Positions 1 through 64,000 of a stretch of 64,000 bases of DNA are shown here, one piece after another. The notes under the pieces were generated by a model. That model had not been told where the DNA came from, searched no databases, and saw nothing but the letters and a program-made list of their open reading frames with translations. The position numbers and the translations under genes were made by a program. This DNA comes from Bacteroidales bacterium (GTDB lineage Bacteria > Bacteroidota > Bacteroidia > Bacteroidales > UBA932). Where the stretch lies: assembly GCA_024401925.1 (NCBI GenBank), contig JAKSKD010000004.1, positions 24,711 to 88,710 of the forward strand. The letters run 5' to 3'. The stretch's first letter is position 1. Each line of letters begins with the position of its first letter.

Positions 1-1106
1 ACCTCTACCGCGTACTCGGAGGACTCGGTGTCGGTACAGCATCCGCCATCTGCCCTATGTATATCGCAGAAATTGCACCTGCTGAGCGTCGTGGAGCCCT
101 TGTTTCCTGGAACCAGTTCGCCATCATATTCGGCCAGCTGGTAGTTTACTTCGTCAACCTCGTCATCCTCGGAGACCACATCGCTCCTAAAATGGAGGCT
201 CTTGCCGAAGGTATCAATGAAATCGTGAACGGAGCGGCCCTCGCTGCTGACGGCAACTGGAGTATCACAACAGGATGGAGGCTTATGTTCGGAAGCGAAT
301 GTGTTCCGGCAGCCCTCTTTACAATCCTCATCCTCCTTGTTCCTGAGACACCGCGCTATCTCGCGATGACAGGCAAGGGAGACAAGGCCCTCAAGGTCCT
401 CACAAAAATCAACGGAGAGAGCAAGGCACAGCAGATTCTCTCAGATATCAAGAACACCGTAACAGAGAAGAAAGAGAAACTCCTCACCTATGGAGGCCTC
501 GTTATCTTCATCGGAATCATGCTCAGCGTATTCCAGCAGATTGTGGGAATCAACGCCGTTCTCTATTATGCACCGAGAATATTCGAATCCCTCGGAATGG
601 GCGACCCTATGTTCCAGACAGTGCTTATGGGTGTTGTGAACATCAGCTTCACTCTTGTAGCGATATTCACCGTAGAGAAACTCGGAAGACGTCCTCTCCT
701 CATCACCGGCTCGCTGGGAATGGCAGTAGGTGCACTTGGAGTCGCACTTGCAGACATTGTTCCAGGACTTCCGGGAATAATCGGAGTCATCAGCGTAATG
801 ATCTACAGCGCATCATTTATGTTCAGCTGGGGTCCTATCTGCTGGGTTCTTATTTCTGAAATCTTCCCTAACACGATACGTGGAGGTGCAGTTGCAATAG
901 CAGTCGCATTCCAGTGGATATCCAACTTCGCCGTTTCAGCAAGCTTCGTCCCTATGTACACTTGGAGTCCGGGCTTCACCTACGGACTTTACTGCGTATT
1001 CTGCATAATCGCAGCCGTATTCGTATGGAAACTTGTCCCTGAGACCAAGGGCAAGACACTTGAGGATATGACGGCTCTGTGGAAAGAAAGAGGCAGAAAG
1101 AACTAA
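1..1106 (+). CDS. Sugar porter family MFS transporter (XylE-like), 5' end outside window
   Basis: Inner-membrane sugar:H+ symporter of the major facilitator superfamily. The reading frame is open from base 3, upstream of the first ATG at 57, so the gene starts outside the window and the N-terminal helices are missing. Visible family motifs are PMYIAEIAPAERRG after helix 4, PETPRYL in the central loop, QQIVGINAVLYYAP in helix 7, EKLGRRPLL between helices 8 and 9, and PETKGKTLEDM at the C-terminus. The long polar insert after helix 5 (about 40 residues) resembles Bacteroides xylose/hexose porters. Substrate cannot be read from sequence; D-xylose is a guess from similarity. It converges on the next gene with a 4-base overlap. 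Confidence 0.9.
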   Translation, partial: LYRVLGGLGVGTASAICPMYIAEIAPAERRGALVSWNQFAIIFGQLVVYFVNLVILGDHIAPKMEALAEGINEIVNGAALAADGNWSITTGWRLMFGSECVPAALFTILILLVPETPRYLAMTGKGDKALKVLTKINGESKAQQILSDIKNTVTEKKEKLLTYGGLVIFIGIMLSVFQQIVGINAVLYYAPRIFESLGMGDPMFQTVLMGVVNISFTLVAIFTVEKLGRRPLLITGSLGMAVGALGVALADIVPGLPGIIGVISVMIYSASFMFSWGPICWVLISEIFPNTIRGGAVAIAVAFQWISNFAVSASFVPMYTWSPGFTYGLYCVFCIIAAVFVWKLVPETKGKTLEDMTALWKERGRKN

Positions 1107-2125
1107 TTCTGTTCCTCAATCGACGCATCGTGTATGATGCTGAATATGGACTTCACGAAATCCTCGTGGAGTCCATAATTTTTTGCTTCCGCACTGGCAG
1201 CCCTGATGACTTCTCCCCATCTTCCGGACTGGATGACGGGAATATTGTTGGACTTCTTATAGTCTCCGATTCGGCGACTGATTTCCATCCTTCTTCCAAG
1301 GTCCTTCAGAATATCAGCATCCACAGCATCTATTTCGTTTCTCAAGTTAGAAATGACTTTGCCGGAATCGACATCATCAATGGCTCTGCGCTCACGAATA
1401 AGATTATGAAGCAGAAGTCCGACAGCTTCCGGGGTCAACTGCTGTCCCGCATCGCTCAAAGCTTCAGACGGGTTGCAATGGCTTTCAATCATCAGTCCGT
1501 CATAGCCAAGATCCACAGCCCGCTGGCAAACTTCCGGTACGAGTTCAGCCGAACCGGACAGATGACTCGGGTCGCAAAGGACAGGTATGTCCGGACATTT
1601 CGTTCTGAATTCAGAAACTATCTGCCAGCCCGGAGCATTACGGTATTTATACTTCTCATATGACGAAAAGCCCCTGTGCACAACGGAAATATCCTCCACG
1701 CCGGCATTGCGGAGCCGCTCGACGGCTCCCACCCAAAGGTTTACATCAGGATTGACCGGATTCTTCACAAGTACTGACATCCCAGAGCCCTTCAAGGCAT
1801 CAGCAAGTTCCTGCACGAGGAAAGGATTCGCCGTGGTCCGAGCACCAATCCAAACCATATCGAATCCTGCCTCCCGGCAAAGCTCAACGTGCTCACGGAA
1901 AGCTACTTCTGTACATATCCTCATCCCGAGTTCCTCTTTCACCCTCTTCATCCAGGCAATGCCTTCATCTCCGACACCCTCGAAATGGCCCGGACGGGTA
2001 CGCGGCTTCCAGAGCCCGGCTCTGAAACAGTCCGCTCCTATGTTTTTAAGGCCTTCTGCCGTACGAAAAACCTGCTCCTGCGTCTCTGCGCTGCAAGGTC
2101 CGGATATCAGTAATAATTTTTTCAT
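1103..2125 (-). CDS. Bifunctional DAHP synthase / chorismate mutase (type I-beta DAH7PS-AroQ fusion)
   Basis: Cytoplasmic enzyme of the shikimate pathway. The N-terminal about 250 residues are a DAHP synthase joining phosphoenolpyruvate and erythrose-4-phosphate (ISGPCSAET, KPRTRP, DPSHLSG and the metal-binding ESHCNPSEALSDA). The C-terminal about 80 residues are an AroQ-type chorismate mutase (RNEIDAVDADIL, RRMEISRRIGDYKK). The C-terminal mutase arrangement is that of Porphyromonas and Prevotella enzymes, where prephenate controls synthase activity. A GTG lies directly before the ATG at 2125; I take the ATG (340 aa). It stands alone, divergent from rfbD, without other aromatic genes beside it. 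Confidence 0.93.
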   Translation of the reverse strand: MKKLLLISGPCSAETQEQVFRTAEGLKNIGADCFRAGLWKPRTRPGHFEGVGDEGIAWMKRVKEELGMRICTEVAFREHVELCREAGFDMVWIGARTTANPFLVQELADALKGSGMSVLVKNPVNPDVNLWVGAVERLRNAGVEDISVVHRGFSSYEKYKYRNAPGWQIVSEFRTKCPDIPVLCDPSHLSGSAELVPEVCQRAVDLGYDGLMIESHCNPSEALSDAGQQLTPEAVGLLLHNLIRERRAIDDVDSGKVISNLRNEIDAVDADILKDLGRRMEISRRIGDYKKSNNIPVIQSGRWGEVIRAASAEAKNYGLHEDFVKSIFSIIHDASIEEQN

Positions 2126-2135
2126 CACAGTACTG

Positions 2136-2174
2136 CGAAAGTACGAAAATAATAGGAAATATTAGGTATATTTG
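2136..2174. promoter_or_regulatory. Divergent promoter boxes between the DAHP synthase gene and rfbD
   Basis: On the plus strand TATATTTG (2167-2174) fits the Bacteroidota -7 consensus TAnnTTTG and ends only 7 bases before the rfbD ATG at 2182, so the transcript would have almost no leader. On the minus strand TACTTTCG (2136-2143) is a near match ending 10 bases before the ATG at 2125. No clear -33 TTTG was seen for either. Confidence 0.5.
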
Positions 2175-2181
2175 TATTTAT

Positions 2182-3054
2182 ATGAATATTCTTGTAACGG
2201 GCGCCAACGGACAACTCGGCACTGAAATCAGAAATCTGGCTGCAGGAAGTGAGGATAAATTTATCTTTACGGATGTGAACTCCATGCCGGGAGTAGAGAC
2301 TGTCTATCTTGACATCACCAATCCGGATGCCATAAGGATTATTGCCGGATCCGAAGATGTTGACGTTATTGTCAATTGCGCAGCCTATACGAATGTGGAT
2401 AAGGCCGAAACGGATTTCAGAATGGCCGATCTCCTCAACAACCGGGCCGCGGCCAACCTTGCAGCCGTGGCAGCAGAAAGGGATGCCGTCCTCATCCACA
2501 TTTCCACGGATTATGTATTCGGCGGTGAAATACCCGTTCCAAGAAAGCCTGATGACGAAAAGAAGCCGCTCGGAGTGTATGGTTCCACCAAACTTGCCGG
2601 AGAACAGTCCATCCTTAGTTCAGGCTGCAAGTCCATCATTATCCGGACTGCATGGCTTTATTCTCCATATGGGAAGAATTTCGTCAAGACCATGAAGAAA
2701 CTCACAGGAGAACTTCCGGAGGTGAAGGTGATTTATGACCAGGTCGGCACACCGACCTATGCAGCGGATCTTGCCGGCCTTATTGTAGGAATAATCAGCC
2801 GCAGGCAGACAGACAAGACTGGAATATACCATTACACGAATGAAGGTGTCATCTCCTGGTATGATTTCGCGTTGGAGATTTCCCGCCTGTGCGGCCATAA
2901 ATGCAGGATTACTCCTTGTTTGTCAGAAGAATTTCCGTCAAATGTGCAGCGTCCGCATTATTCCGTTTTGGACAAGACGTCTGTGAAGAAGACTTTCAAC
3001 ATTGAAATTCCGTACTGGAAGGACTCCCTTAAGAAATGCATTGAAAGATTATGA
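2182..3054 (+). CDS. rfbD: dTDP-4-dehydrorhamnose reductase
   Basis: Last step of dTDP-L-rhamnose synthesis: NAD(P)H reduction of dTDP-6-deoxy-L-lyxo-4-hexulose, in the cytoplasm, for surface polysaccharide. The 290-residue protein has the SDR-type Rossmann start NILVTGANGQLG, the conserved AAYTNVDKAE segment, STDYVFGG and the catalytic YGSTKLAGE (YxxxK). Its stop overlaps the start of rfbC by 4 bases, and rfbC overlaps rfbB, so the three form one transcription unit in the order D-C-B. rfbA (glucose-1-phosphate thymidylyltransferase), usually adjacent, is not in the window. Confidence 0.95.
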   Translation: MNILVTGANGQLGTEIRNLAAGSEDKFIFTDVNSMPGVETVYLDITNPDAIRIIAGSEDVDVIVNCAAYTNVDKAETDFRMADLLNNRAAANLAAVAAERDAVLIHISTDYVFGGEIPVPRKPDDEKKPLGVYGSTKLAGEQSILSSGCKSIIIRTAWLYSPYGKNFVKTMKKLTGELPEVKVIYDQVGTPTYAADLAGLIVGIISRRQTDKTGIYHYTNEGVISWYDFALEISRLCGHKCRITPCLSEEFPSNVQRPHYSVLDKTSVKKTFNIEIPYWKDSLKKCIERL

Positions 3055-3581
3055 TTGAAGCGATAAAGACTGACATAGAAGGAGTGGTCATCCTGAAACC
3101 CCGCGTTTTCAACGACGAACGCGGTTATTTCTTCGAGTCATTTTCCAAGAAGGACCTCGAAGAAGCCCTCGGAAGAAAAGTGGACTTCGTGCAGGACAAT
3201 GAGAGCAAGTCATCCTACGGCGTTGTACGCGGGCTCCATTTCCAAACCGGAGAATTCGCCCAGGCAAAGCTCGTGAGGGTAATCAGTGGAACCGTCCTTG
3301 ACATTGCAGTCGATATTAGAAAAGACAGCCCCACTTACGGAAAATATGTCGCAGTGGAACTGAGCGGAGACAACCATCTCCAACTTTTCATTCCACGCGG
3401 TCTGGCGCACGGTTTCAGTGTTCTTTCAGAGGAAGCTGTGTTCCAGTATAAATGCGACAATTATTATGCTCCGGAGCACGAAGGTCACGCCGCGTGGAAT
3501 GACCCGGAATTTGCAATAGATTGGAAAGTCCCGCAGGACAAAATTATTTTATCCGAAAAAGACAGGAAAAATGGCAAATAG
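3051..3581 (+). CDS. rfbC: dTDP-4-dehydrorhamnose 3,5-epimerase
   Basis: Cupin-fold epimerase that converts dTDP-4-dehydro-6-deoxyglucose to the L-lyxo form. Length (176 aa) is normal. The sequence has FNDERGYFFESF, the catalytic-histidine segment VRGLHFQTG, the QAKLVRVISGTVLDIAVDIR strand pair, and FIPRGLAHGFSVLSE. The tyrosine-rich segment QYKCDNYYAPEHE and the following DPEFAIDW also match the family. The gene overlaps rfbD by 4 bases and rfbB by 11, which points to translational coupling. Confidence 0.95.
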   Translation: MIEAIKTDIEGVVILKPRVFNDERGYFFESFSKKDLEEALGRKVDFVQDNESKSSYGVVRGLHFQTGEFAQAKLVRVISGTVLDIAVDIRKDSPTYGKYVAVELSGDNHLQLFIPRGLAHGFSVLSEEAVFQYKCDNYYAPEHEGHAAWNDPEFAIDWKVPQDKIILSEKDRKNGK

Positions 3582-4632
3582 GACTATCATCATCACAGGA
3601 GGTGCAGGATTCATCGGATCCCACGTCGTAAGGCTTTTCGTGAACAAATATCCGGATTACAGGATAATCAATGTCGATAAGCTCACCTATGCCGGCAATC
3701 TTGAAAACTTGAAGGATATAGAGAACAGGCCGAATTACCGTTTCGTCAAAGCCGACATATGCGATTTCGACGCCATGCTGGCCCTGATAAAGGACGAAAA
3801 GGTGGACGGCATCATCCATCTGGCCGCAGAATCACATGTGGACAGATCGATAAAAGATCCTTTCACTTTTGCCCGGACAAATGTACTCGGCACACTCAGT
3901 CTGCTTCAGGCTGCCAGAACCTGCTGGGAAGAAAGCGGATGGGAAGGCAAGCGTTTCTACCATATCTCCACGGATGAGGTGTACGGAGCGCTCCAGTTCG
4001 ACGGAAAACTTTTCCGTGAGGAGACCAAGTATGACCCGCACAGTCCATATTCAGCTTCAAAAGCATCCTCAGACCATTTCGTACGCGCCTTCCATGACAC
4101 ATACGGAATGCCGACAATAGTAACAAACTGTTCCAATAACTACGGTCCTTACCAATTCCCGGAAAAACTTATCCCTCTGTTCATCAATAACATCAGATAC
4201 CGCAAGCCACTTCCTGTCTATGGAAAGGGCGAGAATGTCAGGGACTGGCTTTATGTGGAAGACCACGCCAGAGCAATAGACCTCATTTTCCATAAAGGAA
4301 AGATCGCCGAGACCTACAACATCGGAGGATTCAATGAGTGGAAGAATATCGACCTCATCAAGGTGCTCATAAAGACCGTAGACAAGGTCCTTGGGCGCCC
4401 GGAAGGTGCTGATGATGACCTAATTACGTTCGTTCAGGACAGAGCGGGACACGACCTCAGATACGCGATCGATTCAAGCAAACTGAAATCGGAGCTCGGC
4501 TGGGAGCCGTCCCTCCAGTTTGAAGAAGGCATAGAGAAAACTGTCAGGTGGTATCTGGACAATCAGGAATGGTTGGACAATGTCACTTCGGGAGATTACC
4601 AGAATTATTATAAATCAATGTACAAACTATGA
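3571..4632 (+). CDS. rfbB: dTDP-glucose 4,6-dehydratase
   Basis: NAD+-dependent extended SDR that makes dTDP-4-dehydro-6-deoxy-D-glucose. The 353-residue protein shows [12 protein letters not shown] (nucleotide binding), [19 protein letters not shown], the catalytic [10 protein letters not shown] (YxxxK) and [18 protein letters not shown], all diagnostic of RfbB rather than other epimerases. The 3' end overlaps the PspC-domain gene by 4 bases, so the operon probably continues into housekeeping genes. Confidence 0.96.
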
Positions 4633-4856
4633 GTGCAAAAAAACTTTACCGTTCCAACACGGACAAGAAAATCACAGGAGTATGCGGAGGCCTCGCAGAG
4701 TATTTCGATGTTGACAGCACAATCATCAGACTCATCTGGGTCCTTCTCGCTTGTATCACGGCATTTGTAGGAGCATTCGTCGCATACCTTATCGTTGCAC
4801 TGATTGTTCCTGTAAAAGTTCAGGATTACAACAACCCTAACCCTGACGAGCAGTAA
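4629..4856 (+). CDS. Small PspC-domain membrane protein
   Basis: A 75-residue protein that is essentially one PspC domain: [26 protein letters not shown] followed by a single hydrophobic stretch (about residues 37-61). PspC proteins sit in the inner membrane and in Proteobacteria take part in the phage-shock response; in Bacteroidota stand-alone copies are common and their role is unclear. It overlaps rfbB by 4 bases and lies 9 bases before rnhA. Confidence 0.88.
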
Positions 4857-4865
4857 AGACGGGCA

Positions 4866-5345
4866 ATGGCAAGGCCACCGATCTTTTTATACACCGACGG
4901 AGCCGCCAGTGGCAATCCAGGCCCTGGCGGATACGGTGTTGTGCTGAAATGTGCCGACAAGGTCAAGGAGAAATCAGGAGGTTTCGCCCTGACCACCAAT
5001 AACAGGATGGAACTCCTTGCCGTCATCATCGGTCTGGAGAGTATCCTGTGGGAGAATGCGGATGTGGAAATCTACAGTGACTCCACCTATGTAGTAAAAG
5101 CAATTAATGAAGGTTGGCTGAGTAACTGGGAGAAAAAGGGATTCAAAAAAGTGAAGAATGTCGACCTGTGGATGCGTTTTCTGGAAGTTTACCGGAAGCA
5201 CAATGTCAATTTCCATTGGATAAAGGGACACGCAGGGCATCCTGAGAATGAAAGATGCGACACGCTTGCCGTAGCGGCCTACGGAAAGACCGGTCTCCCC
5301 GCCGATGAGGGATATACGGCTGAAGAAAATTCATTACTTTTGTAG
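4866..5345 (+). CDS. rnhA: Ribonuclease HI
   Basis: Cleaves RNA in RNA:DNA hybrids. The 159-residue protein has the four acidic active-site residues in their usual setting: YTDGAASGNPGPGG (Asp), TNNRMELLAV (Glu), IYSDSTYVV (Asp) and HWIKGHAGHPENERCDTLA (His and last Asp). No N-terminal hybrid-binding domain is present, so this is the plain type. Nine bases separate it from the PspC gene. The last codons carry a good promoter box for pdxA. Confidence 0.95.
   Translation: MARPPIFLYTDGAASGNPGPGGYGVVLKCADKVKEKSGGFALTTNNRMELLAVIIGLESILWENADVEIYSDSTYVVKAINEGWLSNWEKKGFKKVKNVDLWMRFLEVYRKHNVNFHWIKGHAGHPENERCDTLAVAAYGKTGLPADEGYTAEENSLLL
5335..5342 (+). promoter_or_regulatory. -7 promoter box for pdxA inside the rnhA 3' end
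   Basis: TACTTTTG fits TAnnTTTG exactly and overlaps the last codons and stop of rnhA. The proposed pdxA ATG follows 23 bases later. No convincing -33 element was found. Confidence 0.45.
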
Positions 5346-5365
5346 ACAATCATTTGAAAAAATAT

Positions 5366-6460
5366 ATGCGCAACAATAAAAAACCAATTGTAGGTATCAC
5401 CCAAGGTGACGGAAACGGTATCGGATATGAGGTAATCATCAAATCCCTCGCAGATGCAAGGATTCTTGATTCCTTCACCCCGGTAATCTACGGATCATCA
5501 AAGATTTTCGGTTTCTACAAGAAACTTGTACACGAGATAGATCAGATGGACACAAACGTCATCTCATCTGCGAAAGAAGCCCGGGAAAAACGTATCAACA
5601 TCGTCAACTGTCTGCCGGAGAATTTCTTCGTAGAGCCGGGCCAGCCTACGGCAGAATCGGCAAAGGCCGCGATAATGTCTCTCGAAAGTGCAGTAAAGGA
5701 CATCAAGAACGGAGATATTGACGTTCTCGTGACCGCGCCCATCAACAAAAAAGCTATGGTAAACGAGGGATTCGGATACACCGGGCATACTGAATACCTC
5801 CAGAGCGCATTCAAAGTCAAGGATATCGCAATGTTTATGGTCAGCGACAGGATAAAGATAGGCGTTGTAACTGGACATATTCCTCTCAGGGATGTACCTG
5901 ACAGCATCAGCGTTGACAAGATTCTGAGCAAACTGCGCCTTATGCAGGCATCCCTGCGCAGGGATTTCTGTGTGGACAATCCTAAGATTGCAGTCCTCAG
6001 CCTCAACCCTCACAGCGGAGACGGGGGACTTCTCGGAAACGAAGAGCAGAATATCATTATCCCGGCAATCGAGGCGGCTCAGTCTGAAGGCATCAATGCC
6101 TTCGGGCCATACTCTCCTGACGGATTCTTCGGTCTGGGACAATACAGCCGTTTCGACGCCACACTTGCTATGTATCACGATCAGGGGCTGGAGCCGTTCA
6201 AGGCACTAGCTTTCACGGACGGAGTGAACTATACAGCCGGGCTTCCTATCATCCGCACGTCTCCTGACCACGGAACCGCTTATGATATGGCGGGAAGGGA
6301 TGAGGCGGACCCGCGTTCGATGATGTCCTCAATCTTTACAGCAATCGACATCCTGCGCAACCGGCAAGCCTATGATGAGCTTCAGAAAGGAAAGATGGAA
6401 GAGAGAGTGCTTGAGGATGCCGAGCAGAAAAACCGTCCAGGGAGGCCTCAGATAGCGTAA
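5366..6460 (+). CDS. pdxA: 4-hydroxythreonine-4-phosphate dehydrogenase
   Basis: Pyridoxal-5'-phosphate synthesis (DXP-dependent branch): oxidises 4-phosphohydroxy-L-threonine with NAD(P)+. The 364-residue protein starts RNNKKPIVGITQGDGNGIG and has the family's metal-binding histidines in GYTGHTEYL and MYHDQGLEPFKAL plus RTSPDHGTAYDMAG. I use the ATG at 5366; an in-frame TTG at 5354 would add four residues. The stop codon overlaps the start of the next gene by one base. Confidence 0.94.
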   Translation: MRNNKKPIVGITQGDGNGIGYEVIIKSLADARILDSFTPVIYGSSKIFGFYKKLVHEIDQMDTNVISSAKEAREKRINIVNCLPENFFVEPGQPTAESAKAAIMSLESAVKDIKNGDIDVLVTAPINKKAMVNEGFGYTGHTEYLQSAFKVKDIAMFMVSDRIKIGVVTGHIPLRDVPDSISVDKILSKLRLMQASLRRDFCVDNPKIAVLSLNPHSGDGGLLGNEEQNIIIPAIEAAQSEGINAFGPYSPDGFFGLGQYSRFDATLAMYHDQGLEPFKALAFTDGVNYTAGLPIIRTSPDHGTAYDMAGRDEADPRSMMSSIFTAIDILRNRQAYDELQKGKMEERVLEDAEQKNRPGRPQIA

Positions 6461-6936
6461 TGCAAGGACTGGAGACCATTTTCGCAAGAAATTGCGTCGT
6501 AAAACGTATAGACAAACCGACGGCAGCCGCATTTATGGCGGCTGCCCATCGTTTGGGCGATACAGGGTGCAGATACAGATACGGTCTCTATGTCAGCAGG
6601 AGCACGGGAGCCGCCGAAACGGAATTTGAGGCCGGGACGCTTGTCGCCGTGGCGGAGTTCTCGAATGCAAGGCGGTGGCTCAAGGAAGGCAGGAAAATCA
6701 GTTCATACGAGTGGATACGCTACGCTTCCCTGCCGGGAGTTCGTGTGACAGGAGGGATGAGCAAACTTCTCAATGCTTTCGTTGAAGAAGTCAGGCCCGA
6801 TGACATAATGAGCTACTGCGACGCTTCAGCGGAAGACGGCGGAAATGCATACATCCAATTGGGGTTTGAACTCGAAGACAGGATTGAGAGGGAATCATTC
6901 ACCAATCTCAAGTTCCGGAAGAAGTTTACTTACTGA
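6460..6936 (+). CDS. Conserved hypothetical protein, possible acyltransferase-like fold
   Basis: 158 residues with no family I can name. The start overlaps the pdxA stop by one base (TAATG), so it is probably co-translated. The C-terminal half has the pattern GGMSKLLNAFVEE, then SYCDASAEDGGNAYIQLGFE, which resembles the end of GNAT-like N-acyltransferases where a glycine-aromatic-gly-phe segment closes the cofactor site. No signal peptide or membrane segment is visible. Similar proteins beside pdxA or recX are, from memory, common in Bacteroidota and uncharacterised. The last 42 bases overlap the recX 3' end on the other strand. Confidence 0.75.
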   Translation: MQGLETIFARNCVVKRIDKPTAAAFMAAAHRLGDTGCRYRYGLYVSRSTGAAETEFEAGTLVAVAEFSNARRWLKEGRKISSYEWIRYASLPGVRVTGGMSKLLNAFVEEVRPDDIMSYCDASAEDGGNAYIQLGFELEDRIERESFTNLKFRKKFTY

Positions 6937-7350
6937 ATCATACTCATAGCCGCGCGAAAGGGCGAATTTGATCAGTTTCAATTTCCTTTGCGGGTCTCCT
7001 TTCAGGAACTTCGCCTTCACTTCAAGGACTCTGAGAAGCCTCTGTGACATCTTTTCTTCATCAAGGTCATCGATAGCCGAGTTTATTTCTTTCCTCCCGA
7101 CACCTTTGGTCCTGAGCATATAGGATATCTTGACGGGGCCCCAGCCTGAAATGTAGGCCTTCTCCCTTGCAAACGCATCGGCATAGCGGGAATCATCCAC
7201 GAAACCGTCAGCGACGAGAGACCCCACAATCTCTTCCGCAGCATCGGAGTTACCCTCCAGGTCCTTAAGTGCCTTCTGAAGAATTTCAGCACGGCAATAC
7301 TCTTTTCTGGAGCACAGGGCCTGCAGCCTGTCAAGGACTTTCTTATCCAT
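6895..7350 (-). CDS. recX: Regulatory protein RecX
   Basis: Small modulator of RecA filaments. 151 residues, nearly all alpha-helical, with the RecX repeats: LCSRKEYCRAEILQKAL, then VADGFVDDSRYADAFAREKA, then KISYMLRTKGVGRKEINSAI. The ATG at 7350 begins MDKKVLDRLQ and overlaps the 3' end of rlmN by 8 bases; a longer open frame up to 7422 lies inside rlmN and is not needed. recA itself is 8 kb away at 15668. It converges on the preceding gene with a 42-base overlap. Confidence 0.88.
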   Translation of the reverse strand: MDKKVLDRLQALCSRKEYCRAEILQKALKDLEGNSDAAEEIVGSLVADGFVDDSRYADAFAREKAYISGWGPVKISYMLRTKGVGRKEINSAIDDLDEEKMSQRLLRVLEVKAKFLKGDPQRKLKLIKFALSRGYEYDSVSKLLPELEIGE

Positions 7351-8386
7351 TCTTTTCTGACTTGTTATGACGGCCGGCAAGCATTCCGCAGGCCGCAAGG
7401 ATATCTTCACCTCTGGAGGCACGGATCGTGCACGTGATGCCGTTGCTGTTCAGCCTGTCACGGAAATTTTCCATAACCACCTGGGAGGAACTCTCGTATG
7501 GGAAATCCGGTATCTTATGGAATCGTATGAGGTTTACCCTGCATTCCAGGCCCCTCAGCAATCTGATGAGCGCATCGGCGTGGCGTTTTGTATCATTGAA
7601 GCCGGAGAACATCGTGTATTCGAAACTTACCCGTCTCTGCCCTGTGAAATCGTATTGTTTGATGAGGTCAATGACGTCATAGAGATTATATGCTTTCTGG
7701 ACCGGCATTATCGATTCCCTCTCGTCCGGGAAAGGATTGTGAAGGCTTATTGCAAGATGGCATTTCTGTCCGTCCAGATATTTCTTCAGGTTCGGGATAA
7801 CTCCGATGGACGACAGCGTAATCCTCTTCGGGCTCCATCCGAAACCCCAGTCGGCAGTCAGGACCTCTATCGCCTTTGAGACATTATCATAATTGTCCAA
7901 CGGCTCACCCATCCCCATAAAAACCGTATTTGTGAGTTCGAATGTCTCGTCAAGGGCGATAAATTGGTTCAATATCTCCGCTACACTGAGATTGCCGTGG
8001 AAGCCCTGGCGGCCGGTCATACAGAACTTGCAGCCCATCTTGCAGCCGGACTGCGAGGAGACGCACAAAGTCTTTCTGTCGGCATCAGGAATGACCACTG
8101 CCTCGACTGCAGTGTCATTCTCATCAACTTTGAAAAGATATTTCGCCGTGCCGTCTGATGAAACGGCGGACCCTATCGGCAGGGAAACCCCGAGATCGTA
8201 CATCCCGGCAAGTTTCTCCCGCCCCGGCTTTGAGATATTCGTCATATCGTCAATGGAGCGGACGCGCTTGACATACATCCACTGTGCTATCTGCGTGCCT
8301 GTGAATGCAGGAAGACCGCACTTCAGCGCCACTTCCCGCAATTCTTCCGGAGTCTTTCCCAATAATTTTTCTTTCATATCCTTCAC
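7343..8386 (-). CDS. rlmN: 23S rRNA (adenine-2503-C2)-methyltransferase, radical SAM
   Basis: Methylates A2503 of 23S rRNA and A37 of some tRNAs. The 347-residue protein has the radical-SAM cluster motif SGCKMGCKFCMTG (CxxxCxxC), the GMGEPLDNYDNV segment, and the C-terminal SRGEDILAACGML with the methyl-carrier cysteine. The end lacks features of the Cfr resistance paralogue. Either the first ATG (8386) or the one three codons later (8377) could be used. recX follows with an 8-base overlap, so the two are probably co-transcribed. Confidence 0.95.
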   Translation of the reverse strand: MKDMKEKLLGKTPEELREVALKCGLPAFTGTQIAQWMYVKRVRSIDDMTNISKPGREKLAGMYDLGVSLPIGSAVSSDGTAKYLFKVDENDTAVEAVVIPDADRKTLCVSSQSGCKMGCKFCMTGRQGFHGNLSVAEILNQFIALDETFELTNTVFMGMGEPLDNYDNVSKAIEVLTADWGFGWSPKRITLSSIGVIPNLKKYLDGQKCHLAISLHNPFPDERESIMPVQKAYNLYDVIDLIKQYDFTGQRRVSFEYTMFSGFNDTKRHADALIRLLRGLECRVNLIRFHKIPDFPYESSSQVVMENFRDRLNSNGITCTIRASRGEDILAACGMLAGRHNKSEKNG

Positions 8387-8410
8387 GTCCGTTGTTCGTC
8401 AGACCGTGTG

Positions 8411-8460
8411 CAAATATACGCAATTTAAGAATCTGGATAAGATAAGTTTTTGTAATTTTG
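8411..8460. promoter_or_regulatory. Divergent -7 boxes between rlmN and the lactonase gene
   Basis: Minus strand TATATTTG (8411-8418) lies 24 bases before the rlmN ATG. Plus strand TAATTTTG (8453-8460) lies only 6 bases before the ATG at 8467, so that transcript would be leaderless or nearly so. Both match TAnnTTTG exactly. Confidence 0.55.
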
Positions 8461-8466
8461 TCCATT

Positions 8467-9372
8467 ATGATTATTGTTGACGCGCACAGCCACTTATGGC
8501 TTACTCAGAACACAGAAGTGGACGGAATGCCAATATATTCTATGGAGAACGGCCGTTCCATGTTCTTCGGGCAGGAAGTCCAAATGCTTCCGCCGTTTAT
8601 GACTGACAGCCGCAACACAGCGGAGATATTCATATCCAATATGAATTATGCACAGGTCAGCGCTGCTGTAGTGGTTCAGGAATTCATCGACGGCATACAG
8701 AACGGATATCTTGCAGAGGTGAAACGCAAGTTCCCCGACAGGTTCAAGGTGTGCGCTATGTTTGACTATCGTCACGACGGCTTCATCCCAGAAGCCGGAA
8801 AACTGATTTCCAACGGCATCTTTGACGGAGTCGCTATACCCGGGCACAGGCTCGGAAGACCGCTCAATGGGTCTGAGATGATGGAAATGTTCGCACTGAT
8901 GGAAGAGAAAGGACTGTTCCTCTCACTTTGCCTCCACGAGGACTGCCACCAGATTCCGGAAGTCGAGGACATAATTTCCAATTTTCCTCATTTGCGTATC
9001 GCCATAGGCCATTTCGGAATGGTTACCACAGCAGACTGGATGAAGCAGATCAATCTTGCGCGTCACGAAAATGTAAGCATAGAATGCGGAGGCATCACTT
9101 GGTTGTTCAATAGCGAATTCTACCCGTTCAACGGGGCCGTGGAAGCTATCAGAAAGGCCGCAGATGAGGTCGGAATCAAGAAACTTATGTGGGGCTCGGA
9201 TTACCCGCGCACCATCACTGCAATCACATATAGAATGTCCTACGATTTCATCCTGAAGTCGGAACTGCTTTCCGGAGAAGAAAAAGAACTATTTCTTGGA
9301 AAAAACGCAGCTGAGTTCTATAATTTCAAGAATCTGGCGGAATTGCCATATATCAAAAACATGTCGGAATAA
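8467..9372 (+). CDS. Amidohydrolase-type sugar lactonase, probable L-galactono-1,5-lactonase
   Basis: TIM-barrel metal-dependent hydrolase of the COG3618-like group (301 aa). Visible metal ligands are IVDAHSHLW near the N-terminus, CLHEDCHQ in the middle, RIAIGHFGM, and the C-terminal MWGSDYPRT aspartate. This family includes fuconolactonase, rhamnonolactonase and the L-galactono-1,5-lactonase Bvu0220 of Bacteroides vulgatus. The neighbours (dehydrogenase 9372, uxaA, uxaB, aldo/keto reductase, sugar permease) match the B. vulgatus L-galactose pathway, so I infer hydrolysis of L-galactonolactone to L-galactonate. An in-frame TTG at 8458 lies in the promoter box; ATG 8467 is preferred. The stop overlaps the next ATG by one base. 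Confidence 0.82.
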   Translation: MIIVDAHSHLWLTQNTEVDGMPIYSMENGRSMFFGQEVQMLPPFMTDSRNTAEIFISNMNYAQVSAAVVVQEFIDGIQNGYLAEVKRKFPDRFKVCAMFDYRHDGFIPEAGKLISNGIFDGVAIPGHRLGRPLNGSEMMEMFALMEEKGLFLSLCLHEDCHQIPEVEDIISNFPHLRIAIGHFGMVTTADWMKQINLARHENVSIECGGITWLFNSEFYPFNGAVEAIRKAADEVGIKKLMWGSDYPRTITAITYRMSYDFILKSELLSGEEKELFLGKNAAEFYNFKNLAELPYIKNMSE

Positions 9373-10391
9373 TGAAAGCTTTACAGATAGCAAAACAGGG
9401 AGAAATCAAACAGATCGAGATGGAAAAACCCGTTCCGCAGGATGGAGAAGTCTTGCTGAAACTGAATTATGTCGGCTTCTGTGGATCGGACCTCAACACC
9501 TTCCGCGGCAGGAATGCAATGGCAAAACCGGAAGTAATTCCGGGACACGAAGTCGGTGCGACAATAGAAGCGCTTGGCGAAGGAGTGCCGGAGAGTCTCA
9601 AACCGGGAATGAACGTGACCGTAAACCCCTACACCAATTGCGGAGTATGCCCTTCCTGCAAGAATATGAGATACAATGCCTGCGAACATAATGAAACACT
9701 GGGAGTCCAAAGGGATGGCGCAATGAGGGAATATATCTGTCTCCCTTGGGGCAAAATCATCCCGGCGGAAGGTCTGCCTCCGAAGGAGACAGCATTGGTC
9801 GAGCCAATGAGTGTAGGCTTCCACGCTGTTGCAAGGGCTATGGTCACTGAGGCAGAAACGGTTATGGTGATAGGATGCGGTATGGTAGGGCTCGGTGCTG
9901 TAGTTGGAGCAGCAAGCCGCAGTGCCAGGGTCATCGCCGCCGATATAGACAGGGAAAAGTTGGAGCTTGCAAAGCAGATGGGTGCATCATACGCATTGGA
10001 TACCACTGACGCTGACTTTCACAAGAATCTGAGAGAAATAACGGGCGGGAACGGTCCTGACGTCGTCATTGAGGCCGTGGGGTCACCGTCCACCTACAGG
10101 CTTGCAATAGACGAGGTTGCATTCACTGGGAGGGTCACCTTCATCGGATACTCCAAATCGGAAGTCAGCTTCGACACCAGTCTTTTCGTCAAGAAAGAAC
10201 TTGACATCAGAGGATCTCGAAATGCTACGCCTTCCGACTTTGAAGCCGTCATCAACTATCTGAAACGCGGGACCTGCCCGACCGACAGGCTCATTTCCGA
10301 TGTGGTCGGTTATGAAAACGCCCAAAAGGCAATGGAACATTGGTCAGAGAATCCCGGGAAAGTGTTCAGAATTCTGCTGAAAGCATCATAG
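9372..10391 (+). CDS. Zinc-dependent alcohol dehydrogenase (MDR), probable L-galactonate 5-dehydrogenase
   Basis: Medium-chain dehydrogenase of 339 residues. The catalytic zinc site is GFCGSDLNTFRG plus GHEVGA; the structural zinc site has four cysteines in NCGVCPSCKNMRYNAC; the Rossmann motif is VIGCGMVGLGAV followed by the acidic AADID, favouring NAD+. It is translated directly after the lactonase (ATAATG overlap). In the B. vulgatus L-galactose route the equivalent enzyme (Bvu0222) oxidises L-galactonate to D-tagaturonate, exactly the substrate of UxaB encoded nearby. Specificity is inferred from context; sorbitol or threonine dehydrogenases share these motifs. It converges on uxaA with a 6-base overlap. 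Confidence 0.82.
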   Translation: MKALQIAKQGEIKQIEMEKPVPQDGEVLLKLNYVGFCGSDLNTFRGRNAMAKPEVIPGHEVGATIEALGEGVPESLKPGMNVTVNPYTNCGVCPSCKNMRYNACEHNETLGVQRDGAMREYICLPWGKIIPAEGLPPKETALVEPMSVGFHAVARAMVTEAETVMVIGCGMVGLGAVVGAASRSARVIAADIDREKLELAKQMGASYALDTTDADFHKNLREITGGNGPDVVIEAVGSPSTYRLAIDEVAFTGRVTFIGYSKSEVSFDTSLFVKKELDIRGSRNATPSDFEAVINYLKRGTCPTDRLISDVVGYENAQKAMEHWSENPGKVFRILLKAS

Positions 10392-11876
10392 CGTAACCCC
10401 GGACTTGAATATCGCCATTTCGCGGGAATTGTTGAGTTCGCTCTTTGAGAAGCGTCCGTCAACGATTTCCAGCACCGTATTGATAAATCTCTCCCTGACT
10501 TCTTCGATGTTGCAGCATCCGGCCAGAACCCCGGCATCGAAATCTATCCAGGATGGTTTCCTCTCAGCAAGAGGAGTGTTGGAACTGACTTTGACGGTAG
10601 GGACAAAACTGCCCAGAGGAGTTCCGCGTCCTGTAGTGAAGAGTATTATCTGGCAACCCGATGCAGCCAGAGCCGTGGAGGAAACTATGTCATTGCCGGG
10701 TGAGGAAAGGAGATTGAGTCCTTTCGTTTTAATCAGACCGGCATAATCCACGACATCCACCACAGGACTTGACCCACCTTTTCGTATGCAGCCGAGAGAT
10801 TTTTCCTCAAGAGTGGAGATACCTCCAGCCTTGTTCCCCGGGGACGGATTTTCGTACACGGGCTGTCCGTTGGAGGTGAAATAGTCCTTGAACCCGTTTA
10901 TCAGCCGTACGGTCTTATCGAATATATCTCCGTTGCAGCATCTATCCATCAGGATAGTTTCCGCACCGAACATCTCAGGGACTTCAGTCAGAACAGCGGT
11001 ACCACCTTCAGCGACAAGCCAGTCAGAGAAACGTCCCAACAGAGGATTTGCCGTAATACCACTCAGTCCATCAGAACCGCCGCATTTAAGGCCGACCTTC
11101 AGCTTTGAGACCGGAACCTCACCCCTCACATCCGTAGAGGCTATTGAGAACAACTGTCGCAGCAAAGAAAGCCCGTATTCCAGTTCGTCCCCATCGACTT
11201 CCTGAACCTTCATAGTGCGGATGCGTTCCTTATCATAATCCCCCGCCTCATCCAGCAGCGCTTCAAGCTGATTATTCTCGCAGCCGAGGCTTACAACCAG
11301 AGCGCCACCGCAGTTCGGATGGTGCAGCAGATCCGCCAGTATCTTTCTTGTATTTTCGTGATCATCGCCGAGTTGCGAACAGCCATAATTGTGAGGGAAT
11401 GGGACAACGGCATCGACACTGCCTCCCCTATCCTCAATTTCTTTTGAAAAACGCAAAGCGAGTTCATTCACGATGCCGTTCACACATCCGACAGTCGGGA
11501 TGACCCAAATCTGGTTCCGAACGCCCACATCCCCGTTCCTGCGGATAAAGCCTCGAAAGGTTCGTCCTCCGGTAACTCCGTCAGGTGCAGGCCGGGCAGA
11601 AGCACAAGGATTGTATGAATACTCCGACCTGTCGCTTAAACTGGAGCGGAGGGAGTTATGATCCACAAGAGAACCGGCCCCGGTCGCCTTTATCAAATGT
11701 CCTATTGGAAAACCGTACTTCACGGCACATCCTCCTTCCGGAATATCCTCCAGGGCAAACTTGTGGCCTGAAGGGATATCTTCTATGAGACGTACGCCAC
11801 ATACTTCAGAGCCTTTGTGGAGACTCTTCAGCGCAACAGCCACATTATCTTTCGGATCTATTCTGCAATAATCCAT
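10386..11876 (-). CDS. uxaA: Altronate dehydratase
   Basis: Dehydrates D-altronate to 2-keto-3-deoxy-D-gluconate. The 496-residue protein has an N-terminal SAF domain (about residues 1-90; DIPSGHKFALEDIPEGG, KYGFPIGHL) and the large C-terminal catalytic part with GFIRRNGDVGVRN, FPHNYGCSQLGDDHENT, GLKCGGSDGLSGITANP and FTTGRGTPLGS, all typical of UxaA/GarD. The ATG overlaps the uxaB stop by one base (TAATG). The pathway would continue through KDG kinase and aldolase, which are not in the window. Confidence 0.93.
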   Translation of the reverse strand: MDYCRIDPKDNVAVALKSLHKGSEVCGVRLIEDIPSGHKFALEDIPEGGCAVKYGFPIGHLIKATGAGSLVDHNSLRSSLSDRSEYSYNPCASARPAPDGVTGGRTFRGFIRRNGDVGVRNQIWVIPTVGCVNGIVNELALRFSKEIEDRGGSVDAVVPFPHNYGCSQLGDDHENTRKILADLLHHPNCGGALVVSLGCENNQLEALLDEAGDYDKERIRTMKVQEVDGDELEYGLSLLRQLFSIASTDVRGEVPVSKLKVGLKCGGSDGLSGITANPLLGRFSDWLVAEGGTAVLTEVPEMFGAETILMDRCCNGDIFDKTVRLINGFKDYFTSNGQPVYENPSPGNKAGGISTLEEKSLGCIRKGGSSPVVDVVDYAGLIKTKGLNLLSSPGNDIVSSTALAASGCQIILFTTGRGTPLGSFVPTVKVSSNTPLAERKPSWIDFDAGVLAGCCNIEEVRERFINTVLEIVDGRFSKSELNNSREMAIFKSGVTL

Positions 11877-13282
11877 TATAATATTGTTTCGAGGGCCTCC
11901 CTCATACCATATTTTTCAATCAGGGCGATATCCTTGCCCAACAGTTCCGCGAATCCGGAAAGCGCTGTCAGGTCTTCGCCCCATATTTCCTCCGCAGAAA
12001 GCACCGTACGGGCCACGCAGAACGGGTCGGTACTGCTCCAGGCTTTATTCAGGAGGGCTATTACTTCGGCATCATCATCCGGGACAATGACATCGTCACC
12101 TCTCCTGCCGCCCTTGTAATATTCACAGATAGCAGCAAGCCCAAATACAAGTCCCTGAGGCAGAGTGCCTTCCCTTTCAAGAAATGTCTTTATTCCCGGG
12201 AGGTCGCGGGTCTTGAACTTCGGGAAGCTGTTCAGCATAATGCTGGTCACATAATGCTTGATGTACGGATTGCGGAAACGCTCCATAACGGCATCAGCAA
12301 AGGAAATCCTTTCCTGCATCGGAAGATCCAGAGTCAGCAGCAACTCATCATACATCACTTTGCGGACAAATCTGCCCACAAGCGGGTCCTCACAGCATTC
12401 ACGCACTGTATCAAGTCCGCTGAGATACCCCACCGGGCTGAGTACAGTATGAGGGCCGTTCAAGAGTGTCACCTTACGTTTGTGGAACGGCTCTTCCGAT
12501 TGGACGAACTTGACGTTAAGTCCGCATCTGTCGGCAGGAAATTCTTCAGAAAGGGATTCCGGAGCTTCTATCACCCAGAGATGGAAAATTTCGCCCTTCA
12601 CCAGCTGCTTGTCTTCATACCCGATGCGGACCGTCAATTCCTCCGCCCCGTCCTTCGGGTATCCTGGAACGATTCTATCCACAAGGGTACTGTATATCCG
12701 GCAGGAATTCAAAAACCAGTCCCTGAATCCGTCTTCCAGTTTCCAATGGTCGATATACTTCAGAATGCATTCTTTCAGGCATTTTCCATTTTCGAAAATA
12801 AGTTCGCACGGCAGGATGATGAAACCTTTGTCAGGGTCGCCGTTGAAATGGGAGTATCTATGATGGAGCAGCTGCACCAACTTGCCCGGATATGATGCTG
12901 CAGGCTTGTCATCGAAGCTGCAGGACGGGTCGAACGCAATCCCGGCCTCTGTCGTATTGGATACTATGAAACGCATTTCCGGCTGCTCTGCAAGCGCAAT
13001 ATATGTCCCGAATTCCTTATACGGGTCCACTCCCCGGCTGATACAGTCAATCAATTCGATTGAATCCACAGGCTCGCCTCCTGACAAGCCCTGCAGGTTG
13101 ACGTGATACCGGCAATTCTGGGCCGTAAGAGCAGCTACATGGCCTCCGGCCCTCGGCTGCACAACCACGACGGATGCGTTGAAATCCGTCTCATGATTCA
13201 TTCTGGTTACGATCCAGTCGAAGAAGGCGCGCAGGAAATTACCCTCGCCGAACTGTATGATTTTTTCCGTTCTGACTTCCAT
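11876..13282 (-). CDS. uxaB: Tagaturonate reductase (altronate oxidoreductase)
   Basis: NADH-dependent interconversion of D-tagaturonate and D-altronate; polyol/mannitol dehydrogenase superfamily. The N-terminus KIIQFGEGNFLRAFFDW matches UxaB closely, followed by SNTTEAGIAFDP and the substrate-site segment LNGPHTVLSPVGYLSGLDTV and KVMYDELLLTLD. I use ATG 13282 (468 aa); a TTG three codons upstream is possible. It lies 48 bases behind the aldo/keto reductase gene and is coupled to uxaA. Confidence 0.93.
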   Translation of the reverse strand: MEVRTEKIIQFGEGNFLRAFFDWIVTRMNHETDFNASVVVVQPRAGGHVAALTAQNCRYHVNLQGLSGGEPVDSIELIDCISRGVDPYKEFGTYIALAEQPEMRFIVSNTTEAGIAFDPSCSFDDKPAASYPGKLVQLLHHRYSHFNGDPDKGFIILPCELIFENGKCLKECILKYIDHWKLEDGFRDWFLNSCRIYSTLVDRIVPGYPKDGAEELTVRIGYEDKQLVKGEIFHLWVIEAPESLSEEFPADRCGLNVKFVQSEEPFHKRKVTLLNGPHTVLSPVGYLSGLDTVRECCEDPLVGRFVRKVMYDELLLTLDLPMQERISFADAVMERFRNPYIKHYVTSIMLNSFPKFKTRDLPGIKTFLEREGTLPQGLVFGLAAICEYYKGGRRGDDVIVPDDDAEVIALLNKAWSSTDPFCVARTVLSAEEIWGEDLTALSGFAELLGKDIALIEKYGMREALETIL

Positions 13283-13330
13283 ATTTCTCAAAGCGCTGCC
13301 ATTCCTCCGTAATGGTCATCTCCAAACAGA

Positions 13331-14263
13331 CTACGAATTGTTCCAACGGACTCTCTTCTGGTCTCCGATTATGTCCTGAACCTTCTTTACGAGCTCCCGG
13401 TCAATCGGTTGGTTCACGTATTCAATGTTCTTCCGCACATTGTCAGGATTTGCCGAGCTGAAAAGCGTCGTTGCAATACGCGGGCTGCTCACAGCATACT
13501 GGACAGCGAGTTTTTCTATAGGATACCCGACTTCATTGCAATATGCAGCAGCTTTTGCACAGGCCTCCACCAATGATTTCGCAGCGGGATGCCAATCCGG
13601 AACGCCCCTGGTGGAAAGCAACCCCATTGAAAGAGGCGAAGCATTGATCAGACCGATTCCTTTGCTCTCAAAAAAGTCGAAGTACTCGGTCAGGAGGTCG
13701 TCATTAAGGCAATAATGGCAGAAACAAAGCACTGACTCCACAGTTCCAGGAGCAGAATGCTCTATTACCCATTGCAGGTTCTCCGGCTGCAGGTCCGTAA
13801 TTCCCACGTGGCTGACAACACCCTTTTCCCTCAATTCCACAAGAGCAGGAAGCGTTTCTTCGGCAACCTGATGAAGATCTGCGAATTCAATGTCGTGGAC
13901 ATTTATGAGGTCGATGTGATCGATTCCGAGACGTTCCATACTTTCATAAACGCTCTCTGTCGCACGCTTTGCCGAATAATCCCAGGTATTGACACCGTCC
14001 TTCCCATATCGGCCAACCTTTGTAGAAAGAAGGTACTTGTTTCTCTGAATCTGCCGCAAGGCCTTCCCCAATACGGTTTCCGCCTTGTAATGTCCGTAGT
14101 ACGGAGAGACATCGATGAAATTGATTCCGCCTTCAATGGCAGCAAACACGGCCTCTATTGCCTTTCCTTCATCAATCTGGTGGAAGACTCCCCCGAGCGA
14201 AGAAGCGCCGAATGACAGATTCGACACCTTCATTCCTGTCTTCCCTATTTCCTTATATTCCAT
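13331..14263 (-). CDS. Aldo/keto reductase, probable L-galactose dehydrogenase
   Basis: 310-residue NAD(P)-dependent TIM-barrel enzyme. The catalytic tetrad is recognisable: FIDVSPYYGHYKAETVLGKAL (Asp, Tyr) and LLSTKVGRYG (Lys), then LINVHDIEF with the His. YSAKRATESVYESMERLG and the long HYCLNDD loop are those of the plant-type L-galactose / D-threo-aldose dehydrogenase group. In B. vulgatus the corresponding enzyme (Bvu0219) oxidises L-galactose to L-galactono-1,5-lactone. Being first in an operon with uxaB and uxaA and divergent from a FucP-type permease supports the same role. L-fucose or D-arabinose oxidation is an alternative. Confidence 0.82.
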   Translation of the reverse strand: MEYKEIGKTGMKVSNLSFGASSLGGVFHQIDEGKAIEAVFAAIEGGINFIDVSPYYGHYKAETVLGKALRQIQRNKYLLSTKVGRYGKDGVNTWDYSAKRATESVYESMERLGIDHIDLINVHDIEFADLHQVAEETLPALVELREKGVVSHVGITDLQPENLQWVIEHSAPGTVESVLCFCHYCLNDDLLTEYFDFFESKGIGLINASPLSMGLLSTRGVPDWHPAAKSLVEACAKAAAYCNEVGYPIEKLAVQYAVSSPRIATTLFSSANPDNVRKNIEYVNQPIDRELVKKVQDIIGDQKRVRWNNS

Positions 14264-14305
14264 ATTAATTGAGTTTTAGAACCTGTTTTAAGTCGGATAT
14301 TTCCA

Positions 14306-14313
14306 CAAATTTA
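14306..14313 (-). promoter_or_regulatory. -7 promoter box for the aldo/keto reductase-uxaB-uxaA operon
   Basis: TAAATTTG on the minus strand matches TAnnTTTG, 42 bases before the ATG at 14263. The A/T-rich 111-base divergent spacer (14264-14374) should also hold the promoter of the permease gene; TATATTTA around 14347 is a weaker candidate for that. Confidence 0.45.
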
Positions 14314-14374
14314 ACGAAAATGTTGTCGAACAATAAAATAAAGTAAATATATTTATCTGAACAATTGACGGATT

Positions 14375-15625
14375 ATGAAAAATAACAAAGAAAAACTCTC
14401 TCTTGCGCTGATTTTCTCGCTGTTTTTTCTCTGGGCGATAAGCAGCAACCTTCTCCCTACGATGATCAGGCAACTTATGAAAACCTGCGAGTTAAGTACA
14501 TTTACGGCTTCATTCACTGAAAGTGCCTACTGGATAGCATACTTCATTTTCCCCATCCCTATCGCGATGTTTATGAAGAAGTACAGCTACAAGGCGGGCG
14601 TAATTTTCGGACTGTCCCTTTCGGCTTTCGGGTGCTTGCTGTTTCTTCCTGCAGCAGTTGTGAAGGCATATCCGATGTACCTCGCTGTCTTCTTTGTGAT
14701 TGCTACGGGAATGTGCTTCCTGGAAACAGCCGCAAACCCGTACGTGACATCGCTCGGAAATCCTGGAACTGCCCCGCGCAGGCTAAATCTGGCACAGGCT
14801 TTCAATGGGCTGGGAGCCTTTATCGCGGCAATGTTCCTCAGTAAGCTTGTGCTCAGCGGAGATGTCTATACCAGAGAGAATCTGCCTCAGGCATATCCTG
14901 GAGGCTGGGATGGATACATCCAAGCCGAGACCGATTCAATGAAGCTTCCGTATATGATTCTGGCGGCTGTGCTGGTTGTCACCATAGTAGCTATCATAAT
15001 CGCAAATCTCCCGAAGACAAAGGAAGAGGTTGAATCTGAAGGGAAAGAAGGTAAACTGATTGACTTCAGGGTCCTCAAACGTTCACACCTCAGGAAAGGA
15101 GTTGTAGCACAGTTCTTCTACAACGGAGGCCAGACAGCCATCAACAGCCTGTTTCTGGTATATTGCTGTACTTATTCCGGCATTGATGAGGCCACGGCCA
15201 CAACATATTTCGGCCTTTATATGCTGTGCTTCCTGCTCGGGAGATGGATAGGCACACTCCTGATGGGCAAATTCAAGCCACACAATATGCTGGCCGCATA
15301 TGCCGTTATGAACGTACTGCTATGCGCCGTCATTGTCATCTTCGGCGGTACTGTCGGCATATTCGCTATGATGGCGGTATCCTTCTTTATGTCTATAATG
15401 TACCCGACTCAGTTCTCACTCTCTCTCGAAGGCCTCGGGGAACAAACAAAAAGCGGCTCCGCCTTCCTCGTTATGGCAATCATAGGCAATGCCTGCCTGC
15501 CACAGCTTACGGCATACATTATGAACCGTAACCCTGAAATGTACAGCATAGCATATCTGATACCTCTGATTTGCTTTGCCGTATGCGCATACTACGGATT
15601 CAAGGGACATATTGTCAGAGATTAG
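14375..15625 (+). CDS. FucP-type MFS sugar:H+ symporter, probable L-galactose importer
   Basis: Twelve-helix inner-membrane protein (416 aa). The start LALIFSLFFLWAISSNLLPTM, the ESAYWIAYFIFPIP segment and CFLETAANPYVTSLG are FucP/GluP family signatures (compare FFLWG...N and ETAANPY in E. coli FucP). L-galactose is the 6-hydroxy analogue of L-fucose and is a known FucP substrate, so with the divergent L-galactose genes this is the likely importer. No fucose isomerase, kinase or aldolase lies nearby, which argues against an ordinary fucose operon. Confidence 0.88.
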   Translation: MKNNKEKLSLALIFSLFFLWAISSNLLPTMIRQLMKTCELSTFTASFTESAYWIAYFIFPIPIAMFMKKYSYKAGVIFGLSLSAFGCLLFLPAAVVKAYPMYLAVFFVIATGMCFLETAANPYVTSLGNPGTAPRRLNLAQAFNGLGAFIAAMFLSKLVLSGDVYTRENLPQAYPGGWDGYIQAETDSMKLPYMILAAVLVVTIVAIIIANLPKTKEEVESEGKEGKLIDFRVLKRSHLRKGVVAQFFYNGGQTAINSLFLVYCCTYSGIDEATATTYFGLYMLCFLLGRWIGTLLMGKFKPHNMLAAYAVMNVLLCAVIVIFGGTVGIFAMMAVSFFMSIMYPTQFSLSLEGLGEQTKSGSAFLVMAIIGNACLPQLTAYIMNRNPEMYSIAYLIPLICFAVCAYYGFKGHIVRD

Positions 15626-15642
15626 GTTTTTTATTACCTTTG
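15612..15642 (+). promoter_or_regulatory. recA promoter
   Basis: TACCTTTG (15635-15642) matches the Bacteroidota -7 box, and a TTG at 15612-15614 stands 20 bases upstream where the -33 element belongs. recA starts at 15668 after an A/T-rich leader of about 20 bases. I see no LexA-type palindrome here. Confidence 0.6.
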
Positions 15643-15667
15643 TTAATTAACTTAAAATAATATCATT

Positions 15668-16696
15668 ATGGCTAAAGAAGTTGAAGTACAGGCCGCTGAA
15701 GCAAATGCCGCAAAGTTGAAGGCATTGCAGGCCACGATCGACAAGATTGAGAAAGATTATGGGAAAGGTACGATCATGAAGTTGGGAGATCAGCCACAAT
15801 GGGACGTACAGGTTATTCCGAGCGGATCCATAGCATTGGACCACGCTCTTGGTATCGGAGGCTATCCTAAGGGAAGAATCATTGAAATATATGGTCCGGA
15901 ATCCAGCGGAAAGACCACGCTTGCCATTCACGCCATCGCAGAAGCGCAGAAGACAGGCGGTATCGCGGCAATGATCGATGCCGAACACGCATTCGACAGG
16001 GCATACGCAAAAGCATTGGGAGTCAATCTTGAGACTCTCCTCATTTCACAGCCGGACAACGGGGAGCAGGCCCTTGAGATTGCCGACAACCTTATCCGCT
16101 CCGGAGCCATCGACATCGTGGTCATCGACTCCGTTGCAGCACTTACCCCAAAGGCTGAGATCGAGGGCGAGATGGGAGACAACAAGGTCGGGCTCCAGGC
16201 ACGGCTGATGAGCCAGGCTCTCAGAAAACTTACAGCAAATATCGCAAAGACAAACACCTGCTGCATATTTATCAACCAGCTCAGAGAGAAGATAGGCATA
16301 ATGTTCGGCAACCCTGAGACCACCACCGGCGGAAACGCCCTCAAGTTCTATGCTTCAGTCCGGATAGACGTAAGACGTACCACCCAACTGAAGGACGGCG
16401 AGGACCCTACCGGGAACAGGACCAGAGTGAAAGTCGTAAAGAACAAGATGGCTCCTCCTTTCAAAAAGGCCGAATTCGACATCGTGTTCGGAGAAGGTAT
16501 TTCCAAGGTAGGTGAGATAATTGATCTCGCTTCCGACCTTGACATCATCCACAAGAGCGGAAGTTGGTTCAGCTACAATGAGGCTAAACTGGCTCAGGGA
16601 AGGGATGCAGTGAAGCAGTTGCTCAGCGACAATCCTGAGCTCTGCGACGAGATTGAGGGCAAAATACGCGAGGCACTGGCACAAGTTAAAGACTGA
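15668..16696 (+). CDS. recA: Recombinase RecA
   Basis: DNA strand-exchange ATPase and SOS co-protease. The 342-residue protein has Walker [10 protein letters not shown], the conserved IDAEHAFD, Walker B VVIDSV, and [15 protein letters not shown]. The C-terminus is shorter and less acidic than in E. coli, as usual in Bacteroidota. The stop overlaps the trpS start by one base. Confidence 0.98.
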
Positions 16697-17844
16697 TGGG
16701 AAAGATAATTCTTACTGGCGACCGTCCTACAGGCCGCCTTCATATCGGACATTATGTAGGTTCACTCAGACGCAGGGTCGAGCTCCAGAACAGCGGCAAA
16801 TTCGACAAGATATTCATTATGATTGCCGATGCCCAGGCTCTTACCGACAATGCGGACAATCCAGAGAAAGTGAGACAGAACATAATCGAGGTCGCGCTGG
16901 ACTATATGTCCGCCGGACTGGATCCGGAGAAATCCACCCTGTTCATCCAGTCGCAGGTAAGCGAGCTGACCGAACTGACCTTTTTCTATGAAAACCTCGT
17001 TACTGTACAGAGGCTTCAGCGCAACCCGACCGTCAAGCAGGAAATTCAGTTGAGAGGCTTCTCAGAAAATACTGACGGGTCTGACAACAAAGCCGGCACA
17101 CCTGTCGGGTTCTTCTGCTACCCTATCAGCCAGGCCGCTGACATCACCGCCTTCAAGGCCACCACTGTACCTGTCGGGGAAGATCAGGAGCCTATGATCG
17201 AACAGACAAGGGAAATAGTAAGGAAATTCAATTCCACATATGGAGAGACTCTCGTGGAGCCTGAGATAATGCTACCGGACAATGCAGCCTGCCTGCGTCT
17301 TCCGGGAACTGACGGAAAGGCCAAGATGAGCAAATCCCTCGGAAACTGCATATATCTTTCTGATGACGCAGAGACAGTATGGGCCAAAGTCAAGGGAATG
17401 TACACGGACCCGGGGCATCTCCAGGTCTCAGATCCCGGCAGAGTTGAAGGGAATACGGTATTCACCTACCTTGACGCCTTCTGCAAACCGGAGCACTTCG
17501 ACAAATTTGCATCCTGCTTCATAGGCAAGAAAGTAAGTTTCGAATTTCACAGCCTCGATGAGGTCAAGGCACAATACCGTGCCGGAGGCCTCGGCGACAT
17601 GATGATAAAGAACTTCCTCAATGCCGTCCTGAACGACACGCTCGAACCTATCAGAACAAGGCGTCACGAGTTGGAGAAGAACATCCCTTACGTATATGAG
17701 GTACTCCGCAAAGGCTCTGAAGAAGCACGCAAAGTAGCCGCCCAAACACTCTCAGACGTCAAGAAAGCAATGAAAATCAACTACTTCGATCCGGGAGTGC
17801 TCGACGAGCTCATTGCTGAGCAGACAGCTAAATTCAATCAATAA
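16696..17844 (+). CDS. trpS: Tryptophan--tRNA ligase
   Basis: Class I aminoacyl-tRNA synthetase charging tRNA-Trp. The signature motifs are [14 protein letters not shown] (HIGH) near the N-terminus and KMSKSLGN at about residue 212. The specificity segment [14 protein letters not shown] and [15 protein letters not shown] are also typical. At 382 residues it is slightly longer than the average bacterial enzyme. It is co-translated with recA and converges on the GH27 gene with 4 bases between the stops. Confidence 0.97.
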
Positions 17845-17848
17845 CCGA

Positions 17849-19129
17849 TTATTCGGATACAGGTGAGAGGCGGTAGAGGATCACGTCATGTGAAGGTACC
17901 TTTACCGTCTTCATTTTATTGTAATTCTTAGGAAGTGCCGTAGTGCCTTCTTCCTTGCCCGTCCAGAGATTTTTTATTCTGTAAACCACGGTATCAAAAG
18001 ACGTACTGAGGTTGGAGACTTCAGTGTCAGTGAAGCAGAAATTCCTCCAGTCGATAAGATATTCCCTGTCCTGTTCGCTCCTGTTGAAGATGCAGACAGC
18101 CCAGTCCCCACCCTCAAGAGGCTTGAACCAGAATTCAAGGGCTCCGTTCTGTTCTGTCTTGTATTTGAGTGCCTGAACGCCGAGTGGATCCTGATTGAGC
18201 GCAATCACTTCCTTGTTCAAAAGGATGGCACGTGTTTCCTGCGACATATGGACGAGGTCGTTACCCATAAGGAGAGGGGCACACAGCATTGCCCAGAGAG
18301 TAAAATGGGCCCTGTCCTCTGCGACACTCATCCCATTTCCCACCTCGAGCATATCCGGATCGTTCCAGTGGCCCGGGCCTGCGTATTTGCGAAGGCCTTC
18401 CTGCTTGTCAAGGATATCAAGGATACAGAGTGAATAACTCGGATACTTTCCGTCTCTAGTGAAATGAGCGGCTATATCTCCTGTTGTGCGCCAGCTGTTT
18501 GCGACCACATTTCCCCACTCCCAAGGCTTATTGCTGCCCCACTCGCACATACTGAAGAAAATAGGGCGTCCGGTAGCCTTAAGCGCACGGCTCATCAAGG
18601 TGTACGCAGCTTTTGCGTTCAGTCCGTCACTTTCACACCAGTCATATTTAAGATAATCGATTCCCCAGTTTGCATACTGGATTGCATCCTGGAACTCGTG
18701 GCCCAGACTGCCTTCGCGTCCCCCGCACGTATGCCATCCAGCATCACTGTACAGGCCGACCTTGAGGCCGCGGCTGTGGATATAGTCCACCAAGGCCTTC
18801 ATACCTGAAGGAAATTTCACAGGATCGCACTGGATGAAGCCGTTTTCATCACGTGTGCCGTGCCAGCAATCATCAAGGTTGAGATACTCATAGCCGGCTT
18901 CCAGAAAGCCTCCGTCCGCCATCACATCAGCCATCATCTTAATTACATCTTCATCGATGTCGCAGGCAAATTTATTCCAGCTGTTCCAGCCCATCTGAGG
19001 GGTATCGCCCAGCTCATTGTATCTTACATTCCTGTCATAAGCATTATTTTTCCCGTCAGTTGGATTCTGAGAATAAAGACTTGCCGCAGCAAATGCTGAA
19101 AGCGCAATCAAGAGTAATTTTCTGTACAT
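17849..19129 (-). CDS. Secreted alpha-galactosidase, glycoside hydrolase family 27
   Basis: Releases terminal alpha-D-galactose. The 426-residue protein has a signal peptide (MYRKLLLIALSAFAAASLYSQ), then the GH27 barrel: TPQMGWNSWNKFACDID, EYLNLDDCWHG, GLKVGLYSDAGWHTCGG, the nucleophile in DYLKYDWCES and the acid/base Asp in NSWRTTGDI. A C-terminal beta domain follows. It is probably periplasmic or surface-exposed. No Sus genes are adjacent. It lies 20 bases behind xerD on the same strand and could be co-transcribed with it by chance of position. Confidence 0.94.
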   Translation of the reverse strand: MYRKLLLIALSAFAAASLYSQNPTDGKNNAYDRNVRYNELGDTPQMGWNSWNKFACDIDEDVIKMMADVMADGGFLEAGYEYLNLDDCWHGTRDENGFIQCDPVKFPSGMKALVDYIHSRGLKVGLYSDAGWHTCGGREGSLGHEFQDAIQYANWGIDYLKYDWCESDGLNAKAAYTLMSRALKATGRPIFFSMCEWGSNKPWEWGNVVANSWRTTGDIAAHFTRDGKYPSYSLCILDILDKQEGLRKYAGPGHWNDPDMLEVGNGMSVAEDRAHFTLWAMLCAPLLMGNDLVHMSQETRAILLNKEVIALNQDPLGVQALKYKTEQNGALEFWFKPLEGGDWAVCIFNRSEQDREYLIDWRNFCFTDTEVSNLSTSFDTVVYRIKNLWTGKEEGTTALPKNYNKMKTVKVPSHDVILYRLSPVSE

Positions 19130-19149
19130 GGTGTTATTAGTTTTGGTTT

Positions 19150-20022
19150 CTATTTATTCCTTGGGTGATGCTCCAACACGGCAGCCTGCCAGGTGGAGCT
19201 GTCTATGTGGGTGTATATCTCAGTGGTCAGGATGCTTTCGTGCCCGAGCATTTCCTGAACCACCCTCAAGTCTGCTCCGTTCTCTATCAGATGTGTCGCG
19301 AATGAGTGACGGAACGTATGCGGAGATATTTCCTTCCGGACTCCGGCAAGCATAGCCTGTTTCTTCACCATAGTGAAAACGGCCACGCGGCTGAGCGTCT
19401 TCCCAAATTTATTCAAAAATACAAAATCCTCGAAATCAGAAGCATATGGGACAGGTCGGCTATTGATATATGCTAACAAAGCATCAATTGCGGCCCCTCC
19501 TATCGGGACTATCCTCTCTTTGTTTCCCTTTCCTATGATTCGGACAAACCCTTCTTTCAGGTAGAGGGAGGAGATTTTCAGTCCAACCGCCTCGGAAACT
19601 CGCAGTCCGCAGCCGTAAAGGACCTCAAGAATAGCCCTGTCCCGAAGACCGGAGACGCTGCCGGTGTCAACTGATTCTATGATGGCGTTCACCTCCTCAA
19701 CGCTCAGGACGGCAGGCAGGTAGCGCCCGAGTTTCGGCGCATCGACATTGTCACAAGGATTGTCCTGCCTCTCCCCTTCCAGAATCATCCAGTCGAAAAA
19801 AGACCTCATTGAACTGAGATAATGGGCCTGGGACCTTTTGGACAGCATTTCGGCCTTGATTCGCAAATATTTTTCAATATCGTCCGTATCCATTTTCCGG
19901 GGGTCGGACGGTATGACTTCCAGGAGGTCCTTAACGTCGGAGTAATATGAAGATACAGTATTGGGAGACATATGTTTCTCAATTTTCAGATAAGAACTGT
20001 AATCTTTCAGAATTCTGTCCAC
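19150..20022 (-). CDS. xerD: Site-specific tyrosine recombinase XerC/XerD type
   Basis: Resolves chromosome dimers at dif with its partner. The 290-residue protein has an N-terminal SAM-like core-binding domain (about 1-85) and a catalytic domain with LEVLYGCGLRVSEAVGL (Arg), the beta-hairpin Lys in IIGKGNKERIVP, HTFRHSFATHLIENGADL (HxxR), LGHES (His) and the nucleophile in TEIYTHI. I favour XerD over XerC from the chromosomal context and length, but the two are hard to separate by eye. The start codon is GTG at 20022. Confidence 0.88.
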   Translation of the reverse strand: MDRILKDYSSYLKIEKHMSPNTVSSYYSDVKDLLEVIPSDPRKMDTDDIEKYLRIKAEMLSKRSQAHYLSSMRSFFDWMILEGERQDNPCDNVDAPKLGRYLPAVLSVEEVNAIIESVDTGSVSGLRDRAILEVLYGCGLRVSEAVGLKISSLYLKEGFVRIIGKGNKERIVPIGGAAIDALLAYINSRPVPYASDFEDFVFLNKFGKTLSRVAVFTMVKKQAMLAGVRKEISPHTFRHSFATHLIENGADLRVVQEMLGHESILTTEIYTHIDSSTWQAAVLEHHPRNK

Positions 20023-20042
20023 AATCGGTTTTCTTTCTCATG

Positions 20043-20059
20043 CAAAAATACTAATTTTG
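20043..20059. promoter_or_regulatory. Back-to-back -7 boxes for xerD and tpiA
   Basis: Minus strand TATTTTTG (20043-20050) serves xerD and plus strand TAATTTTG (20052-20059) serves tpiA. They are separated by one base, so each promoter's -33 region must lie within or beyond the other's transcribed start. Simultaneous polymerase binding looks impossible. The tpiA leader would be about 25 bases. Confidence 0.55.
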
Positions 20060-20087
20060 AGCCCGGAAAAATCTAATTAATCAAAAT

Positions 20088-20843
20088 ATGAGAAAGAAAA
20101 TCGTTGCCGGAAACTGGAAGATGAACACCAGTTGTCCTGAAGGAGTTGAACTCGCAAAAGCCGTTGTAGCAAAATCCACTGAAGTACCTGCTAATGTAGG
20201 ACTTATCATTGCTCCTCCATTCACACACCTTTGCTGCGTAAGCGAAATCACCGAGGGCAGTAAGGTTGAACTTTCAGCACAGAACTGCGCTGACCACACA
20301 TCAGGAGCTTTCACCGGAGAAGTTGCAGCGCCTATGCTGACTTCTGTAGGCTGCCAGTGGACCATCCTCGGGCACTCTGAGCGCCGCCAGTACTATGGGG
20401 AAACTGATGAGAAGCTCGTCGTAAAGACAAAGCTCGCCCTTGAGGCAGGTCTCGGCGTCATCCTCTGCGTAGGAGAGAACCTTGATGAGAGAGAGGCCGG
20501 AAAGCATTTCGAGGTCTGCGAGAACCAGATTAAGAACGTTCTTTACAACTTCACTGCTGAAGATATGAAGAAGATTGTTGTCGCATACGAACCAGTATGG
20601 GCTATCGGAACCGGCAAGACCGCTACTGCAGAACAGGCTGAAGAGATTCACGCACACATCCGCAAAGTGCTCGCTGACAAGTTCGGTGCACAGGTCGCTG
20701 ACGACACCACAATCCTCTACGGCGGAAGTTGCAAGCCTTCAAACGCAAAGGAACTTTTCGCACAGCCGGATATCGACGGTGGTCTTATCGGAGGTGCAGC
20801 GCTCAAGGCTGACGATTTCATCCAGATTGCGCTTTCATTCTAA
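20088..20843 (+). CDS. tpiA: Triosephosphate isomerase
   Basis: Interconverts dihydroxyacetone phosphate and glyceraldehyde-3-phosphate. The 251-residue protein has all active-site segments: AGNWKMNTS (Asn, Lys), ILGHSERRQYYGE (His), VAYEPVWAIGTGKTA (Glu, loop 6), LYGGSCKPSNA and GLIGGAAL. Its end overlaps the 3' end of the HhH protein gene by 9 bases on the opposite strand. Confidence 0.98.
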   Translation: MRKKIVAGNWKMNTSCPEGVELAKAVVAKSTEVPANVGLIIAPPFTHLCCVSEITEGSKVELSAQNCADHTSGAFTGEVAAPMLTSVGCQWTILGHSERRQYYGETDEKLVVKTKLALEAGLGVILCVGENLDEREAGKHFEVCENQIKNVLYNFTAEDMKKIVVAYEPVWAIGTGKTATAEQAEEIHAHIRKVLADKFGAQVADDTTILYGGSCKPSNAKELFAQPDIDGGLIGGAALKADDFIQIALSF

Positions 20844-21695
20844 ACGGCAACCTGACAATTTCGCGGCATCTCCGGATTTGAGGATCCCGGCAGACTGCAA
20901 TTTGGAAACACTCCACTCTTCCCGTGGGGTGTTTTCTCTATATAATACTATCGAACGTGCCGTATGCCGGTCTATGTAAGGGTGCAGGGCCAGGGAATCT
21001 TCAGGGAGGGACCACAGCAGGAAAGGTTCGGAGGGGCCGACAACTATCAGATCTTCAAGTCCTTTGAACTTTTCCTCATCAAAATTATAGATATCCATAA
21101 GTTGCTCTTTGTAGGAGTAGCCGTGCAATTCCTTCCTGTATTCCAGAATTCTGGAAGCGAAGTAAGGGCCGATTCCCGGGAGGTCGTCGAGTGCGGCTGA
21201 ATCAGCGGCATTTATATCTACTGGAGGTATGACGATATGGTCTTTCACACGTTCATAGAGGCTGTCGCTGACTACATATGAACGCGCGAAATCACCAGGG
21301 CGTCTGAACCGTCCTCCCTTCTCCCTGTAATTGATTATTGACCAGGCCTGTTTCTCCGAAAGTCCGAGTCTCTGCAGTTCTTCCAGAGTGGCAGTGTTCG
21401 GATTGAAATCAAAGGTCTCATACCTTCGTCCAAACTTTCCCGACGGCCGTACATATCTGACTTCGTCAGACCGGGTCGAACTTCTCACGGGCGAAATCGT
21501 TGGGGAAAGCACTGATGTATCCTTATCTGCGTCAGTACTCCGAGCAGGTGATGTATCGATGACATTCTGCGGCAAAACAGAACGCCCCAGCATCCTTCCC
21601 ATAAAAGATGCCGATTCAAAGCCTATTATCAAGAAAACAAGTGCTATTGCACCGGATTTAATCGAAGCGCTCAACTTTTTCATCTCTCTCCTCAT
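20835..21695 (-). CDS. Membrane-anchored helix-hairpin-helix protein (ComEA-like)
   Basis: 286 residues: a single N-terminal membrane segment (about 15-32), a serine/arginine-rich linker, then three helix-hairpin-helix units: NPNTATLEELQRLGLSEKQA, VDINAADSAALDDLPGIGPYFASRILEYR (split here; the LPGIGP turn is canonical) and a weaker third near the C-terminus. HhH units bind DNA non-specifically; in ComEA they take up DNA, but in Bacteroidota such proteins have no established role. The start overlaps the rsmI 3' end by 38 bases; ATG 21683 is an alternative. Confidence 0.8.
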   Translation of the reverse strand: MRREMKKLSASIKSGAIALVFLIIGFESASFMGRMLGRSVLPQNVIDTSPARSTDADKDTSVLSPTISPVRSSTRSDEVRYVRPSGKFGRRYETFDFNPNTATLEELQRLGLSEKQAWSIINYREKGGRFRRPGDFARSYVVSDSLYERVKDHIVIPPVDINAADSAALDDLPGIGPYFASRILEYRKELHGYSYKEQLMDIYNFDEEKFKGLEDLIVVGPSEPFLLWSLPEDSLALHPYIDRHTARSIVLYRENTPREEWSVSKLQSAGILKSGDAAKLSGCRLE

Positions 21696-22383
21696 TCCTC
21701 CTCTTCTTTTGTTGTACTCCGGCGACTATTATTACAATCTCGCCTTTAGGTTCGTGTTCTTTGAACCAGGCGGCATTCTCAGCGAGCGTGCCCCTCCTGT
21801 GTTCCTCGTGAATCTTTGAAATTTCCCGCGCCACAGAACATTCCCTGTCCGGTCCGAAAACCTCCGCGAACTGCTCCAGTGTCTTCACCAACCGATATGG
21901 AGACTCATAGAAAACCATCGTGCGGGTTTCTGCGGCCAGTGATTCAATCATTGTCTGACGTCCCTTCTTCTGAGGAAGAAATCCCTCGAAGCAGAATCTG
22001 TCACAGGGCAGACCGGACGAAACAATAGCCGGGATACAGGCAGTAGCCCCGGGAAGTGTCTGGACTTCAATACCTTCGGCCGCGCAGGTCCTAACCAGAA
22101 GAAAACCCGGGTCGGATATCCCCGGAGTACCGGCATCGCTTACCAGTGCGACATTCATCCCACCCAGAATCCTTTCCTTCACAAGTTCCACAGTCTGATG
22201 CTCGTTATACTTATGATGGGACTGGAGTTTCGTGTGAATGTCGTAATGATGCAAAAGCACGGATGACGTCCTTGTATCTTCAGCAAGTACCAAATCCGCC
22301 TCCTGCAGCACCTTGACAGCACGGTAGGTCATATCCTCGAGATTTCCGACAGGTGTCGGGACTATGAACAGTTTTCCTGGCAT
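21658..22383 (-). CDS. rsmI: 16S rRNA (cytidine-1402-2'-O)-methyltransferase
   Basis: SAM-dependent tetrapyrrole-methylase fold enzyme that modifies C1402 in the ribosomal P site. Recognised by FIVPTPVGNLEDMTYRAV at the N-terminus, LAEDTRTSSVLL, LVSDAGTPGISDPG, and LPCDRFCFEGFLPQKKGR. 241 residues, the short form without extra C-terminal domain, ending in a basic/acidic tail. One base separates it from the upstream coiled-coil gene. Confidence 0.95.
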   Translation of the reverse strand: MPGKLFIVPTPVGNLEDMTYRAVKVLQEADLVLAEDTRTSSVLLHHYDIHTKLQSHHKYNEHQTVELVKERILGGMNVALVSDAGTPGISDPGFLLVRTCAAEGIEVQTLPGATACIPAIVSSGLPCDRFCFEGFLPQKKGRQTMIESLAAETRTMVFYESPYRLVKTLEQFAEVFGPDRECSVAREISKIHEEHRRGTLAENAAWFKEHEPKGEIVIIVAGVQQKKRRNEERDEKVERFD

Positions 22384-22384
22384 A

Positions 22385-23014
22385 TCAGTTCAATTTCCTG
22401 CGAACCGCCATCATAAATCTATAAACGACATCGGAGTCAAGTTTCCATTTCGGAAAATTGGCGGCGATGAAATTTTCAGCCTCTGCAAGTGAAGAGAAAC
22501 TGTTCAAGTTACGGATAGAATTCTGGAACAGCATAGGGTCACCCCCGAACAGTGCATTTATGAACTGGACCCTGTCATTAAGAGATATCGCGCTCAGTAT
22601 ATTTTGTACGGCAGACCCCGGCACGTCACGCTTCCAAGGCAGGGTATCAGGCATTACGGATTCAAAAAACACTTTCGGAGCATCTTCAGCAGCTTGTTCG
22701 AAAACTGCTTCCACAGGCTTCGCCTCCAGGATTTCCTGTTCCGGTGCCAGTTCGGTCTGAAAGACAGGTTCCTGCAGTTCTTCCATTTGAGGCATATCGT
22801 CATCCAGCGTAATATCCAACGGTAACTCCTCTACGGCTATCTCTTCTACGACAGTTTCCTCTGCAACAGCCTCTTCTGTAACAATCTCCTTTGTCTGCTC
22901 CCGTTCATTGAAATCAAGTTCGGACAATCTTTCCTCCAATGTCCCGATTTCTTCGCGAAGCCTGGCGATTGTGGCCCTTATTTCTTCTATTATTGCAACA
23001 TTATTCTTTTCCAT
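22385..23014 (-). CDS. Conserved hypothetical protein with coiled coil and acidic linker
   Basis: 209 residues in three parts. An N-terminal coiled coil (about 5-38; [20 protein letters not shown]) is followed by a low-complexity Glu/Val/Pro-rich linker (about 40-120). The C-terminal domain (about 130-209) contains [19 protein letters not shown] and [12 protein letters not shown]. The last domain recurs in Bacteroidota hypothetical proteins with the ISLNDR...ELFGG pattern; its function is unknown to me. There is no signal peptide. It is first in an operon with rsmI and the HhH gene. Confidence 0.8.
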
Positions 23015-23029
23015 AAAAGCAATATTGAC

Positions 23030-23059
23030 TATCTTTGTTATGTCAATCTTACAAATTTA
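23030..23059. promoter_or_regulatory. Overlapping divergent promoters for tdk and the coiled-coil/rsmI operon
   Basis: TATCTTTG on the plus strand (23030-23037) precedes tdk by 25 bases. TAAATTTG on the minus strand (23052-23059) precedes the ATG at 23014 by 37 bases. The two transcripts would overlap at their 5' ends. Confidence 0.5.
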
Positions 23060-23062
23060 GAA

Positions 23063-23641
23063 ATGTTTTCAGAATCTTTCAAAAAAACAGGCTGCATTGA
23101 AGTGATTTGCGGTTCAATGTTCTCCGGAAAAACCGAAGAGTTGATCAGAAGGCTGAAGAGAGCCCAGTTCGCAAACCAGAAAATCGCCGTTTTCAAGCCC
23201 GTTGTCGACAACAGATATTCGGATGTTGACGTAGTGTCCCACGATCTTCACAGCGTAACATCCAAGCCTATCAGTTCCCCATCCGAAATGCTGAATATAG
23301 CAGACGATGTCCAGGTGGTCGGAATAGATGAAGCTCAATTCTTTGACAGCAGTCTGGTGGAAGTCTGCAAAACACTTGCAAACGAGAAAAAAGTCCGCGT
23401 AATCATTGCGGGACTTGATACCGATTATCTTGGAGTACCGTTCGGGCCTATGCCCCAGCTGATGGCAATTGCCGAGGATGTCCAGAAAGTCCACGCCATC
23501 TGCGTGAAGTGCGGAAGTCTGGCCAACCATTCCCACAGGCTCACGAAAAGCAAGGAACTGGTTGTCCTTGGAGAGAAGGATTCTTATGAGCCTCTATGCA
23601 GGGAATGCTACAACAGGCTTAAAGAAGCTGAAGGACGATAG
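23063..23641 (+). CDS. tdk: Thymidine kinase
   Basis: Type II thymidine kinase of the salvage pathway. The 192-residue protein has the P-loop [15 protein letters not shown], the Walker B-like GIDEAQFFD, the lasso/substrate segment near the C-terminus and a zinc site formed by [12 protein letters not shown] and CRECYNR-type cysteines. Its last 23 bases overlap the small lipoprotein gene on the other strand. Confidence 0.96.
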
Positions 23642-24029
23642 CCAACTGGTCATCCTCATCCCACAGCCACACAATCTCATCAGAATTGATTGCCTTCACT
23701 TTCAGGGTGATACCTGACAGGCTGTACAGTTTGTCAGTCCCTGTCCATTTTACTGAGCAACCGCTTATCTCCTGGCCCTCCTTTCCCGGCAACGAACCGA
23801 GGGAAACGGTATAATAAGCAGAAAGGTCATCCTTAAAGATGCGGTAATCAAGTCTGGAGGAACTGACTGAACGCTGGCAAGTAAGAGGTTCATAGCTCAG
23901 GACAGTTTTACCCCCGAAGATTATTCTTTGCGCCGGGTCATTCAGACAATCCCTGTCAAATCCATCAGGGCGATAGCATCCACACAGCAGAACGGATAAT
24001 GAAGCCAATATGATAATCAAATTTCTCAT
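23619..24029 (-). CDS. Small lipoprotein of unknown function
   Basis: 136 residues with a lipoprotein signal ([14 protein letters not shown]; lipid attachment at the cysteine before YRP). The remainder is predicted beta-rich and I recognise no family. The ATG overlaps the stop of the M6 metalloprotease gene by 4 bases, so the two products are made together and may be partners at the cell surface. Confidence 0.72.
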
Positions 24030-26107
24030 TTCACACTTACTTCTTTAATGATTGTCTCCCGGGTTCCGTCCGCCCTAACATATTCAACGGAGAGGATGCC
24101 GGATTCCTTCAGTTCATAATACCCTGTAGTGGGATCCACTTTTATCACACTGTCATTGAATTTCCAGATATGTGATGTGGACTTTATACCATTCTTCAAT
24201 CTAAGTGGCAGAAGCGCTCCGACCTTGAATGCTCCGGATATGTACCGGTACGTCTTTCCGAAAGATATTGCCGGGTAAGCGCCTTCATATACCGCCCCGG
24301 TAGTGAACTGGCACAAGCAGCTGCCTCTGCCGCCGTCCGGAAGCGCAATGGAAATCTCCAATTCATATTTTGTAGCAGGTTCAAGTCTTTCAACCGTGCA
24401 GGAATATTTATTGTCGCTTGTTGGACTGACAGTAATGTCCCTGGCTGCCTTACCATCTGCAGAAATGATTACTCTGGCATCCGGAGAAGTGGACCAGTAA
24501 GAACCGAGGTGCCAGTTCAGAATCACAGCATCCTGATAGACATCCGGCTCATCCATATACAGATTGCCAACAGCCATAAAACTCAGTTCATCATCGGTTT
24601 TTGAAATATTGGTCAGGGAGAAAAACGAGCCTTCATATGGGACAAAGGTTGAATACCGGCCATTTACACCGGGATAATAGATTGGAGAGATGTCGTTCTC
24701 CAGACTGTGGGCATCAAAATGCGGCTCCGCTGCAGGAATAATCTTTGCGCACATATGATCAGGTCTGCAGTTCACTTCATTGTACGTCCACCTTTCCTTT
24801 GCGGAGAAATCACGCTGGTATTTTTCCGAATAGCCGGCAGATGCATACGACTTATCGATGTGATATACAAGGAGACCACTTCCACCTATGAACTGATCCC
24901 ATCCCGAGGCCTTTCTGAATTCGAAAAGGAAATATTCATCCTTGTTGTCCGTATCCATACGGAAGAATTCATTATTTTCATTGACAGGCCTCAAGCTGCA
25001 CATTCCTTCGTGCAGCGGGATTCCGGAAGCAATCCCCAGCATCTCACGTTCCAGTGCATTATAATTCGGAGGAGTCTGGCAGGTATTATTATAAGCGCCC
25101 TTATCCATAAGGGACGTATATCCCCATACTCCCTCTGTCGTCCCACCGCTTTTGACATCATCCGTATCATAGAGATCCTGCAAGCCCAGAAGATGGCTGA
25201 ACTCGTGACAGAAAGATCCTATTCCGTTAAATTCCGTAAACCCGTCCGCATAATAGATCAGTTCGGAAGTCAAGGCATATTTCTTAATCCGTACGCCGTC
25301 CAGTGTAAGATGCATACCGGCACTTTCAATATCCCAGCTATGGGACCAGATATAATCGTCGCCAGCCCCTTCTGCTTCGTCCGGCCCGGCATAAAACATA
25401 AAGATATTATCCACACAACCGTCTCCGTCATTGTCAAACCGGCTGAAGTCAACATAGGTATCAGCTTTCAGACATGCCGCATAAATTGCTTCTGCGGCTT
25501 TGGAATCAGTACCGTCTGCGCCATTCTTTCCATAATATGCATAGGATTCAGGCAATGAGATGACAGGGGTAACGACAAATTCAAATTCACGTTTTCCGCC
25601 GAACTGGTCATTGAAATATGCTTTTGCCTTCGCAAGAAGGCCCTCGAAGGATTTCTCGGAATACTTGAATTTCAGGTCGGAGAACTGAGCAAGGATAACC
25701 ACCGCACTGACTTTGGAGCTGGAAACCGATTTGGTTTTCAGCATTGTCGAGGCATCTGCACCATGCTGCGCGCGTAGGTTCAAGGACTTCTTAAAAAGAA
25801 GTTCATAAGGGATATGTGCACTCGCGTCCATCACCTGCTTTGGGGCTTGTTCTCCATAATGACGGAAAGAACTGTGCTTTATGCCGTTCGAATCATACCA
25901 GGCATAAGAGTAATAGCCGTCAGCATCTCTCATCAGGGCATATCCATCAACCGAAGTCAGGACATTTCCGTACTCATCGCCCCTTATATAAGCATGCACG
26001 GAAGATCCGTCCGGCTGTCTGAGCCTGAGCAGTCCGGGCCTGGCCGGTTTTGCCCATACACAAGCCGATGACACCAGAATCAATACTATTACTAGGCGGA
26101 ATTTCAT
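24026..26107 (-). CDS. Secreted M6 family (InhA-like) metalloprotease
   Basis: 693 residues with a signal peptide (VIVLILVSSACVWA). The N-terminal segment to about residue 110 looks like a propeptide. The catalytic domain carries the extended zinc motif CHEFSHLLGLQDLYD (HExxHxxGxxD) at about residue 285, preceded by DNDGDGCVDNIFMFYAG, as in the M6 family of immune inhibitor A. A fibronectin-III-like stretch (about 515-605) and a C-terminal Ig-like domain follow. There is no type IX sorting domain that I can see. The promoter candidate is TATCTTTA on the minus strand at 26112-26119. Confidence 0.9.
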   Translation of the reverse strand: MKFRLVIVLILVSSACVWAKPARPGLLRLRQPDGSSVHAYIRGDEYGNVLTSVDGYALMRDADGYYSYAWYDSNGIKHSSFRHYGEQAPKQVMDASAHIPYELLFKKSLNLRAQHGADASTMLKTKSVSSSKVSAVVILAQFSDLKFKYSEKSFEGLLAKAKAYFNDQFGGKREFEFVVTPVISLPESYAYYGKNGADGTDSKAAEAIYAACLKADTYVDFSRFDNDGDGCVDNIFMFYAGPDEAEGAGDDYIWSHSWDIESAGMHLTLDGVRIKKYALTSELIYYADGFTEFNGIGSFCHEFSHLLGLQDLYDTDDVKSGGTTEGVWGYTSLMDKGAYNNTCQTPPNYNALEREMLGIASGIPLHEGMCSLRPVNENNEFFRMDTDNKDEYFLFEFRKASGWDQFIGGSGLLVYHIDKSYASAGYSEKYQRDFSAKERWTYNEVNCRPDHMCAKIIPAAEPHFDAHSLENDISPIYYPGVNGRYSTFVPYEGSFFSLTNISKTDDELSFMAVGNLYMDEPDVYQDAVILNWHLGSYWSTSPDARVIISADGKAARDITVSPTSDNKYSCTVERLEPATKYELEISIALPDGGRGSCLCQFTTGAVYEGAYPAISFGKTYRYISGAFKVGALLPLRLKNGIKSTSHIWKFNDSVIKVDPTTGYYELKESGILSVEYVRADGTRETIIKEVSVK

Positions 26108-26143
26108 AGCGTAAAGATAAATCGTTTGGGGCTAAAAACAAAA

Positions 26144-26161
26144 AGCCGGCGCCTCACGGCT
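26144..26161 (-). terminator. Intrinsic terminator of the Hc1-like gene
   Basis: On the minus strand the stem AGCCG / CGGCT (26157-26161 with 26144-26148, loop of 8 bases) is followed by a T-rich run. It separates the small Hc1-like gene from the M6 protease gene, leaving that gene to its own promoter. Confidence 0.6.
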
Positions 26162-26249
26162 CCGACTTATTGACGTGTACTAAAACCTAAACCTACATCA
26201 TGGATGCAAAAAAGGTCAGGAACGTTGCACGAAACTATAAAAATTTCAA

Positions 26250-26426
26250 TTACTTCTTTGCGTCAGCAACTGAAACTTTACGGAACTCTTTGAGATCCTT
26301 CATAAGAGCAAGAGCAGCCTTACGTGCACGTGCGCCGGCAGCCTTGTTTCCCTTTACTACCTGAGCCTCAGCGTTTACCTGGAACTCGGCGATCTCCGCA
26401 TTGATGTTTTCAACGAGCTTCTTCAT
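26250..26426 (-). CDS. Small histone H1/Hc1-like protein
   Basis: A 58-residue basic protein read from ATG 26426 to TAA 26250: begins MKKLVENINAEIAEF, has the central NKAAGARARKAALALMKDL and ends KEFRKVSVADAKK. The pattern (acidic-amphipathic start, then an A/G/R/K-rich helix with LKEFRKVS) is that of the short 'histone H1-like' proteins found across Bacteroidota; the relation to chlamydial Hc1 is distant. DNA binding and nucleoid organisation are presumed, not shown. It is a single-gene unit with its own terminator. Confidence 0.85.
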   Translation of the reverse strand: MKKLVENINAEIAEFQVNAEAQVVKGNKAAGARARKAALALMKDLKEFRKVSVADAKK

Positions 26427-26512
26427 AATAATTATTATTAAAATGGTTAAATATGTTAATTATAGTCAATTATCGCTGCAATATAAGCAATACAATCAAA
26501 ATAACAAAATTT

Positions 26513-27079
26513 TTAGTTTTTTTGATTCAAAAAAGTCATTGCTCTATCCGGCCCTACCGTGCAAAAATCCTTCACCCCCGCGATAACCCTGTCAAATATT
26601 CCAGGGAGCAACTCCTTATCTTCAGCGGAGATAGACCCCAGGACGAAATCCACTTGTCCCCCGCGGGAGAAATCATTTCCAATGCCGATACGTATCCTTG
26701 TATAATCTCTGGTACCCAATTGGAGTTCAATGTTCTTCAAGCCGTTATGGCCCCCGTCGCTGCCTGATTTACGCATTCTGACTGAACCGAATGGAAGATT
26801 CAGGTCATCACAAATCACCACAAGTTGTTCCACGGGCAGTTTAAGTTTATTCATCCAATATCTTACGGCATTTCCACTGAGATTCATATAGGTAGATGGC
26901 TTCAGAAGATACAACTTCCTGCCCTTGAACGATATTTGTGTCACATCCCCATAGCGTTCCGTAGAATAAACAGCATTGGATGCCTGTGCCCAGGCATCCA
27001 ACACCATAAATCCCATATTATGCCTGGTAGAAGCATACTCCTCGCCGATATTTCCCAATCCAACGACAAGATAATTCAT
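26513..27079 (-). CDS. pth: Peptidyl-tRNA hydrolase
   Basis: Recycles tRNA from stalled peptidyl-tRNA. I start at ATG 27079 (188 aa), where the product begins MNYLVVGLGNIGEEYASTRHNMGF, the family N-terminus with the catalytic His; STYMNLSGNAV, DDLNLPFGSVRMR and GSDGGHNGLKNI follow. An in-frame ATG at 27115 overlaps the rplY stop (TAATG) and would add 12 residues unlike the family, though it could couple translation to rplY. Confidence 0.95.
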   Translation of the reverse strand: MNYLVVGLGNIGEEYASTRHNMGFMVLDAWAQASNAVYSTERYGDVTQISFKGRKLYLLKPSTYMNLSGNAVRYWMNKLKLPVEQLVVICDDLNLPFGSVRMRKSGSDGGHNGLKNIELQLGTRDYTRIRIGIGNDFSRGGQVDFVLGSISAEDKELLPGIFDRVIAGVKDFCTVGPDRAMTFLNQKN

Positions 27080-27114
27080 ACCCGACGTGTCAATATGTTT
27101 GCGCCAGAAGCACA

Positions 27115-27705
27115 TTATTCAGCAGCCTCAGAAGACTCCTCTGCGGAAGCAATTGAATTACGTGTTGACTTGACACCGCAAACTACTGAACTCTTAGGTG
27201 TGACGATAGTCACATTGTCGAACTTGAGATCTCCGGCCTTGATGACTTTATCCAGTCCGAGAGCAGAGATATCAACAGGAAGCTCGTCAGGAAGGTTCTT
27301 CATAACTGCACTTACCTTGAGAGCACGTGCTGACTGGAAGAATTTTCCACCCTGCTGAACACCGACTGCATGTCCTGAAATAGAAACAGGAACATTGATT
27401 GTGATAGGGTTATTCTCATCTACTGCGAGGAAATCGACGTGAAGGCAATTGTCCTTAACAGGATGATACTGAAGTTCGTGAAGGACAGCGAAATATTTCT
27501 GTCCATTATCCAGTACTAGATCAACGATATGTGACTTAGGAGTATGTGTTACACCCATAAGTTCTTTCTCTGACACTGTAAAAAGTACGTTCTCGATTCC
27601 CTGTCCGTAAAGATTGCAAGGAACGAGGCCCTGTGCACGGAAAGCCTTGATAACGGCTTTGTTGCCGACCTGACGGATCTGGCCTTTCAATTCAAAATGC
27701 TGCAT
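27115..27705 (-). CDS. rplY: 50S ribosomal protein L25 / Ctc
   Basis: 5S rRNA-binding ribosomal protein of the long Ctc/TL5 type (196 aa): N-terminal L25 domain (residues 1-95; ELKGQIRQVGNKAVIKAFRAQGLVPCNLYG), C-terminal beta domain (FLAVDENNPITINVPVSISGHAVGV) and a short acidic tail. pth follows immediately; this pairing is widely conserved. Confidence 0.95.
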   Translation of the reverse strand: MQHFELKGQIRQVGNKAVIKAFRAQGLVPCNLYGQGIENVLFTVSEKELMGVTHTPKSHIVDLVLDNGQKYFAVLHELQYHPVKDNCLHVDFLAVDENNPITINVPVSISGHAVGVQQGGKFFQSARALKVSAVMKNLPDELPVDISALGLDKVIKAGDLKFDNVTIVTPKSSVVCGVKSTRNSIASAEESSEAAE

Positions 27706-27813
27706 TGTAATAAAATTAAAAATGTGTTACTCATCCCCTGCGCTTCCTGTCCGGAAGTCCGGGACCCATTGCACCAAAAAGCCTGAGCTTTTGTAAATGC
27801 GGGCGCAAATATA
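27706..27813 (-). promoter_or_regulatory. rplY promoter and structured 5' leader
   Basis: TATATTTG on the minus strand (27806-27813) is followed by an unusually long leader of about 100 bases. It holds a 6-bp hairpin AAAAGC/GCTTTT with a 4-base loop (27777-27792) and a GC-rich hairpin CTTCC/GGAAG (27743-27757) with alternative pairing GTCC/GGAC (27749-27765). The leader may serve feedback control by L25; this is inference only. Confidence 0.45.
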
Positions 27814-27824
27814 GTAAAAATTAA

Positions 27825-29150
27825 TTACTTAACAAGACCAGTGACCTTATTCCAGGATAAAGTCCTGTAATACCCGTCGAGATATTCGTTTCCCTTTTTA
27901 GGAATATATGTACTGAAACCGGAATAGACCTTGACTTTGATAATCCCAAGAATCATATCAGTAGCAGCCCTGTAAGGAGCGGCGGCATCCAAAGCGGATT
28001 CAAGCACCGCCTTATCGGTCTTTGTTATTCCGGATTCGATGAACATACTTTCAAGGTCATAGAACCAGCACCTGTCGGGTACCGAAAAATAATGTCCGAT
28101 ATCATCGGGGTCAGTTATAGCGATGTCATCAGCATATTTTGAATAAAGTTCTTTGCAAACTGACGCTAATTTATCAAGATTCTTGCAATCAACTACAGTA
28201 ACTGTAGCAGAACGTTCAGACCCACGTTTGGCGTTGTAGAAATTGAAATAGTCCTCGGCCACGCCCTTGATATCAGGCTTGAGCCCGCCGAACAACCTGT
28301 CTCCCAATTTCTTGTAATCCAGACCATCCGTAAGTATTTCGGCTGGTGACATCAGAATCATATCGCACACATCCTTGAACTGATAGGCCACCTCGATGCC
28401 GCCCATAAGGCAGGCATCAAACAAAATGTAGTCGTAATGTCCCGGCAGACTGCCGGCCATTTCAATCACATCAGATTCCAGGGACATCGATCTGAGAGAC
28501 TCAATGAAAAGCTGACGCCCGAAGCTCTTGGTCTTCGGGAGTGACGGATCCCGCTCAAAAGGCACATAGTCGCATGCGCCCACAGGAAGAGGATGTTCCT
28601 GTTCTGGCACATTGCTTCCGGCAAGCATCGATTTTGATGACGGGGGCACAGGGTTCTCATAATAGCCCCTCGGAGTCCAGCCGGACCCGTGAGAGGTGAA
28701 TATGAGGCCGTAACTGTCCGACGGGAACATACTGCGAACGTCAGAAATGGTTTCGTTCATTGTCCGTGGGTCCGCCAGCAGGTTGATTGTACCGTCGGCT
28801 CTGCGCATAGGGAAAGCCTTAAGCGTATCAAGAACGACATTGTCCTTGTCTCTGTACAATCTTATGAGGTATGGATTCGAATCAAAAATGCCTCTGGTAT
28901 CAACCGGTTTAAAAAACATCTGGCTGATAACAAGCATGACCTTCTTGTCTTTCGCTGAAGGAATATTGCCCGAAGCCAGCTCCCGGATGTCATCAGACAG
29001 ATTAAAATCCAGATCGTTTCTGCCGACTGAATATAGTATTGACACGTGGTCATACCTTACCTCTTCAGGCTCAACCTTACTGCACTGGCAGGAGGAGACA
29101 CCAAGAAAAGTCAGCGCAAACGCTAAAAATATGTACTTTGAACCTTTCAT
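27825..29150 (-). CDS. Clostripain-like (C11) cysteine peptidase lipoprotein
   Basis: 441 residues with a lipoprotein signal ([14 protein letters not shown]). The catalytic His is in FTSHGSGW and the Cys in [15 protein letters not shown], the hallmark of peptidase family C11 (caspase-like fold, cleaves after Arg or Lys). Surface-attached clostripain-like proteins are common in gut Bacteroidales, and fragipain activates B. fragilis toxin. I start at ATG 29150; a TTG four codons upstream lies in the promoter box. No obvious partner gene is adjacent. Confidence 0.9.
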
Positions 29151-29159
29151 AACATCGGA

Positions 29160-29187
29160 CAAATTTACAATTATTTGACTAAATTTG
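29160..29187. promoter_or_regulatory. Divergent identical -7 boxes for the C11 peptidase and tyrS
   Basis: TAAATTTG occurs on the minus strand (29160-29167), 9 bases before the peptidase ATG, and on the plus strand (29180-29187), 29 bases before the tyrS ATG. The same 8-mer on both strands 12 bases apart gives a near-palindromic spacer. Confidence 0.5.
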
Positions 29188-29216
29188 CACTTTATACAAT
29201 ATCAAAAGCAGATTCG

Positions 29217-30506
29217 ATGAAAAATTTTGTAGAAGAACTCAAGTGGAGAGGTATGATTCACGACATCATGCCGGGGACCGAAGAAGAATTGATGAAAGGT
29301 CCTTCAGCCGCGTATGTAGGCATTGACCCTACCGGCGACTCGCTTCATATCGGCCACCTTGTAAGTATAATGATACTCAAGCATTTCCAGTCCTGCGGTC
29401 ACAAGCCGTACGCGCTTGTCGGAGGAGCGACCGGAATGATCGGAGACCCGTCAATGAAATCCCAGGAGAGGAATCTTCTCGACGAAGCAACTCTGGCCCA
29501 CAATGTTGAATGCATCAAGGCACAGCTGGGACGCTTCCTCGATTTCGAATCAGCTGCACCGAATAAGGCCGAACTGGTGAACAATTATGAATGGATGAAG
29601 GACTACACTTTCATCAACTTCACCAGAGACATAGGCAAACTCATCACTGTCAATTATATGATGTCGAAAGACTCCGTGAAGAAGAGGTTGTCAAGGGACT
29701 CTTCCGAAGGAATGTCTTTCACGGAATTCACATACCAGTTGCTTCAGGGATATGATTTTCTCTATCTCTACGAGCATAAGGGAGTGAAACTCCAGCTCGG
29801 AGGCGCGGACCAGTGGGGAAACATCACGACCGGTACGGAACTTATCAGGCGCACCTGCGGTGGAGAAGCATTTGCCCTCACCTGCCCGCTCATCACCAAG
29901 TCTGACGGCGGTAAGTTCGGAAAGACTGAGAAGGGAAACATCTGGCTGGATGCAGAGCGCACTTCCCCTTACCAGTTCTACCAGTTCTGGCTCAATGTTT
30001 CGGATGATGATGCCGAAAAATATATCAAGATTTTCACAATGCTCGACAGGGAGACAATCGAAGGAGCCATTGCAGAGCACCGCGAGGACCCGGGACAGCG
30101 CCGTCTTCAGAAACTTCTCGCAAAGGAAATCACGATAATGGTTCACGGGGAGAAAGAATATGAGAATGCCGTCAAGGCATCCCAGATGCTTTTCGGCAAG
30201 GCCACTGCAGATGATCTCCGCAGCCTCGATGAAAAGACCTTCCTTGCAGTATTCGACGGAGTCCCTACATTTGACATTGAGAGAGCCAAGCTCCCGGTAC
30301 CGGTACTTGATTTCCTGGCAGTGGAGACAGCTATCTTCCCGTCAAAGGGTGAAGCCCGCAAGATGATTCAGGGCAACGGTTTCAGCCTCAACAAAGAGAA
30401 AGTTACCGACATCAACTACCAGATTGAAGAAAAGGATATCCTCGACGGAAAATATATTCTCGCCCAGAAGGGAAAGAAAGATTATTACATCATAAACATC
30501 AAATAA
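29217..30506 (+). CDS. tyrS: Tyrosine--tRNA ligase
   Basis: Class I synthetase for tRNA-Tyr. 429 residues from ATG 29217 ([12 protein letters not shown]); an in-frame TTG at 29175 lies upstream of the promoter box and is rejected. Motifs: [18 protein letters not shown] (HIGH), [14 protein letters not shown] (tyrosine site), [12 protein letters not shown] (the KMSKS-equivalent) and a C-terminal S4 RNA-binding domain ([15 protein letters not shown]). rbfA follows 1 base later. Confidence 0.97.
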
Positions 30507-30507
30507 T

Positions 30508-30855
30508 ATGGACCAGGCGCCATCAACAAGGCAGTTGAAAGTTGCAAGGGAAATCCAGAAGAATCTGGCTGAAATCATCCGCAGCCGCGGGATGGCGGCA
30601 TTTGACGGAGCCCTGGTGACAGTCAGCGAGGTAAGGGTAAGTCCTGACCTGAGCATAGCGAAGACTTTCGTCAGCATTTTCCCGTCTGAAAAGGCGGAGA
30701 AAGTAATGGGACTGCTCGAGGACAATATGAAGGAGCTGAGAGGAGCCCTCGGAAGGAATATGGGAAAGCAACTGCGCATCGTCCCAGAGATTAACTTCCT
30801 GCTGGACAGCACTCTGGACTATGCCGAACATATCGACGAACTCCTGAAGAAGTGA
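30508..30855 (+). CDS. rbfA: Ribosome-binding factor A
   Basis: Assembly factor of the 30S subunit, 115 residues, KH-like fold: RQLKVAREIQKNLAEIIR, VTVSEVRVSPDLSIAKTFVSIFP, LRIVPEINFLLDSTLDYAEHID. The stop overlaps the GTG start of the permease gene by 4 bases; rbfA next to a LolC/E-like permease is a recurrent Bacteroidota arrangement. Confidence 0.95.
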   Translation: MDQAPSTRQLKVAREIQKNLAEIIRSRGMAAFDGALVTVSEVRVSPDLSIAKTFVSIFPSEKAEKVMGLLEDNMKELRGALGRNMGKQLRIVPEINFLLDSTLDYAEHIDELLKK

Positions 30856-32069
30856 ACCTGCCTCTTTTCATAGCCGGAAGATACCTGTTCGCCAAGAAAT
30901 CGCACAACGTAATCAATGTCATTTCTGCGATCAGCGCTATCGGTATGGCTGTAGGTACCGCCGTTCTGGTCATTATCCTTTCCGTCTATAACGGCTTTGA
31001 CGACCTGATACGGAAGGCCGTCGACGACATAGGACCGGATTTTCAAATCACACCGGCGAAAGGCAAGGTCTTTGACCAGTCAACAGTGGATTTATCTTGG
31101 CTCAAGAATAATCCGACAGTCACAAGTGTGGACGGAATACTCCAGGATGAAGTCTTTATCAGCTACGAAGGCCGTCAGGGGCTTGCCTATGCTAAAGGCG
31201 TCAGCGGGTCATATCTTGATAACGAACTGATTTCCAAGCATATAATCAACGGAGAATTCATCCTGAACTATGGAGATATCCCATACTGTGCAGTAGGTTC
31301 GGCCTTGGCATACCAGATGGAAATCAATCCGAGATTCCTTGCGCCCGTGGAAATCTTCTACCCCGAAAGAGGCCGGAATATCTCTCTGTCAAATCCTGCA
31401 GCATCGCTCAACAAGATATCCGTGCATCCGTCCTGCACCTTTTCCGTAAGTTCAGACATTGACGCCTCACTGATTATTCTTCCTATCGAGTCTATGCGCG
31501 AACTGCTGGGCTATGAAGCAGAGGTTTCCGCGCTTGAGGTCAGACTGGACGAGAAAAGCACAGCGGGAGAGACAAGACGCCTGAGAAAAGAACTGGAATC
31601 ACGTTTCAACGACGGATATATCGTAAAAGACAAGTTCAGTCAGAATGAAGCCCTCTACAAGATGATGCGGTACGAGAAAATCTCTATTTTCCTCATTCTC
31701 ATCTTTATCATTATCATCATCGCTTTCAATATCTTCGGCTCACTTTCAATGCTGATAATTGAAAAGACGGAAGACATATCGACATTGAAGAGCCTTGGAG
31801 CAACAGAAAAACTGACGAGGAGAATCTTCGTCCTTGAAGGATGGCTGATTTCACTGCTTGGCCTGATTGCAGGTCTTGCGGCAGGTGTAGCACTTGCTCT
31901 TCTGCAACAGAAATTCGGATTCGTCCGTCTGCCCGGAAACTACCTGATCAGCGCGTACCCTGTCGTAATTAAAGCCGGCGACATCATCGTCACCGCACTT
32001 GGAGTAGCCCTGATAGGTTATTTTATTGCTCTTCTTCCAACAAGGTCCCTTCCTCAGGCGCAGGAGTAA
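30852..32069 (+). CDS. FtsX/LolC-LolE-like ABC transporter permease
   Basis: 405-residue inner-membrane protein. One N-terminal helix (about 22-46, INVISAISAIGMAVGTAVLV) is followed by a large periplasmic MacB-type domain (about 50-265). Three C-terminal helices (about 278-300, 328-350, 373-395) contain the coupling segment EKTEDISTLKSLGATEK. This layout matches LolC/LolE, which release lipoproteins from the inner membrane. No LolD-type ATPase is adjacent. Translation starts at GTG 30852, overlapping rbfA. The last 47 bases overlap rmuC on the other strand. Confidence 0.87.
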   Translation: MNLPLFIAGRYLFAKKSHNVINVISAISAIGMAVGTAVLVIILSVYNGFDDLIRKAVDDIGPDFQITPAKGKVFDQSTVDLSWLKNNPTVTSVDGILQDEVFISYEGRQGLAYAKGVSGSYLDNELISKHIINGEFILNYGDIPYCAVGSALAYQMEINPRFLAPVEIFYPERGRNISLSNPAASLNKISVHPSCTFSVSSDIDASLIILPIESMRELLGYEAEVSALEVRLDEKSTAGETRRLRKELESRFNDGYIVKDKFSQNEALYKMMRYEKISIFLILIFIIIIIAFNIFGSLSMLIIEKTEDISTLKSLGATEKLTRRIFVLEGWLISLLGLIAGLAAGVALALLQQKFGFVRLPGNYLISAYPVVIKAGDIIVTALGVALIGYFIALLPTRSLPQAQE

Positions 32070-33360
32070 GTTCCGAAGGTATTATTGACTCTTTTCCCAT
32101 CACCATCCTGGCTCCCGGCTTGAGTTTTCCGCCGGATTTTTTAGGAGAGGCTCCGAGTTTTTCCAGTTTCTCAATTTTCCTGATGACAGACTGGTTCGAC
32201 TCGACCAGTTTTTTCTTGGATTCCTCGTATGCCAGAGTTGCCGTCTCCAGATTTTTGCCGATTTTGACGTAGGATTCCATCCATCCTTTCAACTGGCTCA
32301 TCAGTTCCTCCGCAGTCCTGTACACGTCTGCGATATTGCGTTCCTGACTGTACTGCCGCCAGCTCATTTGTATCATATTCAGTACGATCACAAGAGTCAT
32401 CTGGCTGACTATCAGTACATTATTATCCTTTGCAACCTGCCAGAGCATCGGTTCCTCCTCCAGCATGAGTCGGAATGCACCTTCCATAGGGATGAACATG
32501 ATGTTATAGTCCACTTTCTTCTTCCCGTCCGGAATATAAGAGGCATAATCCTTCTTCTTCAGTTCATCCACATGGCTGCGTACGCTTCTGACATGTTCCT
32601 TAGCAAAACGCTTCTTCTCCTCAACAGTATCCGCATTCATATATTCCTTGTAGGAATTCAAACTGACTTTCGAATCGATTATCACTGTGGTTTCATCAGG
32701 ATACAGTACCATAACATCCGGTATCATCGTCCCTCCCGTTTCACTCTTGACTTCGTGTCCGGCCTCATCCGTTATTACTCTTTGGGCGACGAAATGCTGA
32801 CCTTCCACAAGCCCTGAATTCTTCAGCACATCCACCAGGAGCATCTCTCCGAAATCACCTTGCACCTTTGAGTAGCCTGTCAGGGCATTCGAGAGTTTGT
32901 TGGCTTCCTCCCCCACCTTATTGGACCTTTCCATCACCTGCTCAATCAGTGTCTTCAGCGAGGCACTCTGCTCCACATTTCTGGTCTGGGACTCACGGAC
33001 GACCTTGTCAAAATCCTCGAATTTCTTCTCGACAGGCTTGAGAATCTGAGCGATGGACTCGGAGCTCTTCCTGTTGAAGGACTCTGCATTCTCTGCGGCA
33101 AGTGCCTTGAAAGCATCCTTCATATTCTCCAGATCCTTAGCCTTCTGTTCTGCCTGTGCAGCCTCCGCTTTGTCTCTCTGCTCGTTGAATTGGCGGAAAA
33201 TTTCATCCTTCGCTACCAGCTGAGCCTCAAGGGTCGCCTTCTGAGTTAGCAAATCAGTTTTCTCTCTATAAAGCCCACGCACTTTTCCGGACTGTGAAAT
33301 GACCAGTGCGGCAAGGCATATTACGGTAATTGAAAGTAAGATGATAATATACAGTTCCAT
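32023..33360 (-). CDS. rmuC: DNA recombination protein RmuC homologue
   Basis: 445 residues: N-terminal membrane helix (about 3-23), long coiled coil (25-110) and a nuclease-like RmuC domain (about 150-360; LPDVMVLYPDETTVIIDSKV-type core with the PD...DSK pattern, then the IMFIPMEGAF segment). RmuC limits inversions at short inverted repeats in E. coli; its biochemical activity is not settled. The tail is proline- and glutamate-rich. The 3' end overlaps the permease gene by 47 bases. Confidence 0.92.
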   Translation of the reverse strand: MELYIIILLSITVICLAALVISQSGKVRGLYREKTDLLTQKATLEAQLVAKDEIFRQFNEQRDKAEAAQAEQKAKDLENMKDAFKALAAENAESFNRKSSESIAQILKPVEKKFEDFDKVVRESQTRNVEQSASLKTLIEQVMERSNKVGEEANKLSNALTGYSKVQGDFGEMLLVDVLKNSGLVEGQHFVAQRVITDEAGHEVKSETGGTMIPDVMVLYPDETTVIIDSKVSLNSYKEYMNADTVEEKKRFAKEHVRSVRSHVDELKKKDYASYIPDGKKKVDYNIMFIPMEGAFRLMLEEEPMLWQVAKDNNVLIVSQMTLVIVLNMIQMSWRQYSQERNIADVYRTAEELMSQLKGWMESYVKIGKNLETATLAYEESKKKLVESNQSVIRKIEKLEKLGASPKKSGGKLKPGARMVMGKESIIPSELTPAPEEGTLLEEEQ

Positions 33361-33383
33361 ATTCGGCGACTAATATACGAAAA

Positions 33384-33405
33384 AAGGTCACGGAAACGTG
33401 ACCTT
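33384..33405 (-). terminator. Intrinsic terminator of rpmH
   Basis: A perfect 9-bp stem AAGGTCACG / CGTGACCTT closed by a 4-base loop. On the minus strand it is followed by a T run (33380-33385), just beyond the rpmH stop and before rmuC. Confidence 0.75.
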
Positions 33406-33434
33406 CAAAAGACAAAATCTTATTTTCCCGTTGA

Positions 33435-33587
33435 CTAGAATCTATCCTCTGATGAAACAGTCAATTTCTTGCGACCGTGACGGCGACGTGAAGCAAGGAC
33501 TCTGCGGCCATTTGCAGAAGACATACGCTCACGAAAACCGTGCTTATTTACGCGCTTGCGTCTTGAAGGTTGGAATGTTCTTTTCAT
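33435..33587 (-). CDS. rpmH: 50S ribosomal protein L34
   Basis: 50 residues, read from ATG 33587 to TAG 33435: [20 protein letters not shown], then [20 protein letters not shown], then [10 protein letters not shown]. This is canonical L34 (the MKRTFQPS start and HGFRxRM...GRxVLxxRRxKGRxxL core). rnpA and dnaA, its usual partners in many bacteria, are not adjacent here; separation of rpmH from dnaA is normal in Bacteroidota. Confidence 0.97.
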
Positions 33588-33623
33588 TTCTATCTATTTT
33601 TATATTATTCAGAATCGGGAGGG

Positions 33624-33655
33624 CAAAGTTATGATTTTTCAATTTGAATCACAAA
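33624..33655 (-). promoter_or_regulatory. rpmH promoter, full -33/-7 match
   Basis: On the minus strand TTTG (33652-33655), a 20-base spacer and TAACTTTG (33624-33631) give the complete Bacteroidota promoter pattern. It lies across the 3' end of rsmG, 36 bases before the rpmH start. Confidence 0.7.
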
Positions 33656-34204
33656 TTTTTCTCTAAAATATTCATTATCATACACAGCATCTATTCTGTG
33701 TACGGTAATAGAGGCCGGATTAAGCCTGAAACGACGCAGAAGAACAGCAATTTCCTCATTCACATCACCACCCTTCAAATACAGAATACTTTTCCTGTAC
33801 TTTCCCCTTACCCAGGGATAAAAATTCTCCAGAGAAGTTACCGCGCGGGAAACTACATAATCAAACTCCTCCCCTATGCTCTCGGCACGTGCATTTATGC
33901 ACGTCACATTGTCCAGACCCAGCGATTCAGCCACAGCAGAAGCCACTTTAATCTTTTTGCCTATGGAGTCACACAGCGTAAACTTTGTCTCCGGGAACTT
34001 GATAGCCAGAGGGATTCCCGGGAATCCGCCTCCTGTGCCGACATCCAGAACCGTCTCCCCCGGATTGAAGGAAAAGAATTCGGAAATGGCCAGACTATGC
34101 AGGATGTGATGTTCATAGATATTGTCGATATCCTTGCGCGATATGACATTTATCTTTTCATTCCACTGTCTGTAGAGTTCGACCGCATCGTCATATCTGC
34201 TCAT
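33629..34204 (-). CDS. rsmG: 16S rRNA (guanine-527-N7)-methyltransferase
   Basis: SAM-dependent enzyme (191 aa) recognised by NVISRKDIDNIYEHHILHSLAI, the SAM motif VLDVGTGGGFPGIPLAI, and DYVVSRAVTSLENFYPW. Loss of RsmG gives low-level streptomycin resistance in many bacteria. The start overlaps the sigma-factor 3' end by 14 bases. Confidence 0.96.
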   Translation of the reverse strand: MSRYDDAVELYRQWNEKINVISRKDIDNIYEHHILHSLAISEFFSFNPGETVLDVGTGGGFPGIPLAIKFPETKFTLCDSIGKKIKVASAVAESLGLDNVTCINARAESIGEEFDYVVSRAVTSLENFYPWVRGKYRKSILYLKGGDVNEEIAVLLRRFRLNPASITVHRIDAVYDNEYFREKFVIQIEKS

Positions 34205-34793
34205 CCTGTCTGCTTAATTTTTCTATTATTTCACGGGCTCTGCGCAACCTCGTTCTCACCGTATTCAACTCAAGCCCGGTAGTCTCGGCAATCTCTTTGT
34301 ACTGCATCTCATCAATGATGCGGAGCTTGGCCACCTCCCTGTAAAGTTCAGGAAGTTTGCTGATATATCCGGTCTTTTCTTCCTGATCTTCATTCTTTAT
34401 GATGGAATCAAGCGGAGTATCAATCCTGTCCGGAATTGAATCCGCCACGTTTCCGGGCTTCGAATCATCATCGATATAGACGACCTGATTTTTAGGATGC
34501 ACTTTGTTCTCCCCCTCCAGTACATCAAGCGCGGTATTCTTTGCAATGACCTTCAGCCAGGTGGAAAAACGGCTGATGGAAGGGTCGAATGTACCTATCT
34601 GCCGAAAGGCTTTCTCGAAACTGCGGGAGCAGATATCATCGATATAAAATGCATCAAGCGACTTGATGGTCTTGTGCAAATATTCCCTCAACTCTCCAGA
34701 ATAAGAATCCCAAAGAGCCGTGAACGCGTGGCCGTCACCTCTGACAGCACGCAGCACAAGTTCATCAGTGGGCCTCGAGCCAGTTTTTACCAT
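34191..34793 (-). CDS. RNA polymerase sigma-70 family (ECF-type) factor
   Basis: 200 residues with region 2 (about 25-100; DDICSRSFEKAFRQIGTFDP, FSTWLKVIAKNTALD) and region 4 (about 145-195; LPELYREVAKLRIIDEMQYKEIAETTG with a helix-turn-helix). Regions 1 and 3 are absent, as in ECF factors. No anti-sigma gene is adjacent, unlike SusCD-linked ECF factors, so its signal is unknown. I use ATG 34793, which overlaps the polA 3' end by 29 bases; a TTG at 34805 would add four residues. Confidence 0.88.
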   Translation of the reverse strand: MVKTGSRPTDELVLRAVRGDGHAFTALWDSYSGELREYLHKTIKSLDAFYIDDICSRSFEKAFRQIGTFDPSISRFSTWLKVIAKNTALDVLEGENKVHPKNQVVYIDDDSKPGNVADSIPDRIDTPLDSIIKNEDQEEKTGYISKLPELYREVAKLRIIDEMQYKEIAETTGLELNTVRTRLRRAREIIEKLSRQDEQI

Positions 34794-37395
34794 ATCTACA
34801 GTCAACAGTAAGCGGGATTGACAACTTTATCACATTCTCCATCTCTTCGACCACAATACTCCGCAGGATTTCAAGTTCCTTGGGGTGGACTTCGAACAAA
34901 AGTTCATCGTGAATCTGAAGTACCATCTTGCTCTGCAGATGTTCTTCCACCATCCTCTTGTCCACACGGACCATCGCCATTTTGATGATGTCGGCAGCCG
35001 TACCCTGGATAGGAGCATTGACTGCGTTCCTTTCTGCAAGGGAGCGCAAAGTGGCGTTGCTGAGTTTCAGAGCCGGAATATACCTGCGACGGCCGAACAA
35101 AGTCTCCACATAACCCGTGTCGCGTGCAAAAGCAAGCGTACTTTCTATATATGAAGAAATTGCAGGGAATGAATTAAAATAGTCATCTATTATTTTCTTC
35201 GCCTCCGACCTTGAGATTCCCAGTCGCTGTGCCAGACCGAAAGCGGATATGCCGTACATAATGCCGAAATTGGCCGTCTTCGCAACCCTTCGCTGGTCAG
35301 GAGTGACTTCTTCAACAGGAACTGAGAAAATCTTTGAAGCAGTGGCTGCATGAACGTCTATCCCATTGTTGAACGCATCGATGAGATGTTTGTCGCAGCT
35401 CAGGTGTGCCATAATTCTCAACTCAATCTGGGAATAATCCGCAGACATAATGAACCATTCAGAATTTTGCGGGACAAAAGCCTTGCGTATCTCCTTCCCA
35501 CGCTCAGTGCGGATCGGGATATTCTGAAGGTTCGGAGAAGACGAAGATAATCTTCCGGTGGATGTCAGAGCCTGGTTAAACGTAGTATGGACACGTCCGG
35601 TTTCTTTTGATATATATCCCGGAAGAGGTTCTATATATGTAGAAAGGAGTTTCTTGGCCGCGCGATATTCGAGGATGGCGTCAATTATCGGACTCTTGTC
35701 CCTCAGTTCAAGAAGCGTTTCTTCATCCGTGCTCCAACTGCCCCTTCCGCTCTTCTTAGCCAGGGGATCAAGTCTCAGTTTTTCAAATATGACTTCTCCC
35801 ACCTGTTTCGGGGACCCGACATTCAATTCAGGTTCCCCGGCAATCTCACGAACGGATGCCTCCTTTTTTCTGATTTCGGACTTGAGCTGAGTGGCAAACT
35901 CCAGTAAAGAATTCACGTCAACACTGACGCCCGTCATCTCCATCTTCGCAAGAACTTTCAGTAGCGGTGCTTCAATATCCTGGTACAATGAATTCAAGGA
36001 CATCTTTTGTATTTCAGTCCAGACTTTGCGTCCGACTAGCAAGACTGCCACGGCCTTTCTGAAAAGCAAAGTATCGTCAGTCGGCTGAATTTCAGGTACA
36101 TCAAACAGGGAGCCCACCAGAACATCTTCAGCCGGGTTTTCAAGCTCCGCCCCAAGGTATGAACTGACGAGCGCATCCAGATCGTGGGATTTCTCAGGAT
36201 TCAGGAGATAATGCATCAACTGAACGTCCCTCAACTTCCCGGCAAGACTTATCCCGTCGGATTTCAACGATTTATAAAGGGATTTCAGCTCATATCCGTA
36301 CTTGGCAATGGCACTGTCCTCAAGCAAAAAGCGCACTTCCTGCCTTGTTCCCTTCGCAACGACGATGTCGCCCTTGTCATATGTCGCAAGAATGATATCA
36401 TTCCCGTCAGAGAACACCGAGCACTTGCCGGAAATGCAGGCACACTGAGGTATTCTGGAGGCCGGCACCTCTGAATATGCAAGTTCAATGTTATTATTCT
36501 TCGGGGCAGTATTATTCTTTGGGACATTCGTTCCCAGATATTTCTGAAGAGAGCGGAATTCATATTGCTCGAAAAGGTGGGCAAGTTTCGGCGAATAGTT
36601 CATATTGACCGCCATGGATTCCAGTTTTATCTTCACCGGGACATCCGTTTTTATGGTAACCAGTTCCTTACTTAGCGCAATATGGTCCTGGGCCTGTCTG
36701 AAAAGCATCTGCTGGCGCTCCGACAATTCGTTGATGTGGTCATAGATGTTTTCCACACTTCCGAACTCCGATATCAGTTTGCTGGCACCCATTTCTCCGA
36801 CTCCCTTGACTCCGGGAACGTTATCGGCGGAATCCCCGCATATCGTAAGCATATCAATAACCTGGAGCGGCGTACTGATTCCGTACTTTTCACAGACTTC
36901 ACTTATGCCTACCCACTCGTTCTCAGAGCCGTTTTTTCCGGGTTTGATCTGCCAAATATGCTCGCTTATCAACTGACCGTAATCCTTGTCGGGAGTAACC
37001 ATAAAGACATCCAGATCGTTTGATGCGAATTTCTTTGCGACGGTGCCGATCACATCATCAGCCTCAAAGCCATATTCCATCAGTACCGGGACGTTCATAG
37101 CCTTGCATATCTTCGTGAGCGGCTCAAGAGCGTCGATTACGAGCTGAGGCGTTTCAGCACGGTTTGCCTTATATTCCGGATAGAGCTGATTGCGGAATGT
37201 ACCTCCCGGAGGGTCGAATGAGACGGCCAGGTGTGTAGGATGCTCCTTTTCTATCAGTTCAAGGAGATATTTGGTGAAACCGAAGAGAATTGAAGTGTCG
37301 ACTCCCTTAGTATTGACCATAGGACGCTTCAAAAATGCGTAATACATCTTGAAGATCAGTGCGTGTCCGTCTATTAAGAAAAGCCGAGATTTCAT
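34765..37395 (-). CDS. polA: DNA polymerase I
   Basis: 876-residue family A polymerase for lagging-strand maturation and repair. The N-terminal 5' nuclease (about 1-290) has FLIDGHALIFK, VSFDPPGGTFRN, EADDVIGT and SADNVPGVKGVGEMGA. The polymerase domain (about 480-876) has STGRLSSSSPNLQNIP, the A motif ADYSQIELR, the B motif RRVAKTANFGIMYG and the C motif QIHDELLFE. The intervening 3'-5' exonuclease region is shortened and I cannot find the DxE motif, so proofreading is probably absent, as in Taq polymerase. Confidence 0.96.
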   Translation of the reverse strand: MKSRLFLIDGHALIFKMYYAFLKRPMVNTKGVDTSILFGFTKYLLELIEKEHPTHLAVSFDPPGGTFRNQLYPEYKANRAETPQLVIDALEPLTKICKAMNVPVLMEYGFEADDVIGTVAKKFASNDLDVFMVTPDKDYGQLISEHIWQIKPGKNGSENEWVGISEVCEKYGISTPLQVIDMLTICGDSADNVPGVKGVGEMGASKLISEFGSVENIYDHINELSERQQMLFRQAQDHIALSKELVTIKTDVPVKIKLESMAVNMNYSPKLAHLFEQYEFRSLQKYLGTNVPKNNTAPKNNNIELAYSEVPASRIPQCACISGKCSVFSDGNDIILATYDKGDIVVAKGTRQEVRFLLEDSAIAKYGYELKSLYKSLKSDGISLAGKLRDVQLMHYLLNPEKSHDLDALVSSYLGAELENPAEDVLVGSLFDVPEIQPTDDTLLFRKAVAVLLVGRKVWTEIQKMSLNSLYQDIEAPLLKVLAKMEMTGVSVDVNSLLEFATQLKSEIRKKEASVREIAGEPELNVGSPKQVGEVIFEKLRLDPLAKKSGRGSWSTDEETLLELRDKSPIIDAILEYRAAKKLLSTYIEPLPGYISKETGRVHTTFNQALTSTGRLSSSSPNLQNIPIRTERGKEIRKAFVPQNSEWFIMSADYSQIELRIMAHLSCDKHLIDAFNNGIDVHAATASKIFSVPVEEVTPDQRRVAKTANFGIMYGISAFGLAQRLGISRSEAKKIIDDYFNSFPAISSYIESTLAFARDTGYVETLFGRRRYIPALKLSNATLRSLAERNAVNAPIQGTAADIIKMAMVRVDKRMVEEHLQSKMVLQIHDELLFEVHPKELEILRSIVVEEMENVIKLSIPLTVDCRYGKNWLEAH

Positions 37396-37421
37396 AATCT
37401 CGCGAAGTTAATCATTTTTTA

Positions 37422-38996
37422 TCATTCCGATACAACTTCGGTCTGTGCTATGACAGCATTTTCGGCTGTGCCCCTTGTAATAGCGAATGCGGCTTCAAGA
37501 ACGATGATTGCGGCAAGTACTGAGAAGGCCCAACGCATAACCTTCGGCATACCCTTCCAGAATCCGGAAGCGGGTTCTTCGTCCTTCGTTTCCGTCTCCA
37601 CTGTTTCCTCCAGAATCGGTCCGCGCTTGACTGCGAGTTCCTCCTGAATCTTCTCCATACGCTTTTTGGTAAGAGGATAGAAGAACACGACGACAACTGC
37701 AAGTGCAGAGACAGCGGCAGGAATCCAGGACATCAATATCTTCAATCCCTGGATGGCTTCAGGAGTCTGTACTGCTCCGGCCTCAGTATTATATCCAAAA
37801 GCTGCAAGAATCCACATTACAGCCGCCCCGCCGAATGCTCCTCCGAACTTCTGCGCCATTGATGCAGATGAGAAGATAAGTGCCGTAGATGCAGTTCCAT
37901 CCCTGTTTTCAGCATAATCGGAAACGTCAGCATACATGCTCCATACAAGAGGAGAGATGATGCCGGTGAATATGGATATGACAATCTGCAGTACAAGCAT
38001 CCACCAATATCCGGTACCCGTTACCGGGATGTAGAAGAAAGCGATACTCAGCACAATCAGAGCAAAGAATGAGAGCATATATGTGGTTTTCTTTCCGAGA
38101 ACCTTCGCAATAGGGGTCGTGAGGGCCACACCAATCATATTGCACACCTCACCGATAGAGAGGAACAGTCCCGCATAGAACAGGAAGCTCCAGCTTCCAA
38201 GCGACAGGTGGACGTTCTGGCCAATGACATCATTGAAGAAATATGCCACGGTAGAGCCTCTGAGCGTATTGAACAGGTTAGAGCAAAGGGCTGCACCGAT
38301 CAGGATCCACCAAGGAGCGTTCCTGACAAGTGACTTGAGGTCCTTGCCCACGGATGCCGTCGATACGGTATGGAGTTTCTCCTTCGTCATCCTGAAGCAA
38401 AGCAGGAAAAGCACAAGGCATACGGCAGATGCAATAAAGATTGAATGCTGCCATCCGGCAGGAGAATTATATCCGCCAAGGAGATTACATAACGGTTCCC
38501 AGCTGAAAAGAACTATGAAACTTCCGCCATAAGCAAAAAACATTCTGAATGAGCTGAGCACGGTCTTGGTGTCGGAATCATCCGTAATCACTCCCAGCAT
38601 TGCGCCATAAGGCACGTTGATTCCCGTATAGACAGTCATCATCATTATGTAGGTGATATATGCCCATACAAGTTTCATAGTCGGCCCGGCATCAGGAGTC
38701 GTGAAGAGAAAAACACCGCTGAGAGCGAAAGGAAGAGCCATCAGCAGAAGATATGGACGGTATTTTCCCCACCTGGTATGTGTTCTGTCCGCGAGGATAC
38801 CCATCATCGGATCCGAAACGGCGTCCCAGATTCGGGTGACCATAAGCAGTATAGCGACCTGGTCCAGCCTAAGGCCAAACACATTCGAATAGAAGAATGG
38901 AAGGTAGTAGGACAACATCTTCCAGAACATACTGGAAGACATATCGCCGAAGCCGTAACCGACTTTCTCACTGAATTTGGTTTTTATAGTTCCCAT
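37422..38996 (-). CDS. GPH-family sugar:cation symporter (MFS)
   Basis: 524-residue inner-membrane protein of the glycoside-pentoside-hexuronide family. The start KVGYGFGDMSSSMFWKMLSYYLPFFY and the conserved loop TRIWDAVSDPMMGILADRT, then RWGKYRPYLL, are diagnostic. About 12 helices are followed by an unusual charged stretch (about 445-490) and one extra C-terminal hydrophobic segment (about 493-515). Its ATG overlaps the GH130 stop by one base, so it should import the disaccharide that GH130 phosphorolyses, probably a beta-mannoside. Confidence 0.9.
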   Translation of the reverse strand: MGTIKTKFSEKVGYGFGDMSSSMFWKMLSYYLPFFYSNVFGLRLDQVAILLMVTRIWDAVSDPMMGILADRTHTRWGKYRPYLLLMALPFALSGVFLFTTPDAGPTMKLVWAYITYIMMMTVYTGINVPYGAMLGVITDDSDTKTVLSSFRMFFAYGGSFIVLFSWEPLCNLLGGYNSPAGWQHSIFIASAVCLVLFLLCFRMTKEKLHTVSTASVGKDLKSLVRNAPWWILIGAALCSNLFNTLRGSTVAYFFNDVIGQNVHLSLGSWSFLFYAGLFLSIGEVCNMIGVALTTPIAKVLGKKTTYMLSFFALIVLSIAFFYIPVTGTGYWWMLVLQIVISIFTGIISPLVWSMYADVSDYAENRDGTASTALIFSSASMAQKFGGAFGGAAVMWILAAFGYNTEAGAVQTPEAIQGLKILMSWIPAAVSALAVVVVFFYPLTKKRMEKIQEELAVKRGPILEETVETETKDEEPASGFWKGMPKVMRWAFSVLAAIIVLEAAFAITRGTAENAVIAQTEVVSE

Positions 38997-40150
38997 TATT
39001 TCAAGTTTTTATCAATCAATTCATTCAATCTTCGGACAGTATCCGCGGTGGTGAAACCGTCCGGGGCGGTATTGAGGCAATAATCCACAAGTTTGTCCAC
39101 GGTGGACGTGGCGACATGCAGCCTCGTGTCGGATGATGCATAATAGATGAACACCTTTCCGTCAGGGTCCTCGATCCAGCCGTTGGAGAAAGTGACATTC
39201 ATCACATCACCGATATATTCTCCGCCCTGAGGCGCGATGAAAAAGCCTGCAGGCTCCGCAATCACGCGCGAAGGGTCATCAAGCGCCGTCATATAGAGGT
39301 ACAGGACATAGCGCAACCCGGAAGCGCAGCCACGGACTCCGTGAGCGAGATGCAGCCACCCCTTCGAAGTCTTGATTGGAGCCGGACCTTCACCGTTCTT
39401 CACTTCGGTAATAGTATGATAATGTCTCGGACTTATTATCATCTCATCCTTAATCTCCGCATTGCAGATATCATCTACCAGGGCCCATCCTATGCCACCT
39501 CCGCTTCCTGCATCAATAAAACCGTCCTGCGGACGTGTGTACAGGGCATATTTGCCGTTTACGAATTCCGGATGGAGACACACATTGCGCTGCTGGGAAG
39601 AGGATTTCAAATCCGGCAGTCTTTCCCATTCCACCAGATCACGTGTCCGGGCGATTCCGCAGCTTGCAACCGCGGCCGACAAGTCTCCGGGATTGGCCTT
39701 ATCCTTCCTCTCCACGCAGAACAGTCCATAAATCCATCCGTCCTCGTGACGTACAACCCTCATATCATAGACATTCGTTGCCGGTTCCCCGTACTCGGGC
39801 ATTGTGACAGGTCTGTCCCAAAACCTGAAATTGTCAACTCCATTCGGACTCTCGGCAACCGCAAAAAAAGATTTTCTGTCAGCCGCCTCCACCCTCGCCA
39901 CAAGAACATACCTGTCATCAATCTTTATTGCCCCGGAATTGAAAACCGCATGTATCCCGAACCTTTCCACGCAAAAAGGATTTGTATTTCTGTTCAGATC
40001 ATATCTCCAGAACACAGGCGCATGCGCCGCCGTAAGAACAGGATTCAGATATCTTTCATAAACCCCGTTAACATATTCAGGTTCATTCTTTTTTCCCACG
40101 AGGGCCTCGTGCGCGTCACGAATCCTCTTCATCTCCACATCGAAATTCAT
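38996..40150 (-). CDS. GH130 beta-mannoside phosphorylase, probable 4-O-beta-mannosyl-glucose phosphorylase
   Basis: 384 residues, cytoplasmic, five-bladed propeller. The active-site segments [71 protein letters not shown] and [22 protein letters not shown] (split here) are those of GH130 subfamily 1. The Bacteroides fragilis member is a mannosyl-glucose phosphorylase acting after a cellobiose/mannobiose 2-epimerase. The neighbouring symporter and regulator support disaccharide catabolism; exact substrate is inferred. A truncated epimerase-like gene lies at 47318. Confidence 0.9.
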
Positions 40151-40155
40151 AATGG

Positions 40156-41031
40156 TTATATTATTTTTTTATTCTTTTTATACATAGCTCTGAAATCGCG
40201 GGGAGTCATCCCACGGTTTTCCTTGAAGATACGGTTGAAATTGGATTGGTTGTTGAACCCGCATTCGTAACATATCTCCGAAATATTCTTCTCACCATCT
40301 ATCAGTAATCTTGCAGCATTTCCCAGCTTCACATCAATGATGTACTCCGAAAGTGTGCGCCCGGTACTGAGGCGGAAAAAACGGCTGAATGCCGTCGGAG
40401 ACATATGGCCGACTTCCGCAAGGTCAGCCAGACGTAGCGGTTCATTGTAGTGTTCACCGATATACTGTTTGATTTTTATGATACGTCCGCTCTCCCCACC
40501 AACCCCTGTCTGGGCGAACGAAGTGCTGGCCAACACTCTTCCTTCTGATTCGGAAAGGCTGTTCAGCAGATACAGGAACTGCAGGAACTGATCGAACTTT
40601 TTCTCTTCTGATGCAAGAGAAGTGATAAGGGAATATGTCTGCATGATGGTTGGAAGCGAAAAGCATATACCGTGTTCGGCCTTTCTGAACATTTCCCTCA
40701 TTGAGTTAAACTGGTGCTTGGACAGGACCGAATCAGGGAACAGGTCAGGAGCGAACTGAATTGTTATCTCCCTGATATTTTCTGACTTGCAGCGCCCTTG
40801 CTGCCACGAGTGCTCAAGGTTCTTTCCCGCTATCAGGACAAGGTCATACTGGCCGATTTCCTCCACGTTATCCCCGACAATACGCAATGCGCCTTGGGCA
40901 TTCTCCACAAAGTTCAGTTCAAACTCCTTGTGCTGATGGATGGGATAATTGAAACATTTCTTCCGTCTGTCCACAATATAAAAACAATCCAGGTCAGACA
41001 ATGGGGTAACTTCCGTCAATACGCCGCTCAT
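40156..41031 (-). CDS. AraC-family transcriptional regulator
   Basis: 291 residues from ATG 41031; the TTG at 41046 is a weaker start. An N-terminal cupin-like ligand domain ([20 protein letters not shown]) precedes a C-terminal double helix-turn-helix ([21 protein letters not shown] and [21 protein letters not shown], then GMTPRDFRA). It lies 5 bases before GH130 on the same strand and divergent from GH9, so it is the obvious local regulator. The inducer is presumably a sugar of the same pathway. Confidence 0.93.
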
Positions 41032-41188
41032 AAATAAATTATGCAATCATTTCCTGTAAATATAAATAAAATTTTTCTGCTACTCCTTTGATGTCAGTTT
41101 TTAAGAAAATTTTGCAAAAATTGTATAACTTTAGTAGATTTTTTCCCATCGAGGAAATATTAACACTAACTATTTATTAACTATACCA

Positions 41189-43720
41189 ATGAAAAAAGTA
41201 TTTTCACTAATTTCAGTTATACTTCTGTCGTGTGCTGTCCTCAGCGCACAGGAATTCAAACTCAACGAGTCCGGATATTTCAAGGCCGGTGGAGTTGACG
41301 CGATGGCTTTTGACGACTTCTATCCGGAAGGGCACCAGGGCGGTGTGGCAGTCATTATGAATGCCCGTCGTATTCTCACAAACGGCGATATCCGTTTTGA
41401 ACCTACTCCGGGACAATGGCAGCCGCTTCCTATGAAGGTAAAGCGCGAAGTTGAAGGGAACAAGATTATCACGTATCTTGCATATCCTGATTCAAGCCGC
41501 CATCTTACAGGATTCAACCCTATGGTTTATCCTGATATGCAGCTTTCCTACACCGTCACTCTCGAATCCTATGGCAAGGGCCTCAAGGTTACAGTCGACC
41601 TCGACCAGCCAATTCCTGAAAGATTCCTCGGAAAGGTAGGTTTCAACCTCGAGCTCTTCCCGGGTTATCTTTTCGGTGAGCCTTGGATTATGGACGGCAA
41701 GACAGGTATCTTCCCTCGTCAGCCTAACGGTCCTCTCGAGGAGTCCGCTTCCTACATCGAGCACGCAGGAGATTACCATATCGACGGTCTTCCTCTCGCA
41801 TCAGTTGAGCGCTTCAACAGGCCTTACGCCAACACCAAGTACACTCCATTCAAGGCTGATGAAATCGTTTCTGCGCCTTATGCACAGGGAACGCACTTCA
41901 CACTTCTCCCGGGTGACGATCTGAGCAGAATCAAGATCACATCCAACACAGGCGAAATGAAGCTTTATGACGGTCGTATGAATCAGAACAACGGTTGGTT
42001 CGTTCTCCGTCAGGAAGTTGCAGCCGGCAAGACCAAGGGTGCTGTTGAATGGATTATCGAGCCTAATGTTGTCGAGGATTGGATCTACCCTCCGGTAATA
42101 CAGACATCACAGATCGGTTATCACGTAAACCAGCCTAAGGTTGCCATCATCGAATCTGACGTCAAGGACACTCCTCTCGCATACGCACAGGTCATCAGAA
42201 TCGGCGAGGACGGTGAAGAAGTTGTAAAAGTTGTTGACGTTAAGAAGTGGGACGGCAAATTCCTCCGTTACGACTACTACAAGGCAGATTTCACGGAAGT
42301 AACCGAGCCTGGTCTCTACAAGATCCGCTATGGCAAGAGAGAGTCAACTCTGTTCCGCATTGACGCAAACGTTTACGAGCGCGGCGTATGGCAGCCTGTT
42401 ATCGAATACTTCCTCCCTGTGCAGATGTGCCATATGAGAGTTATGGAAAAATTCCGTGTATGGCACGACAGATGTCATATGGATGACGGTCCTATGGCAC
42501 AGCCTGGAAACCTCTTCGACGGTTACGACCAGAACGAGAATGACTACGGCAGGGTCAAGCCGGGTGAGATCGTTCCAGGCATGAACATCGGTGGATGGCA
42601 CGATGCAGGTGACTTCGACCTCCGCGTTGAATCACAGAGCAACGAGTCTTACATCCTTGCCCTCACATATGAGGCATTCCATCCGGAAATTGACGTCACC
42701 GCCATCGATTTCGATCACCAGAACGTTGAAATCCACGAGTCAGACGGCACCAACGATATTCTCCAGCAGGTAGAGAACGGTATGCTTACAGTAGTAAACT
42801 CATACCTCGCACTCGGTAAATTCTACCGCGGTATCATCTGCAACAGCCTTCGTCAGTACGTACTCCTTGGAGACGCATCTTCAATGACTGACGGCATCAT
42901 CGGAAATGAGGATGACCGTTGGATTTATACGCAGAAAAATCCTAACAAGGATCTTGGCACTGCAGCAGGACTTGCTGCCAGCGCACGTGTCCTCCGCGGA
43001 GTTAACGACACTCTTGCAACACATTGCGAGAATATCGCACGCGAGGTCTTCGATTATACTGAAGAGGTCCGTCCGGGTGCAAAAATCAATACCGCAGTCG
43101 AACTCTATCTCACAACGGGCGAAGCAAAATATTTCAACTACCTCATCGACAACTGGGATCTCGTAGTGAAAGCTGCTGAGCGTCAGCCTTGGTGCACAGC
43201 ACGTTTCGCAAAGATGCTTGACGGTCAGAAGAAATATCAGAAGCAGGCCAAGGCATATCGTGCAGCCCTTGAAAAATACAAGGCTGACATCGAAGAGCAG
43301 GCTACTTCATCTCCATACGGTGTTCCTTACCGTCCTAGCATCTGGGGCGCAGGTTGGACGATCCAGTCATTCGGATATGACTACTGGTTCGCATATAACT
43401 CATTCCCTGACATCTTCTCACCGGAACCGATCTTCAATGCATTGAACTTCGTTCTCGGATGCCACCCTGGCACAAACCAGCAGTCATTCGCTTCAGGTGT
43501 CGGAACAGAGTCAGCAACAGTCGGCTATGGTGCAAACCGTGCAGATTGGTCATACATTCCTGGAGGTGTGGTATCAGGCACTGCGCTCATCCGTCCTGAC
43601 TTCCCTGAGCTTATGGTATTCCCATTCCTCTGGCAGCAGGTTGAATACTGCCTCGGCGGTGATTCATCACACTTCATGTTCCTTGCTCTTGCAGTACAGG
43701 ACATCCTGAACAAGCAATAG
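41189..43720 (+). CDS. Secreted glycoside hydrolase family 9 glycanase
   Basis: 843 residues with a signal peptide (VILLSCAVLSAQ). Residues about 25-300 form a beta-rich domain of unknown type. An Ig-like CelD_N domain (about 305-395; PVIQTSQIGYHVNQPKVAI) precedes the GH9 (alpha/alpha)6 barrel (about 400-843) with the catalytic-base segment GGWHDAGDFDLR and, near the C-terminus, the putative acid Glu in WQQVEYCLGG. GH9 enzymes cut beta-1,4-glucans, xyloglucan or glucomannan. The next gene to end here is a fragment: the stop at 43718 abuts a pseudogene. Confidence 0.9.
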   Translation: MKKVFSLISVILLSCAVLSAQEFKLNESGYFKAGGVDAMAFDDFYPEGHQGGVAVIMNARRILTNGDIRFEPTPGQWQPLPMKVKREVEGNKIITYLAYPDSSRHLTGFNPMVYPDMQLSYTVTLESYGKGLKVTVDLDQPIPERFLGKVGFNLELFPGYLFGEPWIMDGKTGIFPRQPNGPLEESASYIEHAGDYHIDGLPLASVERFNRPYANTKYTPFKADEIVSAPYAQGTHFTLLPGDDLSRIKITSNTGEMKLYDGRMNQNNGWFVLRQEVAAGKTKGAVEWIIEPNVVEDWIYPPVIQTSQIGYHVNQPKVAIIESDVKDTPLAYAQVIRIGEDGEEVVKVVDVKKWDGKFLRYDYYKADFTEVTEPGLYKIRYGKRESTLFRIDANVYERGVWQPVIEYFLPVQMCHMRVMEKFRVWHDRCHMDDGPMAQPGNLFDGYDQNENDYGRVKPGEIVPGMNIGGWHDAGDFDLRVESQSNESYILALTYEAFHPEIDVTAIDFDHQNVEIHESDGTNDILQQVENGMLTVVNSYLALGKFYRGIICNSLRQYVLLGDASSMTDGIIGNEDDRWIYTQKNPNKDLGTAAGLAASARVLRGVNDTLATHCENIAREVFDYTEEVRPGAKINTAVELYLTTGEAKYFNYLIDNWDLVVKAAERQPWCTARFAKMLDGQKKYQKQAKAYRAALEKYKADIEEQATSSPYGVPYRPSIWGAGWTIQSFGYDYWFAYNSFPDIFSPEPIFNALNFVLGCHPGTNQQSFASGVGTESATVGYGANRADWSYIPGGVVSGTALIRPDFPELMVFPFLWQQVEYCLGGDSSHFMFLALAVQDILNKQ

Positions 43721-44229
43721 ACGTTGCACCAAGTACCAAAAGAGGGTGGTTCGGCAATGCCACACTTTCCGGCGGCTCTACAATCGTTCCTGATGATGAC
43801 AAGAACCTTTCCGGACAACCCGGGGCCTTGTTCAATGGGAACGTCCTCGCTGCCGGATATAACGAAACAGACCAATTGACCATTCTCGGTAACGGAAAGA
43901 ATGTTGTCAATCCGGATGAGGGATATATTATCATAAGCGATTTCAACACAGAGGGGACTGATGAACTTGCTTCCAAACAAGGGCTTGAAACCACAGTGCA
44001 GGCAGGAGCTAATTATAATACATCCCGGGTCAAGGGCTTTGATTCCAACGTCAGCGTAAACTATAATTTCAATCGTAAGGATGTCCGAGAAACATCCAAA
44101 CGCACGACATTCCAGCAATCTTCACCTGATATTGTCACTGACGGTGATTATATCGGAAAAGGAGACAACCATCGAATCAATACGGCAATCGAGCTCAATA
44201 AAACAGATGACAGCAAGTATTTTCTCTAA
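43720..44229 (+). pseudogene. Fragment of an outer-membrane beta-barrel (TonB-receptor-like) protein
   Basis: A frame open from the very end of GH9 encodes KRGWFGNATLSGGSTIVPDD, GYNETDQLTILGNGKNV, GLETTVQAGANYNTSRVKG and SVNYNFNRKDVRETSKRT. This is the internal barrel part of the Bacteroidota OMP_b-brl type receptor-like proteins (usually about 900 aa). There is no start codon with signal peptide and no plug domain. The frame hits TAA after KTDDSKYFL although similarity seems to continue (YFYFSDYEGK), so a point mutation also damaged it. It is a relic, probably from a deletion that fused the middle of that gene to the GH9 3' end. Confidence 0.78.
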
Positions 44230-44346
44230 ATTTACTTCTATTTTTCGGATTACGAGGGAAAAATAGACTATTTTGCTATAAGATTGGATGATATTTGCTT
44301 CAGCAACGGGCACGAGTGACTATCTTGGTCAAAAATTCAAGATACC

Positions 44347-46182
44347 ATGAAACTGTTCAAGCTAATCGCCTGCTCTTTTGCAGCAGTCCTGATGTTATGC
44401 GGATGCGCGGAGAAAGATGAAGAGTTCAAGCAATCACTGGATGTGAAAGTGCTTTCAGGGGAGAAGGCTTATGTAGCCGTAGGAAGTGACTATGCCAGCA
44501 TACAGTTCAAGGTCACTCCGGCCAATGTTCTGAGTTTTGATGGCGCCGAGCTGTTCTTGGTGGATGCCAAAGGGCAGATATCGGAAGACTGTGTCATCGA
44601 AGGAATGCGGAGTGAAGCCGATGGAATCTGGGATGCGGATGTAAAGTTCTGTTCCAGCAGCATATCTTCATCGGAATTTATGCTCGAACTGAAATACAAA
44701 GACACTTTCGTCAAATCCAGACAGGTCGTGACGATGCAGAAAGTGGTGTTGAACATCACAAGCCTCGGATCGAAGGGCAGCGAAGCTGAATTCGATGAAG
44801 CGAAATCATCGTTCACTCTGACCCTTCCGGCAGTCACCGACTTCAGTTCGATTGTTCTGGATTTCAAGACCACGGCGGAGACCGTGATGGTCGGAAACAC
44901 CGTCCTCGAAAGCGGGAAGACAGCGGTCGACCTCAGCAAGCCGTTGACAATCATTGCAAAATCGGGCGATTACTCCAAAGAATACTCGTTGACAGCCAGA
45001 AACACAGGTCTTCCGATAGTCAGGATCCAGACTCCTGGCGGAAGGGCCATAACCAGCAAGGAGATCTGGTTGGAGGGTTCCAGCATGCGCATCGAACAGC
45101 CTGACGGCACAGTGGATTACGAAGGCCCTATGAGCATACGCGGCCGTGGAAATTCCACCTGGGGATACCCGAAGAAGCCATACGCCATCAAACTTGACAA
45201 GAAGTCCAAGATCCTGGGGATGCCGAAGCACAAGCGCTGGGTGCTCCTGGCTAACTGGAAGGACCGCACCCTTATAAGAAACGCCGCGGCGTTCTGGGTA
45301 TCATCGCACACAGGAATGCCTTATACTGTCAGAGGAGAGTTCGTGGAAGTGGAACTCAACGGAGAGCATCAGGGAAACTATTATCTCTGCGAACAGATAA
45401 AGATAGACGAGAACAGGGTGAACATCACAGAGATGGACCCGATGGAGACAGACCCTGAAAAAATCACAGGAGGCTACCTGATGGAAGTGGACACATACTA
45501 TGACGAAGTCAACAAGTTCAAGTCCCCGCGCTTCAGTTTGCCATACATGTTCAACACTCCTGATGAAGAAAGCCTTTCAAAGGAAGCGTTCAACTATATG
45601 AAGAACTATGTTTCCGAACTTGAGGACATACTCAAGGACGAGGACAGAGTGAAGAACCACGAATATGAGGCATATCTCGACGTCGATTCAGCAATAGACT
45701 ATATGTTCATCCTGGAGCTCTGTGACAACCATGACTTTTACAACGAGTGGCACAATGGGACACACAGCTGCTACATGTACAAGGACAGAGGGGGCAAGCT
45801 GTGCTACGGACCGGTCTGGGACTTCGACTACAGAACTTTCATTCCTCTGGACGAAATAAGCCTCAGGATACAGTCCAAGTGGATAGGAGCCACAAGAACC
45901 CTTTACTACCCTGCCCTGTACAAGGACCCTCAGTTCTGTCAGAGGATGCTTGAACGCTGGGACAGCCAGAAAGAAGCGCTCCGCCAGCTGCCTGCCTTCA
46001 TCGATGAAACTGCAGACAGAATCAGACTGTCAGAAGCGGCAAACCACAAGCTCTGGCCGATAGAAGACTGGTGGGAGAACGGTGATGAAACCATGGAATT
46101 CCAGCAGGCTGTCGACAGGATGAAGAGGGGCTATACCGAAAAGCTCAACTGGATGGACTCTCACCTTAAAGAACTGAAATAA
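44347..46182 (+). CDS. CotH-like kinase-fold lipoprotein
   Basis: 611 residues with a lipoprotein signal (FAAVLMLCGCAEKD). Two Ig-like/DUF-type beta domains (about 25-215) precede the CotH domain (about 220-580): GPMSIRGRGNSTWGYPKKPY, ILGMPKHKRWVLLANWKDRT, IRNAAAFWVS and GPVWDFDYRTF. Spore CotH is a protein kinase of atypical fold. Surface lipoprotein versions are frequent in gut Bacteroidales, sometimes beside glycan loci, with unknown substrates. The gene is isolated between the barrel fragment and an IS remnant and ends at a good terminator. Confidence 0.88.
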   Translation: MKLFKLIACSFAAVLMLCGCAEKDEEFKQSLDVKVLSGEKAYVAVGSDYASIQFKVTPANVLSFDGAELFLVDAKGQISEDCVIEGMRSEADGIWDADVKFCSSSISSSEFMLELKYKDTFVKSRQVVTMQKVVLNITSLGSKGSEAEFDEAKSSFTLTLPAVTDFSSIVLDFKTTAETVMVGNTVLESGKTAVDLSKPLTIIAKSGDYSKEYSLTARNTGLPIVRIQTPGGRAITSKEIWLEGSSMRIEQPDGTVDYEGPMSIRGRGNSTWGYPKKPYAIKLDKKSKILGMPKHKRWVLLANWKDRTLIRNAAAFWVSSHTGMPYTVRGEFVEVELNGEHQGNYYLCEQIKIDENRVNITEMDPMETDPEKITGGYLMEVDTYYDEVNKFKSPRFSLPYMFNTPDEESLSKEAFNYMKNYVSELEDILKDEDRVKNHEYEAYLDVDSAIDYMFILELCDNHDFYNEWHNGTHSCYMYKDRGGKLCYGPVWDFDYRTFIPLDEISLRIQSKWIGATRTLYYPALYKDPQFCQRMLERWDSQKEALRQLPAFIDETADRIRLSEAANHKLWPIEDWWENGDETMEFQQAVDRMKRGYTEKLNWMDSHLKELK

Positions 46183-46191
46183 AAAATGGGG

Positions 46192-46235
46192 GTGAAAAAA
46201 AAGTCCAATAGGACTTAGAGGTCACTCTCTTTTTT
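46192..46235 (+). terminator. Intrinsic terminator downstream of the CotH-like gene
   Basis: AAGTCC / GGACTT stem with AATA loop (46201-46216), extended by GTGA / TCAC (46192-46195 with 46222-46225), then a run of T (46231-46238). It lies 10 bases past the stop codon. Confidence 0.7.
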
Positions 46236-46241
46236 TTATTC

Positions 46242-46385
46242 TGCCTCCGAGCGTCGGCTGCTCTCCTCCGGAGACCTTCCGCTTCGCTCCATCCCTCCCA
46301 CTGCGCTACGCTTGTGGGTCCCTCCCTCTAACGTGCCCGAGGGTGGGCACGGGTCCCGGAGGAGACAGCCGAACGCATCAGCGGC
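46242..46385 (-). repeat. Multi-hairpin structured repeat, copy 1 (minus orientation)
   Basis: Outer arms of about 29 bases pair imperfectly (46242-46271 with 46356-46385; core GGCTGCTCTCCTCCGG against CCGGAGGAGACAGCC). Read on the minus strand the interior shows hairpin 1 CGTGCCC-ACCCTC-GGGCACG (46332-46351), linker with GGGAGGG, hairpin 2 CCCAC...GTGGG (46297-46318) and linker AGGGATGGA. A weak third element GCGAAGC follows. The same order, loop and linker sequences recur in copy 2 at 47102 with different stems. No protein is encoded. It has the look of a small mobile or RNA-structured repeat. Confidence 0.75.
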
Positions 46386-46398
46386 AACTCTAAAATAA

Positions 46399-46435
46399 AA
46401 TAGCTATTCTTTTGGCAATCAAAGGAATAGCTATT
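46399..46435. repeat. Perfect 11-bp inverted repeat upstream of the transposase remnant
   Basis: AATAGCTATTC (46399-46409) is repeated in inverse at 46425-46435 with 15 bases between. The internal TTGGCAATCAAAGGAATA is echoed at 46467-46484 (TTGCAATCAAAAGAAATA). It may be the left end or the control hairpin of the IS remnant that follows. Confidence 0.5.
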
Positions 46436-46500
46436 GCTTTTGTGATAGAAAATTACTATCTTGTAGTTGCAATCAAAAGAAATATAATCTCTATCAAGCA

Positions 46501-47114
46501 ATGGCAATCTGCTGCTTCCTCCTTGTCTTGGCGATTATCTTCCCGGAAATCACCCAGCAAGAGTCGTAAGTGCAATAATCGACCGCCTCGACATCAGCGA
46601 AATCGAATCCGGCTATGTCGGTGGCGGCACCAGCAGCTACAATCCCAGGATGCTTCTCAAGGTCATCGTGTACGCATATCTGAGCAATGTGTACTCAGGG
46701 CGTCAGATGGAGAAGCTGCTTGTGGAAAACACAGCCTACATGTGGCTCAGTGGCATGCAGAGACCAGACTTCGGGACTATCAATATCTTCCGCAGCAAGT
46801 GTCCGATGCGAGGAAAATGCTACAAAGGCAAGAGCGACAGGCGTGAGATAGAGGTCAATCATCAGGCGAATGCCTTCAAGAAGGAGGTTAAGGAACTTCT
46901 TTGGAGCGAGAAAGGGCTGAAACACAGGAGTAACAGGCCGATAGAGCCTGAGGCTGTCTTTGGTGACATAAAGTTCAACCATGGCTTCAAGCGCTTCAAA
47001 CTGAAATCGAACAGAAAAGTCAAGGTGGAGTTCGGCCTTGTAGCTACGGCTCACAATCTGAGGAAATATATAGTTGCAAAACAGGCGTCAGCGAAGCAAA
47101 TGCAGGTGGCATAG
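46501..47114 (+). pseudogene. Degenerate IS1182-family transposase with internal deletion
   Basis: The frame encodes LLPPCLGDYLPGNHPARVVS and DRLDISEIESGYVGGGTSSY, then MLLKVIVYAYLSNVYSGRQM and GMQRPDFGTINIFRSK: the N-terminal DUF772 domain of IS1182/IS5-like transposases. Directly after INIFRSK it jumps to CPMRGKCYKGK, the cysteine motif and C-terminal end (IEPEAVFGDIKFNHGFKRF, VATAHNLRKYI). About 250 residues including most of the DDE core are missing. The only plausible start, ATGGCAATC at 46501, is out of frame with the rest, so a second small deletion disabled the 5' end. It cannot encode an active enzyme. Confidence 0.85.
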
Positions 47115-47241
47115 ACCATCTGAAGGCCTGTCCACCCCCGGACAGGTATAGGGGGAGGGGCCCAAGTGGAACGAAGTGAAACTTGGGAGGGGCCGAGCGC
47201 ACGAAAGTGCGCGAGTCCTGAAGATGGTCTATGCCACCTGC
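47102..47241 (+). repeat. Multi-hairpin structured repeat, copy 2 (plus orientation)
   Basis: Perfect 20-bp outer arms GCAGGTGGCATAGACCATCT (47102-47121) and its complement (47222-47241) enclose 100 bases. Hairpin 1: CCTGTCC-ACCCCC-GGACAGG (47127-47146). Linker with GGGGGAGGGG. Hairpin 2: CCCAAGT-13 bases-ACTTGGG (47161-47187), loop containing ACGAAGTG. Linker AGGGGCCGA. Hairpin 3: GCGCAC-GAAA-GTGCGC (47197-47212). The left arm overlaps the last codons of the transposase remnant. Copy 1 at 46242 has the same architecture in the opposite orientation. Confidence 0.8.
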
Positions 47242-47275
47242 TGCGAAGCTGGTGACACCTCTATACACAAAGAAA

Positions 47276-47310
47276 CCGGCCAAAAATCACTTTTTGGTCG
47301 GCCTCCTCCT
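47276..47310. terminator. Terminator-like hairpin between the structured repeat and the epimerase fragment
   Basis: CCGGCCAAAAA / TTTTTGGTCGG, 11 pairs including one G-T, TCAC loop (47276-47301), followed on the plus strand by a C/T-rich run. It could stop transcripts from either side or be the outer end of the IS remnant. Confidence 0.5.
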
Positions 47311-47317
47311 TTTTATA

Positions 47318-47506
47318 CTATTCTAACCCACAAACCATAATTATCGAGTGATAATGCTTATGAAACTTTCCGCCGTCCGGATCCACGGCGTTATTCATCC
47401 AATAAGGGAGGATGTTTTCCAATGCCTCAAGTTCCTCTTTTGACTGAGCAACAGACAACACAGGAGCCAATGCCGCCAGGCACAGAATAATAAAAATCCG
47501 TTTCAT
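47318..47506 (-). pseudogene. N-terminal fragment of an AGE (cellobiose 2-epimerase-like) protein
   Basis: 62 codons: a signal peptide (IILCLAALAPVLSVAQS) followed by LEALENILPYWMNNAVDPDGG, which resembles the first helix of AGE-family proteins (pattern L...WxxxxVDxxxGGF). After GG the sequence diverges and stops, where a full protein has about 400 residues. The break faces the IS remnant and structured repeat, so the gene was probably cut by that event. Presence of a signal peptide suggests a secreted relative rather than the usual cytoplasmic epimerase. Assignment rests on about 20 residues. Confidence 0.5.
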
Positions 47507-47809
47507 TTGAATGGTTGGCTTATAGTTAGTTCGCCATAAGCGTTTGTTGCAAAATTATACATCATCCCTGAGCATTACTAATGTCATATTGACATATACT
47601 GCAACATTTTTTTGACATCCGGAAATCGGTTTTGTCATTGTAATACAATTATAGCAGATATTATGCAATATGTTTTTTAATTTCCTTATTATTAACATAT
47701 TATTATAAATTTGCTTTGTAAATATGACTGCTGATGCAGATTAAAGACCCGGACTAGTAACACAACATTATTATACCATTTATTAATTAACAACTTAACC
47801 TATCAGTTC
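47507..47809. promoter_or_regulatory. A/T-rich intergenic region with the susC promoter
   Basis: About 300 bases without a gene. TAAATTTG at 47706-47713 is a full -7 match, 96 bases before the susC ATG, giving a long leader as usual for susC genes. No -33 TTTG stands at the right distance. A short inverted pair TCATATTGACATATA lies near 47582-47600. I see no open frame or clear hairpin terminator. Confidence 0.5.
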
Positions 47810-50800
47810 ATGAAAAGTAAATTATTTACTTCTCTAGTGGCTTTATTGCTCTTGGGAGGGGCAAGTGTTGCCTTTGCCCAGAACAAGGTTACCGGCGTTG
47901 TGTCGGATAATCTCGGACCGGCCGTTGGAGTAAGTGTGATTGAACAGGGTACCAGCAATGGTACAGTTACCGACTTGGATGGACATTTCGAGCTCACCGT
48001 AAAGGAAGGCGCGAATCTTCTTATCTCCTCTGTCGGTTACAGGGATCAGGTTATTGAAGTCGGCGATCAGCGTAACTTCAATATCGTGATCGAAGAAGAC
48101 ACGGAACTTCTCGAAGAAGTTGTCGTAGTCGGCTATGGTACACAGAAGAAGAAACTCGTGACCGGATCCACAATTCAGGTCAAGGGCGAAGAGCTGCAGA
48201 AGCAGAATTCTGTAAGTGCTCTCGGCGCTATGCAGTCTTCTACTCCTGGTATGCAGATTATCTCTCAGTCAGGACAGCCTGGCGAAGGGTACAAAGTAAC
48301 CATCCGTGGTATGGGTACCACAGGTTCATTTGCTCCTCTCTATGTAATTGACGGTGTAGCCGGAGGCGACATCAATGCACTTAACCCTTCCGACATCGAA
48401 TCCATCGACGTCCTCAAGGATGCTGCATCCTGCGCCATCTACGGTGCCCGTGGTGCCAACGGTGTTATCCTCGTTACCACCAAGCAGGGAAAGAGTGGCA
48501 AATTCACTGTTACCTATGACGGATTCTATGGTGTACAGAACGTTGCCAGAATGCCTGAGCTCCTCAATGCCCAGCAGTATATGGACATTCAGGATCAGGT
48601 TGAGTTCAATATGGGACGCAGTCCGATCGACTGGGCAGGCATCCTGAATCCTGATCTTTACAACAGCATCAAGAATGGATCATTCACCGGGACCAACTGG
48701 CTCGATGCAATCCGCAACGAGAATGCTCCTATCACCAACCACGCAGTGAATATCGTAGGCGGAACCGATATTTCAAAATTCTCTCTTGGTGTTTCATACA
48801 CCGGACAGGAAGGTATCTTCGGAAAGCCGGTAGCATCAAATTACAAGCGTGTTACCGTTCGTCTCAACAGTGAGCACGTACTCTGGCGCAAGAACGATCT
48901 TGATATCATCACCCTTGGTGAGAATATGACCTATTCTACAAACGGGAAAAGCGGAATCGGTATCGGTAACCACTATTGGAACGACGTCTATTCAATGCTT
49001 TCAGCAAGTCCGCTCGTCCCTCTCCACGACCCTAGCGGCCAGAGCGAAAGCGGATATACCGAATACGACTGGTTGAGCCAGAGCGGAATTTGGCAGAAAG
49101 ATGCATACACAAGCAACCCTGTTGCCAATATGTACTACAGTTCCCGCGGAAATAACGAAAACCACGGCTACTCACTCAATCTTTCAGCGAACTTGAAGAT
49201 ACAGCCTATCAAGAACCTCGTAATTAAGAGTCAGTTCAACTACGGTATGAGTGCCAACACCTACCGCCAGTACCAGATGATCTACAAGCTCACCAACTAT
49301 GCTTTCTCTGACACGGATAACGTTTCACAGAGCGCAAGCGCAGGCTGGAACTGGTCTTGGGAAAATACTGTCAATTACAAGTTCGATGTAGCAAGAGACC
49401 ATCATTTTGATGTACTTCTCGGTAACACCCTCCAGCACAGCGGCTTCGGCGAGAACGTCGGTTCAGCCAACAACACAGGTCTCTGGCCTAACGACTGGGC
49501 TCACGCTTATGTAAGCAATATGTCAGGCGATCCTTCCACAACTGACGCAACAGGTTCAACCTGGGGAGACAGCGGTCTTGCTTCATTCTTCGGAAGAATC
49601 AACTATGACTACAAAGAAAGATATATGGTTTCACTCATCCTCCGTCGTGACGGTTCATCCAACTTCATGAAGGGCAAGCGTTGGGGTACATTCCCTTCAG
49701 TTTCCGCTGGTTGGGTGCTCACAAATGAGGACTGGTTCCACTCAAACTTCCTCGATTTCTTCAAACTTCGCGGGAGCTGGGGTCAGAACGGTAACTGCAA
49801 TGTATCAAACTTCCAATATCTCTCAACAGTCTCTGTAGGTGCTGCTGACGGCGGATACTCCTTCTATACAGGCCCTACCTCCACCACATCAGGTACAGGT
49901 TCTTACGCAGACAAGCTTGCAAATCCAGACATCACTTGGGAAACATCCCAGCAGCTTGACCTCGGTTTCGACGCACGTATGTTCCGCAACCGCTTGAACG
50001 TAGTATTCGACTGGTATCAGAAAGACACCAAGGACTGGCTCGTAAATGCACCTGTTCTCGGTCACTACGGACTCAACGCACCTTATATCAATGGTGGTGA
50101 CGTACGCAACAGCGGTGTCGAGCTCGCGTTCAACTGGAGCGACGCAATCAGCAAGGATTTCTCTTACAGTATCGGAATCAACGGCGCATACAACAAGAAC
50201 ACCGTTACCCGTATTGCCAATGATGAGGGAATCATCCACGGCCAAACCAACGTCGTTCAGGGTATTGCAGAACTTTACAGGGCTCAGGTAGGCTACCCTA
50301 TCGGTTACTTCTGGACCTACGCTACTGACGGAGTATTCCAGAATCAGGCGGAAATTGACCAGTGGGTGGCAGCAGGCAAGCCTGTAATGCGCGCCGAAGG
50401 AGCAATTCCTGGAGATCTCAAATTCGTTGACGTCAACGGAGACGGACAACTCACTGCCGAAGACAAGACTATGACAGGTGACCCTAACCCGGATTTCACC
50501 GCAGGTCTCAACTTCTCTATCTACTTCAAGGGATTTGACCTTGCAGTCAGCGGCTACGGCCAGTTCGGCCAGCAGGTGTTCCGCGCATACCGTCGTTATT
50601 CAGACAGCCAGTGGAACAACTATACCACAGAGGTTTACAACTACTGGCACGGTGAGGGCACATCAAACAAGTATCCTCGTCTCACAGCAGGTACTGACAT
50701 CAACTTCATGAACAACTCTGATATCTTCATCGAGGATGCAGACTTCTTCAGAATCCAGAACATTACTCTCGGATACGACTTCAAGCGTGTTTGGAAGAGT

Positions 50801-50983
50801 GCTCCGTTCGAGCAGTGCCGTCTTTATGTTCAGACCCAGAATCCTTTCGTATTCACCAAGTTCATGGGTCTCGATCCTGAAGTCGGTTCAGACGCGGGAT
50901 TCGACTCTTGGACCAAGGGACTTGACCTTGGTTACTATCCTCAGGCAAGATCTATTCTTGTCGGCCTTAACCTTAAATTTTAA
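47810..50983 (+). CDS. SusC/RagA-type TonB-linked outer-membrane transporter
   Basis: 1057 residues. Signal peptide (LVALLLLGGASVAFAQ), carboxypeptidase-regulatory-like domain (about 23-100; KVTGVVSDNLGPAVGVSV), the TonB-box-like ELLEEVVVVGYGTQKKK, plug (about 120-230; VTIRGMGTTGSFAPLYVIDGV, VLKDAASCAIYGARGANGVI) and a 22-strand barrel ending in LVGLNLKF with a terminal Phe. It imports oligosaccharides bound by the SusD partner encoded next. The substrate may be beta-glucan or glucomannan, judged only from GH9/GH130 nearby. Confidence 0.96.
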   Translation: MKSKLFTSLVALLLLGGASVAFAQNKVTGVVSDNLGPAVGVSVIEQGTSNGTVTDLDGHFELTVKEGANLLISSVGYRDQVIEVGDQRNFNIVIEEDTELLEEVVVVGYGTQKKKLVTGSTIQVKGEELQKQNSVSALGAMQSSTPGMQIISQSGQPGEGYKVTIRGMGTTGSFAPLYVIDGVAGGDINALNPSDIESIDVLKDAASCAIYGARGANGVILVTTKQGKSGKFTVTYDGFYGVQNVARMPELLNAQQYMDIQDQVEFNMGRSPIDWAGILNPDLYNSIKNGSFTGTNWLDAIRNENAPITNHAVNIVGGTDISKFSLGVSYTGQEGIFGKPVASNYKRVTVRLNSEHVLWRKNDLDIITLGENMTYSTNGKSGIGIGNHYWNDVYSMLSASPLVPLHDPSGQSESGYTEYDWLSQSGIWQKDAYTSNPVANMYYSSRGNNENHGYSLNLSANLKIQPIKNLVIKSQFNYGMSANTYRQYQMIYKLTNYAFSDTDNVSQSASAGWNWSWENTVNYKFDVARDHHFDVLLGNTLQHSGFGENVGSANNTGLWPNDWAHAYVSNMSGDPSTTDATGSTWGDSGLASFFGRINYDYKERYMVSLILRRDGSSNFMKGKRWGTFPSVSAGWVLTNEDWFHSNFLDFFKLRGSWGQNGNCNVSNFQYLSTVSVGAADGGYSFYTGPTSTTSGTGSYADKLANPDITWETSQQLDLGFDARMFRNRLNVVFDWYQKDTKDWLVNAPVLGHYGLNAPYINGGDVRNSGVELAFNWSDAISKDFSYSIGINGAYNKNTVTRIANDEGIIHGQTNVVQGIAELYRAQVGYPIGYFWTYATDGVFQNQAEIDQWVAAGKPVMRAEGAIPGDLKFVDVNGDGQLTAEDKTMTGDPNPDFTAGLNFSIYFKGFDLAVSGYGQFGQQVFRAYRRYSDSQWNNYTTEVYNYWHGEGTSNKYPRLTAGTDINFMNNSDIFIEDADFFRIQNITLGYDFKRVWKSAPFEQCRLYVQTQNPFVFTKFMGLDPEVGSDAGFDSWTKGLDLGYYPQARSILVGLNLKF

Positions 50984-50996
50984 TTGAATGACTGAT

Positions 50997-52790
50997 ATGA
51001 AAAAGATATTGAGTATTGCAGCTATCGCTGCTATGACTTTCTCACTTGTTTCTTGTGAGAAATTCCTTGATAGCCAGAATTATTGGTCAAAGGACAGCAG
51101 TAACTTCCCTGTCAACGAGACCGACGCGGACCAGATGATTGCCGGTATCTACAACAACTTGAGCAAAGTTATCGGTAACAGCCCTCTTTTCGCCCACTTC
51201 ATGTGGTCTGAGGCAGCATCCGACGACTGTCTCGGAGGAGGCGGTGCAAATGACCAGGCAGCTCAGGCAGAAGACCTTATGTTGAACTTCGGTTCAAGTA
51301 TGTATGACGGTTTCTACACGGAAAGGTACAAAGGAATCGCCCGTGCAAACGCCGCCATCGAGGCTCTTCCGAATCTCAGTGCTTCATTGAACGCTGAGAA
51401 AGTGAACCAGTATATGGGAGAAGCTTTCTTCCTCCGTGCATTCTACTATTACGAACTTGCATCAATGTTCGGCAACATCCCTTGTCCTGTTACCTCAACA
51501 GCTGACCCTACCCTCCCTCAGATAAGCGGTGAGGCACTCTGGGGACAGATTATTGAGGACTGCAAGATTGCAGCCGACATAATGCCTGCAAAGAAAAGCA
51601 CAGGTGACGGACACGTAGATAAGTATGCAGCCGAAGCACTTCTTGGCCGTGCATACCTCTTCGCAAGCGGATTTTATGGTTTGAGCGACATCACACTTCC
51701 TGCCTACGAAAACGAGTCCATCGGTGTAAGCATTGCGGAAGGAACCAAAATCAGTAAAGCTGAGGTCGGTGAGTACATAAAAGACTGCGTAAACAACTCC
51801 GGTTACACACTTGTAAATGACCCGCACAATCTCTGGGCATACTCCAACAGATGCTCTGTTGAAGATGAGAAATCACCTTGGAAAGGCAAAGGTTACCAGT
51901 GGGCTGAAAACGACGGTGCCGTTAACCCTGAGGCTATGTTCGTAATCAAGTTCAACACCCAGCCATCTTGGAGCACAACTATCGGTTATTCCAATCAGAC
52001 TGCTCTTTACTGGGGCGTACGAGGACAGAGTCTTGACAACGGTGAATGCTTCCCATTCGGAACAGGTTGGGGAATGTGTCCTGTAAACCCGTCGCTTGTC
52101 AACGATTGGAAGGCTGCAGAGCCTAATGACAAGAGGCTCGATGCATCAGTCATTTCTGTTGAGAAATGGTCTTCATACAAGTATGGTGGAGACTCCAACA
52201 TTCAGGAAACAGGTTACTATCAGACCAAGATTATGCCAGTACTTGCCTGGAGCGAGGAAAACGGCAAATATATGAAGTCGTTCACGAATGTGATGTTCCC
52301 TGGACTGACCTGGTCATCCGGAAACGAGGACAACTTCCAACTGAATTCTGTAAACGATATGATTATTATCCGTTTCGCAGAAGTACTTCTTATGGATGCC
52401 GAGCTTAACGGCAATCAGGCTTCCTTTGACAAGGTGCGCGCACGTGCAGGACTTGGATCAAAAACTATCTCAGAGGATGCCATCCGCAACGAGCGCCGTT
52501 GGGAACTTGCTTTCGAAGGCGTGCGCTTCAACGACCTCCGTCGTTACGGTGTTGCATATGCAAAGGCAGCTCTTGACAAGCAGGAGGGTGTTTCATGCTA
52601 CCACAGTGGCGTTCCAGGCACTAACAATGCTTCTAAATACAATGGCGGTTACAGTGCACGTTACGAAGCTACCAAGGGATTTGTAAGGATTCCTGAAGCC
52701 CAGATTTCACTTTCTGCAGGTGCCGGTGCCGAGTACACCTACACCCAGAATGATGGTTGGGGCGCAGGAACCGACTTCGCAGGATGGTAG
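50997..52790 (+). CDS. SusD/RagB-type surface glycan-binding lipoprotein
   Basis: 597 residues from ATG 50997 (MKKILSIAAIAAMTFSLVSCEK; lipidated Cys); ATG 50988 is also possible. Helical repeat core typical of SusD: RYKGIARANAAIEALPNLS, GEAFFLRAFYYYELASMFGNIP, RAYLFASGFYGLS and, near the C-terminus, RNERRWELAFEGVRFNDLRR. It forms the lid of the SusC channel. It begins 13 bases after the susC stop. Confidence 0.95.
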   Translation: MKKILSIAAIAAMTFSLVSCEKFLDSQNYWSKDSSNFPVNETDADQMIAGIYNNLSKVIGNSPLFAHFMWSEAASDDCLGGGGANDQAAQAEDLMLNFGSSMYDGFYTERYKGIARANAAIEALPNLSASLNAEKVNQYMGEAFFLRAFYYYELASMFGNIPCPVTSTADPTLPQISGEALWGQIIEDCKIAADIMPAKKSTGDGHVDKYAAEALLGRAYLFASGFYGLSDITLPAYENESIGVSIAEGTKISKAEVGEYIKDCVNNSGYTLVNDPHNLWAYSNRCSVEDEKSPWKGKGYQWAENDGAVNPEAMFVIKFNTQPSWSTTIGYSNQTALYWGVRGQSLDNGECFPFGTGWGMCPVNPSLVNDWKAAEPNDKRLDASVISVEKWSSYKYGGDSNIQETGYYQTKIMPVLAWSEENGKYMKSFTNVMFPGLTWSSGNEDNFQLNSVNDMIIIRFAEVLLMDAELNGNQASFDKVRARAGLGSKTISEDAIRNERRWELAFEGVRFNDLRRYGVAYAKAALDKQEGVSCYHSGVPGTNNASKYNGGYSARYEATKGFVRIPEAQISLSAGAGAEYTYTQNDGWGAGTDFAGW

Positions 52791-52819
52791 CAGGTTTAAC
52801 ATTAATCATTTCTAGAATT

Positions 52820-54274
52820 ATGAAAAGAATAATATACCTTGCAGTAATCGCAGCAGCCGGAATGGTTCTGGCTTCCTGCCAGCCGGAAGTCCTCCACGGA
52901 GGTTCTGCCGCAGCGGGCATAGACAACAATGCCGTACAGTCGGCATTCAAGATTGACGGCCAGTTTGCAGATGCAGCTTGCACCCAGCCTCGGGCTGACG
53001 GTAACTTCATCAAATACCATACTGAACCGGCTGTTACAGTTCAGGTTTCAAATCTAAAGAACGGCGCGAAGGTTATCCTCGCTACCGGTGCTACAGGCGT
53101 GTTCAACATCACCCCTAAGCGCGGTTCGGATACAAACCAGCCATTCCACGTTGAGGCAATCAACCAGGATGCAAGCATCGTCGGATTTGATTCATCAGTA
53201 AATGTGTTCGTACCTGGCGAACTTGATCCGGAACTCAAACTTCTCCTCGGAGACGGAGTGAAGTCCTGGGGATGGCACTACACCGACGGTGCAACCTGTT
53301 GGGGAAATGCCGGAAACACAGGAGCAGGTGCAAACTTCACCTGGAACACCGTTGACGGAAAATGGTGGGGTCCAGACACACCTGACGGACTTATGGACCA
53401 GCTCCAGCACGCAAAGGGCGGAGTTGCCACAGGTGCCGAGGCGAATGGAGCTTATATGACCTTCGACGAGGATGGAAACATCACATCCTTCAAACCGGAC
53501 GGAACACAGATTGCAAAGTCAACCTACTCTATTAAAAATTATGATCCGTCACGCAGCTCAGGCTGGGAGATTGGCAAACTCGTAACTTCAGAGGCTGCAG
53601 TCCTCTTCCCATTCTCTATCAATGAGGGCGGAATAGAAGTTACAGAATTCGACCTTATGTATCTCGACGAGAACTATATGTCATTGGTTTACACCAAGGG
53701 CAACGGTGCCGGGAGCTGGGGAGAAATCACCTTCTGGATGTTCCAGAACAAGAGCGGATACAATGACGCTCTCAACGGAGGAAGCCAGAGATCCTGGACC
53801 TGGAACAGCAACGGTAATGCTTTCTGGGGCAATGCAGGAAGCACAGGAGCAGGCGCTAACTTCACCGCAGGCGTAGTTGACGGACAGTGGTGGGGCGTTA
53901 CCAGCACTGAAGAATTCCTGGGACAGCTCTCCCACGCACCTGGCGGAGTCGCTACAGGTGCAGAGGACACCGATGCATATATGGTATTCGACGTGAACGG
54001 AACTGTTACATCATATGCCGCTGACGGAAGCAAGATTGCTTCTTCAGACTATGAAGTATCTGATTTCGACGAGAAGCGTTCAAGCGGATGGCAGCTCGGT
54101 AAACTTACCGCACCTGGTATCCTCTTCCCTTACTCTATCAACACCAGCGGTGCAAGCCCGGCAAACTTCAGCATTATGTACATCGACGCTGACAATTTGA
54201 CTCTCGTTGATGACAAGTCTGATGTCGGCGGATGGGGAGAAATCACCTTCTGGTTATTCAAGGCTAAACATTAG
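52820..54274 (+). CDS. SusE/SusF-like surface lipoprotein with two tandem glycan-binding-type domains
   Basis: 484 residues from ATG 52820, lipoprotein signal AAGMVLASCQPE. An N-terminal SusE-like region (to about 145) is followed by two homologous units of about 170 residues (148-323 and 325-484). Shared landmarks are CWGNAGNTGAGANF / FWGNAGSTGAGANF, VDGKWWG / VDGQWWG, GGVATGAE, RSSGWEIGKL / RSSGWQLGKL and GGWGEITFWLFK-type ends. The tryptophan-rich pattern suits carbohydrate binding. An upstream in-frame ATG at 52757 lies inside susD and would bury the signal peptide. It closes the susCDE operon. Confidence 0.85.
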   Translation: MKRIIYLAVIAAAGMVLASCQPEVLHGGSAAAGIDNNAVQSAFKIDGQFADAACTQPRADGNFIKYHTEPAVTVQVSNLKNGAKVILATGATGVFNITPKRGSDTNQPFHVEAINQDASIVGFDSSVNVFVPGELDPELKLLLGDGVKSWGWHYTDGATCWGNAGNTGAGANFTWNTVDGKWWGPDTPDGLMDQLQHAKGGVATGAEANGAYMTFDEDGNITSFKPDGTQIAKSTYSIKNYDPSRSSGWEIGKLVTSEAAVLFPFSINEGGIEVTEFDLMYLDENYMSLVYTKGNGAGSWGEITFWMFQNKSGYNDALNGGSQRSWTWNSNGNAFWGNAGSTGAGANFTAGVVDGQWWGVTSTEEFLGQLSHAPGGVATGAEDTDAYMVFDVNGTVTSYAADGSKIASSDYEVSDFDEKRSSGWQLGKLTAPGILFPYSINTSGASPANFSIMYIDADNLTLVDDKSDVGGWGEITFWLFKAKH

Positions 54275-54302
54275 TGGTTAAGTTTTTTCTCTTATTAAAA
54301 GA

Positions 54303-54335
54303 AGCCGTGAAGCTTGAACTTCACGGCTTTTTTTT
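54303..54335 (+). terminator. Terminator of the susCDE operon
   Basis: Perfect 10-bp stem AGCCGTGAAG / CTTCACGGCT (54303-54312, 54319-54328) with a 6-base loop and a run of eight T. Very strong intrinsic terminator. Confidence 0.9.
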
Positions 54336-54352
54336 ATATCTTTAATTCACTT

Positions 54353-55864
54353 ATGGGAAAGTGGTTGAAACCGATATTCACATTACTGTTCGGGGCTGCC
54401 GTATGGCTGTTCTGGTGGCTGGTTTTCCCTCAAGCACTCGGATTCAAGGAGCAGAACCAGCTCTTCCTTTTCACAACTGATTTCCTGCTCGAGCGCCTTT
54501 CGGTTCCGGGAGGATTTGCCGAATGGCTCTCGGATTTCATAACACAGTTCAACCATATTATTTGGCTTGGAGCCCTCCTGAACGGGATTATTTTCGCCGT
54601 CATACAGGTCCTTGTCTGGCAGATTGCAGGAAAGATCGGCAAAGGCAGGTATGACGTATGGTATCCGCTAAGCTTCATTCTCCCGACAGCAGTCCTCTGC
54701 CTCCTTGGGGATATGTATGTCACTATGGGATTCGTGATGGCGATACTCCTGTCATTGGTTCTTTCCCGAATCTACCTTTCCCGGAAAAGTACCGCATTCG
54801 CCATGGCAGCGATTCCGGTGGCATTCTGGCTCATAGGTCCCGCCACCTGTATCTTCGTCTTCATCTATATGATTTCAGGGAAGGGAAAAGCCCTGCGGAG
54901 GATTATTGCCGGGCTTGCATTGTCCGCCGCCGCACTGGTTCTCTTCCACTACGTCCTTGCTGTACAATACCCTTGGAGGCAGCTGCTGCTCGGCATAAAC
55001 TATTATCAGATTCCTCTCAGGCAGCCAGCTTCACTATACATCGTAATGACTCTGGCAGTTGCAATTCCTGCATTTGTCGCAGCACTTCCGGGTCTCACGC
55101 GTTGCAGGACAGTCTGTCTGATTGCACAATCGGCTGTAATTTTATTCTCCGGGCTTTCTCTCCTGCACAAAAGCTATGACAGGGACATTTATGAGATACT
55201 TGCCTATGACCAGCTGGTAAGGAATGAAAGATGGGAGGAACTTGTATCGAGAGCTGAAAAATATCAGCCGAGATCCGACATCGGATGTGTCAGCGTGAAC
55301 CTTGCCCTTTTTATGACAGGACGGATGGCCGAGATGCCAGACTTCTACCAAGTGGGGACCCGGGGGCTGCTGATGCCGAGGGTGCGTGACTGTATCTCGA
55401 ACATTTCCACCGGGGAGGCTTTCTGGCGGCTGGGATTCGTCAATGAGGCCCTTAGATATGCCTTCGACACGCAGGAATCCATCCCGGACCTGAAGAAAAG
55501 CCCAAGGGCGATGATGAGGATGGCGGAATGCAGGATTGTGAACGGCCAGTACAAGGTGGCATCCAAGTATATCGACATTCTGAAGCACAGCCTGTTCTAC
55601 AGGAAATGGGCGGAGGAGCACGAAAAGTTCCTATACAATGATGAACTAGTAGATGCCGACCCGGTATATCACTATCTGCGTATCGTAAGAAGCGAGGAAG
55701 ATTATCTCTTCCATTACCCGGAAATGGACAAAATGCTCGCAAAGTTGTGCGTACAAAATAAAAATAATATAATGGCGGCCTGGTACTATCAAGCCTGGGC
55801 TGCTCTGATGAAAGCTGAAAATGGATATAAAGAGACTGATACCGGCGGTGCTCACGGTTCTTAG
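54353..55864 (+). CDS. Membrane/helical-repeat protein of module copy 1 (DUF6057-like)
   Basis: 503 residues from ATG 54353. The N-terminal half (to about 285) has roughly ten hydrophobic segments; the first is VWLFWWLVFPQALGF, and VPGGFAEWLSDFITQF recurs in the paralogue at 59280. The C-terminal half is soluble and TPR-like (CVSVNLALFMTGRMAEM, AFWRLGFVNEALRYAFDTQESIPD, ARMMRMAE-type repeats). Compared with the paralogue it lacks about 70 C-terminal residues, ending in GGAHGS where it overlaps the next gene by 44 bases. Function unknown; I believe the family is DUF6057. Confidence 0.8.
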   Translation: MGKWLKPIFTLLFGAAVWLFWWLVFPQALGFKEQNQLFLFTTDFLLERLSVPGGFAEWLSDFITQFNHIIWLGALLNGIIFAVIQVLVWQIAGKIGKGRYDVWYPLSFILPTAVLCLLGDMYVTMGFVMAILLSLVLSRIYLSRKSTAFAMAAIPVAFWLIGPATCIFVFIYMISGKGKALRRIIAGLALSAAALVLFHYVLAVQYPWRQLLLGINYYQIPLRQPASLYIVMTLAVAIPAFVAALPGLTRCRTVCLIAQSAVILFSGLSLLHKSYDRDIYEILAYDQLVRNERWEELVSRAEKYQPRSDIGCVSVNLALFMTGRMAEMPDFYQVGTRGLLMPRVRDCISNISTGEAFWRLGFVNEALRYAFDTQESIPDLKKSPRAMMRMAECRIVNGQYKVASKYIDILKHSLFYRKWAEEHEKFLYNDELVDADPVYHYLRIVRSEEDYLFHYPEMDKMLAKLCVQNKNNIMAAWYYQAWAALMKAENGYKETDTGGAHGS

Positions 55865-57284
55865 CCTTGTAGCCTGCACAAAGGGCACCACGGTGTACCG
55901 CAACGAACTGCCTCCGATATATCCTGACTATATCGGAGTCACCATTCCCGTCGGAATCGCCCCAATGAATTTCAATCTCACGGGGGATTTTGACAAAGTA
56001 TTCGTAGAAGTCAGCGGGAAGGATGGCAAAGTCTTCTCCTGCAAGGGGAAATATGCCCGGTTCAATCTGAGGAAATGGAGAAAAGCCGTTTCCGATGCCG
56101 CAGGAGACACTCTTATTTTCACGGTACTGGGCAAGAAGGACGGGCTCTGGACTCAATTTCACGACTTCCCTATGTATGTAAGCCCATATCCTCTGGAAGA
56201 CTATGGCGTGACTTACCGCAAATTTGCTCCAGGCTACGAAACATACAGCAAGATAGGAATATACCAGCGCAACATCCATAATTTCCGGGAGTCGCCGATC
56301 ATTGAAGGAAATCTTGTCCCGGGGCAGTGCGTAGGCTGTCACACGGCTAATGCGACCTCCCCCGACCAGTTCCTTTTCCACGTCCGCGGAGCCCACGGTT
56401 CCACTATGATGCAGCTGGAGGGCAAAGACAAATGGCTGAATACCAAGACAGACAGCACCATCAGTAATGCGGTTTATTCCTACTGGCATCCTTCCGGAGA
56501 TTTCGTGGCCCATTCCAACAACCTCAAGATCAGCCAGATGTTCTGGACCGGGCACAATGGAAGATACATCGAGGTGTTTGACAATGCGTCAGACGTCATC
56601 ATCCATAACGTACGTACCGACGAATATATCCTTTCCCCTCTTCTGAGGACTGAGGATTTCGAGACATACCCGGCATTCTCCCCTGACGGGAAGACGCTGT
56701 ATTACTGTTCAGCACCGAAGACCGACGTTCCTGCAAGGGTGGAAGATGTCCACTATAACCTCTGCGCCATTTCCTTCGATGCGGAGTCACAGGCCATCGG
56801 AGATAAGGCCGACACCCTCATCAACGCCTTTGATGCGAAGAAGAGCGTAACATTCCCGCGTCCTTCATATGACGGGAAATGGATTCTGTATTCTTATGCG
56901 GATTTCGGCAATTTCCCAATCAACCATAATGAATCCGACCTTTGGATGATGGATCTGTCCGACGGAAGCACACGGCCGCTGTTCAATGCAAATTCGGAAT
57001 ATGACGAGAGTTTCCACAACTGGAGTTCCAACTCCCATTGGATTCTCTTCTCCAGCCGCAGGGATGACGGTCTGTACAGCCAGATATTCTTCACATCAAT
57101 TGATGAAGAAGGCAATGCCACAAAGCCTTTCGTCCTCCCGCAGCGCAATCCTCTTAAGTACTACCACAGTACATTGTTCACATTCAATGTCCCGGACTTC
57201 ACTCGCAAAAAAGTTAAATTCAACGCCTCGAGAGCCTTCAAGGAGACTTTCTCAGACAAAAGAACTCAGATTAAAGTAAAATAA
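55821..57284 (+). CDS. PD40 (TolB-like) lipoprotein with CxxCH motif, module copy 1
   Basis: 487 residues. Lipoprotein signal (VLTVLSLVACTKG), a beta-domain (about 30-165) including PPIYPDYIGVTIPVGIAPMNF, one haem-c type motif CVGCH at residue 170, then a beta-propeller of PD40 repeats (YWHPSGDFVAHS, AFSPDGKTLYYCS, SYDGKWILYSY, NWSSNSHWILFSSRRDDG). The propeller resembles TolB but the protein is not part of a tol-pal locus. Whether haem is really attached is unknown. The same protein type occurs twice more at 57835 and 62069, each paired with a TPR membrane protein. Confidence 0.85.
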   Translation: MDIKRLIPAVLTVLSLVACTKGTTVYRNELPPIYPDYIGVTIPVGIAPMNFNLTGDFDKVFVEVSGKDGKVFSCKGKYARFNLRKWRKAVSDAAGDTLIFTVLGKKDGLWTQFHDFPMYVSPYPLEDYGVTYRKFAPGYETYSKIGIYQRNIHNFRESPIIEGNLVPGQCVGCHTANATSPDQFLFHVRGAHGSTMMQLEGKDKWLNTKTDSTISNAVYSYWHPSGDFVAHSNNLKISQMFWTGHNGRYIEVFDNASDVIIHNVRTDEYILSPLLRTEDFETYPAFSPDGKTLYYCSAPKTDVPARVEDVHYNLCAISFDAESQAIGDKADTLINAFDAKKSVTFPRPSYDGKWILYSYADFGNFPINHNESDLWMMDLSDGSTRPLFNANSEYDESFHNWSSNSHWILFSSRRDDGLYSQIFFTSIDEEGNATKPFVLPQRNPLKYYHSTLFTFNVPDFTRKKVKFNASRAFKETFSDKRTQIKVK

Positions 57285-57817
57285 TGAAACGTCTTACATT
57301 CTTCCTGCTTTCTTTCGCAATATTTGCTGCGTGCAGTGCCCCGCAGAAGGGCAAATGCACAATCAAAGGTATAATTTCCGCTGAAGACAAACGTGACAGC
57401 TGCTATATCTTTCTTGTCCCTCAGGGACCTCACGAGGCCAGTGATGTCGATTCCACCCTCATTCTGGGCGGTGCCTTTGAATTCACCACAGAGAAAGAGC
57501 AGATGGCCGTATTGCGTGTCACCAAATACCGCAGATTCGGGCTTCAGGACCTTCTTGTGGTGACCGAGCCGGGAACAGTGCAGGTGGAAATCGGAGAATC
57601 GAGCACGGGCAGGGGCACAAGGCAGAACGATTCCCTGCAAGTTTGGAAGAATCTCACGGAACAATATAATCTTGACGCAAAAGGTATAGTTTCCGAAGAA
57701 GGCCGTGCGGCATTCAGGGAAATATACAAAAATCGCAGCCGGGAAATAGCCCACGGCTGCGGTGATGAAAGCACATTGGGAAAATTTCTGCTCGGGTTGT
57801 TTCCGGAAAAGAAATAG
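57284..57817 (+). CDS. Lipoprotein with DUF4369-like domain
   Basis: 177 residues with a lipoprotein signal (LSFAIFAACSAPQ) and one beta-sandwich domain (GKCTIKGIISAEDKRDSCYI, VDSTLILGGAFEFTTE, VTEPGTVQVEIGESS). This pattern is the DUF4369 domain, usually the N-terminal part of thiol:disulfide (TlpA-like) proteins in Bacteroidota; here the thioredoxin domain is missing. It shares one base with the preceding PD40 gene (TAATG), so it is the third gene of module copy 1 and absent from the other two copies. Confidence 0.82.
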   Translation: MKRLTFFLLSFAIFAACSAPQKGKCTIKGIISAEDKRDSCYIFLVPQGPHEASDVDSTLILGGAFEFTTEKEQMAVLRVTKYRRFGLQDLLVVTEPGTVQVEIGESSTGRGTRQNDSLQVWKNLTEQYNLDAKGIVSEEGRAAFREIYKNRSREIAHGCGDESTLGKFLLGLFPEKK

Positions 57818-57834
57818 CAGGCTCCCTGTCATTT

Positions 57835-59280
57835 TCAATCAGACCATCTGAAGCCGAAAGGGACACGCTCGGGGCTGTTGATTATTTTTCTTGCCCTGAC
57901 TTTATCAAATTTCACAGGACCGTTCACGAACTCCGGGACATTGTAGGACATAAAGAAATCCTTGTAGAACGTCCTCGGTGATTCCTGTGGCAACATAAAT
58001 GGTTTTCCGACATTGCCCTCCTCATCAATGTGGGCGAAGTACAATCTTGTAAAAAGTCCGTCATCCCTGCGGCTTGAGAATACAAACCATCTGCTGTCGG
58101 CAGTCCAATTGTGATAACTTTCCGTGTCAGCACTGTTGACCTCATCGATGCGTCTCCTCTCCCCTGTCGCCAGGTCCAGAATCCAGAGATCGGCCTCGTG
58201 ATGCCAGATAGAGAAATTGCCATAATCCGACAACGTGTACATAATGTACTTCCCGTCATATGAAGGCTTCGGGAACGAAATACTCTTCCCTTCCGACTCA
58301 GCGTCAATCACAAGACTCACGTCCTTTCCTATTGTGCCTGTAATCGGGTCGAAATCAACCTTATACAAATTATACCTTATCTGTTCCACTTCGGAAGGGA
58401 TAGGATGGGCAGTCGCCCGGCAGAAATACAAGGTCCCGCCGTCCGGCGAGAAACAAGGAAATGTCTCCCATTCATTTTCGAGCTTCAATTCAGGACTCGT
58501 TATGATGCAGTTATTCCTGACATCATAAATCTGCATATCGGAAGCAAGGTCGAAAACCTCCACCAATTTTTCCTTCTTCACGTGGAATCCCTGACGGGTA
58601 TTGTTCGTGGAATATGCAATATAGTCTCCTGACGGATGCCAGTATGGATATACACAGAATCCGAGCGTCGAGTCCGTCTTGGTGTTATAGGCTTCCAGAC
58701 TGCCATCACTCATCAGAAGAGTGGCTCCGTGATCGCCCCTGATATGCAGGCTCATTGCGTCTGGATTCCCCTTATTATAGGCGTGGCAATTTACACACCC
58801 GCTGAAACCGGTATTTTCAATCAATGGATGTTCGTCGAAATCGGACAGGGACCTTTCGTAGATGCCCATCTTGCTGTACACTTCATAGCCCGGCTCAATA
58901 AGCCTGTAATTTATCCCATAGGCAATCTTGTCGCCGCTGACGTGTATTTTCCAAGGTTCAGCCAATGGCGTGCCGGATACTTCAATGTCCTTTCCGGAAG
59001 CGTGTTTCAGGAACTTCCGCCATTTCCCTATCTTCCATTTCACCTCCACACCTTCAATCGTCACGCTCAATCCCTCACAGGAAAAGGTCGTACTGGCATC
59101 CTTCAGCCCCGGCTCCGTGTAGCAGAAATTAAGCGGTGCGATATTGTCCGGGATGGTTACGTCCATATAGTCCGGATAGATCGGACCCGCATTCTCCGGA
59201 AAATCGCCCTGCTGCACAGGCTTCTGCGCGCAGGATACACAGAAGGCAAGGATAACTGCAAATGATAATATCTTTTTCAT
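57835..59280 (-). CDS. PD40 (TolB-like) lipoprotein with CxxCH motif, module copy 2
   Basis: 481 residues from ATG 59280 (MKKILSFAVILAFCVSCAQK). Same plan as the copies at 55821 and 62069: PIYPDYMDVTIPDNIAPLNF, CVNCH at residue 162, PYWHPSGDYIAYS, CFSPDGGTLYFC, SYDGKYIMYTLSDYGNFSIW, NWTADSRWFVFSSRRDDG. Its ATG overlaps the stop of the upstream membrane gene by one base. The tail ends without a further domain. Confidence 0.87.
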   Translation of the reverse strand: MKKILSFAVILAFCVSCAQKPVQQGDFPENAGPIYPDYMDVTIPDNIAPLNFCYTEPGLKDASTTFSCEGLSVTIEGVEVKWKIGKWRKFLKHASGKDIEVSGTPLAEPWKIHVSGDKIAYGINYRLIEPGYEVYSKMGIYERSLSDFDEHPLIENTGFSGCVNCHAYNKGNPDAMSLHIRGDHGATLLMSDGSLEAYNTKTDSTLGFCVYPYWHPSGDYIAYSTNNTRQGFHVKKEKLVEVFDLASDMQIYDVRNNCIITSPELKLENEWETFPCFSPDGGTLYFCRATAHPIPSEVEQIRYNLYKVDFDPITGTIGKDVSLVIDAESEGKSISFPKPSYDGKYIMYTLSDYGNFSIWHHEADLWILDLATGERRRIDEVNSADTESYHNWTADSRWFVFSSRRDDGLFTRLYFAHIDEEGNVGKPFMLPQESPRTFYKDFFMSYNVPEFVNGPVKFDKVRARKIINSPERVPFGFRWSD

Positions 59281-61004
59281 CACTGATATCTGTAATAGTA
59301 GTAGAACCAATATGTGTCCCCGTAAGTCTTTTCCATCCTGTCGGCAGGCACACCCTGCTTGTAATCCCTAATGAACTGGTTAATTCTCAGAGTATTCTGT
59401 CCGCCAAGGTACTGCGGAAGTCCTTCGAAATCGCTATGGCTTCCTACCCAGGCAAGAAGCAGCGCCTCCTGATATGATTTGCTCGGCACCCTGCCGTCAT
59501 CAATCATGCTGTAGCATTCACAGAAACGGGCCACATCCTTCTTCAGCAGGCAGTAGGCCATAAGATACTGTATTGCCATCATATTCCTTCCATTCTCAAG
59601 CATCAGTGTGCCGATCATAGAATCCATTTCAGTGTCACTGAACAGGAAATCGTGGTTCTGCAGTCTCATTGAGCTGATTTCACTCAAATCACGGCTCCGG
59701 TCAAAAATTTCACCGGAATTCAGATACTCTTCGGCTGTCTTCGCCCACTGCCGGTAGAAAATCGTGTTTTTCAACGGCTTCAGATACTTCCTCGCGACAT
59801 CGAAATCCCCATTGATAATGTTGGTTTCAGCAAGACGCCTGTAACAACGGGCGCTCTTCTGGTAGTCCGGAATTGATTCCTGTGCCTCGAAAGTATAGCG
59901 TTGGGCGGTATTGACCATACCTAAGCGGAAATAGGCTTCGGCTGTCGGCAGAGGAGAAGTAAAATCCCTGACAAAGGATGGCAGCAGCCCTTCCGGACCG
60001 TTCTGGAAATAATTGAACATCCTGTCCGCCAACTGCCATTTCTCAGCGAGGGCAAGATTGAGACAAGATACGCTCAGAGGTTTGTCCGGAGCCTTTATAT
60101 TTGCTTCCTCAATGATTTTGTCCCACTTCTGGAAACGGACAAGGAAGTCATATTCCATAAGTTCCTCCTTATCGAAATCCGCCTGATGCTTCAATGCCAG
60201 CGGGACAGAAGCGGCTATGACGGCAAGAATCAGGACGGATATGACCGTACGGGTCGTGGATTTGCCGTAATGATTTACCGTGCAATCAACGACAGCAGTT
60301 ATCAGAATGGTAATCACAGGCACCCAAGCCCACACAGGCACCACTCTGTAGAATCTGTAATAATGAAGACCGGTATATAATGAACGGAGAGTGTAGTCGA
60401 AGAAATACTGTGCAGCAAAAGGAATTGCCAAAGACAATAAGACACCGGAAATTCCCCACCATGGCTTTTCCCTGCAAGCGACAATGCATACAAAGACGAA
60501 TGAAAGGCTTCCGAACAGGAAATACAGAACCGGTATGCCGACAATGAAGCAGATATGTCTGACATCATCCCTCCGGACCTTTGAAACCGCCAACGCGGAA
60601 AGAAGTGAAAGAATGACGGCCACATCAGCAGACAGAAGTGCATTCTCGTCCAGATGGAAAATCCACAAGGCCACAGCCGGCAGGAAACTGAGCGCACAAT
60701 TGACAAGGGACTTGTTTCTGCTGCAGGCAAAAGTCAGAGTCTGGACAAGCACGAGTGCCAAAGCATAAATTACCGAACCGATTCCGGAGTAAAGAAAAAA
60801 CTGTGTCAGGAAACGACCGAGATAGTCTGCCAATCCGCCCGGCACGGAAACTATGCTTGAAAAATACGCGGCAGTGAATTCAAAAAGCTGATACTGCTCC
60901 TGATAATGGACGTGATACGGATAGTACACGGCGAAAAAAAGCACGGTCGCAGCGAATAGGAAGATATTTCCTGCGACAAGCAAGTATTTAGCTGACTTTT
61001 GCAT
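59280..61004 (-). CDS. Membrane/helical-repeat protein of module copy 2 (DUF6057-like)
   Basis: 574 residues from ATG 61004 (MQKSAKYLLVAGNIFLF); the open frame reaches further upstream but crosses the divergent promoter. About ten hydrophobic segments occupy the first 300 residues (VPGGLADYLGRFLTQFFLYSG matches copy 1). The C-terminal TPR-like part has SCLNLALAEKWQLADRM, AYFRLGMVNTAQRYTFEAQESIPD, NIINGDFDVARKYLKPLKNT and ends in GDTYWFYYYYRYQ. This is the most complete of the three relatives. Function unknown. Confidence 0.83.
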   Translation of the reverse strand: MQKSAKYLLVAGNIFLFAATVLFFAVYYPYHVHYQEQYQLFEFTAAYFSSIVSVPGGLADYLGRFLTQFFLYSGIGSVIYALALVLVQTLTFACSRNKSLVNCALSFLPAVALWIFHLDENALLSADVAVILSLLSALAVSKVRRDDVRHICFIVGIPVLYFLFGSLSFVFVCIVACREKPWWGISGVLLSLAIPFAAQYFFDYTLRSLYTGLHYYRFYRVVPVWAWVPVITILITAVVDCTVNHYGKSTTRTVISVLILAVIAASVPLALKHQADFDKEELMEYDFLVRFQKWDKIIEEANIKAPDKPLSVSCLNLALAEKWQLADRMFNYFQNGPEGLLPSFVRDFTSPLPTAEAYFRLGMVNTAQRYTFEAQESIPDYQKSARCYRRLAETNIINGDFDVARKYLKPLKNTIFYRQWAKTAEEYLNSGEIFDRSRDLSEISSMRLQNHDFLFSDTEMDSMIGTLMLENGRNMMAIQYLMAYCLLKKDVARFCECYSMIDDGRVPSKSYQEALLLAWVGSHSDFEGLPQYLGGQNTLRINQFIRDYKQGVPADRMEKTYGDTYWFYYYYRYQ

Positions 61005-61024
61005 TTCTCGGAAACCTTGTTGTA

Positions 61025-61055
61025 TGTAAAGATACAAAAAATAAGTATCTTTACA
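61025..61055. promoter_or_regulatory. Palindromic divergent promoter of module copies 2 and 3
   Basis: TGTAAAGATAC (61025-61035) and GTATCTTTACA (61045-61055) form a perfect 11-bp inverted repeat around 9 A/T bases. Each arm contains TATCTTTA, a TAnnTTTG-like -7 box for the gene on its own side: plus box 61046-61053 lies 6 bases before ATG 61060, minus box 61027-61034 lies 22 bases before ATG 61004. Symmetry suggests joint control by one dimeric factor or simply paired promoters. Confidence 0.6.
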
Positions 61056-61059
61056 ATGT

Positions 61060-62079
61060 ATGTCACACGCACATAGCAGGAACATAATCATCATCGTTTC
61101 AGCTGTAATCCTTACAGCGGTGCTGTGCGTATCTGCGCTGGTTTTCAAGCCCTGGTTCGGATATTTCTATGCATATGGCAGGCAGATTTCCCTCTCCCCT
61201 GTTGAAATGATAGAGCACTATGGCAGCCCGGATTCCGACAAGAACTGGATTCTCGGATTGTGTCTTGAGGCGGACAATGGGAACTGGGAAAAACTGTCCG
61301 AGATGACGTCGGAAGACAGAAAATCCGAATTGGGAACATATTTCTACAATCTCTCAAACGCTATGATGGGGCGGCTTCCGGACTGTCTTATGGACTACTA
61401 CCAACCCTTCGAGCGCGGTCTCTTCCTTCCCGTAAACGAGAACTCGACACCGTTCATCATAGCCCAGTCCGGAGAAGTCTGGTACCGTCTGGGGGAAATG
61501 ACAATGGCGGAGCACAGTGCAATGCTGGGAATGGCCTTTTCACCGAACAAGACGGGGAAAAAATTTCTGAGAAGGCTTGCAGACATCAATTTCATCAAAG
61601 GCGACACCTCTGCCGTAAGAAAGTATTCAAACATCCTTGGTGAATATCCGGAATGGACAGCTGACAAGATACTTATCAGCACTTACGCCCCTACGGGAGA
61701 CATTATCCATTCCGCAAGCGCAATACGCCCGACTCTTAAAAACCTGCTGCGTTCCAACGGGGAGAATCTGATGGCCTATCAGTATCTTCTGTGCTTCGAT
61801 CTCCTTATAAAGGATCTGGACTCCTTTATCGAAGATTACAATCCGAATCTTCCGGGCAGCAGGCTGTACCAGGAAGCGGCACTGATATATATAGCCTCAA
61901 ACAATGCCGTCAATCAGGAAAACCTGCAAAAATACAGTATTAGCGAGCAGACATTCAGCGAATTCACCGGCTACACCGACACCTACGGCAAGAATGGAGG
62001 GAAAGGAGCCGCACTGCAGGAGAAATACGGGAAAACTTACTGGTTCTACTATCACTTTGCACGGAGAAATGAAAAATAA
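61060..62079 (+). CDS. Short membrane-anchored TPR-like protein of module copy 3
   Basis: 339 residues: one N-terminal membrane helix (about 8-30) and a soluble helical-repeat domain equivalent to the C-terminal half of the proteins at 54353 and 59280. Shared landmarks: WYRLGEMTMAEHSAMLGMAF, RRLADINFIKGDTSAVRKYS, NLMAYQYLLCFDLLIKDLD and the end GKTYWFYYHFARR, compared with GDTYWFYYYYRYQ in copy 2. The multi-helix half is absent, so the TPR part with one anchor appears to be the conserved core. It overlaps the next gene by 11 bases. Confidence 0.82.
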   Translation: MSHAHSRNIIIIVSAVILTAVLCVSALVFKPWFGYFYAYGRQISLSPVEMIEHYGSPDSDKNWILGLCLEADNGNWEKLSEMTSEDRKSELGTYFYNLSNAMMGRLPDCLMDYYQPFERGLFLPVNENSTPFIIAQSGEVWYRLGEMTMAEHSAMLGMAFSPNKTGKKFLRRLADINFIKGDTSAVRKYSNILGEYPEWTADKILISTYAPTGDIIHSASAIRPTLKNLLRSNGENLMAYQYLLCFDLLIKDLDSFIEDYNPNLPGSRLYQEAALIYIASNNAVNQENLQKYSISEQTFSEFTGYTDTYGKNGGKGAALQEKYGKTYWFYYHFARRNEK

Positions 62080-63457
62080 GTTATTCATCATATTGCTGAC
62101 CACATTTCTTGCAGGATGTTCATCCGGCAACGGAGTGCCCGGCGTCTGCCCAGACTACAGGGACGTGACGGTTCCCTGCAACATAGCGCCGCTGAACTTC
62201 CACTACACCGGCACACGGAACCCCCGGACATCATTTTCCGCCGGTGATGTACACTTCAATGTGTCCGGCAGGAATGTAAAAATAAACAGAAAGAAATGGG
62301 AAAGGCTGCTTGAAGCGGCGGAAGGTGGGCACATCGATGTCGGGAGCAACGTTATGGAAGGCTGGAGGATATATGTCAGTCCGGACAGTGTGGACAGATA
62401 TCTAACCTACAGGCTGATAGAACCGGGGTATGAAGTCTGGGATAGAGTAGAAATAAGGGAAAGGGATCTCTCCAGTTTCTCGGAAAGGGTGCTGTCCTCC
62501 CACGAAAATACCGGTAATTCCTGTATGAACTGCCATATCCATAAAGGAGACAGGACTATGTTCTACCTGCGTGGAGCAAACGGAGGGGCGATTTATAATG
62601 ACGGTAGCAATATCAGGAAACTGAATCTCAAAAATGAGGATATGATCTCCGGGACGGTTTACGGAGACCTCCACCCGGACGGTCGATGGGGAGTCTTTTC
62701 CACAAATATCATCATTCCCGGATTCCACACCCTGGGGAGCAGGAGACTGGAAGTCTATGACACGGCATCAGATCTCACTATTGCGGATTTCGACAACAAC
62801 CGGATGATCAATTCAAGCGATTTCGCGAGAACGGATAAGTTTGAGACCTTCCCTTGTTTCTCCGCGGACGGGCAGTCTGTCTATTATTGCAGTGCTGATA
62901 CCGTCAGCCTTCCTCAGGATATTCAAAATCTGAAGTACTCCCTTCTTCGCACCGACTTCGATACGGAAACCGGCATATTAGGGCCGGAAACAAGTGTAAT
63001 CTGGGACGCAGAGGAGAAAAACGGGTCTGTGTGCCACCCGAAAGCATCCCCGAACGGGAAATGGCTTTTATTCACAGTTGCCGACTATGGCACCTTCCCT
63101 ATCTGGCACAGAGAATGTGACCTGCAGATGCTCGACATCGAGTCCGGTGCCTTCCTCACGATGGACACGGCAAATTCCGAAGTATCAGACACCTACCACA
63201 GCTGGTCATCTAACAGCCGATGGTTCGTATTCGCATCCAAGAGGGATGACGGACAATACGGTAAGCCTTTCCTCTGCCACATTGACGAAGATGGAAATAT
63301 ATCCAAACCTTTTGTAGTGCCTCAAGAGAACCCTTGCCATTACGAAAAGACTCTTAAGTCCTATAACATTCCCGACTTGGGTGTAGTGCCGGCGCCGTAT
63401 GACTATCAGTCAATCGGCATCATAAGGGACAATACCGATGCAGAAGCATTTAAGTAG
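62069..63457 (+). CDS. PD40 (TolB-like) lipoprotein with CxxCH motif, module copy 3
   Basis: 462 residues from ATG 62069 (KLFIILLTTFLAGCSSG lipoprotein signal); the longer open frame from 61904 lies inside the previous gene. CPDYRDVTVPCNIAPLNFHY, CMNCH at residue 152, DLHPDGRWGVFS, CFSADGQSVYYCS, SPNGKWLLFTVADYGTFPIW and SWSSNSRWFVFASKRDDG follow the same plan as copies 1 and 2. Its 3' end overlaps the tadA open frame. Confidence 0.87.
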   Translation: MKNKLFIILLTTFLAGCSSGNGVPGVCPDYRDVTVPCNIAPLNFHYTGTRNPRTSFSAGDVHFNVSGRNVKINRKKWERLLEAAEGGHIDVGSNVMEGWRIYVSPDSVDRYLTYRLIEPGYEVWDRVEIRERDLSSFSERVLSSHENTGNSCMNCHIHKGDRTMFYLRGANGGAIYNDGSNIRKLNLKNEDMISGTVYGDLHPDGRWGVFSTNIIIPGFHTLGSRRLEVYDTASDLTIADFDNNRMINSSDFARTDKFETFPCFSADGQSVYYCSADTVSLPQDIQNLKYSLLRTDFDTETGILGPETSVIWDAEEKNGSVCHPKASPNGKWLLFTVADYGTFPIWHRECDLQMLDIESGAFLTMDTANSEVSDTYHSWSSNSRWFVFASKRDDGQYGKPFLCHIDEDGNISKPFVVPQENPCHYEKTLKSYNIPDLGVVPAPYDYQSIGIIRDNTDAEAFK

Positions 63458-63917
63458 TATGGAAAGATTCAGCAGCACAACCGGACAAGTTGAAGAAAAA
63501 TATATGAAGATGGCCCTTGAAGAGGCAGCCGCAGCCGCCTCCGAGGATGAGGTGCCTGTCGGTGCCGTCATAGTAAGCCGTGGAAGGATTGTCGGCAAGG
63601 GGCACAATATGACGGAAAGGCTCAACGATCCGACCGCCCACGCAGAAATGATTGCGATTACGGCAGCCACAGAGGCCCTGGGAGGGAAATATCTCAACGA
63701 CTGCGAGCTGTACGTGACAGTGGAGCCGTGCCCTATGTGCGCAGCGGCTCTGAACTGGGCTCAGATTGGGAAACTTGTATATGGTGCGGGAGACCCCAAG
63801 AGAGGGTTCACACTTTTCTCCCCTTCCCTGCTGCACCCTAAAACCATTGTCCGCAGCGGCATAATGGAGAAAGAATGTTCCACACTAATGACGGAATATT
63901 TTAAAAATAAAAGATAA
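63438..63917 (+). CDS. tadA: tRNA-specific adenosine deaminase
   Basis: 159 residues (152 if ATG 63459 is used; 63438 lies within the previous gene). Zinc-dependent cytidine-deaminase fold with the catalytic AHAEMIAI (HAE) and EPCPMCAAALNWA (PCxxC). TadA converts A34 to inosine in tRNA-Arg(ACG). A guanine deaminase is excluded by overall pattern only, so the assignment is good but not certain. Confidence 0.9.
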   Translation: MQKHLSSMERFSSTTGQVEEKYMKMALEEAAAAASEDEVPVGAVIVSRGRIVGKGHNMTERLNDPTAHAEMIAITAATEALGGKYLNDCELYVTVEPCPMCAAALNWAQIGKLVYGAGDPKRGFTLFSPSLLHPKTIVRSGIMEKECSTLMTEYFKNKR

Positions 63918-63921
63918 GTTC

Positions 63922-63929
63922 TATCTTTG
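63922..63929 (+). promoter_or_regulatory. -7 box of the tRNA-Gln gene
   Basis: TATCTTTG matches TAnnTTTG and ends 11 bases before the tRNA 5' end. Confidence 0.55.
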
Positions 63930-63940
63930 TGGTCTGGAAT

Positions 63941-64000
63941 TGAGATATGGTGTAATGGTAGCACTACAGATTTTGGTTCTGCCAGTTTGGGTTCGAGTCC
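63941..64000 (+). tRNA. tRNA-Gln (anticodon TTG), 3' end outside window
   Basis: Acceptor strand TGAGATA, D arm GTGTAATGGTAGCAC, anticodon loop TTTTGGT with anticodon TTG, and T-arm start GGGTTCGAGTCC are visible. The T-stem 3' side and acceptor 3' strand lie beyond base 64000. Confidence 0.9.

Follow-up and report, generated by a model that had tools for sequence, protein, structure and literature searches.

The pair of repeats lying in a 64,000-nt stretch of a Bacteroidales genome (Bacteroidales bacterium, GCA_024401925.1, contig JAKSKD010000004.1, positions 24,711-88,710; hereafter the window) belongs to a family that, in our judgment, probably consists of gene-less mobile palindromes of one Bacteroidales lineage, translated where they lie in genes, recognised by shape, and having a co-occurring Y1 protein as their likeliest mover. 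A palindromic repeat of about 150 bp occurs at many unrelated sites; its copies show a covarying fold with a pseudoknot, are dispersed, are present or absent as whole palindromes, pass through genes in frame, have the core inverted at some shared sites, and occur as pairs at the flanks of an insertion sequence (IS). Most members measure ~110-200 bp and comprise a core of ~65-100 nt (a pseudoknotted hairpin 1, a hairpin 2 and a hairpin 3) within a helix of ~25-40 bp, the sequence of which is nearly free. The pseudoknot, the in-frame insertions and the core inversions are findings beyond the initial annotation of the window. A search of an open-licence literature library yielded no description of this repeat family, although absence there is not proof.

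Both window copies were placed correctly by that annotation with respect to coordinates, strands and parts (Table 1), and both fold: none of 200 dinucleotide shuffles of each copy folded as well, and a covariance model derived from 59 copies, all belonging to other genomes, retrieved copy 1 at E 1.1e-10 and copy 2 at E 1.8e-5, with the third-ranked match within the window at E 0.27. The 5' arm of copy 2 overlaps the last codons and the stop of an IS1182-like transposase. The loop ACCCYC and the G-rich linker described earlier are present, but they are not an unpaired loop and linker, as the last five loop bases pair with GRGGG to give an H-type pseudoknot with a first loop of one base (CCCTC/GAGGG in copy 1, CCCCC/GGGGG in copy 2).

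Table 1. Features of the window (positions 1 to 64,000) and, in the last six lines, elements within host proteins (protein numbering).
Feature	Position	Strand	Basis or remark
CotH-domain protein, neighbour of the IS	44347-46182		
Left-end region of IS1182-like element, hairpin AAAGTCCAATAGGACTT	46186..46241		by-eye likeness to left ends of G000:C36 and G292:C41; exact boundary inferred
Copy 1, entire palindromic element (core and outer arms)	46242..46385	-	folding z -5.96; model match 46255-46371, 55.3 bits
Copy 1 hairpin 3 (GCGAAGC)	46281..46287	-	sequence reading
Copy 1 hairpin 2 (CCCAC...GTGGG)	46297..46318	-	helix 4 of covariation analysis
Copy 1 pseudoknot 3' strand, GAGGG	46324..46328	-	pairing
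Copy 1 pseudoknot 5' strand, loop bases CCCTC	46339..46343	-	pairing intact in 105/105 rows
Copy 1 hairpin 1, 5' strand CGTGCCC	46345..46351	-	partner GGGCACG at 46332-46338
AT-rich hairpin between copy 1 and transposase start	46399..46435		inverted repeat; nearly same sequence in C36
Internally deleted IS1182-like transposase	46501..47114	+	Pfam DUF772, DDE_Tnp_1_6; start by eye against C36
Longest open part of the remnant transposase	46650-47114		
Copy 2, entire palindromic element	47102..47241	+	folding z -8.14; model match 47110-47233, 32.8 bits
Copy 2 loop ACCCCC	47134..47139	+	bases 2-6 are the pseudoknot 5' strand
Copy 2 pseudoknot 3' strand, GGGGG	47151..47155	+	pairing
Copy 2 hairpin 2 (CCCAAGT...ACTTGGG)	47161..47187	+	sequence reading
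Copy 2 hairpin 3 (GCGCAC GAAA GTGCGC)	47197..47212	+	sequence reading
Right-end region of IS, hairpin GGCCAAAAATCACTTTTTGGTCGGCC	47242..47310		similar hairpin at C36 right end, by eye; exact boundary inferred
TonB-dependent receptor plug protein with carboxypeptidase-regulatory-like domain, neighbour of the IS	47810-50983		
tRNA gene running past the window end	63941-64000		Rfam RF00005
Element in RsmH	119-155		family match 31-373
Element in RNase R	363-400		RNB match 228-604
Element in YgiQ	226-261		family match 22-353
Element in MtaB	138-174		family match 34-464
Element in RibF	420-457		family match 277-604
Element in PurL (own genome)	500-537		family match 1-806

Conservation of the fold was examined in an alignment of 59 copies, drawn from 225 distinct copies, of which filtering by arm score and length kept 167 and removal of similar ones left 102; 88 of these 102 were no longer than 122 nt, and the 59 aligned were mostly the shorter among the 88. 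The alignment comprises 41 pairs with 95.3% of cells paired, a figure inflated for helix 1 (the arm filter selects paired arms), while the double changes are unaffected by that filter: changes on both sides occur in 28 of the 41 pairs, so that stem changes preserve pairing as had been proposed, and 557 double-change cells were observed against a shuffled mean of 151.8, with none of 500 shuffles reaching the observed number. When the partner strand was slid by 1-3 columns, pairing fell from 95.3% to 39-48%. A filter-independent comparison of arm scores gave a median in the mid-twenties for 144 copies, as opposed to a mean of 8.8 and a maximum of 19 at random places in the same loci. Since all 20 pairs of the outer helix show double changes somewhere in the alignment, this helix is kept mainly as a helix and not as a sequence; the outer arms of the window copies, called quite different from each other at the outset, do differ, but such difference is the rule across the family in the 59-copy alignment.

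The pseudoknot, which is absent from the model, was fully paired in 105/105 match rows from 99 loci, a few of these rows being one place fetched twice and the model having been built on copies with the commonest version. Six base sets were found (CCCTC/GAGGG in 87 rows, CCCCC/GGGGG in 8, CCCGT/ACGGG in 6, CCCGC/GCGGG in 2, CCCAT/ATGGG and GCCGC/GCGGC in 1 each), and each of the 18 rows deviating from the commonest version had both strands altered. Covariation and pseudoknot pairing together support the earlier proposal of selection on a folded single strand. G.T pairs in the arms outnumber A.C mismatches (37 vs. 21, p 0.048; 145 vs. 91 on a redundant set, for which 33 of the 225 distinct copies did not attain the arm score); this excess weakly favours selection on the core strand. 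Because G.T pairs stand only modestly above A.C mismatches, template switching alone could keep the arms perfect and would possibly suffice.

The search for further copies disclosed a family dispersed among rumen and gut Bacteroidales; the window's own genome alone gave 12 covariance-model matches (E<=0.01). An exact pattern (loop plus G-strand) occurs in 60 of the 299 genomes of the window's family and in 7 of its 25 genera, with up to 28 copies per genome, and the reversed-pattern control gave 0 in each of the 299; these counts are lower bounds, given the 12 copies that the model finds in the own genome. In that genome, blastn with copy 2 returned, apart from the query and its own arms, just two short matches attributable to chance, and a mismatch-tolerant pattern found copy 2 only; the exact pattern finds both window copies. 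Beyond the family, 147 other genomes of the phylum (a sample of 148 including the own genome) gave no covariance-model match at E<=1e-4, under stricter filters that return 7 matches in the own genome. Contigs of named genomes contain at least 119 stretches with the pattern. Among the 80 matches listed, titles read Bacteroidales, Bacteroidia, Bacteroidaceae or Candidatus Coprenecus and sources, where titled, are mostly ruminant or horse samples; Coprenecus is placed by NCBI in Rikenellaceae. The pattern was not found in viral contigs, phages or plasmids.

A dead transposase had been noted between the window copies, and this was borne out: it is IS1182-like (DUF772 and DDE_Tnp_1_6) and internally deleted. 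An intact relative in the own genome (G000:C36:3585-5207, L309; 541 aa) has folded motifs at both flanks, namely an upstream region with outer arms near-identical to those of copy 1 around a different core of the same fold (pseudoknot GCCGC/GCGGC by eye; 27.3 bits under the model), and a pseudoknot motif at the position of copy 2. Since C36 thus shares copy 1's position and arms as well as the motif at copy 2's position, the window pair belongs to an IS1182-like insertion sequence, in which its position would be subterminal. Another such IS, G292:C41, with a transposase 59% identical, has an outward-pointing pseudoknot pair too, making three IS1182-like copies with outward-pointing pseudoknot copies at both flanks; the motif descriptor gave 12 matches in 1.51 Mb strand length of shuffled sequence. 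No pseudoknot motif was seen in a remnant from G248 or in pieces from two non-carriers. That the window pair represents an IS target hairpin, as had been offered, is not supported, the pair being part of the IS and four empty sites (see below) having no palindrome, with the coreless palindrome of L184 to the contrary.

The three pair-bearing copies also raise the possibility that the dispersed repeats are MITEs of this element, moved by its DDE transposase, and it fits this reading that IS1272, of the IS1182 family, is described as targeting and replacing inverted repeats, the family including members with palindromic targets (PMC5678879). We nevertheless consider it unlikely. The likeness to IS1182/IS1272 lies in the window pair flanking an IS1182-like transposase, whereas the repeats are inside the IS, the ends of which lie outside them in C36 and G292, and IS terminal sequences were not seen by eye around dispersed copies. 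Moreover, DDE_Tnp_1_6 was detected in just 3/16 carriers and in 2/8 non-carriers (with one of these two matches under the cut-off), so the dispersed family does not seem tied to that IS, and a C36-type transposase was found in 2/16 carriers. The IS1182 transposase as general mover is unsupported, its domain giving no match in 13/16 carriers, all draft genomes.

Copies inside protein-coding genes are a minority, and coding sites are depleted yet common: of 208 distinct copies that have sufficient flank, 50 are strictly coding, with a frame that stays open for 100 codons or more to each side of the copy, as against 376 of 770 positions drawn at random from these loci. Among the 50 coding copies, 28 are sense and 22 antisense. 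Conserved housekeeping genes are among the hosts, which include TrmB, RibF, RsmH, RNase R, PurL, YgiQ and MtaB; gene contexts called by a crude ORF finder were left aside. Each of 62 locus rows examined keeps its frame without a stop, and a core is present in 31, in either orientation. In TrmB, one loop varies from 33 to 279 nt and 32/32 rows (3 loci obtained through the repeat and 29 through homology to the gene) are in frame and stop-free; the strict core motif is present in 7 of these rows, and the remainder hold divergent, different or zero inserts. In eight further genes, 30/30 rows are in frame, 24 with a core in one direction or the other, the latter rows being limited to loci with both flanks found. 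Among the TrmB rows, those of the eight genes and the collected model matches, some stand for a single genome listed under two locus names. Both core orientations are open within one gene in L043/L091 and in L055/L221. The simple reading, judged from DNA alone, is that the inserts would be translated as extra residues, 32 in TrmB of L160 vs. L166 and 47 in RsmH of L112 vs. L093. In the TrmB loop of L174, L180, L167, L177 and L158, we noticed other in-frame inserts with palindromic pieces (three GGACC(T/A)GGTCC palindromes in L174), and there seems to be more than one translated-palindrome family in these genomes.

Sites shared by two or more species were compared; their flanks are 78-93% identical, and each copy sits between matching flanks separated by less than 400 nt. 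At 9/31 of these sites, or in 13/54 when counted as pairs, one species has an inverted core. Flanks are kept at the inverted-core sites L245/L255, L252/L254, and L259 vs. L143 and L268; for L043/L091, which belong to different subfamilies, replacement may be as likely as inversion. The arms of shared copies differ through paired changes and, by eye, mostly stay complementary; selection on the fold mixed with arm-to-arm conversion would explain such changes. Present activity may be low, because the 31 sites are common to species with flanks diverged to 78-93% identity; no transposition event was caught.

The persistence of copies at shared sites, the strong covariation, the pseudoknot and the slight G.T excess over A.C on the core strand would also suit a functional structured RNA or riboregulator, repeated by chance. 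This we regard as improbable, for 1) the copies occur in both orientations in genes and have inverted cores at shared sites; 2) genomes belonging to a single genus contain anything between 0 and 28 of them; 3) Rfam 15 contains no family for the copies, with the window searched at gathering score and four loci to E 1. An unknown non-coding RNA had been among the options first entertained and keeps that small probability, but the two orientations of the coding copies make it less likely that an RNA acts there in a strand-specific way.

Whole palindromes come and go, as seen in genome G256, which lacks them at four sites (L190, L191, L207 and the shared site L011/L012/L217) that are filled in G250, G052, G194 or G206. 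About two thirds of the G256 genome was covered by this search, which located both flanks for 14 rows, 4 of them not flagged empty and 10 flagged empty; of the latter, six (the four sites) were judged, L224 was too diverged, and L202, L212 and L020 lay outside the judged set. In alignments inspected by eye the empty sites have neither arm nor palindrome, hence the gain or loss of the palindrome as a whole; filled L190, L191 and L207 have about ten more bases beyond the arms on each side. Inspection of the four empty/filled sites by eye revealed no target-site duplication.

These empty sites bear on the possibility that the arms lie outside the mobile unit, either because insertion creates them by inverted copying of the flank of the target or because the repeat enters palindromes that are already there. 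The arms are unique in most copies; element-free L166 (TrmB) holds one arm's sequence; and L184, also element-free, contains a perfect 34-bp palindrome lacking a core (GGACAGCCGGATGAATCGATTCATCCGGCTGTCC) at the TrmB position that the element occupies in relatives. The idea that arms are copied from the target, first suggested to us by L166, was withdrawn after flank comparison and the finding of the four empty sites: L166 is more likely a deletion scar, since its flanks are 94-95% identical to those of filled L141/L160 and thereby closer to them than filled L161 is (79-85%). Together with the lack of arm or palindrome at empty L190, L191, L207 and L011/L012/L217, and with outer arms that are common to 8/13 copies of G250, the deletion scar leaves arms outside the mobile unit as a quite improbable reading. 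The eight G250 copies (among L186-L198) share, by eye, a longer unit ending TGTTTGCTTGCG / CAAGCAAACA, one being seen on one side only and one having a changed base; the other five keep the core and have different outermost arms. The shared unit is perhaps a recent burst with defined termini. A self-splicing or ribosome-bypassed insert, to which a stable pseudoknotted fold in the middle of an enzyme domain of conserved genes might point, was rejected as hardly credible, given that both orientations occur and that all 62 rows are in frame and stop-free, a constraint that removal of the insert would not impose.

What moves the repeats is, we surmise tentatively and by association only, a RAYT-like Y1 (HUH) protein. 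The own genome encodes a 311-aa Y1_Tnp protein that has HxH as well as a conserved Tyr and ends in a long C-terminal part (AlphaFold2 model, mean pLDDT 80.5); H60, H62 and Y120 (numbering of the first sequence) are kept in 11/11 aligned Y1 sequences. At E<=1e-10 this protein was found in 39/60 carriers and in 54/239 other genomes. The association is evident in two genera, with repeat and protein both present, repeat only, protein only and neither in 24/4/4/30 genomes of g1 (Fisher 3e-9) and in 15/3/8/14 genomes of g16 (Fisher p 0.004), by tests that ignore phylogeny. At the same threshold, 21/60 carriers have no such protein, including all 14 outside g1 and g16, which span five genera (two that were checked have other Y1 matches), and 54/93 genomes with the protein have no exact-pattern repeat; the Pfam domain Y1_Tnp (PF01797) is present in 12/12 carriers and 6/10 non-carriers. 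A nearby RAYT/Y1 was not borne out beyond this co-occurrence in two genera: no repeat was found flanking Y1 genes, either by a motif scan of 12 loci or by the model, whose best match over 19 loci had E 0.37; the model is weak on some subfamilies, having missed the G292 pair. Nor did a recurrent neighbour gene emerge as mover, with no protein cluster extending over more than 5 loci. Among the three options first put forward for the window pair, a REP/MITE-like element mobilised in trans is the best, in that dispersal and presence/absence agree with it; the Y1 protein that co-occurs with the copies in two genera may be what moves them.

Our proposal for gene-less mobile palindromes can be put as follows: 1) the element would move as single-stranded DNA in folded form, its shape being the main feature recognised, with a RAYT-like Y1 (HUH) protein as the most likely mover; 2) insertions in genes would survive only if their length and frame keep the protein open, and the insert would then be translated as an extra loop; 3) recombination or template switching between the arms, in addition to selection on the fold, would hold the arms complementary and flip the core; 4) the IS of the window would bear two such repeats as subterminal parts. 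We further speculate, with some doubt, that this is a shape-addressed element, in which a pseudoknotted core within a helix of free sequence is moved, and repeatedly flipped in place, by an HUH enzyme or at the replication fork, giving one housekeeping protein a translated insert that is readable either way. To our knowledge, no other pseudoknotted REP-like element has been described.

Several known systems resemble this family in part. The Rickettsia palindromic elements (RPE) are likewise dispersed palindromes of ~150 bp that occupy intergenic sites and also sit in frame inside unrelated genes (PMC10969869, PMC3733652). They belong to another phylum, and the covarying pseudoknotted core, the near-free complementary arms and the inverted cores distinguish the present family, which we liken to RPE by description, not by sequence, and do not file as an RPE member. 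RPEs are also described as losing repeat identity over time (PMC6649704), unlike the arms of shared copies here, which mostly stay complementary. With REP/BIME/REPIN sequences and their RAYT (TnpA-REP, Y1 HUH), the family has in common dispersed gene-less palindromes and, as far as the association in two genera goes, an accompanying Y1 protein of low copy number that has HxH and a conserved Tyr. However, REPs are given as 20-40 bp (PMC3733652) and are by name extragenic, as opposed to members mostly of 110-200 bp that are pseudoknotted and partly intragenic, and the Y1 gene here has no repeat at its flanks and encodes a protein scoring under the NCBIfam REP_Tyr_transpos cut-off. Atypical secondary structures have been reported for subclass 2.6 of Bacteroidetes (PMC6006769). 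In nematomorph mitochondria, perfect inverted repeats reside in translated genes with their arms kept identical, for which conversion or template switching has been discussed (PMC6649704); the likeness is in matched arms within translated genes, whereas the arms there encode conserved host residues and the portion of that account available to us mentions no shared core.

Translated palindromes, described previously in Rickettsia and in nematomorph mitochondria in the accounts cited above, would extend with this family to dozens of Bacteroidales genomes. Copies lie in TrmB, RibF, RsmH, RNase R, PurL and other enzymes, and the fold is conserved enough for molecular study. For annotation, it is relevant that host proteins hold tens of residues without counterpart in close relatives. 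The inverted cores make it testable whether arm identity arises via selection or recombination. If the Y1 protein moves the repeats, the family would provide a natural test of how an HUH enzyme reads the shape of a single strand, including a pseudoknot, and, if the shape-addressed reading is true, these palindromes would be a natural generator of protein loops.
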